A stretch of 42,903 bases of DNA from Clostridiales bacterium (GTDB lineage Bacteria > Bacillota > Clostridia > UBA1381), in NCBI GenBank assembly GCA_029226975.1, contig JAQXZB010000022.1, forward strand, positions 1-42,903. Direction: 5' to 3'. A program made the translations under genes and the position numbers. How positions within the stretch are numbered: position 1 is the first letter of the stretch; every line of letters starts with the position of its first letter. This document shows positions 1 through 42,903 of the stretch, in pieces. The notes beneath the pieces were generated by a model. It searched no databases and had not been told where the DNA came from. It was given only the letters and a program-made list of their open reading frames with translations.

Positions 1-1295
1 ATTATAAGCTTCTCGTATTCACCGAAAACACCTATAATATCAGCACCTTCCGCATTAATCGTAACATCGCATTCAGGGATTTCATAAACTCGTCCCAATG
101 TTCTTCCCAATGTCAAAACAGAAAATGCACCGTTAGGATTCTTTGATGTTACAACATATGGGACATTTCCGTTTTTATCGGGTATGACTTCTGCCATTTT
201 ACATCTTCGCGCAATCTGTTTTGTTGCAGAGATCGTAATTACATCATTGTTCACATATGGATTAAATTCAGGCAAATCAAGCTCAAGCCACCATGATTCA
301 ATCTCTGCATTTTTGTTTTCAATTTCCCAGTAATCTGTGAGAACGCTCTCATCAATATTAACATTCCCGTCTACACCAAAAGCAGGGGCAATCCTATGCC
401 AACGAACTGAGCGAACCACTTCATACATCTTAGTTTTCAAATTTCTATGAACTGTCGGGAAAGACATATCCTCCCTGCCATCGATAAATGCACCGCTGTA
501 CGGATGACGCATAATTCCCATTGTAAAACCGCCCGCTGCTGCTATATATACCTCGTCTTCACAGTTAATCAGTCCCATAGCTGTTTCTGCAATCTGCCTA
601 TCGGCTAAAATTTCGTGCAGTTTTTTCATAGTCATAGGTATAGACATTATTGCCGGAACGTCATATGTGCGGAACACATCCCCATTAGGAATTATCTCAC
701 TAACCTTTGCGTGTTCAATTATTAGCTTGGGTGCAAACTTTTTTCCTGTTTCAGTTAACATTCTACGGAAATTAACATCATTTATTTTTTCGCCCCAATC
801 AACCTTCCAATAAGATATTCCGGCTTCATGGGATTCCTGTATTGCTTTTTTCCAATATTCCTCAGGCGTTATATTTCCCGAAAACTTCTTTTCCGATTCC
901 TGAGCACATACCCAAAGACCAAACCCTTTCCAGCCTAATTCTTTTACCCTCTCGGTTATATTCTTTAAAGCCTCAGCATTTGTTTTTGCTCCCTTTGTCG
1001 CTTCAGGAAACTTTTCTTTATTCAGCAAAAGACTGCCGTAATACGCACTGTCACCATCCATAGGAACATCCCAGCCATCGTCTGCAACAATAAACAAGTC
1101 ACGACGTGATCGCCCAAAGAAATTAGCCCATCCATATGGTTTTTCTTTACCAAACAGTCCCTTTTCACTCACTATTTCTCTTTGTTTTGCGGGTTTACCG
1201 TCACAAGTCGCATACAGCTGCGTCTGCCATGTACAGTAATAGTCCGGTGACATATTCACCGTATCCGGTACTAAATTCATATCAATCTTTTTCAT
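1..1295 (-). CDS. Clan-D glycosidase (alpha-galactosidase-like, GH27/GH36-type), 3' end off window
   Basis: Reading leftwards from the ATG at 1295, the frame stays open for 431 codons to the window edge, so the C-terminus is missing. AAGGTGGG lies just upstream as ribosome binding site. The N-terminal part contains DDGW near residue 70, as at the start of clan-D barrels. The block YWKVDWG near residue 145 matches the segment holding the catalytic aspartate of GH27/GH36 alpha-galactosidases (KxDxx). No signal peptide is visible, so the enzyme is probably cytoplasmic. It sits 11 nt after the DUF1667 gene as the last visible gene of the glycerol-phosphate operon. This suggests it frees glycerol or glycerol phosphate from a galactosylated glycerol compound. 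The family is inferred from motifs; the exact GH number is uncertain and another retaining alpha-glycosidase is possible. Confidence 0.65.
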   Translation of the reverse strand, partial: MKKIDMNLVPDTVNMSPDYYCTWQTQLYATCDGKPAKQREIVSEKGLFGKEKPYGWANFFGRSRRDLFIVADDGWDVPMDGDSAYYGSLLLNKEKFPEATKGAKTNAEALKNITERVKELGWKGFGLWVCAQESEKKFSGNITPEEYWKKAIQESHEAGISYWKVDWGEKINDVNFRRMLTETGKKFAPKLIIEHAKVSEIIPNGDVFRTYDVPAIMSIPMTMKKLHEILADRQIAETAMGLINCEDEVYIAAAGGFTMGIMRHPYSGAFIDGREDMSFPTVHRNLKTKMYEVVRSVRWHRIAPAFGVDGNVNIDESVLTDYWEIENKNAEIESWWLELDLPEFNPYVNNDVITISATKQIARRCKMAEVIPDKNGNVPYVVTSKNPNGAFSVLTLGRTLGRVYEIPECDVTINAEGADIIGVFGEYEKLI

Positions 1296-1306
1296 TCAAT
1301 CCCACC

Positions 1307-1657
1307 TTATTTCCTATTCTCGGTTACAACAATATTACTTCCGAAAACATCAGCAATAACAATATCACCGATATGAACCGGCAGTGTTACCACGCCTTTA
1401 TTTATTAAATTCATACATTCATAAATATCCGCTTTAGGTATCGGAGTGACTGTTTTTACCGGAATAACACTTCCGTCTGAACAGCGCATTGTTGATGTAA
1501 CGGTACGCATTGGATTTGTACATTCGTTTTCGGCATACTCCGCACCTCTCTTACAAGTATTGCCCGCCACCCCCAAAACTTTGCCGTTTTCATCAATCTC
1601 CACTTTCAGTGCGCAGCCCTTAGGGCATATAATACAGGTTAATTCTCTTATTGCCAT
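1307..1657 (-). CDS. DUF1667 protein, small Cys-rich partner of GlpA-type dehydrogenase
   Basis: A 116-residue protein starting MAIRELTCIICPKGC. Cysteines at about 8, 11 and 15 (CxxCxxxC), plus later ones near 34 and 46, could hold an Fe-S cluster or metal. This layout and length match the DUF1667 family. In Clostridia that family is usually encoded directly after a GlpA-like dehydrogenase and an FAD/NAD oxidoreductase, as here. It starts 1 nt after the stop of the oxidoreductase gene, with GGAGGTCC inside that gene's last codons as ribosome binding site, so the two are probably translationally coupled. By position it may replace GlpC, as an electron-transfer or assembly partner; this is inference. 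No membrane segment is visible. Confidence 0.8.
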   Translation of the reverse strand: MAIRELTCIICPKGCALKVEIDENGKVLGVAGNTCKRGAEYAENECTNPMRTVTSTMRCSDGSVIPVKTVTPIPKADIYECMNLINKGVVTLPVHIGDIVIADVFGSNIVVTENRK

Positions 1658-1658
1658 A

Positions 1659-2894
1659 TTAAAGGACCTCCAATCCGATTTTTAATTTTTTCGCATTTTT
1701 AAGCTGATCTTCCTTTAGCGTTATGCACTGCATTTCACCGGGCGCAACCTTAGGCTTTCTTGTTTTAAATATCACCTCATTGCCGCTGTATACCTTTATT
1801 TCAGCATTTTCATATACATTGGCAACTCTGAAAAACACCTTTGTGTCTTTTTTCTGTGTTATTCTCTGCGGTACGGAATATCTTATTTTACCGTCCGTTT
1901 CAATCGGAATATCAACATCATTTTTCAATTCACCCTTTATGTAAAGAGCTGCATTCTTTCCGGCAATTTCCGCTTCCTCCGAAACGTAGTCCACAAGGTC
2001 ATGAACGTGCAGAACGTTTCCGCAGGCAAAAACTCCGGGTACAGATGTTTCTCTGCTCTGGGTTACATCGGCGCCGTTTGTAATTTGGTTAATATCTATA
2101 CCCGCCGACTTTGTAAGCTCGTTTTCGGGTATAAGACCCACCGACAAAAGCAGTGTATCACATTCTATAAACTGCATTGTTTCTTTAATCAGCTTGCCCT
2201 TTTCGTCTACCTTTGCAATTGTTACGCCCTCGACGCGCTTTTTGCCATGTATCTTAACCACCGTATGGCTTAAAAGCAAAGGAATATTAAAGTCATTCAG
2301 ACACTGCTCAATGTTCCTTGCAAGACCGCCCGAATACGGCATAAGCTCGCACACTGCCTTTACCTCAGCACCCTCAAGCGACATTCTTCTTGCCATTATA
2401 AGACCTATATCGCCGGAGCCTAATATAACAACCTTTTTGCCCGGCATAAAACCTTTCATATTCACAAGCTTTTGAGCCGTTCCCGCACTGTACACACCCG
2501 CCGGACGAGTTCCGGCAATATTAAGCGCGCCCCTTGAACGCTCTCGACATCCCATTGCAAGAATTACCGCCTTTGCCTGTATTTGAAATATTCCGTCAGT
2601 CGGGTTTGTTGCGGTAATTACCTTATCTACAGAAATATCAAGCACCATTGTGTTCAGCTTAACCGGAATTCCCAATTCACGAACACGTTCTTCGTATCTC
2701 CACGCATATTCGGGGCCTGTGAGTTCTTCACCGAAACGATGCAAGCCGAAACCGTTATGTATACACTGCTGTAATATTCCGCCCAAGCGTTCATCTCTTT
2801 CAAGAATCAATATATCTCTTATACCGTTTTCATAGGCTGCAAGAGCCGCACTCATTCCCGCAGGGCCTCCGCCTATTATCACAAGCTCCGTCAT
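1659..2894 (-). CDS. FAD/NAD(P)-dependent oxidoreductase (GlpB-like partner)
   Basis: A 411-residue flavoprotein. The N-terminal FAD-binding motif is VIIGGGPAGMSAA, and a second nucleotide-binding Rossmann motif, VVILGSGDIGLIMARR, lies near residue 160. A late segment GVFACGNVLHVHDLVD is typical of pyridine-nucleotide disulphide oxidoreductase-type proteins without redox cysteines. I chose the ATG at 2894, which overlaps the upstream stop as ATGA and has AGGAGG 10 nt upstream. A TTG three codons earlier would sit almost on the Shine-Dalgarno. In this conserved trio (GlpA-like, FAD oxidoreductase, DUF1667) it probably passes electrons from glycerol-3-phosphate oxidation to NAD(P) or another carrier. 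The direction and acceptor are not known from sequence. Confidence 0.85.
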   Translation of the reverse strand: MTELVIIGGGPAGMSAALAAYENGIRDILILERDERLGGILQQCIHNGFGLHRFGEELTGPEYAWRYEERVRELGIPVKLNTMVLDISVDKVITATNPTDGIFQIQAKAVILAMGCRERSRGALNIAGTRPAGVYSAGTAQKLVNMKGFMPGKKVVILGSGDIGLIMARRMSLEGAEVKAVCELMPYSGGLARNIEQCLNDFNIPLLLSHTVVKIHGKKRVEGVTIAKVDEKGKLIKETMQFIECDTLLLSVGLIPENELTKSAGIDINQITNGADVTQSRETSVPGVFACGNVLHVHDLVDYVSEEAEIAGKNAALYIKGELKNDVDIPIETDGKIRYSVPQRITQKKDTKVFFRVANVYENAEIKVYSGNEVIFKTRKPKVAPGEMQCITLKEDQLKNAKKLKIGLEVL

Positions 2895-4333
2895 ATCTCG
2901 CAATCCTCCTTTGTCTTTCCTGTCATAAGTTTTGAACTGCCGCCGTTTTTTGTTATACTATCATACGAAACACCCAATTCCTCCGAAAGTATTTCCGTTA
3001 TGTACGGCATACAAAAACCGCCCTGACATCTGCCCATCTGTGCTCTTGTTCTGCGCTTTACACCGTCAAGGTCACGGGCGGGCGGATTTGTTCTTATCGC
3101 ATCTCTTATCTCCCCCTCCGAAACGCCCTCACAGCGGCAGATAATTCTGCCGTAGGCTCTGTTTTTTGCTATCATTCTGTTCTTCTCGGCAACAGACGCT
3201 TCTCTGAAATGATGCGCAGGCTTTCTTATGGGATTGAAATCTTCTTTTTTAATAAGTTCCAGTCCCATATCTTTGAGCATTTCCGTTATATACTCCGCTA
3301 TAGCCGGTGATGCGCTCAGTCCCGGTGATTCTATTCCTGCCGCATTTATAAAATGCTCCTCAGTTGAATTTATGATAAAATCACCTGTATTTCCAACCGC
3401 TCTTAAGCCGCAGAACGATGTTATCGTATCGCGGAGATTTATTCCGGTTGTCGTTTCCGTACAGCGTATAAGCACGGTTGAAAGTCCGTCAGCGGTGGTT
3501 GCGGTATCGTTCTTATCCTCAATCTCCTCTGCTGTGGGGCCGAGAAGAAGATTACCATCAACAGTAGGCGTTACAAGTATTCCCTTGCCCATAGCTGACG
3601 GTGTTCTGAATACGGTATGTGAAACAACCTTGCCGCTTGTCTTATCAAGCAGTACATATTCTCCGCGTCTGGGATGAATATGTATGTCCGTTTCACACAC
3701 CATTGCGGCAACGGCATCGGCATAAATGCCCGCGGCATTTACAACATACGCCGCATTTACCTTATCGCTGTTTGATGAAACCATTTCAAATCCGGCTCCG
3801 ACTTTATTTATTTTTGAAACCTCAAAATTAACCTTTAAATCAGCACCATTGTCCATAGCGTTGCCTATTGCCGCTATCGTCAGCTCATACGGGCATACGA
3901 TTGCGCCTGTGGGTGCGTTTAATGCACAAACCGCATCGGGGGAAACATTCGGCTCAAGCGTATGCAGTTCTTCACTGTCAAGAATCGAAAGCTCTCTTAC
4001 TCCGTTTTTCACACCTCTGTCATACAATTCCTCAATCTTCTTTTTGTCCTCATCGCTAAAGCCTACCACAAGCGAGCCGTTTTTCTTATATTTTACGCCC
4101 AATTCCTTTGCCGTTTGCTCCATCATTTCGGAGCCTTTTACATTTAATTTTGCTTTAATCGTTCCCGGCTCTGCGTCAAAGCCTGCGTGTACTATTGCCG
4201 AGTTTGCTTTGCTTGCTCCCATTGCCACATCGTTTTCTTTTTCAAGAATACAAATTTTCAGTTTGTAAGACGAAAGCGTTCTTGCAAGCATACCGCCCAC
4301 AACTCCGCCGCCTATAATTGCAACATCATACAT
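2891..4333 (-). CDS. glpA: FAD-dependent glycerol-3-phosphate dehydrogenase-like protein with C-terminal BFD [2Fe-2S] domain
   Basis: A 480-residue DAO-type flavoenzyme. The FAD motif VAIIGGGVVGGMLAR is at residues 4-18, followed by the typical GASKANSAIVHAG segment and a long substrate domain. The C-terminal ~80 residues form a BFD-like [2Fe-2S] domain with CRC near residue 400 and CQGGFC near 440. This two-domain build is that of the anaerobic GlpA-like enzymes, which oxidise sn-glycerol-3-phosphate to dihydroxyacetone phosphate. The gene lies 26 nt after the phosphodiesterase gene and overlaps the next flavoprotein by 4 nt. Related BFD-containing DAO enzymes act on other substrates (for example hydroxyglutarate or amino acids). 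The glycerol assignment therefore leans on the neighbours: glycerophosphodiesterase and glycerol-1-phosphate dehydrogenase. Confidence 0.82.
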   Translation of the reverse strand: MYDVAIIGGGVVGGMLARTLSSYKLKICILEKENDVAMGASKANSAIVHAGFDAEPGTIKAKLNVKGSEMMEQTAKELGVKYKKNGSLVVGFSDEDKKKIEELYDRGVKNGVRELSILDSEELHTLEPNVSPDAVCALNAPTGAIVCPYELTIAAIGNAMDNGADLKVNFEVSKINKVGAGFEMVSSNSDKVNAAYVVNAAGIYADAVAAMVCETDIHIHPRRGEYVLLDKTSGKVVSHTVFRTPSAMGKGILVTPTVDGNLLLGPTAEEIEDKNDTATTADGLSTVLIRCTETTTGINLRDTITSFCGLRAVGNTGDFIINSTEEHFINAAGIESPGLSASPAIAEYITEMLKDMGLELIKKEDFNPIRKPAHHFREASVAEKNRMIAKNRAYGRIICRCEGVSEGEIRDAIRTNPPARDLDGVKRRTRAQMGRCQGGFCMPYITEILSEELGVSYDSITKNGGSSKLMTGKTKEDCEI

Positions 4334-4359
4334 TTGTTTTCCTCCATTTATTATACCTG

Positions 4360-5103
4360 TTAGTTGATTGCATCTGTTTCAATTTTTTCAAAATCACTTG
4401 TATGAGGATACTCCGCCATATCGGGATGGTGCCTAAATGCTTCTTTTGCATTCTCCTCATTCAAGGATATAGCAGCCAACATACACCCGCTACTCCTTAT
4501 CTCCTCTATATTCTCATCCGAAAAATCTCCGGTATATACATAGCATTTTGCCGGATAATCCTTAACTGTTTTCAAAGTCTCTTTTGTATAATTTTGCTTC
4601 GTATCAATAAATCTTGCCTGCGGGTCTATTGAAAGAATTAAATCAATAGCCTCGGCACCGGCACCGTTTGTTGCATAAACCGTTCGTCCGCGCATACCCA
4701 TTCCAACAACCAACTTTGCTATCTCTTCCGCGTTCTTCATACCTTCTTTCAAGTCAATATTTATACACATTCCCGTAAAATACGCAAGATGCAGTGCTTC
4801 TTTAAGTGTAGGAATTCTATTTTCCTCAACCCTTTCCTTAAGTAAGCTTATACCCCTAATAACGGAATAATCAGTTTCTGAAATCACAAATTTGACTTCA
4901 TTGCCGGATTCATCATAACCTTTGACATCTTCATCATGGTTTACGATTAAAACTCCGTCCTTTGTCATTCTTGCGTCTGTTTCTATCATATCGGCTCCCT
5001 TTTTTGCAGCAAGCTCATATGCCGCCAAAGTGTTCGAGTGTAAGTTTTCATCTACAAGGCCTTGATGTGCCGAAGTTATCCATGTCTTTTTTCTCTTTCT
5101 CAT
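4360..5103 (-). CDS. Glycerophosphodiester phosphodiesterase family protein, atypical active site
   Basis: A 247-residue TIM-barrel GDPD-type protein without signal peptide, so probably cytosolic. The family's opening motif is usually HRG followed by a metal-binding glutamate in PENT. Here it reads AHQG, then DENLHSNTLAAYELA. The following GADMIETD and VLIVNHDEDV match the metal-binding Glu/Asp pair and the second catalytic histidine. Both catalytic histidines are therefore present, but the phosphate-contacting arginine is glutamine, which could change substrate or activity. The expected reaction is hydrolysis of a glycerophosphodiester to an alcohol and glycerol phosphate, which neighbouring dehydrogenases and a phosphatase could use. 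It lies 4 nt after the HAD gene, in the same operon. Confidence 0.8.
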   Translation of the reverse strand: MRKRKKTWITSAHQGLVDENLHSNTLAAYELAAKKGADMIETDARMTKDGVLIVNHDEDVKGYDESGNEVKFVISETDYSVIRGISLLKERVEENRIPTLKEALHLAYFTGMCINIDLKEGMKNAEEIAKLVVGMGMRGRTVYATNGAGAEAIDLILSIDPQARFIDTKQNYTKETLKTVKDYPAKCYVYTGDFSDENIEEIRSSGCMLAAISLNEENAKEAFRHHPDMAEYPHTSDFEKIETDAIN

Positions 5104-5107
5104 TATT

Positions 5108-5905
5108 TTAATTCTCCCCGCTTAATTTATCATAAAATTCTCTGATATTATCAAATATATAGTCCGGATGAATATTATACTCCTCAATATCCGCTTTTGT
5201 TCCCTCTCCGCTCAGTACAAATATCGTACTTATTCTGGCATTGACACCGCAGGCAATATCGGTATAGAGCCTGTCGCCCATAACCGCTGTTTCGCACCTT
5301 TCAAAGCCTGTCATTTTCATGGCAAGCTCTGCCATTGCAGGCTCCGGTTTTCCAATAAATTTCGGTTTCTTTCCCGTTGCTCTTGCAAGCATTTCACTTA
5401 CCGAGCCGCAGTCCGGGGCATAGCCGTAGCGTGTGGGACATACCCAATCGGGATTTGTCGCAACATATGCAATATCCTCATTTAAAAGCATACACGCATC
5501 CTCAAGCTTTTTATATGTAAGCTCCGTATCATATCCCATGCACAGGCAGTCAATCCCTTCCGACAACTCATCTGTTATGTTAAGTCCCGACAGTCCAAGC
5601 TGCTCCTTAAAAGACTCCGTTCCGAGGGCATATATCTTTTTAAGGTTACATTTTTTAAGATATTCAATCGTTGCGTCGGTCGAGGTGAGAAAATCATCTT
5701 TATCTGCCGATATTCCCATTCCGTTAAGCTTTTCTATGTATTTATCCACGCTTTTTGAGGAGTTGTTGGTTAAAAATATATACCGTCCGCCGATGCTTTT
5801 CACATAATCAAGAAAATCCGTTGTTCCGTCAAACAAACTGTTATCGAGATATATTGTACCGTCCATGTCGAGCAAAAACAGTTTAATCTGTTTCAATCTA
5901 TCCAT
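5108..5905 (-). CDS. HAD-IIA (NagD/AraL-like) sugar- or glycerol-phosphate phosphatase
   Basis: A 265-residue HAD hydrolase. Motif I is FLLDMDGTIYLDN, with the nucleophile and acid/base aspartates, and motif II is FLTNNSSKS. The C2-type cap lies between motifs II and III, the motif III lysine is in FIGKPEPAM, and motif IV is AVMGDRLYTDI. This order and length fit the HAD-IIA subfamily (NagD, AraL, phosphoglycolate/glycerol-phosphate phosphatases). I chose the ATG at 5905, with GAGGTG 6 nt upstream. An in-frame ATG 7 codons earlier lies inside the end of the upstream gene and has no good ribosome binding site. Next to a glycerol-1-phosphate dehydrogenase the likely substrate is a glycerol phosphate. 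HAD phosphatases are promiscuous, so that is inference. Confidence 0.85.
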   Translation of the reverse strand: MDRLKQIKLFLLDMDGTIYLDNSLFDGTTDFLDYVKSIGGRYIFLTNNSSKSVDKYIEKLNGMGISADKDDFLTSTDATIEYLKKCNLKKIYALGTESFKEQLGLSGLNITDELSEGIDCLCMGYDTELTYKKLEDACMLLNEDIAYVATNPDWVCPTRYGYAPDCGSVSEMLARATGKKPKFIGKPEPAMAELAMKMTGFERCETAVMGDRLYTDIACGVNARISTIFVLSGEGTKADIEEYNIHPDYIFDNIREFYDKLSGEN

Positions 5906-5915
5906 CGTTTGCACC

Positions 5916-7175
5916 TCACATACCATAGAAAAGACAATAGTACAGCCACAGTACCGAATATCTGTCCTTTAAATCCTTTGCATACCATTTCGCATTTTCA
6001 AGTTTTTTTGCACCATACATTTTTTCAAAATCGTAAATATCAAGTCCGACACTTTGAAGATATGCCGTAATTTCATCTGCGGTCGGAGCATCCTTCAATA
6101 TTTTTCGTATCTCGTTCCACTTTTCCTTATATACCGATATTTTATCCTCGTTATACACTCCCGCCTTGTTCTGAAGCTCAATCACTCCCTGTGCGGCAGT
6201 GCCGTAAATAGAGCGTATTTTACTTTCCCATTGTTCACATTCAAATTCCTGCGCCTGCTTTGGTACATCAAGCTTTAATATCTCTTCACGCATACGACAG
6301 GTATAAACTGTTGAAAACGCAACGTCCGTTCCGTGCATGAAATACGGCTCATTATTCATTATACCCGTAATTTCAAAGAAATGCGACAAATGATGCTCAC
6401 TGCCCGATGCCGGTCTTGAATTTCCCACATATGCCATAGCAATACCCACACCGATAAGTGCCTCGGTAAGCCTTTTTATAGCATTCACATCACGTTTTTG
6501 CAGCAGCTCACCGTCATTTTTAATACTGTTTGTCATCTGCATTGTAAGGTCATATACATACTGACAAAAGTATTCATTATTTACCGCCGCCGCCAGACGC
6601 CAGTCATTAAGGCATGACAGCTTGCCTATAATATCGCCGTAGCCCGATTGTATCATTTCCATAGGCGCATTCTTTAAAATATTAACATCGGCTATTATTG
6701 CCTGCGGTACATGGGCGTTATACGTTACCTTCATATTCCCCATAATCATAGCCGCACCGGCTGAGGCATACCCATCCATCGACGGCGCCGTTGCCGCAAT
6801 ATAATACGGCAGTCCTCTTTTAAAGCTTACATATTTGCATAAATCCTGAATAACACCCGATCCCACTCCCAATATCAAATCGGTTGTATCACAAATAATA
6901 TTGTTAAGTTTTTCCACCGCTGTTTCATCAGGTATCAGCAAATCATCCTCAAAAACAAGCTTGTCTTGGAGCTTTTCCTTTAAAAGCTCCGCCGCCTTTT
7001 TTGCGCATACAGCATATGTATTCTTATCGGCAATAAGAATAATACTCTTATACGCTGCCGCTAAATCGTATATTTTATTTATTGCACCTTCTTCGATAAC
7101 AACATTATCAATATTGCAAGTATGGCGTTTTCCGCAGTCACAGTCACGTCCTTTTAACAGTTTTGAAATATTCAT
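5916..7175 (-). CDS. egsA: sn-Glycerol-1-phosphate dehydrogenase (AraM/EgsA family)
   Basis: A 419-residue member of the iron-type alcohol dehydrogenase / dehydroquinate synthase superfamily. The opening CDCGKRHTC motif is characteristic of bacterial AraM/EgsA proteins. The NAD-binding glycine motif is GVGSGVIQDLCKY. APSMDGYASAGAAM, the conserved aspartate of the metal site (YGDIIGK) and the histidine pair segment SGSEHHLSHFFE also match. The enzyme interconverts dihydroxyacetone phosphate and sn-glycerol-1-phosphate with NAD(P)H; B. subtilis AraM is Ni-dependent. It is the first gene of the leftward operon, divergent from the DeoR-type regulator. Since the other genes break down phosphodiesters, it may run in the catabolic direction here, feeding G1P into glycolysis; that direction is inference. 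Confidence 0.88.
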   Translation of the reverse strand: MNISKLLKGRDCDCGKRHTCNIDNVVIEEGAINKIYDLAAAYKSIILIADKNTYAVCAKKAAELLKEKLQDKLVFEDDLLIPDETAVEKLNNIICDTTDLILGVGSGVIQDLCKYVSFKRGLPYYIAATAPSMDGYASAGAAMIMGNMKVTYNAHVPQAIIADVNILKNAPMEMIQSGYGDIIGKLSCLNDWRLAAAVNNEYFCQYVYDLTMQMTNSIKNDGELLQKRDVNAIKRLTEALIGVGIAMAYVGNSRPASGSEHHLSHFFEITGIMNNEPYFMHGTDVAFSTVYTCRMREEILKLDVPKQAQEFECEQWESKIRSIYGTAAQGVIELQNKAGVYNEDKISVYKEKWNEIRKILKDAPTADEITAYLQSVGLDIYDFEKMYGAKKLENAKWYAKDLKDRYSVLWLYYCLFYGM

Positions 7176-7222
7176 CTTATGTCTCCCTTTAAATATTATT
7201 GAATATTTTTGGTTAATTCATA

Positions 7223-7252
7223 TTGACATTATCAACGGATTTATTATATAAT
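7223..7252 (+). promoter_or_regulatory. Putative sigma-A promoter of the DeoR-type regulator gene
   Basis: TTGACA at 7223-7228 and TATAAT at 7247-7252 with an 18-nt spacer, on the plus strand. The -10 overlaps the -10 of the divergent promoter, so the two promoters probably compete or are co-regulated. Confidence 0.6.
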
Positions 7253-7272
7253 ATAGTCATACAATATTGCAA
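7243..7272 (-). promoter_or_regulatory. Putative sigma-A promoter and overlapping operator for the glycerol-phosphate operon
   Basis: On the minus strand TTGCAA (7272-7267) and TATAAT (7248-7243) are 18 nt apart, upstream of egsA. The -35 is embedded in a perfect inverted repeat, ATTGC-AA-GCAAT (7266-7277), which would suit an operator that blocks the promoter. Promoter assignment is from consensus only. Confidence 0.5.
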
Positions 7273-7308
7273 GCAATAGTCGAAATAAGACAAATAGCCA
7301 TGATTTCC

Positions 7309-7323
7309 TTGAACATTGTTCAA
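7309..7323. promoter_or_regulatory. Perfect palindrome TTGAACA-T-TGTTCAA, candidate operator
   Basis: A 15-nt perfect inverted repeat with one central base, about 30 nt before the start codon of the regulator gene and downstream of its promoter. Position and symmetry suit autoregulation (repressor bound in the early transcribed region). The binding protein is not shown by sequence. Confidence 0.45.
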
Positions 7324-7351
7324 AAATAATCACAAATGTAAGGAGATACAT

Positions 7352-8101
7352 ATGTTAAAAAGTGAAAGACAGGAAATGATTTTAGAAATTCTTCAGGAGC
7401 GTAAACATATAACAACACAGGAGCTTGCCAAAAAAACCTTTGCAAGCTATTCAAGCGTAAGACGCGACCTGGAGGCGCTTGAGAATTTGGGGATAATAAA
7501 CCGCAGCTACGGCAGAGTGGAGATAGCAAACCGCAATTCTCTTTTGGTTTCGTATCCTATAAGAATAAACAAAAATTCAGCTCAGAAAAGTGCCATAGCA
7601 AAAAAAGCCGCCTCACTTATTAAAGAGGGCGACACTATATTTGTTGATTCTTCTTCAAGCTGTTCCTTTTTTGCAAAGGAGCTGTTTCATATGAAGGGTA
7701 TTACCGTAATTACCAATAATGTCGAGGTGATAAGCTTTATGAGCCAAAGCAACATTGACTTAATATGCAGCGGCGGACTCCAGACTTTACCCAACAGGTA
7801 TGCTCTTGTCGGTCCGATAGCAGAGGAAACCTTCAGAAATATCCACGCGGACTGGGTTGTTTTTTCGGCGCGTTCTCTTACTAAAGACGGTCTGATTTAC
7901 GATGTGCATTACAACGAAACCGCCCTCCGTAAGCTCATGCTCGAAAATGCCGAGAAAAAGCTGTTTCTCTGTGACAGCTCAAAGCTTGGAACAAATTCCA
8001 CATATTATCAATGCAGCCTTGCCGACATTGATTATATGGTCTGTGACAGCAAAGATGCAAAACATTATCAGCAAATGTATCCTAATTTAAAAATCATGTG
8101 A
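7352..8101 (+). CDS. DeoR/GlpR-family transcriptional regulator
   Basis: A 249-residue protein with an N-terminal winged helix (residues 1-57). The DeoR signature is seen in RQEMILEIL, TTQELAKKT and VRRDLEALENLG. The C-terminal DeoRC sensor domain begins near residue 75, with segments such as GDTIFVDSSSS and ITVITNNVEV and a late KLFLCDSSK, which bind phosphorylated sugars or polyols in this family. I chose the ATG at 7352 because AAGGAGA lies 6 nt upstream; an earlier in-frame ATG at 7316 falls inside a palindromic operator candidate. It is divergent from the glycerol-phosphate operon, so it is the likely repressor of that operon, with a glycerol or triose phosphate as possible inducer (inference). 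Confidence 0.85.
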   Translation: MLKSERQEMILEILQERKHITTQELAKKTFASYSSVRRDLEALENLGIINRSYGRVEIANRNSLLVSYPIRINKNSAQKSAIAKKAASLIKEGDTIFVDSSSSCSFFAKELFHMKGITVITNNVEVISFMSQSNIDLICSGGLQTLPNRYALVGPIAEETFRNIHADWVVFSARSLTKDGLIYDVHYNETALRKLMLENAEKKLFLCDSSKLGTNSTYYQCSLADIDYMVCDSKDAKHYQQMYPNLKIM

Positions 8102-8188
8102 ATAATTGCATAAAAATAGGAGTATTGGAATTATAGAAAAAACTTGCAAACCTTTTAGGAATATCTCAGATACCGCTGATGAAGTTGA

Positions 8189-8231
8189 GCCCCGCAAATG
8201 CGATAATACGGCCATTTGTGGGGCTTTCTTG
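8189..8231 (+). terminator. Intrinsic terminator after the DeoR-type regulator gene
   Basis: The arms GCCCCGCAAATG (8189-8200) and CATTTGTGGGGC (8213-8224) pair over 12 positions with one G-U, around a 12-nt loop, followed by TTTCTT. The rest of 8102-8351 shows no further gene. Confidence 0.75.
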
Positions 8232-8351
8232 ATCTTTAAACTGTCAAACTCGGGATTGTATCACAAGATACAACATCTGTCAAGCGAAATCTTGCCATAA
8301 AATTACGCTACTCAAATTTATGGTCCTTCTCCTAAAATGCGTTTTTTTGTC

Positions 8352-10691
8352 TTACCAAATTTTCACCCGTTCATCCTCCGGCACATACATACCGTCGCCT
8401 TCTTTTATGTCAAAGGCTTCATAAAATTCCTCACAGTTTACAACCACACGGTTTACACGCAGTTTTTCATCGGAATGTAAGTCCACGCTTGCCGCATACT
8501 TGGCATATTCGCGCGTCCTGGTGCTTGCCCATGCCCGAGCCATTGAACGGTAAAGAGCCTTGTAATCGGGATTTTCAAGCCCCGATACAACCTCGGTAAT
8601 ACACTGCACAGCGCCTTGATCTGCTACATTTTCGCTCAAGGTCAACTTTCCGTTCATAGAAATACCGGGAACGCTTTCTATGCCGTCATAAAAAGATACC
8701 ATCTTTTCGCACAGCCTTTCAAAGGCATCGTAATCCTTTTGTGCCCACCAATCGGCAGCGTTGCCGTTTTCGTCAAACTTTGCTCCGTTATTGTCGAATG
8801 CGTGTGTAATCTCATGGGCAATAATATATCCTATACTGCCGAGATTTTCCTCATAGGACGCGTTCACATCATACATCGGCGGCTGAAGTATCGCAGCCGG
8901 GAAGGTGATGTCATTTGAGGTATCGCTGTAGCAGGCGTTTACTGTATACGGATACATTGCCCACTCGCTTTTGTCAACAGGCTTGCCCTGCAATTTTGAT
9001 AATTCCTTTTTGGACGCTTCGCCGACAGCGAGCATATTTTCAAAATAGCTGCCGCCCTCGGACGCGGATTTTATATATACATCGTCAAGGTATGTGTCCC
9101 AATTGTCGGGATAGCCGATTTTAATTTTCATTGCGTTTAGCTTGCGTATTGCTTTTTCCTTTGTTTCATCGCTCATCCATGTTAAATTGCCTATTCGCTT
9201 TTTATACACCGAAATAATATCATTAACCATTTTTAATACGTCCTGCTTTGCCTCTTCGGTGAAATATTTTTCAGCGTAAATTTCTCCGATGTAATCGGGC
9301 ATAACGCTCGAAACAATAATCGCCGCCCGCTCCTCATCGGAATATGTTCCCGAAACTCCCAAATATTCCTGATTAAACACATTTGACGTGTCAATAAATT
9401 CGGTATTTAGCATAGAGCCGTAGTTTAAAATCACACAAAGCTTTACCGCGATTTTAAGCACCTCGATATTTTCATCGCTAAGAAACCGCGCAAATTCCTC
9501 GGTTAATCCAACATCCGTAATAAGAAACTTATCCTCTTTTTGTATGCCCGATGACACCAAAAGCTTTTCGGTATCCACAGACGGGAAAAGTGTCTGTATC
9601 TCATCAAGGGTATAGATATTGTAAAATTTATCCACATTTCCCATATCCTCGGTGTTGAGCATTTTTTCGGCAAGGCTCTTTTCAAAATCATGAAATTTCT
9701 CAAGCCCCAAATCGGTTATTTCCTCACCGGAAAGCTCCATGACTGTTTTGAGATATTTAAGATACGCAGCCTTTTGCACCTCCGTACCGGAAATATAAAA
9801 ATCCTTTGTCATATTCGGATTGTAAACGCCGAAAACGGGTATATACCTTGTGCTGTCCTTAAAATCCACAGTAATGTTAAAAGCGGCAAAGGGCGCACAG
9901 TACAGCTTCTCCATAAGCGTGTTCTGGGTATTCATAAGCTCTGTAACATTATTTGCTTTATCTATCATTTCAAGGTACGGCTTTATGGGCGCAGCACCGC
10001 TTTTATTACGGCTTTCAATATCTAAGATATTGTTATAAAAATCGGCAATTTTCTGCTCCTTTGTGCCTTTTTCCCACTTACCCGATGTAGCCTCTTTTAT
10101 AATCTCGTTCACCTGTGCGGTGCTTTCGTCCTGCAAATCAAACAGAGTTCCCGCAAGCACACGCCCCGGCTTTATTTCAAGGGTGTTTAAGGCATCTCTA
10201 TTAACTGACGCATAAAAATCGTCCTTTTCGTTTGTGCCGTAGAGCGCATACACACGCTGTATAAACAGCTTCATCTGCTCCTTTGTTACATTATCGTTCG
10301 GAGAAAAAATCCCCTCCGCCGTTCCGGCCGCAATCCCTGCGTCAAATACATCTTTAAGTTCCGTTTTTGCCCAATCGGGTATATCCGTAAAGCTTTCCTG
10401 CGGCAGTGCAACCCGCGCGTTGTGTCCTGTAGGCATCGGCAGCTTGCCGAATGCGCGTCCAAGCATTACAATTGCTTCCGCGCGGGTGACGCTTAAATCT
10501 TCGTGAAGCTCACCGTCATCGTAGCCCTTGATAATGTCGCTTTTTTGCACAGTCGGATTATAATCGTCAGCTGCCAAAAGCAGCATATCCGCCACCTCGC
10601 CGCGCGTTGCATACATATCGGCGGCAAACGCCGTATTTCCCAAAAGCATTGCCGCAGCCAATATTGCTGTTATAAGTTTTTTCAATTTCAT
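8352..10691 (-). CDS. Secreted M13-family zinc metallopeptidase (PepO-like) with N-terminal SLH domains
   Basis: A 779-residue protein. A signal peptide covers about residues 1-23 (KKLITAILAAAMLLGNTAFA). SLH-type repeats follow at about 30-150 (VTRAEAIVMLGRAFG, FSPNDNVTKEQMKLF), which would hold it on secondary cell-wall polymer outside the cell. The rest is a neprilysin-type M13 peptidase with substrate motif NACYSDTSNDITFPA, zinc motif HEITHAFDNNG (HExxH), third ligand and acid in SENVADQGAVQC, and the usual C-terminal tryptophan (RVKIW). M13 enzymes are size-limited oligopeptidases. The gene appears to stand alone, with GGAGG about 8 nt before the ATG. Most M13 proteins are lipoproteins, cytosolic or type II membrane proteins; the SLH anchor is a less common build. 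Confidence 0.9.
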   Translation of the reverse strand: MKLKKLITAILAAAMLLGNTAFAADMYATRGEVADMLLLAADDYNPTVQKSDIIKGYDDGELHEDLSVTRAEAIVMLGRAFGKLPMPTGHNARVALPQESFTDIPDWAKTELKDVFDAGIAAGTAEGIFSPNDNVTKEQMKLFIQRVYALYGTNEKDDFYASVNRDALNTLEIKPGRVLAGTLFDLQDESTAQVNEIIKEATSGKWEKGTKEQKIADFYNNILDIESRNKSGAAPIKPYLEMIDKANNVTELMNTQNTLMEKLYCAPFAAFNITVDFKDSTRYIPVFGVYNPNMTKDFYISGTEVQKAAYLKYLKTVMELSGEEITDLGLEKFHDFEKSLAEKMLNTEDMGNVDKFYNIYTLDEIQTLFPSVDTEKLLVSSGIQKEDKFLITDVGLTEEFARFLSDENIEVLKIAVKLCVILNYGSMLNTEFIDTSNVFNQEYLGVSGTYSDEERAAIIVSSVMPDYIGEIYAEKYFTEEAKQDVLKMVNDIISVYKKRIGNLTWMSDETKEKAIRKLNAMKIKIGYPDNWDTYLDDVYIKSASEGGSYFENMLAVGEASKKELSKLQGKPVDKSEWAMYPYTVNACYSDTSNDITFPAAILQPPMYDVNASYEENLGSIGYIIAHEITHAFDNNGAKFDENGNAADWWAQKDYDAFERLCEKMVSFYDGIESVPGISMNGKLTLSENVADQGAVQCITEVVSGLENPDYKALYRSMARAWASTRTREYAKYAASVDLHSDEKLRVNRVVVNCEEFYEAFDIKEGDGMYVPEDERVKIW

Positions 10692-10758
10692 GATGATTTC
10701 CTCCCGAATTTATCATTGATTATTCCTTATAAAGGACATATCTTCCCTCACTTTTAAT

Positions 10759-10968
10759 TTACTGCGGATTTCTCGGAATAATGATGGCAGCTATAATATA
10801 TGCAATAATACCGCTGCCGCCCAGTGCGCAAAACAGCACCCAGCCCAATCTAATCAGCGTTGGGTCCATGCAGAAATATTCTGCTATTCCTGCGCATACG
10901 CCGTCAAGCATTATGTTATTGTTTGATTTATATAATCGTTTTTCCATAATTATCATCTTCCTACTCAT
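10759..10968 (-). CDS. PspC-domain small membrane protein
   Basis: A 69-residue protein with a PspC domain. It has a basic start (EKRLYKSNNN), the signature LDGVCAGIAEYFCMDPTLIRLGW, and one hydrophobic helix (LFCALGGSGIIAYIIAAIIIP). Proteins of this family sit in the membrane and are often linked to envelope stress. The ATG at 10968 overlaps the upstream stop as ATGA and has AAGGAGA 7 nt upstream. A second ATG 7 codons in has only a weak site. No other phage-shock gene is nearby, so the role is open. Confidence 0.8.
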   Translation of the reverse strand: MSRKMIIMEKRLYKSNNNIMLDGVCAGIAEYFCMDPTLIRLGWVLFCALGGSGIIAYIIAAIIIPRNPQ

Positions 10969-11426
10969 TCTGTTCTCCTTTTATAAATTATAAGCTCCGG
11001 GTCTGTACCGTTTTCGCCGTATTTGCTGACTATCAGAAAATCCTCTCCGGCAACCAATCCGTAACATTTGACAGTTTCACCGTCATTAAATTCACATTCT
11101 ACCTGATTGCCTAAGTATATATCTTTATCGTCAAGCAGCTTAACGGCATTTTTGCCGGGCATCGGATACGCCAGATTAACAAACGCGCCGTTTAACGGAA
11201 ACAGCTCATTGATTTTCGGCATACCCAAAATGTCAAGGGAGTTAAACTCCTCAATCAATTTTTCTTTAAATAAATTGTAACCGTCCGTCCCATCGGTGGT
11301 TATGTATTTAGCTATAAAGCATTGTTTGCCGAAAGGACAGCCCTTTGTTTGGGTGCAGCCCATGCATCCGTTGTTTTTGCCGTAACCGCAGTTATCGCAG
11401 TCGGCTCCGCATATTGATTTTTTCAT
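10965..11426 (-). CDS. Cys-rich DUF3795-like protein
   Basis: A 153-residue protein beginning MKKSICGADCDNCGYGKNN. The dense N-terminal cysteines (ICGADCDNC, CMGC, GCPFGKQC) are typical of DUF3795-type proteins and probably bind a metal or cluster. The rest is a small alpha/beta region with NELFPLNGAFVNLAYPMPG and a beta-rich tail. I chose the ATG at 11426, 9 nt after AGGAGG; an ATG two codons earlier is possible. The open frame extends further upstream but without a start signal. It overlaps the PspC-domain gene by 4 nt. The function of the family is unknown. A truncated acetyltransferase-like ORF lies directly upstream, in the same direction. Confidence 0.75.
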   Translation of the reverse strand: MKKSICGADCDNCGYGKNNGCMGCTQTKGCPFGKQCFIAKYITTDGTDGYNLFKEKLIEEFNSLDILGMPKINELFPLNGAFVNLAYPMPGKNAVKLLDDKDIYLGNQVECEFNDGETVKCYGLVAGEDFLIVSKYGENGTDPELIIYKRRTE

Positions 11427-11454
11427 GTTCATTTTCCTCCTGTAATATATTATT

Positions 11455-11553
11455 TCAAACTTTTGACGCCACCTGCGGGTCTTTGTTGTTTGAAATGGCA
11501 CAGCAGATATGCTCCTGTTCCAAATTTTCCTGTGTTAATTTTATAAATTCCAT
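11455..11553 (-). pseudogene. N-terminal remnant of a GNAT/YoaP-type acetyltransferase (32 codons)
   Basis: A good ribosome binding site (GGAGGGG, 5 nt before ATG) starts a 32-codon frame reading MEFIKLTQENLEQEHICCA, then ISNNKDPQVASKV and stop. The EHICCAIS segment followed by NNKD..VASK is the recognisable N-terminus of a family of ~250-residue acetyltransferases in Firmicutes (GNAT with YoaP domain). Nothing of the acetyl-CoA fold follows. The frame stops at 11455, just before the Shine-Dalgarno of the DUF3795-like gene. I read it as what is left after a deletion that removed most of the gene. The family assignment is from memory of the motif and should be searched. Confidence 0.55.
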
Positions 11554-11582
11554 AATACCCCTCCAATTTTTGATTTATATTA

Positions 11583-12179
11583 TTATAGACAGCATATCCA
11601 GTTATCAAGGAATTTCATCTGTTCTTCCGTATGAAACCAGTGTTCTCCGTTTTCCATAACAGTAAGCGTTGCCTTGATTAGATTTGCAAATTCAGAAATG
11701 GTTTCATATGCCGTCAAGTTGTCTTTTTCTCCATACAGAATGTGAGTGGGAACAGTCCATGCAATAGGATGTTCTCTTACATAGCATAGATACTCCCACG
11801 AAAGAGTCTCGCCAAAATCCGTTTGAATTTCTTTTTTGCCGCAAAGTTCATCTTCCGTCACCTTTGCCCACATCATCATATCCGCAATCAGCTTTTCCAT
11901 ATTCACAATGGGAGAAATAAAGTATGCTTTCTCTATTCGTTTATCGGGCAAAGCATTCATTGATAAAAAAGCCCCTATGCTGTTTGCAATCAAAATAACA
12001 GAATCATATCCCTTGCTGTGCAAATCATAAAAACAAGAAAACTCGTTTTTCGCTTCCCATGGATTTTGCGATTTATAGTCAAAGCCAATAACATCACTTT
12101 CGGCAAAGAGATGCTGATAATGCTCTGCTTCCTCCGCACTGCCGCCTTTGCCGTGTACATATATGACTAAACGTTTCAT
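11583..12179 (-). CDS. Small alpha/beta-hydrolase
   Basis: A 198-residue alpha/beta-hydrolase fold protein. The first strand and oxyanion segment read LVIYVHGKGGSAEEAEHY. The nucleophile elbow is ANSIGA, a variant of GxSxG with Ala at the first Gly. The acid is probably in HILYGEKDNLT and the catalytic histidine in NGEHWFHTEEQ. The length is usual for small carboxylesterase/thioesterase-like hydrolases. There is no signal peptide, so it is cytosolic; the substrate cannot be told. It is a single gene on the minus strand between truncated genes. Confidence 0.8.
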   Translation of the reverse strand: MKRLVIYVHGKGGSAEEAEHYQHLFAESDVIGFDYKSQNPWEAKNEFSCFYDLHSKGYDSVILIANSIGAFLSMNALPDKRIEKAYFISPIVNMEKLIADMMMWAKVTEDELCGKKEIQTDFGETLSWEYLCYVREHPIAWTVPTHILYGEKDNLTAYETISEFANLIKATLTVMENGEHWFHTEEQMKFLDNWICCL

Positions 12180-12235
12180 TCTTTACCTCTTTTTCCCTTA
12201 TACCGAATACCGATTGCAATTACAAATATAACTGC

Positions 12236-12859
12236 TTACTTTCTTAAATACTTTGCTGTTATGGTTGTGCCGTTTTCAATCATTTCTTTCGGCGTTCCCG
12301 TAAATACAACTTCGCCGCCTTTTGTACCGGCGAGCGGTCCCATGTCGATAACCTCATCCGCAATGCTTATGATGTCCTTATCATGTTCAACAACAAGTAC
12401 GGTATTGCCTTTATCACGCAGGCTCTTTAAAAGTCTTGCCATTCTGTGTACGTCTCTCGGATGCATTCCGGTGCTGGGCTCATCAAATATGTAAATCATT
12501 CCGCAAAGGGAACTTCCCATATATCTTACAAGTTTAAGCCTTTGCGCCTCACCGCCCGAAAGTGTGGAGCTTTCTCTGTTCATAAAAAGATATGGAAGTC
12601 CTATGTCTATCATACGGTCAAGGGATGCTTTGAGCTGCGTAACTATGGTGGCCGCTCTCTCGTCATTTATCTTGTCAAGCTCTAACCTTAGCTTTGAAAA
12701 CTCCATTTCGCACATATCATTTATATTAAATCCGTTGATTTTGCAGGAAAGCGCAGCCCCGTTAAGACGCTTTCCCTTGCAATCGGGACATTCACGCTCA
12801 TATAGGAATTTTGCGATTTTCTTTAATGTATAGTCAGTCTGCTCCTCTGCACCTTTCAT
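12236..12859 (-). pseudogene. UvrA-like ABC ATPase fragment (end of the first half only)
   Basis: A 207-codon frame homologous to the middle of UvrA-type proteins. It has the zinc-binding start CPDCKGKRLN, LPYLFMNRESSTLSGGEAQR (ABC signature), YIFDEPSTGMHPRD (Walker B and D-loop), VLVVEHDKD (H-loop), and the typical end of the first ATPase half (GGEVVFTGTP). It ends at KYLRK, where UvrA would continue into its second half. The P-loop (Walker A) half of the first domain, the UvrB-binding region and the entire second ATPase are missing, so it cannot act as UvrA. UvrA paralogues are usually 750-950 residues. The start overlaps the upstream stop as TGATG. In-frame similarity may run a few codons further upstream, past a TAG, which points to a deletion junction near 12880. 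Confidence 0.75.
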
Positions 12860-13194
12860 CAGAACAAGCCGCTTAATCTACGCTTGCAAAAGCTTTTTTC
12901 TTTGCAGTGGGGACATTTTAAATATTTTCTTGTAATCGTATGCGCTCCCCAAACATACTCTCCGAGTGTCGGCTTGAATGTGCGGCCGCACTTTTTACAT
13001 TCATACACTCCCGCGCCGTAATCAAGCAATATTGCCGCCGCCAATGCGATGATAAATGTAATGCTGCTTAAAACCACAAGCAAAACCGCCCAGTCAATCG
13101 GGAAAAATTCAAACAATGCCGCACTTATCATAATCAAAATAAGAGATATAAGCAGTATACATACCGATAAAAGAACATTTGCCATGTTTTTCAT
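12859..13194 (-). CDS. Two-TM membrane protein with C-terminal zinc ribbon
   Basis: A 111-residue protein. Two hydrophobic helices lie at about residues 5-28 (VLLSVCILLISLILIMISAA) and 33-60 (WAVLLVVLSSITFIIALAAA). A zinc ribbon follows, with CKKCGRTF near 66-73 and LKCPHCKEKSFC near 93-104. The likely topology places the ribbon in the cytoplasm. The ATG overlaps the stop of the preceding LiaF-like remnant (ATGA). The last residues (KRRLSGLF) run into sequence that seems to come from the UvrA-like gene in another frame, so the natural C-terminus may have been lost. The function is unknown. Confidence 0.65.
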   Translation of the reverse strand: MKNMANVLLSVCILLISLILIMISAALFEFFPIDWAVLLVVLSSITFIIALAAAILLDYGAGVYECKKCGRTFKPTLGEYVWGAHTITRKYLKCPHCKEKSFCKRRLSGLF

Positions 13195-13472
13195 TTTACA
13201 TCAACTCCTCCGAATATGCACGAACCGTTTAAATAAACGGTATATTGATTGTCCTTTGAATTTTGGTGTTTTTTATCGTCAATGCCGCCGAAAAAGGAAT
13301 TGGAATTTACCTTTATATTTACATTATCGGGAAGAAGAATATCCGTCCCTCCGAAAACACAGCAGACATTTATGACGGCATCGTTTTCAAAAACTGCGTT
13401 TCTTAAATCGCATTTTATTCCGCCGAACACCGCGGTAAGCTCTGCACCCTTGAATATTTCATTACTGATATT
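13191..13472 (-). pseudogene. LiaF-like (cell wall-active antibiotic response) C-terminal domain, 5' truncated
   Basis: The frame is open from just after a TAA at 13475 to the stop at 13191. It encodes the repeated beta-helix-like motif of LiaF C-terminal domains: AVFGGIKCDLRNA, CVFGGTDILLPDNV, SFFGGIDDKKH and CIFGGVDVK. Similarity to the domain already starts before the first possible start codon (GTG at 13430), in the segment FKGAELTAVFGG. The usual N-terminal membrane domain is absent and a stop lies where it should be. No ribosome binding site is seen at the GTG. I therefore read it as a remnant, though a 79-residue product from GTG cannot be ruled out. LiaF-type proteins normally dampen envelope-stress two-component systems. 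Confidence 0.6.
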
Positions 13473-13527
13473 TTATTACATTCGGCATGGAATTTATAGG
13501 CAGATTTTTCAGAAAAATGTGTCAGAA

Positions 13528-14745
13528 TTATAGTTTCTTTCCGTCCAAGAACTCCCGCCGAAACTGCGAGGGTGTAACACCCTCCGTCTTTTTAAACACC
13601 TTTGTAAAAACTCTGTAATCGCTATATCCCGCATATGCTGATATTTCGGTTACGGAAAGAGCGGTTGAAAGCAGTAGTTTTTTTGCCTTTTCTATTCGTA
13701 TGTTTGTAAGATATGCCAAAAACCCCACACCTATTTCGTTTTTAAAAAGTCCATGAAGAAGGCTGTTTTCAATAATCGGCTGCAAAATGAAATTCGGCAC
13801 CAACGCATCATCTAAATCGGGATCAATGTCACAGTTATATTTTAGGCTGGGATAGCGGCAGTACATCAGCTCCATATATGCATCCGAAAGCTCCGTTTCA
13901 TCCTCCAACGCGGTCATCTGCTTATCCGTTTTAATGCTCAGCCGAAAAAAGTCCGATAACCGCATCAGCAAATCAGCCGTTTTTTTATCACCGCCCAGCT
14001 GTGCCTGAATACGGATTGTATCAAGGGTATTATACAGAAAGTGAGGATTTACCTGACTTTTTAGATACAGCATTGACATTTTCTGTTCCGTAAGCTCCGC
14101 GCGAAGTATGTCGGGATTTTCCAGGGTTAAATAAAAGGCAAGCGTCATCAGGGTAATTCCCATACCGGAAATCAGCCAGGTGGGATTTATTGCCTGCAAA
14201 ATTGAAACGATACCCTCAATTATAAGCGCCACACCGATTGCCGCTTTCTTTTTCCTGTCAATTTGTCTGCGGTTTTTAAGCAGCAGCCATAAACACAGAA
14301 GCAAATAAAACGCAGTGCTTACATAGCAGACAGATACATGAATACCATCCGAATAATTCCCCTTTTCCGTAACCGCATAATGTACCGGCAAAATCCATGC
14401 CCCAAGCTCTGCCAAAATCAAATAAATCCTTGCCGCAAGATGAAAGCGTACCGGCTTTTTTGTTTCCTCCTCAACCAAAATGGATATGTATCTGTAGAAA
14501 AGATAAACAACAATCGGCATTGTTCCGATAAACAGCCTGTGCAGAATTTCATTTAAAAACGGCCATACGGTTTCCAAGTGGTTTACCGTATAAACGGTTG
14601 CGGCATCAAATGCAAGATGCAGCGGCGTTATAATCAGCAATGCCGAAAAGGTTTCATGAAGGGGCGTATTTCTTCTGCCTGCGCTAAAATATATAAATGC
14701 CACGAAAACCAAAACCAAAATTAAGGCTATTTCCATTCTCATCAT
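13528..14745 (-). CDS. Chimera: LytS/YesM-type sensor kinase N-terminus fused in frame to a partial AraC DNA-binding domain
   Basis: A 405-residue protein. Residues 1-210 carry about six or seven hydrophobic helices. Residues 222-332 form a LytS/YesM-type kinase region with the phosphoacceptor motif SQVNPHFLYNTLDTIR (His235) and the N-box PIIENSLLHGL (Asn327). The ATP-binding domain then stops at once. From about residue 333 the sequence is AraC-type: LFKNEIGVGF, YLTNIRIEKAKKLLL, then a full second HTH (SVTEISAYAGYSDYRVFTKVFKK, GVTPSQFRREF). The first HTH lacks its leading helices. No G-box of a kinase and no receiver domain are present. I infer an in-frame deletion between a kinase gene and an adjacent YesN-type regulator. 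The product is likely non-functional or rewired. AAGGAAG lies upstream of the ATG at 14745. Confidence 0.8.
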   Translation of the reverse strand: MMRMEIALILVLVFVAFIYFSAGRRNTPLHETFSALLIITPLHLAFDAATVYTVNHLETVWPFLNEILHRLFIGTMPIVVYLFYRYISILVEEETKKPVRFHLAARIYLILAELGAWILPVHYAVTEKGNYSDGIHVSVCYVSTAFYLLLCLWLLLKNRRQIDRKKKAAIGVALIIEGIVSILQAINPTWLISGMGITLMTLAFYLTLENPDILRAELTEQKMSMLYLKSQVNPHFLYNTLDTIRIQAQLGGDKKTADLLMRLSDFFRLSIKTDKQMTALEDETELSDAYMELMYCRYPSLKYNCDIDPDLDDALVPNFILQPIIENSLLHGLFKNEIGVGFLAYLTNIRIEKAKKLLLSTALSVTEISAYAGYSDYRVFTKVFKKTEGVTPSQFRREFLDGKKL

Positions 14746-14831
14746 ATGCGTTCACTTCCTTGTCATGTATTATATACGAAGTCTTATATATATGCAAAAA
14801 CGGTCTTGTCAAAGTAAGACCGTATTGCTTT

Positions 14832-15341
14832 TTACAGATATTCGCTCATGATTTTTATTATTTCCTCGGCGTGTTCGCCGGGCGTTTTTGAGTTTGTAAC
14901 CACTACCTTTTTATCGCAGTTTTCATAAAACGCCTTGCGCATAATAAACCGTTCTCTTATTTCCTCAATACTGCTGTTTTTCATAAGCGGTCTGGTTGCC
15001 GCCGCTCTTTCTATTCTCTCCCTGATGGTTTCAAAGTCCGGCGCAAGGTTTATGATAATCCCGTTTTGCCTCAAAGCATCTATGTTGGCTCTGTTTAAAA
15101 CCACACCGCCGCCGGTGGAAATAACGGCTCTGTCCTCCTTTGCCGCTTTCTTCACCACCTCATGCTCTAAGCTTCTGAAATATTCCTCACCGTATTTTTC
15201 AAACAGCTCGTTTATCGTTGTGCCTTCGTTTCTTTCAATACACTCATCAGTGTCGATAAGCTTATAGTCCAGCTTCTTTGCAAGGATTTTGCTTATTTCG
15301 GTTTTTCCGCTTGCCATAAATCCGGTTAATACTATGTTCAT
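14832..15341 (-). CDS. aroK: Shikimate kinase
   Basis: A 169-residue P-loop kinase that phosphorylates shikimate in aromatic amino acid synthesis. It shows Walker A as GFMASGKTEISKIL, the substrate-binding DTDECIE, the STGGGVV Walker B-like motif, and the lid with RPLM. I start it at the ATG at 15341, which overlaps the aroE stop as ATGA and has GAGGTG 8 nt upstream; the longer open frame only runs into aroE. The last base of the Walker A lysine and the Asp pair agree with active AroK proteins. It is cotranscribed with aroE. Confidence 0.92.
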   Translation of the reverse strand: MNIVLTGFMASGKTEISKILAKKLDYKLIDTDECIERNEGTTINELFEKYGEEYFRSLEHEVVKKAAKEDRAVISTGGGVVLNRANIDALRQNGIIINLAPDFETIRERIERAAATRPLMKNSSIEEIRERFIMRKAFYENCDKKVVVTNSKTPGEHAEEIIKIMSEYL

Positions 15342-16195
15342 CTGCCAAACACCTCTTTTTTTATTGCTTCTCCCATGTCCTCGGGCAGCTTCGTTTCCGT
15401 AAAAAGCTCGTAAGCAATTATACCCTGGTATATGAGCATTCCCAAGCCGTTTAACACCCTTGCTCCGCGCTCCCGAGCGCATTTTAAAAACCTTGTCCTG
15501 TCCGGGTTATATATCATGTCTACTACGGAGGTGTTTTCGTCTATGAACGACAAATCCTTTATTCTTTCTATCTGATCCGTTGGCAGAACGTCCGTCTGCG
15601 GCTCCATGCCCGCCGATGTGGTGTTCATAACGAAATCAAAATGCTCGTCCTCAATCTCCGTTTGTATCCTGTAACCCATCTGCTCATATATCGCCTGTCC
15701 AAGTTCCTCTGCCCTTGCCTGTGTTCTGTTCACCACCGTCACCGACAGCGGTTCCTCCTGTATAAAGCGCATCAGCACAGGCTTTACCACGCCTCCCGCG
15801 CCTATAACAAGCAATTTTTTGCCGCGTATCTCCATTCCTGCCCTAAGAATGGACATATACAAGCCGTCCGCGTCCGTATTATATCCCCAAAGCTCTCCGT
15901 TACGGTTTACAACCGTATTCACCGAACCCAAAAGCCTTGCCCTGTCGGATATGACATCCAAATACTGCATTACCTCGACCTTATGGGGTGCCGTAACGTT
16001 CACGCCTCTTATTCCCAATGCTCTTATTCCCGCGATTGCCGCGCCGAGCTCTTCTTTTTTTACATGCCATGCCGAATATATGTAATCGTTATGCATTCTT
16101 TGCGATATGAAATTATGCATCTGCGGCGAGAAGCTGTGCTCAATCGGATCGCCGATTATTCCAAGCTGCTTTGTGTGCGAAGTAATGTCAAACAT
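15338..16195 (-). CDS. aroE: Shikimate dehydrogenase (NADP+)
   Basis: A 285-residue AroE. The N-terminal substrate domain begins IGDPIEHSFSPQMHN (Ser-x-Ser shikimate site is S-F-S here), with NVTAPHKVEVMQY holding the catalytic lysine and NTDADGLYMSI the catalytic aspartate. The NADP domain has LVIGAGGVVKPVL and the NRTQAR segment that recognises the adenine-ribose phosphate. It reduces 3-dehydroshikimate to shikimate. It starts 8 nt after AAGGAGAT and heads a two-gene operon with aroK. Its own extended -10 promoter is visible in the 75-nt gap after ppk1. Confidence 0.93.
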   Translation of the reverse strand: MFDITSHTKQLGIIGDPIEHSFSPQMHNFISQRMHNDYIYSAWHVKKEELGAAIAGIRALGIRGVNVTAPHKVEVMQYLDVISDRARLLGSVNTVVNRNGELWGYNTDADGLYMSILRAGMEIRGKKLLVIGAGGVVKPVLMRFIQEEPLSVTVVNRTQARAEELGQAIYEQMGYRIQTEIEDEHFDFVMNTTSAGMEPQTDVLPTDQIERIKDLSFIDENTSVVDMIYNPDRTRFLKCARERGARVLNGLGMLIYQGIIAYELFTETKLPEDMGEAIKKEVFGR

Positions 16196-16217
16196 AATAC
16201 CAATCTCCTTTTACTAC

Positions 16218-16246
16218 ATTATATCACAAAAGCCGCATTTAGTAAA
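16218..16246 (-). promoter_or_regulatory. Putative extended -10 sigma-A promoter of aroE-aroK
   Basis: On the minus strand TTTACT (16246-16241), 17 nt, TGA-TATAAT (16223-16218). The -35 lies in the loop of the hairpin at 16228-16263, so termination of the upstream transcript and initiation of aroE overlap physically. Confidence 0.6.
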
Positions 16247-16263
16247 GAACAAATACGGCTTTT
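16228..16263 (-). terminator. Hairpin after ppk1, probable terminator
   Basis: The arms 16228-16240 and 16251-16263 pair at 12 of 13 positions (AAAAGCCG core). It follows the ppk1 stop by 7 nt. The U-tract is short (TTTT), so termination may be partial. Confidence 0.55.
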
Positions 16264-16270
16264 ATGTTGA

Positions 16271-18328
16271 TTATTTTTTCACAGCGTCATATGCCTTTTT
16301 AAAGGACAGTTCCTGGCTGTTTATTTTCTTTGCTCCGCGCTTGGTTTCCTGCTTCTTGTAGGCTGCGTCCGGCTGCATTATTCTCGCCTTTACGTTATCC
16401 TTTAACAGCAGGTTGAATATTTCCGTAACACGCTTTTTTATATCCTTTGAATAAACCGGAGCCGCAACCTCCACACGTCTTAGGAGATTTCTCGTCATAA
16501 AGTCGGCAGAGCCGATATACACCTTTGCGTCCGCGTCCTTTCCGAATATGAAAATTCTCGAATGTTCAAGGTAACGTCCCACAATACTGCGTATGGTTAT
16601 GTTTTCCGAGCAGCCCTTCATGCCGCTGACAAGACAGCTTATACCGCGTATCACAAGCTCCGTCTTAACTCCCGCCTTTGATGCCTCCACAAGCTTATCG
16701 ATAACATCCTTACTTGTTAAGGAGTTAATCTTTATGCCTATATATCCGTTGCTGCCCTTGGCGATTTCTTGGTCTATAAGCTCTAAAATATTGTCAAGGA
16801 AGCAGTCCGGTGCCACAAGCAGGTGCTTTACATCGCCCTTTGCCACCGTTTCGCCCAAAAACAGCGTGTCAAAGACCTTTGCCGCGTCGGCACCTATCTC
16901 CGTATCGGCAGTCATCAGCGATAAATCCGTATAAAGCTCCGAGGTCTTTTCATTGTAGTTTCCCGTTCCTATCTGGGTAATGTATTTGACCTTGTTGTTT
17001 TCCCTTTTCGTGATAAGGCACAGCTTTGAATGTACCTTATACCCTTCCAGTCCGTAAATAACGCGGCAGCCCGCGTCCTCCAGCATACGCGACCATTCTA
17101 TATTGCTTTCCTCGTCAAATCTTGCCTTCAGTTCCACAAGCACTGACACGTCCTTGCCGTTTTCCGCCGCCTCGCAAAGGGCGTCAACTATCTTGCTGTT
17201 TGAAGCAAGGCGGTAAAGGGTCATTTTTATGGACACCACATCCGGGTCCTCGCTTGCTTCATAGAGCATATTAAGGAACGGACGTATGCTTTCATAGGGA
17301 TATGAAAGCAGTATATCCCCCTCCTCTATCTGCTCAAGCATTGGGCGCTTCTCGTCTACAGACGCGCTCTTTTGCGGAACAAGACGGTTGTATACCAGCT
17401 TGGGATTACCTCTTAACTGATTTTTTATCTCAGATATAAAGGATAAGTCCATGGGCATAAACGAGTAGAATATCTGATTTTCATTTGCGTCAAGATAATG
17501 GCACAGCTCATATACCAGCTCCTGCTCCACACAGTTTGACAGCTCCACTCTTACGGGTGCAAGGCGGTTTCGCCGCTGCAAAAGCTCCGTCATTTCCTCC
17601 GCATAATCGTCCACATCCGTTATCGACTCATACAGCGCTTCCTCGGCATCAAGCTCCGCGCTTCTTGTAACTCTTACAAGAGCGCTGCTTATGATTGTAT
17701 ACTTTTTAAATATTTCCGGCATATAATGCAGAATAACATTCTCCACCGTTACATATGAGTTTTCGCTTTCGGGAAGCTTTACCAGTCTTGAAAGCACATT
17801 TGTGCAGGGAACAATGCCTATGCGCCTGTTTCCGTTTTTGGACTGCATCAAAGCCACCGCGAAAATCTCCTTGCCCCCGAAAAACGGGAACGGCTGCTTC
17901 TTGCCCACCGTCTGCGGCGACAGAAACGGTCTTAGCGCGCTGTGAAAATATTCGGTCATTGCCGAGAGTTGCGCACCTCTTACAGACGAAAATTCCACTA
18001 TCTTCACGCCCTGGCGCGCAACGCGCTTCATTAAATCCGTATAAACCTCCTCCGCCTGCTTTGACAGACGGCGCACTTCCTTAAATATAAGCTTTATCTG
18101 TTCCTCGCTTGTCAGATTTGTCTTATTTTCCTTGATTTTTTCCTTCATCATCAGCTGTCCGTACAACGAACCGACTCTTACCATGAAAAACTCATCAAGA
18201 TTTGTCTTGAATATATTCAAAAAATTTAATCTTTCCAGGAGCGGAACGCAACTGTCCCGCGCTTCCTCCAATACACGTTTATTGAACTTCAGCCACGACA
18301 ATTCTCTGTTATCATAGTACTTATACAT
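16271..18328 (-). CDS. ppk1: Polyphosphate kinase 1
   Basis: A 685-residue PPK1, which makes polyphosphate from ATP and can work in reverse. The N-terminal domain reads NRELSWLKFNKRVLEEA; the next domain follows the LNFLNIFKTNLDEFFMVRVG signature. The two phospholipase D-like catalytic domains carry the autophosphorylated histidine in YKVHSKLCLI (near residue 430) and the second histidine in YLEHSRIFIF (near 590). The length matches the family. I use the ATG at 18328 with GGGAGG 7 nt upstream; a TTG five codons earlier overlaps that site. It lies 26 nt after the phosphofructokinase gene, probably in one transcript. Confidence 0.95.
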   Translation of the reverse strand: MYKYYDNRELSWLKFNKRVLEEARDSCVPLLERLNFLNIFKTNLDEFFMVRVGSLYGQLMMKEKIKENKTNLTSEEQIKLIFKEVRRLSKQAEEVYTDLMKRVARQGVKIVEFSSVRGAQLSAMTEYFHSALRPFLSPQTVGKKQPFPFFGGKEIFAVALMQSKNGNRRIGIVPCTNVLSRLVKLPESENSYVTVENVILHYMPEIFKKYTIISSALVRVTRSAELDAEEALYESITDVDDYAEEMTELLQRRNRLAPVRVELSNCVEQELVYELCHYLDANENQIFYSFMPMDLSFISEIKNQLRGNPKLVYNRLVPQKSASVDEKRPMLEQIEEGDILLSYPYESIRPFLNMLYEASEDPDVVSIKMTLYRLASNSKIVDALCEAAENGKDVSVLVELKARFDEESNIEWSRMLEDAGCRVIYGLEGYKVHSKLCLITKRENNKVKYITQIGTGNYNEKTSELYTDLSLMTADTEIGADAAKVFDTLFLGETVAKGDVKHLLVAPDCFLDNILELIDQEIAKGSNGYIGIKINSLTSKDVIDKLVEASKAGVKTELVIRGISCLVSGMKGCSENITIRSIVGRYLEHSRIFIFGKDADAKVYIGSADFMTRNLLRRVEVAAPVYSKDIKKRVTEIFNLLLKDNVKARIMQPDAAYKKQETKRGAKKINSQELSFKKAYDAVKK

Positions 18329-18354
18329 CTGTAAACCTCCCAAATTTAATATGC

Positions 18355-19407
18355 TTAATTACCAAAGCAAATTCCGAGACTTTTTGCCTCCGCGATAATG
18401 GAGCTTTCCTCCTCCACCGTTTTTAATTTTCCCGCAACCTCACAAAGCGCAAGCTTAGTAATTTCCGTATTTTTGTAAATTACCATATTTCCGTAATCCT
18501 TATTAAGCACCAGCTCTGCCGCCGCCGCACCCAAACGGCTTGTAAGTACCCGGTCATAGGCACAGGGCGCGCCGCCGCGCTGAGTATGTCCCAGAACTGT
18601 TGCATAGGTTTCTTTGTCCGTAAGCTCTTTTAATTTTGCCGCCGCTCTTACGGCCGATGAGGGCGCACTCTTTAGGTACGCTTTTCGCTCCTTTTTATCC
18701 AAAGCCGCCTCCTCTTTTGAGAGCGCACCCTCCGCAACAGCTATAACCGCATATTTTTTATTCTTTATGCTGTCGGCTATTTTTTTAATGTCATAGGGTA
18801 TTTCGGGAATGAGGATCGCGTCCGCTCCCGCCGCCATTCCGGCATACAGCGCAAGCCACCCTACCTTATGTCCCATTATTTCAACGAAAAATACTCTGCC
18901 GTGGGATTTTGCGGTGGTGCGTATTCTCATAACCGCCTCCTGCGCCGCGTCAACCGCGCTCCAAAATCCGAAGCTCACATCAGTACCCCATACATCGTTA
19001 TCTATTGTTTTGGGCATTGCGACCACGTTTAAGCCCTCGCGGCTTAGACGCTCGGCGGTTTTGCTTGTACCGTTTCCGCCGAGAATTACAAGGCAGTCAA
19101 GCTTAAGCTTTTCATAGGTTTCCTTCATTGCCCCAACCTTTTGTGTTCCGTTCTCGTCGGGACGGTCAAGCTGCTTAAAGGGTGTTCTTGACGTACCAAG
19201 CACCGTACCGCCCTCAAACATCAGTCCGTCAAGGGTTTCTTCCGTTATATTGATATACCTGTTATACATCAGTCCTCTGTACCCGTCCAGAAAACCGAAT
19301 ATTTTCACTTCCCTGCCGCTATTAAAAAGCGCCCTGCACACGCTGTATATTGCCGGGTTAAGCGCCTGACAGTCACCGCCGCTTGTTAATATTCCAACCT
19401 TAATCAT
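18355..19407 (-). CDS. pfkA: 6-phosphofructokinase, unusual GGNGT / PKTIDND signature
   Basis: A 350-residue PfkA-family enzyme that phosphorylates fructose 6-phosphate. It has LTSGGDCQALNPAI at the nucleotide site, GGTVLGTSRTPF, and MPKTIDNDVWGTD with the catalytic Asp136 and Asp138. At the position equivalent to E. coli Asp103-Gly104, which sits by the Mg-nucleotide, it has Asn112-Gly113 (GGNGT). At E. coli Gly124 it has Lys133. In the family, Lys at 124 together with Asp at 104 marks pyrophosphate use. The mix seen here (Gly, Lys) is known from ATP enzymes of the mixed clade, so the donor cannot be settled. It is the first gene of a pair with ppk1. GGAGG precedes the ATG. Confidence 0.9.
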   Translation of the reverse strand: MIKVGILTSGGDCQALNPAIYSVCRALFNSGREVKIFGFLDGYRGLMYNRYINITEETLDGLMFEGGTVLGTSRTPFKQLDRPDENGTQKVGAMKETYEKLKLDCLVILGGNGTSKTAERLSREGLNVVAMPKTIDNDVWGTDVSFGFWSAVDAAQEAVMRIRTTAKSHGRVFFVEIMGHKVGWLALYAGMAAGADAILIPEIPYDIKKIADSIKNKKYAVIAVAEGALSKEEAALDKKERKAYLKSAPSSAVRAAAKLKELTDKETYATVLGHTQRGGAPCAYDRVLTSRLGAAAAELVLNKDYGNMVIYKNTEITKLALCEVAGKLKTVEEESSIIAEAKSLGICFGN

Positions 19408-19436
19408 AGTTTTCCTCCGATTTTATTCTTATATAT

Positions 19437-19465
19437 ATAATACACTAATTTTTAAAATATTTCAA
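19437..19465 (-). promoter_or_regulatory. Putative sigma-A promoter of pfk-ppk1
   Basis: On the minus strand TTGAAA (19465-19460), 17-nt spacer, TATTAT (19442-19437), about 30 nt before the pfk start codon in an AT-rich region. Confidence 0.6.
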
Positions 19466-19510
19466 TAGTTTTTTGGTAAAATTTTTGTAAAGTTTTGACG
19501 TTTTTTAGAT

Positions 19511-19577
19511 AAAAAAGCGTTAAAACGCATCAACCCCCTAACCCCCAATCTTGGGGGCAAAGCGGTACGCTTTTTTT
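19511..19577. repeat. Nested inverted repeats in the pfk-gltD gap, possible dispersed repeat or double terminator
   Basis: An outer pair AAAAAAGCG (19511-19519) and CGCTTTTTT (19568-19576) encloses GCGTT-AA-AACGC (19517-19528) and CCCCCAA-TC-TTGGGGG (19542-19557). T-runs on both strands make it look like a terminator in both directions. The C-rich block stands out from the AT-rich surroundings and looks like a mobile intergenic repeat. Further right lies another perfect hairpin, 19587-19595 with 19605-19613 (9 bp, AAATTGCTC arm). Confidence 0.55.
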
Positions 19578-19626
19578 GAACAAGCAAAATTGCTCACTCA
19601 AAACGAGCAATTTCCTATGTTATAAT

Positions 19627-19659
19627 AAAATCAGGCACAGATTTACCGCGCCTGATTTT
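19627..19659 (-). terminator. Intrinsic terminator of the glnA-gltD operon
   Basis: The arms AAAATCAGGC (19627-19636) and GCCTGATTTT (19650-19659) pair over 10 bp, with T-rich sequence on both sides. It directly follows the gltD stop at 19663. Confidence 0.8.
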
Positions 19660-19662
19660 TTA

Positions 19663-21132
19663 TTATCTCATAAGAAATTCATTTACCGCGTCCGCGGCAC
19701 GTCTGCCCTCGCGCATTGCCCAAACCACAAGGCTCTGACCTCTGCGGCAGTCGCCCGCCGCAAACACACCTCTTAAGGTGGTTTTATAATCCTCCTCGGA
19801 CGCCTTTACATTGCTTCTTTGATCCGTTGCAAGGGTAAGCTGATTAAGCAGCTTCTGATCCGGGCCCAAAAATCCCATTGCTATTAGCACCAATTCGCAG
19901 GGTCTTACCTGCTCCGTACCCTCTATTGGCTTGGGATATGACGCTCCGTTTTCGCCCTTCACCCATTCAACCTGAACAGTGTGAACAGCCTTTACTCTGC
20001 CCATATCGTCACCCTCGATTTTGGTGATTGTGGTAAAATACTCCCTGGGGTCTTTGCCGAACTTCTCTATCGCTTCCTCCTGTCCGTAGTCGGTCTTTTT
20101 GACTCTGGGCCACTCCGGCCACGGGTTTGAGGGCAGTCTGTCAACGGGAAGCTCACCCATAATTTCAAGCTGCGTAACGCTCTTGCAACCATGTCTTATG
20201 GAGGTACCGACACAGTCCGTACCCGTATCGCCGCCGCCTACCACTATAACGTTTTTGTCCTTTGCGCTTATATACTTTCTGTCCTTAAGCTTTGAGTCCA
20301 AAAGGCTCTTTGTGTTTTGGCTTAAAAAGTCCACCGCATAATGCACTCCCTTTAAAGCTGCACCCTCAACCTTTAATGGTCTGGGAGTTGTGGCGCCGGT
20401 GCAGAGTACTACCGCGTCAAACTCGTTTACAAGCTTTGCCGCCGAGTAGTTCTCGCCTATTTCGGTATTTAACTTAAACACTATTCCCTCTTTTTCCAAA
20501 AGCTTAACCCGTCTTTCCACTATGCCCTTGTCAAGCTTCATATTGGGTATTCCGTACATGAGCAGTCCGCCCGCTCTGTCGGCTCTTTCAAATACGGTTA
20601 CTCTGTGTCCCATCTGATTAAGCTGATCCGCGCAGGCAAGCCCCGCCGGGCCGCTGCCCACCACAGCAACCCGCTTTTCCGTTGACTTCTGCGGCACTCT
20701 CGGCTTTACCTTGCCCTGGGCAAACATGGTGTCTATTATATGACACTCGATATTTTTAACCGTTACGGCAGGGTCATGCATTCCGCAGGTACAGGAGCCC
20801 TCGCAAAGCGCCGGACATACTCTTCCCGTAAATTCCGGGAAATTGCTTGTAAGGGACAGTCTTTTATATGCCTCCTCAATATTACCCCGGTAAACAAGAT
20901 CGTTCCATTCGGGAATAAGATTGTTTAAAGGACAGCCTATAGAAGTTCTGCCTATTGTCTGTCCCGTATGGCAGAAGGGTACGCCGCAATCCATGCAGCG
21001 CGCCGCCTGGGTTTTTAAGGCGTCAAGGTCATCATGCGTATGAAATTCGTCCCAGTCCTTCATTCTTTCCGAAGGCGGTCTGTCCTTCGGAAGCTTTCTT
21101 TCATATTCTAAAAATCCGGTTGGTTTTCCCAT
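19663..21132 (-). CDS. gltD: Glutamate synthase (NADPH) small subunit
   Basis: A 489-residue GltD. The N-terminal part carries the Fe-S cysteines (ARCMDCGVPFCH, IGCPLNN, VCPALCEGSCTCG). The FAD motif is VAVVGSGPAGLACADQL near residue 150, and the NADPH motif VIVVGGGDTGTDCVGTSI near 290. The final FAD segment is GVFAAGDCRRGQSLVVWA. It takes electrons from NADPH and passes them to GltB. It follows gltB by 13 nt with GGGAGGAG as ribosome binding site and ends the operon. Confidence 0.96.
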   Translation of the reverse strand: MGKPTGFLEYERKLPKDRPPSERMKDWDEFHTHDDLDALKTQAARCMDCGVPFCHTGQTIGRTSIGCPLNNLIPEWNDLVYRGNIEEAYKRLSLTSNFPEFTGRVCPALCEGSCTCGMHDPAVTVKNIECHIIDTMFAQGKVKPRVPQKSTEKRVAVVGSGPAGLACADQLNQMGHRVTVFERADRAGGLLMYGIPNMKLDKGIVERRVKLLEKEGIVFKLNTEIGENYSAAKLVNEFDAVVLCTGATTPRPLKVEGAALKGVHYAVDFLSQNTKSLLDSKLKDRKYISAKDKNVIVVGGGDTGTDCVGTSIRHGCKSVTQLEIMGELPVDRLPSNPWPEWPRVKKTDYGQEEAIEKFGKDPREYFTTITKIEGDDMGRVKAVHTVQVEWVKGENGASYPKPIEGTEQVRPCELVLIAMGFLGPDQKLLNQLTLATDQRSNVKASEEDYKTTLRGVFAAGDCRRGQSLVVWAMREGRRAADAVNEFLMR

Positions 21133-21145
21133 TATTCTCTCCTCC

Positions 21146-25837
<4,692 letters not shown>

Positions 25838-25855
25838 ATTTCTTCATCCTTTCCT

Positions 25856-27079
25856 TCAGTCCCGACTGACGAGAACCGCTTTAATCTTCTCCATTGCCTT
25901 TTGGGTGTTTTCCTTTGTATTAAATGCGGTGAGTCTTACATAGCCCTCGCCGCTGGGTCCGAATCCCGCGCCCGGCGTGGTCGCAACTCCCGCTTCCTCA
26001 AGAAGCTTGTCGAAAAACTCCCAGGACTTCATGCCTGAGGGTGCCTTTGCCCAGATATAGGGAGCATTGTCCCCGCCGAAAACCTCAAGTCCCGCTTCGG
26101 CAAGCGAGCTTTTTATAATCCTTGCATTTTCAAGGTAATAGGCAATGGTTTCCTTTGTCTGCTTTTGTCCCTCCTGTGAGTATACGGCGGCAGCCGCCTT
26201 TTGAATAACATAGGGAACTCCGTTGAATTTAGTACACTGACGTCTGTTCCAAAGAGCGTTAAGCGCCGTTCCCTCAACAACAAGCGCCTTGGGGACAACA
26301 GTGTACGCGCATCTTGTACCGGTAAAGCCGGCAGTTTTTGAAAAGCTTCTGAATTCTATGGCAACCTCCTTTGCCCCCTCAATCTCATATATGGAATGAG
26401 GAACCTCCGGGTCGGTTATAAACGCTTCATATGCGCTGTCGTAAAGAATAACGGAGCCGTTTTCCTTGGCGTACTCCACCCATGCCTTAAGCTGTTCCCT
26501 TGTGGCTGCAACGCCTGTGGGGGTGTTGGGGAAGCACAGATATATCATGTCTACCCTTTCCTTGGGAAGCTCCGGCGTAAAGCCGTTTTCCTCGGTACAG
26601 GGCATATAATACAGATTTGACCAATGCTCGTCAATAAATTCTCCGGCTCTGCCCGCCATTGCGTTTGTGTCCACATATACGGGATAAACCGGGTCGCATA
26701 CGGCAACCTTATTGTCTGTGGAGAAAATATCTCCGATATTTCCGCAGTCGGATTTTGCTCCGTCGGATACGAAAATTTCGTCCGCTTCAATGTCTATGCC
26801 CCTTGCCTTGTAGTCATGCTCTACTATAAGGCTTCTTAAAAAGCCATAGCCCTGCTCCGGACCGTATCCGCGAAAGCCCTCGGCAGTACCCATTTCGTCA
26901 ACCGCCTTATGCATTGCTTCGATAACCGCCGGCGCAAGCGGCTTTGTAACATCGCCTATGCTCATTTTGATTACTTCCCTGCCCGGATTTGCCTCCTGGT
27001 ATGCGGCAATCTTTTTTGCAACCGTAGAGAAGAGATAGCTGCCCGGCAGCTTTAAATAATTATCATTGATTTTAGCCAT
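25856..27079 (-). CDS. dapL: LL-diaminopimelate aminotransferase
   Basis: A 407-residue fold-type I PLP enzyme. It opens with [17 protein letters not shown], the usual DapL N-terminus, and [14 protein letters not shown]. The PLP-contacting segments are [13 protein letters not shown] and CFPNTPTGV, and the Schiff-base lysine is in [15 protein letters not shown]. DapL makes LL-diaminopimelate directly from tetrahydrodipicolinate with glutamate as amino donor. It sits immediately before gltB, which makes that glutamate, and after dapF, which uses its product. Spore formers draw dipicolinate from the same branch point (dpaAB lies divergently 3 kb away). Confidence 0.95.
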
Positions 27080-27148
27080 TTTTCAAATTCCTTTCTGCTG
27101 TAAATATATTTGTACATGAGAATTTCTCTCATTTAAAATTTACCCTGT

Positions 27149-27994
27149 TCATACTGTTATCGTACCGTCAAAAACGAATTTTGCCGGGCCGGTCATATAG
27201 ACCTTGTTTTCCGATTTATCCCATCTTATGTTAAGAGTTCCGCCCAAAAGCACCAAATCCGCCTCATCGTCCACAAGTCCCGACAAATTTGCCGCAACCA
27301 TGGTCGCGCAGGCTCCCGTACCGCAGGCGAGGGTTTCGCAGGCACCGCGCTCCCAAACACGCATTTTTATGGTATGTCTGTCAACAATCTGTGCAAACTC
27401 CGTATTTATCCTTTTGGGAAACAGCGGATGGTTTTCAAACTTGGGTCCGATTTTTTCTATATCTATGCTGTTTGTATCCTCCACATATGTTACAGCATGG
27501 GGATTGCCCATGGAAACGCCGGTAACCTTATATTCTTTTCCCAAAACCGTCACAGGCTGTTCAATAAACCGGTCAAGGCCGCTGTCTATGGGGATTTTTG
27601 CCGGGTCAAGCTCCGGAGTACCCATGTTCACGCATACAGTTTCAACCTCGCCCTTATCGTTAAGATTTAGCTTTAATATTTTTATTCCCGCAAGGGTTTC
27701 TAAGGTTATCTCGGTCTTATCCGTAAGTCCCCGGTCATGCACATACTTTCCCACGCATCTTGTGGCGTTGCCGCACATTTCCGCCTGTGTACCGTCGCTG
27801 TTGTACATATCCATTCTAAAATCCGCAACCTCCGACGGGCATATAAGCACCAAGCCGTCCGAGCCTATGCCGAAATGCCTGTCGCTTACAATCCTTGCCG
27901 TTTCGTTTATATTTTCGATTTTCTCCTTGAAGCAGTTTACATAAATATAATCATTGCCCGCTCCGTGCATTTTTGTAAAGTTAAAGGTCTGCAT
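27149..27994 (-). CDS. dapF: Diaminopimelate epimerase
   Basis: A 281-residue DapF. It has the start FTKMHGAGNDYIYVN, the first catalytic cysteine in AEMCGNATRCVGKYV, and the second in TLACGTGACATMVAA. The two cysteines act as base and acid on opposite faces of the substrate. It converts LL- to meso-diaminopimelate for peptidoglycan and lysine. The ATG at 27994 has AGGAGA upstream, 10 nt after the ANTAR gene. About 70 nt separate it from dapL; that gap holds a small inverted repeat (ATGAGA/TCTCAT) with no T-run. Confidence 0.95.
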   Translation of the reverse strand: MQTFNFTKMHGAGNDYIYVNCFKEKIENINETARIVSDRHFGIGSDGLVLICPSEVADFRMDMYNSDGTQAEMCGNATRCVGKYVHDRGLTDKTEITLETLAGIKILKLNLNDKGEVETVCVNMGTPELDPAKIPIDSGLDRFIEQPVTVLGKEYKVTGVSMGNPHAVTYVEDTNSIDIEKIGPKFENHPLFPKRINTEFAQIVDRHTIKMRVWERGACETLACGTGACATMVAANLSGLVDDEADLVLLGGTLNIRWDKSENKVYMTGPAKFVFDGTITV

Positions 27995-28004
27995 AAATAT
28001 TCTC

Positions 28005-28526
28005 CTATATGTGTAATATCATTCTTGCCATATCAATGAATTTTGAGCCGGTGTCCATGCTTCGCTTCTGTATGAAGCGGTGCGCCTGTTCCTCGGTCAT
28101 GCAGTGCTTTTCCATAAGATACAGCTTTGCTTTTTCAATAATTTTTTGGTCCTCCCCGGAACGCTTCGTTGATGAACGCTTATGAACAACGCCCAGAAAG
28201 ATTTCTATGGAGGATATGAGATTTTGCCTGTTTACCGGCAGCGGCAGCACGAATATATCCTCATTTTCTATAAGGCTCTGCTTTTCCGCCTTTACTATCG
28301 ACATAAGCTTCTGTGACGGGAACAAATCCTCATATATATCATCCGCGACAAATTCGCCTATCTTATATCCCATTATTACCAGCAGCTCATCCTGATTTGC
28401 CAAAATACGCAGCAGCTCATCCCTGGAATGGCTGATGTAGCTTACTTCATATCCGCTGCCGTCCAATATGTGTTTTATCTTCCGAGCCGTTTCGTCATTG
28501 GAGAAAGCCAAGACTATACGTTCCAC
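28005..28526 (-). CDS. ANTAR-domain RNA-binding antitermination regulator
   Basis: A 173-residue protein. Residues 1-110 resemble a response-regulator fold (RIVLAFSNDETARKIKHIL, ELLVIMGYKIGEFV), but the phosphorylated aspartate is not evident, so it is probably a pseudo-receiver. Residues 115-173 form an ANTAR domain: KIIEKAKLYLMEKHCMTEEQ, then AHRFIQKRSMD and the closing helix. ANTAR proteins bind paired hairpins in leader RNA and prevent premature termination, often of nitrogen genes. I chose the GTG at 28526, 7 nt after AAGGGGGG; a TTG two codons earlier lies on that site. It is the second gene of the operon, behind glnA. Confidence 0.85.
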   Translation of the reverse strand: MERIVLAFSNDETARKIKHILDGSGYEVSYISHSRDELLRILANQDELLVIMGYKIGEFVADDIYEDLFPSQKLMSIVKAEKQSLIENEDIFVLPLPVNRQNLISSIEIFLGVVHKRSSTKRSGEDQKIIEKAKLYLMEKHCMTEEQAHRFIQKRSMDTGSKFIDMARMILHI

Positions 28527-28558
28527 AGCCAATCCCCCCTTACCGCGTACTTAACAGG

Positions 28559-29890
28559 TCAATAGTTTATAAGATAATTATCCAGCTCCCACTGACTTAT
28601 GGTCTTTCTGTACGCGTCATATTCCCCGCGCTTTGCACTAAGATAAATATCCCTGAACTCCTTTCCCAAAAGCTCCTCGATAAGCTCGGATTTTTGTGCA
28701 ATATTTATCGCTTCGTTAAGGCTTATGGGCAGGCTCTTTATGCCTAAAGCCTCGCGCTCGGCGGCGCTTAAATTATAGATATTTACGTCAATACTCGGCG
28801 GAAGCTCTATATTGTCCTCAATCCCCTTCATTCCCGCCTTAAGACACGCCGCAAGTGCAAGATACGGATTTGCGGTCGGGTCGGGGGAACGGTATTCAAT
28901 CCTCGCATGATTTCCGTCCTTAAACGCCGGTACCCGCACAAGCAGGCTTCTGTTTGTTTCCGACCAGGAAATATAGCAGGGAGCCTCATAGCCCGGTATA
29001 AATCTGCGGTAGGAATTTACCGTCGGGTTTGTCAGGCAGGCAATGTCGGGAGTGTATTTTAAAAGTCCCGCAATGAATTTATACGCTGTGTCCGAAAGAC
29101 CTCTCGGGTCATTTTCATCATAAAACACATTTTTCCCGCCTTTTGACAGCGACATTGTAAGATGCATACCGCTGCCCGGCTCGTCTGAGAAGGGCTTCGG
29201 CATAAAGGTGGCATGCAGTCCGTTTCTCATGGCAATGCTCTTTACAACCGTTTTAAATGTAGTAATTCTGTCGGCGGTTGTGAGGGCATTGTCATATTTA
29301 AACACGATCTCATGCTGTCCCCTGGACATCTCATGATGCGATGCCTCAACCGTATAGCCCATTTCCTCAAGGGTTAAGCAAATGTCCCGGCGGCAGTTTT
29401 CGCCGTGGTCTATGGGTGCTATGTCAAAGTATGTGGCATTATCGTGAGGTGTGGGAATGGGATTTCCCTCATCGTCAGTTTTAAACAGGAAGAATTCACA
29501 TTCCGGTCCCACTTTAAACTCATAGCCCTTTTCCTTAGCCTCCTCCAAAACACGCTTTAAAATCAAACGTGGGTCATTTGAAAGCGGCTCGCCGTTTCGT
29601 TTATATACATTGCATATAAGCCTTGCAACCTTTCCTTGGTGGGGACGCCAGGGGAATATGGTAAAGGTATCCGGGTCGGGATAGAGGTACAAATCGCTGT
29701 CCTCGATATTGACAAAACCCTTTATCGCCGAACCGTCAAACATACACTCATTATTCAAGGCATCACCGAGCCTTGAGCTTGTTATGGCAATATTTCTCAA
29801 ATGACCGAGCATGTCGGTAAACTGAAGTCTTATAAATCTGACATCCTCCTGAGCCGCCAGCTCAATAATATCCTGCTTTTTGGCCATCAT
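28559..29890 (-). CDS. glnA: Glutamine synthetase, type I
   Basis: A 443-residue GSI. It has the N-terminal beta-grasp (VRFIRLQFTDMLGHLRN), the Asp50-type latch in FDGSAIKGF, and the metal-site GPECEFFLF. Also visible are the glutamate/ammonia site (GSGMHLTMSL), NPTVNSYRRFIPGYEAP, the ATP loop RSLLVRVP and RIEYRSPDPTANPYLA. The short length, as in Bacillus GlnA, fits the GSI-alpha type, controlled by feedback and not by adenylylation. Two ATGs in a row (29890, 29887) follow GGAAGGAAGGA; either could be used. It makes glutamine, the substrate of the GltBD encoded in the same operon. A terminator-like hairpin precedes it. Confidence 0.96.
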   Translation of the reverse strand: MMAKKQDIIELAAQEDVRFIRLQFTDMLGHLRNIAITSSRLGDALNNECMFDGSAIKGFVNIEDSDLYLYPDPDTFTIFPWRPHQGKVARLICNVYKRNGEPLSNDPRLILKRVLEEAKEKGYEFKVGPECEFFLFKTDDEGNPIPTPHDNATYFDIAPIDHGENCRRDICLTLEEMGYTVEASHHEMSRGQHEIVFKYDNALTTADRITTFKTVVKSIAMRNGLHATFMPKPFSDEPGSGMHLTMSLSKGGKNVFYDENDPRGLSDTAYKFIAGLLKYTPDIACLTNPTVNSYRRFIPGYEAPCYISWSETNRSLLVRVPAFKDGNHARIEYRSPDPTANPYLALAACLKAGMKGIEDNIELPPSIDVNIYNLSAAEREALGIKSLPISLNEAINIAQKSELIEELLGKEFRDIYLSAKRGEYDAYRKTISQWELDNYLINY

Positions 29891-29949
29891 AAATCCTTCC
29901 TTCCGTTTAAATTATTCTTAATACGCCGTCAAAATTCTCTGTTTTTTCT

Positions 29950-29982
29950 AAAAAAAGAGGCACTTCACCCTTGGAAGCGCCT
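29950..29982 (-). promoter_or_regulatory. Terminator-like hairpin in the glnA leader, candidate attenuator
   Basis: In the transcript AGGCGCTTC (29982-29974) pairs with GAAGTGCCT (29966-29958), 9 bp with one G-U, loop CAAGGGT, followed by CTTTTTTT. It lies some 5 nt after the predicted start site and about 70 nt before the glnA ATG, so it should stop transcription unless overridden. If one loop C is bulged, a hexaloop AAGGGT with A1 and G4 results, as in ANTAR targets. A second, upstream hairpin was not found in the leader. Confidence 0.6.
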
Positions 29983-29993
29983 TTGCTCCTTAT

Positions 29994-30022
29994 ATGATAC
30001 CACACATTAAAAAGTTTGTCAA
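29994..30022 (-). promoter_or_regulatory. Putative sigma-A promoter of the glnA operon
   Basis: On the minus strand TTGACA (30022-30017), 17 nt, TATCAT (29999-29994). The -35 lies within an inverted repeat, AAAGTTT/AAACTTT. No other good promoter was found closer to glnA. Confidence 0.65.
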
Positions 30023-30120
30023 GACTAAAACTTTGTATAATCCGAAGAATTTTTTTCATTTTTGTGCAAAGTATTTGTCAATTTTTCGTTTTTCCCTGTT
30101 TTTTACAAAAAAATCCGCTC

Positions 30121-30148
30121 ACCAAACAACCGTAATTTACATATGATA
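30121..30148 (+). promoter_or_regulatory. Sigma-K-like promoter before dpaAB
   Basis: AC at 30121-30122, 17 nt, then CATATGATA (30140-30148), which fits the Bacillus sigma-K pattern AC-N17-CATANNNTA. In B. subtilis the dipicolinate synthase operon (spoVFAB) is made in the mother cell under sigma-K. No good sigma-A pair is seen here. Confidence 0.5.
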
Positions 30149-30183
30149 TAGCATGATTATTAAACCAAGTGAGGTGTACTCTG

Positions 30184-31050
30184 ATGTTTTGGACTGTTTC
30201 TGTCATAGGCGGCGACATGAGGCAATTAACCGTAGCAAAAGCGCTTAAGGATGAGGGTTTTAAGGTTTCTCTCTACGGCTTTGACGAGGAGATAGAGCAT
30301 AACGGTATAAGCCGGGAAACGGATATAGACTATGCGCTTGCGGCGGATATTGTCGTGCTTCCCATTCCCATTACATATGACGGCTGCAATATAAATATGC
30401 CCTACTGTGATTTTCCCCTTTCAACGGAGGAATTTCTTGATGCGATAAATCCTTCAGCCCTTGTTTTCGGCGGTCAGTTTAAGCCGGATTTTGCCGCCGC
30501 ACTGGAGGATATGGGAGTAAAATACTGCGATTTACTGCGCCGCGAGGAGCTGGCAATAAAAAATGCCGTACCCACAGCCGAGGGCGCAATAAAAATCGCG
30601 ATAGAGGAAACGCCCATAACCCTGCACGGAAGTCGCTGTCTTGTCGCCGGCTACGGCAGGATAGGAAAAATACTTGCAAGCATGCTGGCGGGTCTGGGTG
30701 CAAACGTATATGTGGAGGCGAGAAAGTACGCCGACCTTGCAATGATTGAGGGTCATGGCTATGTTCCGCTGCCTTTATCGGATTTGAGGGAGCGTATAGG
30801 TGATTTTGATATTATCTTCAACACCGTCCCGCATCTTATTTTCGACAGAGAAATTCTCTCTCTTACGGCTTCCGGCGCTCTTATAATCGATCTCGCCTCA
30901 AAGCCGGGCGGAGTGGATTTTATGGGCGCGGGAGAGCTGGGAGTAAAGGTGATTTGGGCATTGTCACTGCCGGGTAAAATCGCGCCGGTCACCTCCGGGA
31001 TGATAATCAAGGATACAATCATGAATATTCTCAAGGAATTGGAGGTGTAG
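30184..31050 (+). CDS. dpaA: Dipicolinate synthase subunit A
   Basis: A 288-residue DpaA/SpoVFA. The N-terminal segment VSVIGGDMRQLTVAKALK is typical, followed by VVLPIPITYDG and the hallmark PTAEGAIKIAIEETP near residue 140. A Rossmann NAD(P) motif, CLVAGYGRIGKILA, lies near 157. With DpaB it oxidises the lysine-pathway intermediate (dihydrodipicolinate/HTPA) to dipicolinic acid, the calcium chelator of the spore core. The ATG at 30184 has GAGGTG 7 nt upstream; an in-frame GTG at 30169 lies on that site. It shares its upstream region with glnA, in the opposite direction. Confidence 0.95.
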   Translation: MFWTVSVIGGDMRQLTVAKALKDEGFKVSLYGFDEEIEHNGISRETDIDYALAADIVVLPIPITYDGCNINMPYCDFPLSTEEFLDAINPSALVFGGQFKPDFAAALEDMGVKYCDLLRREELAIKNAVPTAEGAIKIAIEETPITLHGSRCLVAGYGRIGKILASMLAGLGANVYVEARKYADLAMIEGHGYVPLPLSDLRERIGDFDIIFNTVPHLIFDREILSLTASGALIIDLASKPGGVDFMGAGELGVKVIWALSLPGKIAPVTSGMIIKDTIMNILKELEV

Positions 31051-31053
31051 GAC

Positions 31054-31632
31054 ATGGACTTAAAGGATAAAACAATCGGCTTTGCCATGACCGGCTCCTT
31101 CTGCACCTTTTCAAAGGCATTGAAGGCGCTGGAGGAGCTTAAGAGTACCGGCTGCGATATTATACCCATAATGAGCGAAATTGCCTACAAAAGCGATACG
31201 CGCTTCGGTCGGTGCGAAACCTTTAAAACGGCAATCAAGGATATCTGCGGTCATGAAATAATAAGCCGGGTACAGGAGGCAGAGCCGATAGGCCCCAAAA
31301 AGCTTTTGGATTTACTGGTCATTTTACCCTGTACCGGCAACAGCATCGCCAAGCTTGCCGCAGGCATTGCCGACACATCGGTTACAATGGCGGCAAAGGC
31401 ACATCTGAGAAACGACCGTCCCATACTTATCGGCATTTCCACCAATGACGCTTTAGGCAACGCCGCAAAAAACATAGGCGCGCTTTTAAACGCGAAAAAC
31501 ATCTATTTTATCCCCTTCGGGCAGGACGATTACAAAAAAAAGCCAAATTCACTGGTAGCGGATTTTTCCCTGCTTGTTCCCGCGGCGGAGGCGGCTCTTA
31601 AAAAAACACAGCTTCAGCCTATCTTAAAATAG
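31054..31632 (+). CDS. dpaB: Dipicolinate synthase subunit B
   Basis: A 192-residue flavoprotein of the DpaB/SpoVFB type. The start IGFAMTGSFCTFSKALKAL and the middle VILPCTGNSIAKLAAGIADT are the FMN-binding hallmarks. HLRNDRPILIGISTNDAL and KNIYFIPFGQDD follow, as in the family. It starts 3 nt after dpaA with GGAGGTG overlapping the dpaA end. It is intact here, worth noting since the orthologue is interrupted by intervening elements in some bacilli. A strong terminator follows. Confidence 0.95.
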   Translation: MDLKDKTIGFAMTGSFCTFSKALKALEELKSTGCDIIPIMSEIAYKSDTRFGRCETFKTAIKDICGHEIISRVQEAEPIGPKKLLDLLVILPCTGNSIAKLAAGIADTSVTMAAKAHLRNDRPILIGISTNDALGNAAKNIGALLNAKNIYFIPFGQDDYKKKPNSLVADFSLLVPAAEAALKKTQLQPILK

Positions 31633-31637
31633 CAAAA

Positions 31638-31682
31638 AAATAAGACCCGGCAGCCGTAACCTTGGCCGCTCGGTCTTATTTT
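31638..31682 (+). terminator. Intrinsic terminator after dpaAB
   Basis: AAATAAGACC (31638-31647) pairs with GGTCTTATTT (31672-31681), with further GC pairing inside, followed by TTTT. It directly follows the dpaB stop. The rest of the gap to 31850 shows no gene. Confidence 0.8.
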
Positions 31683-31850
31683 ACGCCCTTTAAAATTCAA
31701 AGCTAAAGAGCATTTCTGGACTTATATAGTTTTTATTTTCAATATACAGTTCTCCCGTTTGAGAGAATATTTCTCTTATTTTAGACATTACAAATTTTTT
31801 CCCTCTCTCTTAATTTACCTTATATTTCATTTCGGTAAAATTATTGTTTA

Positions 31851-31879
31851 TTGACAAATCAAAAATATTGTATTATAAT
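31851..31879 (+). promoter_or_regulatory. Consensus sigma-A promoter of the rubredoxin-GltS gene
   Basis: A perfect TTGACA (31851-31856), 17 nt, perfect TATAAT (31874-31879), 40 nt before the start codon. The strong promoter and strong AAGGAGGAGG site predict high expression. Confidence 0.8.
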
Positions 31880-31918
31880 AAAAATAAGAAATATTAAAAT
31901 ATAAGGAGGAGGTTTAGA

Positions 31919-33304
31919 ATGGCTGTTTACAAATGCAGTATATGCGGATACGTTTATGATGAGGAAAAGGAAGGAAAGCCTTTTTCGGAGCTTGATGTCT
32001 GCCCCATGTGCAGACAGCCCAAGGACAAATTTGTGTTGGTTGAAGATAAGAGCGAAAAAAAGGCGCCGTCCTTTGAGGGAGATTTAAGCTATGACAAGGA
32101 AACCGCCCGTTCGGACGAATCCTGCCGTTACATGGCGCAAATTCACGAAATGGCGGCTACCGGCAAATCCATCAGCGCAGCTATGGGAACGCAGATGCCC
32201 ATGCCCGGCTGGGACGATATTTTACTTTTGGGCGCACAGCTCAATCCCCCGCCCCTCGACGATGACGCGCCGGTAAATACAAAAACCGTTATAGGACCCC
32301 ATGCGAAAAAGCCCATGGTTTTGGAAAATCCGGTGTATATTTCACATATGTCCTTCGGTGCGCTTTCAAGGGAGATAAAAATTGCTCTTGCAAAAGGTTC
32401 CGCGGCGGCAAAGACCGCCATGTGCAGCGGCGAGGGCGGTATTCTGCCGGAGGAAATGGACGCGGCGTACAAGTACATATTTGAATATATCCCCAACAAA
32501 TACAGCGTTACTGATGAAAATCTGAAAAACGCAGACGCCATAGAAATCAAAATAGGACAGGGTACAAAGCCCGGAATGGGCGGTCATCTGCCCGGAGAAA
32601 AGGTTACGGAGGAGATTGCCGCCATTCGCGGCAAGAAGGTCGGCGAGGATATTCAAAGTCCCTCCAAGTTCCCCGAAATCAATTCAAAGGAGGACTTAAA
32701 GGCAGTTGTTGATATGCTGTGCGAGCGTTCGGACGGACGTCCCATAGGCATTAAGCTTGCCGCCGGAAGAATTGAGCGGGATTTGGAATACTGCGTATAT
32801 GCAAAGCCCGATTTTATAACCATTGACGGCAGAGGCGGCGCAACAGGCTCAAGCCCGTATTTCCTGCGGGAGGCAACTACAGTTCCCACCGTATACGCCC
32901 TTTACAGAGCAAGAAAGTATCTTGACGAAGCGGGCGCGGATATTTCACTTGTTATAACCGGCGGTCTTAGGGTTTCTTCAGATTTTGCAAAGGCTCTTGC
33001 CATGGGCGCGGACGCGGTTGCGGTTGCAAGTGCGGGACTGATTGCGGCGGCGTGTCAGCAATACAGAATATGCGGCAGCGGAGTATGCCCGGTAGGCATT
33101 GCCACCCAGGACGAGGAGTTAAGAAAAAGGCTCAAAATCGACGCCTGTGCAAAGCGCGTGGAGAATTTCTTAAACGTAAGCCTAAAGGAGCTTAAAACCT
33201 TTGCCCGCATTACCGGACATGATGACCTGCATGATTTATCCGTTGAGGATTTGGTCACCATAAGCCGCGAAATTTCCGAGTATACAAACATACCTCATGC
33301 ATAA
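31919..33304 (+). CDS. Rubredoxin fused to GltB-type FMN domain (glutamate synthase-related protein)
   Basis: A 461-residue fusion. Residues 1-42 are a rubredoxin: YKCSICGYVYDEE and DVCPMCRQPKD provide the four iron-binding cysteines. From about residue 90 a GltB-like FMN barrel follows: GTKPGMGGHLPGEKV, ITIDGRGGATGSSP, then CRICGSGVCPVG-type cysteines (CQQYRICGSGVCPVG) for a [3Fe-4S] cluster. The glutaminase domain and the GxGxG domain of GltB are absent, so it is not an ordinary glutamate synthase subunit. Electrons probably enter through rubredoxin. Whether the reaction is ferredoxin/rubredoxin-linked glutamate synthesis, with ammonia from elsewhere, or another redox step is unknown. It is a single gene, convergent with groEL. 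Confidence 0.88.
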   Translation: MAVYKCSICGYVYDEEKEGKPFSELDVCPMCRQPKDKFVLVEDKSEKKAPSFEGDLSYDKETARSDESCRYMAQIHEMAATGKSISAAMGTQMPMPGWDDILLLGAQLNPPPLDDDAPVNTKTVIGPHAKKPMVLENPVYISHMSFGALSREIKIALAKGSAAAKTAMCSGEGGILPEEMDAAYKYIFEYIPNKYSVTDENLKNADAIEIKIGQGTKPGMGGHLPGEKVTEEIAAIRGKKVGEDIQSPSKFPEINSKEDLKAVVDMLCERSDGRPIGIKLAAGRIERDLEYCVYAKPDFITIDGRGGATGSSPYFLREATTVPTVYALYRARKYLDEAGADISLVITGGLRVSSDFAKALAMGADAVAVASAGLIAAACQQYRICGSGVCPVGIATQDEELRKRLKIDACAKRVENFLNVSLKELKTFARITGHDDLHDLSVEDLVTISREISEYTNIPHA

Positions 33305-33309
33305 AGATA

Positions 33310-33338
33310 AAACCACCGGCTGAGTGAGCCGGTGGTTT
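33310..33338. terminator. Shared bidirectional terminator between the rubredoxin-GltS gene and groEL
   Basis: AAACCACCGGCT (33310-33321) and AGCCGGTGGTTT (33327-33338) form a perfect 12-bp stem with a 5-nt loop, with A/T-rich flanks on both sides. It ends two convergent transcripts. Confidence 0.85.
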
Positions 33339-33348
33339 CATCTTTATA

Positions 33349-34983
<1,635 letters not shown>

Positions 34984-34997
34984 TTACCTCCCAAAAA

Positions 34998-35273
<276 letters not shown>

Positions 35274-35310
35274 TTATATTACCTCCTTAGATTTTTTACT
35301 TCTTTATTTG

Positions 35311-35337
35311 TTAGCACTCGATGTCGTTGAGTGCTAA
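35311..35337. promoter_or_regulatory. CIRCE operator (HrcA binding site) of groESL
   Basis: TTAGCACTC (35311-35319), 9 nt, GAGTGCTAA (35329-35337). It matches the CIRCE consensus at all 18 positions and lies between promoter and groES. The HrcA repressor releases it on heat shock. Confidence 0.97.
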
Positions 35338-35345
35338 CATGGTAT

Positions 35346-35374
35346 ATTATCTGCTTTTTTATGGAAATAATCAA
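35346..35374 (-). promoter_or_regulatory. Putative sigma-A promoter of groESL
   Basis: On the minus strand TTGATT (35374-35369), 17 nt, GATAAT (35351-35346). The start site would fall at the edge of CIRCE, as expected for HrcA repression. Confidence 0.65.
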
Positions 35375-35380
35375 CACCGA

Positions 35381-35415
35381 AAAATCAAAGATAGCAGGCA
35401 TTTATCTTTGATTTT
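35381..35415 (-). terminator. Long AT-rich hairpin, terminator of the small membrane-protein gene
   Basis: AAAATCAAAGATA (35381-35393) and TATCTTTGATTTT (35403-35415) form a perfect 13-bp stem with a 9-nt loop. T-runs on either side make it work in both directions. It lies 70 nt after the stop of the gene at 35485. Confidence 0.7.
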
Positions 35416-35484
35416 CTTTAAAATGCTCTGTTTTCCTTTATTTTTCTTTGTTTTTACGTTTTAACAAAATGTTCATAATTTGTA

Positions 35485-35838
35485 TTAACTTACGAAATTT
35501 TCCAATAAGCTCTGGGCGTCCTCAAGCCTGTCAAAGCGAATTCCCCGCTCCAGTTCCTCAATATCGCTCTTGGGAAATATACCCTGCATTATCGCCTTCA
35601 TATACAAAAGCTCCGTATCGCCCATATAATGCTTATAAAGCATCAGGTTTGAATTTTTGAGAATGAGTGTATAATAGGGCAGCTCCTCGCTGTCATCGAC
35701 CCATGCTGCGGTTGTATCAGCCGCCGGCTGTTTTGGCTCGCTGTTTTTGTGCGCTCCCGCGAAATAGCCCGCGCTAAAGAGCAGACATACAATCAGCGTG
35801 TATGAGGATATGATAAGTATATTCTTTCTTATATCCAT
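35485..35838 (-). CDS. Small membrane-anchored protein with BofC-like C-terminal segment
   Basis: A 117-residue protein. One hydrophobic helix at about residues 8-28 (ILIISSYTLIVCLLFSAGYF) anchors it, with the C-terminal part probably outside the cytoplasm. The region from about 53 (ELPYYTLILKNSNLMLYKH) to the end (RGIRFDRLEDAQSLLENF) has the strand-then-helix layout of the C-terminal domain of BofC-like proteins. In bacilli BofC acts in the forespore intermembrane space. Similarity is weak and by eye, so I give no symbol. It is a single gene with its own terminator, between groESL and rplT; AGGAGG precedes the ATG. Confidence 0.6.
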   Translation of the reverse strand: MDIRKNILIISSYTLIVCLLFSAGYFAGAHKNSEPKQPAADTTAAWVDDSEELPYYTLILKNSNLMLYKHYMGDTELLYMKAIMQGIFPKSDIEELERGIRFDRLEDAQSLLENFVS

Positions 35839-35917
35839 AATATTCCTCCTAAAAATATTTTCTGTTACATAGTTTTACCAAAAAACCGCAGCTTATACAA
35901 AAAATTTATGACTGCAC

Positions 35918-35946
35918 AAAAAAACGGCACAGCCCGCGCCATGCCG
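35918..35946 (-). terminator. Terminator of the infC-rpmI-rplT operon
   Basis: In the transcript CGGCA (35946-35942) pairs with TGCCG (35929-35925) around a GC-rich 12-nt loop, followed by TTTTTTT (35924-35918), just after the rplT stop. Confidence 0.7.
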
Positions 35947-35958
35947 CTATATTTTAAA

Positions 35959-36312
35959 TTAAAGAGCGTTCTTTGCTGTTTCAACCAGCTTTGCAAACGC
36001 TGCCGAGTCAGCTATCGCAATCTCGGAAAGAACCTTTCTGTTAAGATCTATGCCGGCTTTCTTTAAACCGTTCATAAATGTTGAATAGTTCATGCCGTTC
36101 ATCTTGCAGGCTGCACTGATACGAGTGATCCACAGTCTTCTGAAATCTCTCTTTCTTCTCTTTCTTCCGACATATGCATTCTGCATTGAGCGCATAACCG
36201 CCTGATTAGCTACTCTGTACTGCTTGCTTTCCGCGCCTCTGAAGCCCTTTGCAAGCTTTAAAATCTTTTTATGTCTTTTTCTTGTGCTTAAAGCACCTTT
36301 TACTCTTGCCAT
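35959..36312 (-). CDS. rplT: 50S ribosomal protein L20
   Basis: A 117-residue L20. It has the start [20 protein letters not shown], then [20 protein letters not shown] and [20 protein letters not shown]. The basic N-terminal tail threads into 23S rRNA. In Firmicutes L20 also binds the operon leader and represses it. It lies 18 nt after rpmI. Confidence 0.98.
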
Positions 36313-36330
36313 TGTTTCTACCTCCCGAAA

Positions 36331-36534
36331 TTATTTGTAAGGAATAAGCTTCTTTATTACAGCAGCATTAGCCTTTGAGCAGTATGCCTGCTTTCTCAGA
36401 TGTCTTTTTCTCTTAGTTGTCTTTTTATTCAGAATGTGTCTTCTGAAAGCCTTATTCATCTTCACCTTACCGTTCTTTGTAAGATTGAATCTCTTGGCTG
36501 CGCCTCTATGTGTCTTTATTTTAGTCTTAGCCAT
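36331..36534 (-). CDS. rpmI: 50S ribosomal protein L35
   Basis: A 67-residue L35: [19 protein letters not shown], then [20 protein letters not shown] and the end IKKLIPYK. I use the ATG at 36534, with GGAAGGAG about 8 nt upstream; a TTG six codons earlier would overlap that site. It lies 28 nt after infC. Confidence 0.97.
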
Positions 36535-36562
36535 TGTTTTCACTCCTTCCAAATACTTAAAA

Positions 36563-37078
36563 TCACTTTGATATGGGGGCTAAAAACATAGTCATGTTTC
36601 TGCCCTCCAGCTTTGCGGGTCTTTCCACACTGCCCGCTTCCTTGATCTGCTCGGCAAATCTCTCAAGAAGAGAAGCACCAATTTCCGAATGACTGACCTC
36701 TCTGCCGCGGAAGCGCACCATGACCTTAACCTTATCGCCATGCTGCAAAAACTTCATTGCGTGTCTGCACTTTGTGTTAAAATCGTTGGTATCTATCGAA
36801 GGTGACAGCTGTACCTCTTTTATGGCGACAGTTTTTTGATTTTTCCTGTTCTCCTTCTCCCTTTTGGCAAGCTCAAACTTATACTTCCCGTAGTCCATGA
36901 TTTTACATACAGGCGGCTTTGCCTGCGGTGCAATTTTAACCAGATCCATACCCTTTTCATTCGCCATCTTCTGAGCGCTCTTTGCATCCATAAGTCCGAG
37001 CTGACTTCCGTCAGGTCCGACAAGTCTTATCTGGGCATCGCGAATCTGCTCATTGATTTGCAGTTCATTCTTACTAAT
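36563..37078 (-). CDS. infC: Translation initiation factor IF-3, AUU start codon
   Basis: A 171-residue IF-3. It has [19 protein letters not shown], the family stretch [20 protein letters not shown], and the C-terminal [16 protein letters not shown] and [16 protein letters not shown]. It prevents premature joining of subunits and proofreads the start codon. No ATG or GTG lies at the right place. An ATT at 37078, directly before Ser-Lys-Asn-Glu, is 8 nt after AAGGAGG. The only other candidate, a TTG two codons upstream, touches the Shine-Dalgarno. AUU starts are the known autoregulatory device of infC: IF-3 rejects its own start codon when abundant. Confidence 0.93.
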
Positions 37079-37123
37079 GGTCAATCCCTCCTTAATTCAA
37101 TTCACTAATATAGACCAATAACC

Positions 37124-37150
37124 AAAAAACGGATGCAAAACACATCCGTT
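37124..37150 (-). promoter_or_regulatory. Leader terminator (attenuator) of infC-rpmI-rplT
   Basis: In the transcript AACGGATG (37150-37143) and CATCCGTT (37135-37128) form an 8-bp stem with a 7-nt loop, ended by a T-run (TTTTTT, 37129-37124). It lies about 90 nt after the start site and before the infC Shine-Dalgarno. In B. subtilis the same operon is controlled by L20-promoted termination in its leader, so this is the likely equivalent. Confidence 0.7.
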
Positions 37151-37244
37151 AATATACAAAGCAAGTCTTATGCCAATGTATTTGCCGCACAGCCTTTGTC
37201 CATACGGCGAGAACGGAATGTTCTGCTTGTTTTCTTCGCAAAGA

Positions 37245-37273
37245 ATTATATCACAAAAGCTGTGTCCTGTCAA
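37245..37273 (-). promoter_or_regulatory. Strong sigma-A promoter of the infC operon
   Basis: On the minus strand TTGACA (37273-37268), 17 nt, TATAAT (37250-37245), preceded by TGTGA (extended -10). The leader to infC is about 160 nt long. Confidence 0.8.
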
Positions 37274-37332
37274 GAGTATCTGCCAAAATTTATGCACAAA
37301 ATATTCCCTGTCCCGGCGGCATTTTTGGCATA

Positions 37333-37974
37333 TTATTTACAGAAAACATGCTTGCCTATGGTTTTGATTACCGGTCTTGACCATATCCAGCTCGATGTCG
37401 CGGTGGCGGGATTATAGTAATAAATCGCACCGCCCGACGGGTCCCAGCCGTTTAAGGCGTCCCTTGCGGCATTGTAGCATGACTGCTCCACCGCCACATT
37501 TATCTGCCCGTCGTCAACGGCGGTAAACGCACCCTTTTGGTACACTACCCCGGCAATGGTATTGGGGAACGAGGAATGCTTTACCCGGTTTAAAACCACC
37601 GCGCCAACGGCAACCTGACCTTCATATATCTCGCCTCTTGCCTCTCCGTTTATGACCCTTGCAAGCAGGTTTAAATTGCTGTCATAGCTTGACGAGGACG
37701 AGGAGCTTGAAAGTCCTATCTTTGCAAGGGTTGCCGGACCGCATATTCCGTCCGCCGTCAGCCCGTGCTTTCGCTGAAAGCTCTTTACCGCCTCCGCCGT
37801 ACGCCAGCCGTATATTCCGTCCACATTATATTTATAGTAGTCCCACTGCTTAAGGCGGGTTTGGATATTGATTACCTCCTGCCCCGTTGAGCCTATCTTA
37901 GACAGCGCATATACGTTTGACGATGCAAACACTGAAATTGAAATAAGCAGTACAAAAATAAATTTCTTTAACAT
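37333..37974 (-). CDS. sleB: Spore cortex-lytic enzyme SleB
   Basis: A 213-residue secreted protein. Signal peptide at about 1-24 (LLISISVFASSNVYA). Peptidoglycan-binding domain at about 28-88 (GSTGQEVINIQTRLKQWDYY, DGIYGWRTAEAVKSFQ). A serine run links it to the catalytic Hydrolase_2 domain at about 100-213: ARVINGEARGE with the catalytic glutamate, VAVGAVVLNRV, GAFTAVDDGQIN and the end GKHVFCK. SleB is a lytic transglycosylase that degrades muramic-lactam cortex at germination. No ypeB follows. AACGGAGG lies just upstream of the ATG. Confidence 0.93.
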   Translation of the reverse strand: MLKKFIFVLLISISVFASSNVYALSKIGSTGQEVINIQTRLKQWDYYKYNVDGIYGWRTAEAVKSFQRKHGLTADGICGPATLAKIGLSSSSSSSSYDSNLNLLARVINGEARGEIYEGQVAVGAVVLNRVKHSSFPNTIAGVVYQKGAFTAVDDGQINVAVEQSCYNAARDALNGWDPSGGAIYYYNPATATSSWIWSRPVIKTIGKHVFCK

Positions 37975-38028
37975 GATAACCTCCGTTTCATGTGTATATT
38001 TTTGACTGCTTATTGTCTTTTTATACCT

Positions 38029-38271
38029 CTACCATTTATTTTTAGGACATTTACCCTCAAAAAGCCTTGCGCGCACCTGCATAATACAGCCACAGAGCAT
38101 ACAGGTGGAGCCGTATTCAAGCTTTTCACAGCCGCGGCATTTGGAAAATCTTTCCTCGAAAACCTTCTCCTCCGCCAGCCGCACTCCTTTCATTCTCCTA
38201 ACCCTGTCCACTGCTTTTTGTATATCCTCATCACTTAAAACGGTTTTTAAGCCGCATCTTCTGCATTTCAT
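38029..38271 (-). CDS. DUF6171-type small zinc-ribbon-like protein
   Basis: An 80-residue protein with paired cysteines: MKCRRCG at the start, KCRGCEKL near 45, [16 protein letters not shown] near 55 and a last cysteine in GKCPKNKW. The central helix holds the [19 protein letters not shown] motif. This set matches DUF6171-type proteins of Clostridia, probably metal-binding, with unknown role. The ATG overlaps the abfA stop as ATGA; no clear Shine-Dalgarno is seen, so translation may be coupled. The frame runs further upstream only as a shadow of abfA. Confidence 0.75.
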
Positions 38272-39734
38272 TTTATACTCAATACCGCCGCACTCATCGG
38301 AGGAAGAGTAACGGATATATTTTGTCCGTTTACCGAACATTCAAGTTCTTTGGGAACAATTTTATCCGGCTCGTCAAAATCATTATAATCGTTCATATTG
38401 TCCGCCGCAAGCATCTGTGCATCTACCGCATTAACAGTCATATCGAGGTCAATATCCAATCTTGCCGGCTCATTGCAGCTTGTATTGCATACCGACAGTG
38501 TAATTTCACCGTTTCGGCGGCTTGCGCTTGCACTGAGCTTCGGCACCTTAATGCCCTCAACCTCATATTCTTCAGAATTATATTCCACCTCAAGCCTTTG
38601 TCCGTCCATATGCCCTTTCATAAGCTTAAACAGGTAATATGTGGGCGTAAGCACCATTTTTTCACCCTCGGTAAGCACCATTGCCTGCAAAACGTTTACC
38701 ATCTGCGCAATATTTGCCATAAGCACTCTGTCATTATGCTTATGGAAGATATGCAGCGTAAGCATTGCGCTTACAACATCGCGTATTGTGTTTTGCTGAT
38801 ACAGAAAACCGGGATTTGTTCCGGGCATAACGTCATACCATGTTCCCCACTCGTCCACGATAAGCGCCACATTTTTTTGAGGGTCATACCTGTCCATAAC
38901 GGCAGCGTGGTTTGCCACAGCCTCCTCCATGCGCATAGCTCTTGCCATTGTAACATACCAGTCCCGCTCATCAAAATCAATCGAGTCGCCCTTATTCTCC
39001 CATGTTCCGGGAATTGTATAATAATGAAGCGACATTCCGTCCATAAACTGCGTCAGCTCCCGCATAAGCGTTTCGCTCCAGTTATAGTCGAATTTATCCG
39101 GTCCGCCGGCAATCTTAAATATAGGCTCATCGCCGTAATTTCTTATAAAGGTCTGATAACGTCTGTAAAGGTCGCTGTAATATTCGGGACGCATATTTCC
39201 GCCGCAGCCCCAGTTCTCATTTCCCACGCCGAACCATTTAAGCTTCCATGGCTCCTCCCGGCCGTTTGCGCGCCTTTCGTTTGCTAAAGGAGAATCTCCG
39301 CCGAAGGTCATGTATTCCACCCAATCGCGCATCTCCTTAACGCTGCCGCTTCCCACGTTTCCGCATATGTACGGCTCTGCGCCCAACTGATCGCACAGCT
39401 CAAAAAATTCATGAGTTCCGAAATGATTGTTCTCGACCACACCGCCCCAATTGGTATTAACCATATACGGCCGCTTATCCCGCTCGCCTATGCCGTCGCG
39501 CCAGTGATAGTCGTCCGCAAAACAGCCTCCCGGCCATCTAAGCACCGGAATATCCAATTCCTTAAGCGCGTTTACAACATCGCTTCTCATGCCGTTTACG
39601 TTCTTAATATCGGACTCCTCTCCCACATACAAGCCCTCATAGATGCATCTTCCCAGATGCTCGGCAAACTGACCGTATATATACCGGCTGATTTTTCCCT
39701 TATCGGTATTTGTTTTTATTTTAAGCTTGTTCAT
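38268..39734 (-). CDS. abfA: Intracellular alpha-L-arabinofuranosidase, GH51
   Basis: A 488-residue GH51 enzyme without signal peptide. It has [20 protein letters not shown] at the start and [19 protein letters not shown]. The acid/base glutamate is in [13 protein letters not shown], and the nucleophile glutamate is in [14 protein letters not shown]-terminal beta-sandwich ends [11 protein letters not shown]. It removes arabinofuranosyl residues from imported oligosaccharides. No transporter or other arabinan gene is nearby. It has its own promoter and GGGAGG before the ATG. Confidence 0.95.
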
Positions 39735-39762
39735 AATAAAACCTCCCTCTTACTTACCGGCT

Positions 39763-39791
39763 ATTATACTACATCAACGCCTAAAATGCAA
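39763..39791 (-). promoter_or_regulatory. Putative sigma-A promoter of abfA
   Basis: On the minus strand TTGCAT (39791-39786), 17 nt, TATAAT (39768-39763), about 30 nt before the abfA start codon. Confidence 0.6.
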
Positions 39792-39801
39792 TAGCTTTTT
39801 A

Positions 39802-39855
39802 ACATTTTTTTCAACCTATCATATTATGATATTACAGGATGATTTATGCCTGTAA
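39802..39855 (+). promoter_or_regulatory. Candidate sporulation promoter and leader hairpin of cotJABC
   Basis: CATATTAT (39820-39827) fits the sigma-E -10 pattern CATANNNT; an AC sits 16 nt upstream, as for sigma-K, but no ATA is at the sigma-E -35. It overlaps a perfect palindrome, ATCATA-T-TATGAT (39818-39830). Then TTACAGG (39832-39838) pairs with CCTGTAA (39849-39855). No sigma-A promoter is seen. In B. subtilis cotJ is sigma-E dependent. Confidence 0.4.
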
Positions 39856-39880
39856 ATTTAAAGTTTTAGGAGTGATTTGA

Positions 39881-40078
39881 ATGGATAATTTCCAAACCCG
39901 CCCCACCTGCTGCGGCAAGGGCTGCGGCTGTGTAGGCTACGGCTACGTCCCGGAGCAGGTCATGGGCGAAACCTACTGCCCGGCAACGGGGCTTATGCAG
40001 GGGACCGTATTCCCGGAGCTTGATCTTAACATATGCGAATACGGAAAAATATGCAAGCAATGGAGGGGTGAACAGTAA
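39881..40078 (+). CDS. cotJA: Spore coat-associated protein CotJA
   Basis: A 65-residue protein. The C-terminal part carries the CotJA pattern: YVPEQVMGETYCPATGL, GTVFPELDLNICEYGK. A cysteine- and glycine-rich stretch (TCCGKGCGCVGYGY) precedes it and may crosslink or bind metal. It starts after AGGAGTG and its stop overlaps the cotJB start (TAATG). It is the first gene of the cotJ operon, whose products are inner coat proteins. Confidence 0.88.
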   Translation: MDNFQTRPTCCGKGCGCVGYGYVPEQVMGETYCPATGLMQGTVFPELDLNICEYGKICKQWRGEQ

Positions 40079-40380
40079 TGAAAGAGAAAAACGAGCTTTT
40101 TAAAGAAATCCAAAGCAACGGCTTTGCGATGTATGATTTTCTTTTGTACCTTGACACCCATCCAAAGGATAAAACAGCATTTAAAATGTTTAAGGATCTG
40201 GGCGAAAAGCAAGAAGCACTCATATGCGAATACACCTCAAACTACGGACCTTTGACGCCTTTTTGCACAGCAAAGCGTCCCTCCTTCGACTGGCTAAACA
40301 GCCCGTGGCCGTGGGAGCGTCCTCATGATGTGAAATGTGACGCAGCGCAGTGTCCGTGCAAGGAAAAAGGAGGGATGTAA
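40078..40380 (+). CDS. cotJB: Spore coat protein CotJB
   Basis: A 100-residue protein with the CotJB layout: NELFKEIQSNGFAMYDFLLY then LDTHPKDKTAFKMF, YGPLTPFC, and the late WLNSPWPWER. A short Cys-rich tail (CDAAQCPCKEKGG) is extra. It starts at the ATG overlapping the cotJA stop, and is followed 2 nt later by cotJC. Confidence 0.92.
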   Translation: MKEKNELFKEIQSNGFAMYDFLLYLDTHPKDKTAFKMFKDLGEKQEALICEYTSNYGPLTPFCTAKRPSFDWLNSPWPWERPHDVKCDAAQCPCKEKGGM

Positions 40381-40382
40381 AA

Positions 40383-40601
40383 ATGTTCAGTTATGTAAAA
40401 ATGCTGCAAAGACCGATAAACATAAAAAACACCAACCCGCGCCTTGCGAACATAATCGCAACCCAGTACGGCGGCGCCGGAGGTGAGCTTGGAGCTTCTT
40501 TAAGGTATCTTTCCCAGCGCTACACCATGCCTGATGACACCAGTAAAGGTTTGCTTACGGATATCGGTATATATTATCCAAAATGTATCATTTATTTGTA
40601 A
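40383..40601 (+). pseudogene. cotJC: cotJC, manganese-catalase-like coat protein, 3' part displaced by a mobile element
   Basis: AAGGAGG precedes the ATG at 40383. Residues 1-62 are a clear CotJC N-terminus: NPRLANIIATQYGGAGGELG, ASLRYLSQRYTMPDD and GLLTDIG. In CotJC the next residues are TEE[FL]AHLEM, which hold metal ligands. Here the reading turns into ten unrelated residues (IYYPKCIIYL) and stops, so about 130 residues are missing. The break falls at codon 62 (40566-40568). The first metal-ligand glutamate (GGELGASL) is present, but the remaining Glu/His ligands are lost, so the fragment cannot be an active catalase-like protein. Everything before the break is intact, which fits a recent or reversible insertion. 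Confidence 0.9.
40559..40579. other. Candidate attachment site (element-cotJC junction)
   Basis: The break in cotJC homology lies within 40561-40568 (GATATCGG). Around it GGATA (40559-40563) and TATCC (40575-40579) form an imperfect inverted repeat, as often seen at serine-recombinase att sites. The exact crossover dinucleotide cannot be fixed without the other end. Confidence 0.5.
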
Positions 40602-40602
40602 A

Positions 40603-40670
40603 AAAAATTCGCGCCCTCATAACCCTTAATATTTGCTTATTATTACTATCTCATCAAGCACTTCTTTTTA
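40603..40670 (-). repeat. Diverged duplicate of a recombinase 3' end
   Basis: The stretch 40603-40668 resembles 40820-40908 inside the recombinase gene: both have an A-run, CCTTAATAT, then TTGCTTATTATTACTATC. Read leftwards it gives KEVLDEIVIISKY and a stop, against KEVVDKIVIISKF in the intact protein. About 20 nt are missing, which breaks the frame. It looks like the tail of a second, decayed recombinase at the element boundary. Confidence 0.6.
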
Positions 40671-42356
40671 TATCGAAATAAACACAGTAACCTCCATATT
40701 ACTATACATATCCTTGTTATATTGCCCCATTCGTGAGGTGTTTAGGACATCTATTACGGAGTACCTATTGTGTATAATAGGTAGCCATTTACTCTCCGTA
40801 ATGGGCTCGTTATCTGTAAAAAAAAATCCATGCCCCGCACAGCCCTTAATATATACTTCAATATTGAATTTGCTTATTATTACTATCTTATCAACTACCT
40901 CTTTTACTACAGAATCATCAAATACCTCAAAATTAACAAGCTGTGTTATCGTATTGCATATTTCATTAAGCAATTCATCTTTATTATTTAATACTTCAGT
41001 TTTTTTTCTTTCCTCTGATATCTCCGCTTTTAATCTGTTAATGTCCTCCTGATACATATCCATCATCTTTTTAAAATCAGCCTCATTTATCATGTTGTCA
41101 TAATACATATCAATATTTTTCAGTTTTTTACTCTCCAGCTTCTCAACCATCTGTTCAGCCTTTTTGAAATCATATCGGTTTTCTGTCTGTCTGTCTATAA
41201 CCTCATTGACAACTTTCGTCACTTTAGATATGACTGCCTGCTTATTATACGATATTTCATTTAATGCCTGTAAAACTGCCGATTCCAGCACGTCATTGCC
41301 GATAGCCTTATTATTACAGCCTATAATCTCACCATTAACCTCATGTTTAATTCCGTTTTTAATACCGTTATAACAACTCCATATTTTACGTTTACTGCCG
41401 TCCTTACGCTTTCTAAAACGTGCTACATATCTGCGTCCGCAGCATCCGCATTTTATTTTACCTGAAAATGCATATCTGTTTGAATGTTTGCTGTTATCGT
41501 TTTTATACACTTCTGACTTGCGTTTAAATTCAGCCTGAACAAAATCGAATATTTCTCTGTCTATAATCGGCTCATGGTGATTTCTTATGTATACCATTTC
41601 TTCTTCGCCCCTGTTATACTTTTTTTCGTGTGTTAAAAAGTTGGGTGTGATTGTTTTTTTCTGCAATAAGTCACCTACATATTTTTCGTTCTGAAGAATC
41701 GTGCGTATAACTTTGTTGGTCCATTCACTGTTACCGGTCTTGGTTTTATATCCTTCTTCCTGTAATTCTTTGGCAATGATATGTAATCCTTTACCGTCTA
41801 AATATTTATTATATATGTGACGAACTAATTTGGCTTCTTCCTCATTTACCGTTAAAACACCATTTTGCAGATGGTAGCCCAATATATTATGTCCGAATAC
41901 AACACCTTGCTCCATTCGTCTTTTTTGTCCCCATTTTACACGCTCGCTTGTTTTACGGCTTTCCTCCTGTGCTATACTTGCCATAATGGTTAATCTTAAT
42001 TCACCGTCGCTATCCAGAGTGTTTATGTTATCGTTAATAAAATACACTCCTACTCCTATTTGCTTCAAATCGCGCGTATATTGCAAAGTATCAATTGTAT
42101 TTCGTGCAAATCGCGAAACCTCTTTTGTGATAATCATATCAATTTTACCTGCTCTGGCAGCATATATCATATCATTGAACTGCTTTCGTTTTTTCGTACT
42201 TGTACCGCTTATCCCCTCATCTGCATATATATTAACCAACTCCCAATCAGATTTTGAATTGATATAGCTTTCAAAATAGCTTTTTTGCCCCTCAAAGGAA
42301 TTTTTCTGGTCTTCCCTATCAGTTGAAACCCTGCAATATGCCGCAACTTTTAACAT
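40668..42356 (-). CDS. Large serine recombinase (site-specific integrase/excisionase)
   Basis: A 562-residue protein. The catalytic resolvase domain (residues 1-150) has the nucleophile Ser11 in AAYCRVSTD, then YADEGISGTSTKKRKQF and the arginine motif SRFARNTIDT. A recombinase domain follows (FGHNILGYHL, AKELQEEGYKTKTG). The zinc ribbon begins IKCGCCGRRYVARF near 310, with more cysteines 30-50 residues later. A long coiled coil spans about 385-470, with the usual motifs for synapsis control. The last ~50 residues (from TDNEPITESKW) extend beyond a segment that is repeated downstream. It should catalyse integration at, and excision from, the cotJC site. It is transcribed towards cotJC, convergent to it. 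Confidence 0.93.
   Translation of the reverse strand: MLKVAAYCRVSTDREDQKNSFEGQKSYFESYINSKSDWELVNIYADEGISGTSTKKRKQFNDMIYAARAGKIDMIITKEVSRFARNTIDTLQYTRDLKQIGVGVYFINDNINTLDSDGELRLTIMASIAQEESRKTSERVKWGQKRRMEQGVVFGHNILGYHLQNGVLTVNEEEAKLVRHIYNKYLDGKGLHIIAKELQEEGYKTKTGNSEWTNKVIRTILQNEKYVGDLLQKKTITPNFLTHEKKYNRGEEEMVYIRNHHEPIIDREIFDFVQAEFKRKSEVYKNDNSKHSNRYAFSGKIKCGCCGRRYVARFRKRKDGSKRKIWSCYNGIKNGIKHEVNGEIIGCNNKAIGNDVLESAVLQALNEISYNKQAVISKVTKVVNEVIDRQTENRYDFKKAEQMVEKLESKKLKNIDMYYDNMINEADFKKMMDMYQEDINRLKAEISEERKKTEVLNNKDELLNEICNTITQLVNFEVFDDSVVKEVVDKIVIISKFNIEVYIKGCAGHGFFFTDNEPITESKWLPIIHNRYSVIDVLNTSRMGQYNKDMYSNMEVTVFISI
40753..40802. repeat. Nested inverted repeat inside the recombinase 3' coding region
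   Basis: ATTACGGAG (40753-40761) pairs with CTCCGTAAT (40794-40802), and directly inside, TACCTATT (40762-40769) pairs with AATAGGTA (40776-40783). That is 17 perfect pairs with a 10-nt asymmetric bulge and a 6-nt loop. Such a structure is unusual in coding sequence. It may be a protein-binding or recombination site, or part of inserted DNA. Confidence 0.75.
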
Positions 42357-42484
42357 AATTTCTCCTCACTCTCTATTTTTAAAATACATTTGTTTAATTC
42401 TTCCTCTGTTATCAAGCCTCTCTCTTTCAGTGCCTTTACAACACCTATCATCAGTAATGTGTCGAAACTATAATCATCTGCCAT
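42350..42484 (-). CDS. SHOCT-like small protein upstream of the recombinase (44 aa)
   Basis: A 44-codon frame MADDYSFDTLLMIGVVKALK, then ERGLITEEELNKCILKIES and the end EEKLC. The pattern ALKERGLITEEELNK resembles the SHOCT motif found in short proteins encoded next to serine recombinases in Clostridia. Its start overlaps the end of the 50-aa ORF, and its end overlaps the recombinase start codon, so the three are translationally coupled. Candidate roles are DNA-binding helper or directionality factor (inference). Confidence 0.65.
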   Translation of the reverse strand: MADDYSFDTLLMIGVVKALKERGLITEEELNKCILKIESEEKLC

Positions 42485-42626
42485 AACACATCACCCAATC
42501 CTTTATATTATATCGAATTTTTGTTGCCTTGTAGGTGACAAAACTTAATATAATAGAATTTATGATTGACAGAGCATGGACTATTACATTTCCAATTACA
42601 AACAAACTTTCTGCTCGTTTTGTCAT
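42474..42626 (-). CDS. Small hydrophobic protein, first gene of the recombinase operon (50 aa)
   Basis: A 50-codon frame with a strong AGGAGG 9 nt before its ATG. The product starts MTKRAESLFVIGNVIVHALS and continues with IINSIILSFVTYKATKIRYN; residues 8-31 could be a membrane helix. It ends in KDWVMCYGR, overlapping the start of the next ORF. I do not recognise the family. The clean ribosome binding site and coupling to the next two genes support it as real. Confidence 0.55.
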   Translation of the reverse strand: MTKRAESLFVIGNVIVHALSIINSIILSFVTYKATKIRYNIKDWVMCYGR

Positions 42627-42685
42627 TTTTAATTACCTCCTGATTGTAATATAAAATAACAAAACCAACTCATTATCCAAATTAT

Positions 42686-42714
42686 ATTATACCACAAAAC
42701 AGTCAACTTGGCAA
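42686..42714 (-). promoter_or_regulatory. Putative extended -10 promoter of the recombinase operon
   Basis: On the minus strand TTGCCA (42714-42709), 17 nt, TGG-TATAAT (42691-42686). The inverted repeat CAACTT-N8-AAGTTG (42704-42709, 42718-42723) overlaps the -35. It could be an operator or, on the plus strand, where it is followed by T8, a weak terminator. Confidence 0.55.
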
Positions 42715-42769
42715 TGAAAGTTGGTTTTTTTTATCTCAATAAATTCATTTTAAATTTTGATCATATATT

Positions 42770-42903
42770 CTATTCAAACTCTTTAACCGCATTTTCAAGG
42801 CAGCGTATTACCCGGTTGTTAAGATTATTCGGTATCTTGACCTTAACAATCACCTCTTGGTCCCCGAAGTGCTTAACACCATGTATATCCTCATATGGTA
42901 TAC
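42770..42903 (-). CDS. C-terminal end of an unknown element gene (44 codons visible)
   Basis: The frame enters from the window edge and ends at TAG (42772-42770). The visible end reads IPYEDIHGVKHFGDQEVIV, then KVKIPNNLNNRVIRCLENA and VKEFE. It is charged and soluble-looking, with a final amphipathic helix. I do not recognise it. It lies upstream of and in the same direction as the recombinase operon, within the element. Confidence 0.5.
   Translation of the reverse strand, partial: IPYEDIHGVKHFGDQEVIVKVKIPNNLNNRVIRCLENAVKEFE

Follow-up and report, generated by a model that had tools for sequence, protein, structure and literature searches.

The spore coat gene cotJC appears to be carried in pieces in much of the class Clostridia. 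In the stretch of DNA analysed here (the window: 42,903 nucleotides, the whole of contig C22, one of the 123 contigs of the 2.8-Mb, 97.9% complete draft genome G000) it is broken at codon 62, beside a gene for a large serine recombinase (LSR). On sequence evidence, excision driven by this LSR would, with good probability, rebuild cotJC, most likely in the mother cell, as in skin, gin and yin. We consider it likely, with somewhat more reserve, that in the Clostridia cotJC is permanently divided into two to four coding pieces, with independent, long-inherited LSR elements between them at sites reused by separate recombinase clades, with several excisions per mother cell for one protein, the elements acting as safe storage for growing-cell genes such as Cel44O and Cel5I in Ruminiclostridium cellulolyticum. 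Some elements, recent ones especially, may be plain passengers. Cases of sporulation-linked excision have so far been listed singly. Here one small coat gene is split class-wide at fixed positions, in many cases by two or three elements together. What looked like a curiosity would then be a widespread strategy, by which elements live cheaply in a gene that only a doomed cell needs.

The features of the locus are collected in Table 1. Profile searches bear out how the first-pass annotation had read the cotJ operon: cotJA and cotJB are intact, and cotJC is sound up to TDIG (codon 62, window 40567) and then broken. The gene starts at the ATG at 40383, and its match to the Mn_catalase profile PF05067 is limited to profile positions 1-63. 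Past the break the frame continues for some 10 unrelated codons and meets a stop codon at 40599-40601. The adjoining gene, about 100 bp further on, is indeed a full-length recombinase pointing at cotJC: it lies on the minus strand with its C-terminus facing the coat gene, and has the Resolvase, Recombinase and zinc-ribbon domains and the catalytic Ser11 (in MLKVAAYCRVS) that define the LSR family. At the LSR start, abutting or overlapping it, lies a small ORF, both in the window and at 24 of the other 50 LSR loci; these ORFs are not all alike, and to call the one in the window a directionality factor is a guess. About 2.3 kb of the element is contained in the window. Since the contig ends at 42903, inside the element, the far side of the element is absent from it. 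A search of viral contigs with the window LSR confirmed no relative.

Table 1. Features of the cotJ locus and of the left part of the intervening element (positions in the window)
Feature	Position	Strand	Evidence
cotJA, intact	39881..40078	+	PF11007, E 2.1e-10
cotJB, intact	40078..40380	+	PF12652, E 1.6e-26
cotJC 5' piece, codons 1-61 and first two bases of codon 62, to predicted crossover	40383..40567	+	PF05067 positions 1-63, E 1.6e-15; same-codon break in G002, G037 and others
Predicted crossover dinucleotide GG, left attachment site, in Gly codon of DIG	40566..40567	.	Inferred from G002 and G037 ends
Right half-arm of attP palindrome, TATATATTATCCAAAAT, first bases of the element	40568..40584	+	Matches G002/G037 left junctions; inverse of their right junctions
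Large serine recombinase (LSR), 562 aa, reads toward cotJC	40668..42356	-	PF00239, PF07508, PF13408; clade with G002 and G037 LSRs, support 100/100
44-aa ORF overlapping LSR start, weakly SHOCT-like, candidate accessory/directionality factor	42350..42484	-	SHOCT E 0.0027, below Pfam cut-off; counterparts before LSR in G002, G037 and Ruminiclostridium
Intervening element, left part; far end beyond contig	40568..42903	.	Window is entire contig C22

Both ends of such an element can be seen in two relatives. In G002, of the same genus, cotJC is broken at the same codon with a sister LSR adjoining, and the 3' piece lies on a separate contig; in G037, of the same family, both pieces are on one contig, 10.4 kb apart. 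The LSRs of the window, G002 and G037 form one clade (support 100/100), and the recurrence of the same break beside a related LSR indicates that the break in the window is not due to chance. The two pieces rejoin at GG in both relatives, in frame and without a gap, by which DIG-TEEL is restored. Their left ends read GG followed by TACTTATTATCCAAAAT, and their right ends ATTTTGGATAA, a few bases, GG and the rest of cotJC. Combined, the ends form a palindrome centred on GG, ATTTTGGATAATARGTA-GG-TACTTATTATCCAAAAT; a palindrome around a central dinucleotide is the usual form of an LSR attP. The left end in the window, GATATC-GG-TATATATTATCCAAAAT, fits this pattern. The missing part of CotJC had been expected at the far end of the element, and this is where it lies in G002 and G037, whereas in the G000 draft no convincing match to it was found elsewhere with the PF05067 profile, a 134-aa CotJC 3' query or an attR-like pattern.

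This behaviour extends to other piece pairs. Gapless joins at a core of 2 or more bases common to both ends were found for 49 of 53 neighbouring pairs, those on separate contigs being paired by homology only. All 54 junction LSRs read toward the junction, most from within 160 bp of it. The four joins with gaps are those of G237, G264 and G363 (Ruminiclostridium) and site A of G069. In the three Ruminiclostridium genomes the LSR types suggest that two neighbouring elements flank a very short cotJC piece. The ends of the site B gap carry unlike LSR types in G346 (L109, L110) and in G264 (L155, L156), which suggests the same arrangement there.

With the Mn-catalase family as the query, a cotJC-type match was found in 53 of 70 genomes of the family. 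The gene looks split in 38 of these 53, and the breaks have three fixed positions: site A at about codon 33, site B at about codon 62 (that of the window) and site C at about codon 137. At least two complementary pieces were found in 25 of the split cases; in the other 13 one piece was found that stops at a site, and for drafts this may partly reflect contig ends. The first-pass annotation had proposed a comparison with relatives having an unbroken gene, and the remaining 15 of the 53 are unsplit at the three sites. This is a point against the scheme: elements are evidently gained and lost over time, and part of them may have arrived recently. The same break sites recur in the order and the class, with cotJC in four pieces in G207 and in three in G190, G219, G203, G346 and others. 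Thus, of the earlier proposal of one element in cotJC, the element stands, but the gene is a recurrent target, with three sites, several LSR clades and up to three elements per gene. The LSR clades keep to one site, and each of sites A and B is used by two or more well-separated clades in a tree for which the program gave long-branch warnings. A Mn-catalase paralogue (start MFKHEK) that many of these genomes also have appears full-length in almost all of them. LSR relatives in named Lachnospiraceae and Clostridia MAGs (L088, L089) likewise adjoin cotJC pieces. In many gut and cellulolytic Clostridia cotJC may therefore be missed or misread by annotation.

The following course of events is proposed. 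A mobile or once-mobile element would have integrated into codon 62 of cotJC by means of its own LSR. In growing cells cotJC would stay split and the cargo of the element would be kept. During sporulation the LSR would be made, most likely in the mother cell, and would cut the element out at the GG core to leave an unbroken, in-frame cotJC; the spore chromosome would keep the element, and nothing would be lost by inheritance. That the rejoining takes the form of DNA excision, that the mother cell is its place and that the scheme is valid for G000, we infer.

A sigma-K-like motif precedes the cotJ operon in 17 of 33 upstream regions, against at most 4 in any permuted control. In the upstream regions of the LSRs, sigma-E-like motifs were found in 19 of 51 (7.5 expected) and sigma-K-like motifs in 7 of 51 (1.1 expected), above all permuted controls; these are consensus matches from a simple scan and not mapped promoters, and the counts are not independent as the 51 LSRs include close relatives. 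A sigma-K-like block, AC-N16-CATATTATA, is conserved in five Ruminiclostridium species before the small ORF leading into the LSR. Excision might also be reversible and occur in growing cells too, as phase variation or active lysogeny, without a link to the mother cell. In C. botulinum, excision of the yin element from yabG depends on the growth phase and yields a circle (PMC10747680), and the sigma-E and sigma-K motifs are found before a minority of the LSRs only, most lacking a clear one; for the window LSR the nearest match is weak. We nevertheless regard this as unlikely, given the enrichment of mother-cell sigma motifs before the LSRs, the conserved promoter-like block in the five species and the presence of the same motif before the cotJ operons.

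Alternatively, cotJC might be a mere favoured landing site, dispensable and left broken, with excision serving the spread of the element only. In line with this, the catalase activity of CotJC is said to be irrelevant to coat assembly (PMC3533761), some elements carry cargo of a mobile type, such as a type II-A retron, and relatives of the LSRs are found in true phages, among them Paenibacillus phage phiIBB_Pl23, in which GGTACAGAAGAG of site B flanks the integrase. The Ruminiclostridium genomes speak against it. All 11 species searched, closed chromosomes among them, have a split cotJC with the first 33 codons separate. Low dN/dS by itself was rejected as proof of a working split gene: repeated recent insertion would give low dN/dS too, and the selection test was therefore run on a shared ancestral element. 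Five species have in common a 4.66-4.73-kb element whose LSR and GH44 cargo (cellulase cel44O) are the same in all, at 89-93% identity. The dS of its LSR (0.26-0.83) is near that of the cotJC 3' piece (0.15-0.58), which points to one ancestral insertion in the five species, and LSR and cotJC distances agree over 10 species (Mantel r 0.66, p 1.5e-4). The orphaned middle and 3' pieces (148 codons), which by themselves lack a CotJC start, contain 0 stops in the five species and 0-13.5 nonsynonymous changes, where neutral evolution would give 11-39 (p 6e-10 to 8e-22 for single pairs; as these depend on one another, the p-values are not to be multiplied). The dN/dS of the 3' piece is 0.00-0.10, and that of the LSR itself is near 0.1. 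A broken gene would have decayed, whereas these pieces have stayed open at such a dN/dS since the insertion, so that the gene appears not to have been left broken. This is strong indirect evidence that the whole CotJC protein is made regularly, and we regard a mere landing site as unlikely. With matching attachment sites, gapless joins, vertically inherited elements, orphaned pieces under strong purifying selection and mother-cell-type promoter motifs, the relatives strongly support the earlier idea that excision of a serine-recombinase element would restore the cotJC frame.

Over 619 residues the GH48 protein of G190 shows no difference from the PDB chain of Cel48F, a Clostridium cellulolyticum protein. 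The site A element of G190 holds an LSR and a GH44-dockerin gene (cel44O), with no phage gene seen in it, and the site B element an LSR, a GH5-CBM17/28-SLH gene and others. In C. cellulolyticum cel44O (2586 bases) and cel5I (2793 bases) have been described as divergently oriented ORFs with 871 bp between them (PMC3551867), and the coordinates in G190 reproduce these published lengths and this spacing exactly. Together with the Cel48F identity, this match makes G190 almost certainly R. cellulolyticum H10, a laboratory strain for which genetic methods are established and in which the idea is testable. Both cellulase genes lie inside the two cotJC elements, and the 871-bp spacer holds a 33-codon middle piece of cotJC (L105, G190:C1:479000-498900, 9509-15758). 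The gene upstream of cel5I was noted as a resolvase in PMC4976890; the passages on cel44O and cel5I in PMC3551867 and PMC4976890 make no mention of cotJC. That the break is an artefact of assembly or binning is hardly credible, for although the window genome and many relatives are drafts and the contig ends in the element, the same splits are found on the closed chromosomes of G190, G231, G114, G237, G363 and G105, which rules out assembly error, and in G190 the cotJC piece sits within a spacing that agrees with the published account of the cellulase genes.

The sporulation genes listed as split are sigK, spsM, spoVFB, gerE and yabG (PMC10747680; also PMC5595907). None of the open-access papers searched was found to pair cotJC with such an element, in agreement with the first-pass annotation, which knew of none, though absence there is not proof. 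In a C. difficile paper a CotJC-like gene lies, unsplit, just outside the phi027 attR site. Like skin, SP-beta, vfbin, gin and yin, the cotJC elements split a sporulation coding region and have their own serine recombinase, and in the relatives a shared core restores the frame; the window offers the left end only. The gin element in gerE of Bacillus cereus ATCC10987 (PMC5595907) is likewise a non-phage element with serine recombinases that splits a mother-cell gene, which is rebuilt during sporulation, but it has another target, is a single insertion of 28.6 kb with three recombinases, and its excision was shown experimentally. In sigK of B. subtilis and C. difficile, LSR-type excision of skin also restores a mother-cell gene, RDF-controlled in C. 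difficile (PMC5025042); in the case of skin the target is a sigma factor, there is one element per gene and excision is proven. Precise LSR excision of SP-beta rebuilds the spore-envelope gene spsM (PMC4191935); unlike the cotJC elements, SP-beta is an intact prophage with a single target site. The yin element of C. botulinum is, again similarly, a clostridial element in a sigma-K-controlled, coat-related gene, yabG (PMC10747680). It is found in a single strain only, whereas the cotJC split is class-wide and fixed in a genus. There is also LSR similarity to XisF of the cyanobacterial fdxN element (NF041201, 122.6 bits, below cut-off), which differs in splitting a heterocyst gene and not a sporulation gene. 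Excision of the fdxN element in a terminal cell follows the same logic. The cotJC elements thus differ from the skin, gin and yin kind in their target, the number of elements per gene, the reuse of sites by different LSR clades, the genus-wide fixation and the cargo useful to growing cells.

Some further observations concern single elements. In the cotJC element of G037 (L039, G037:C24, 8515-10364) there is a type II-A retron (NDT and RT), after which comes a RelB/RelE-like pair, from which it appears that cotJC elements also carry defence cargo. The phage phiIBB_Pl23 of Paenibacillus larvae (L172, 2296-2420) encodes an LSR that is 58% identical, with the site B stretch of cotJC beside its integrase, and cotJC may thus be the attB of the phage in Bacilli. 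Among the phages, phiIBB_Pl23 alone has an attachment-core match above its shuffles (12 versus at most 11); the matches of MT835739 and DO134P1 do not exceed theirs and were rejected. Finally, a fourth cotJC site near codon 175, at which only the C-terminal tail would be swapped, is possible. The cotJC of two species, G001 (L003/L009, G001:C78, 699-1316) and G053 (L027), ends in a common foreign tail, KRKLTSRKKAHSLRCFAAPIKYKSYDIEL, and in G001 this tail is followed by replication-initiator-like genes.
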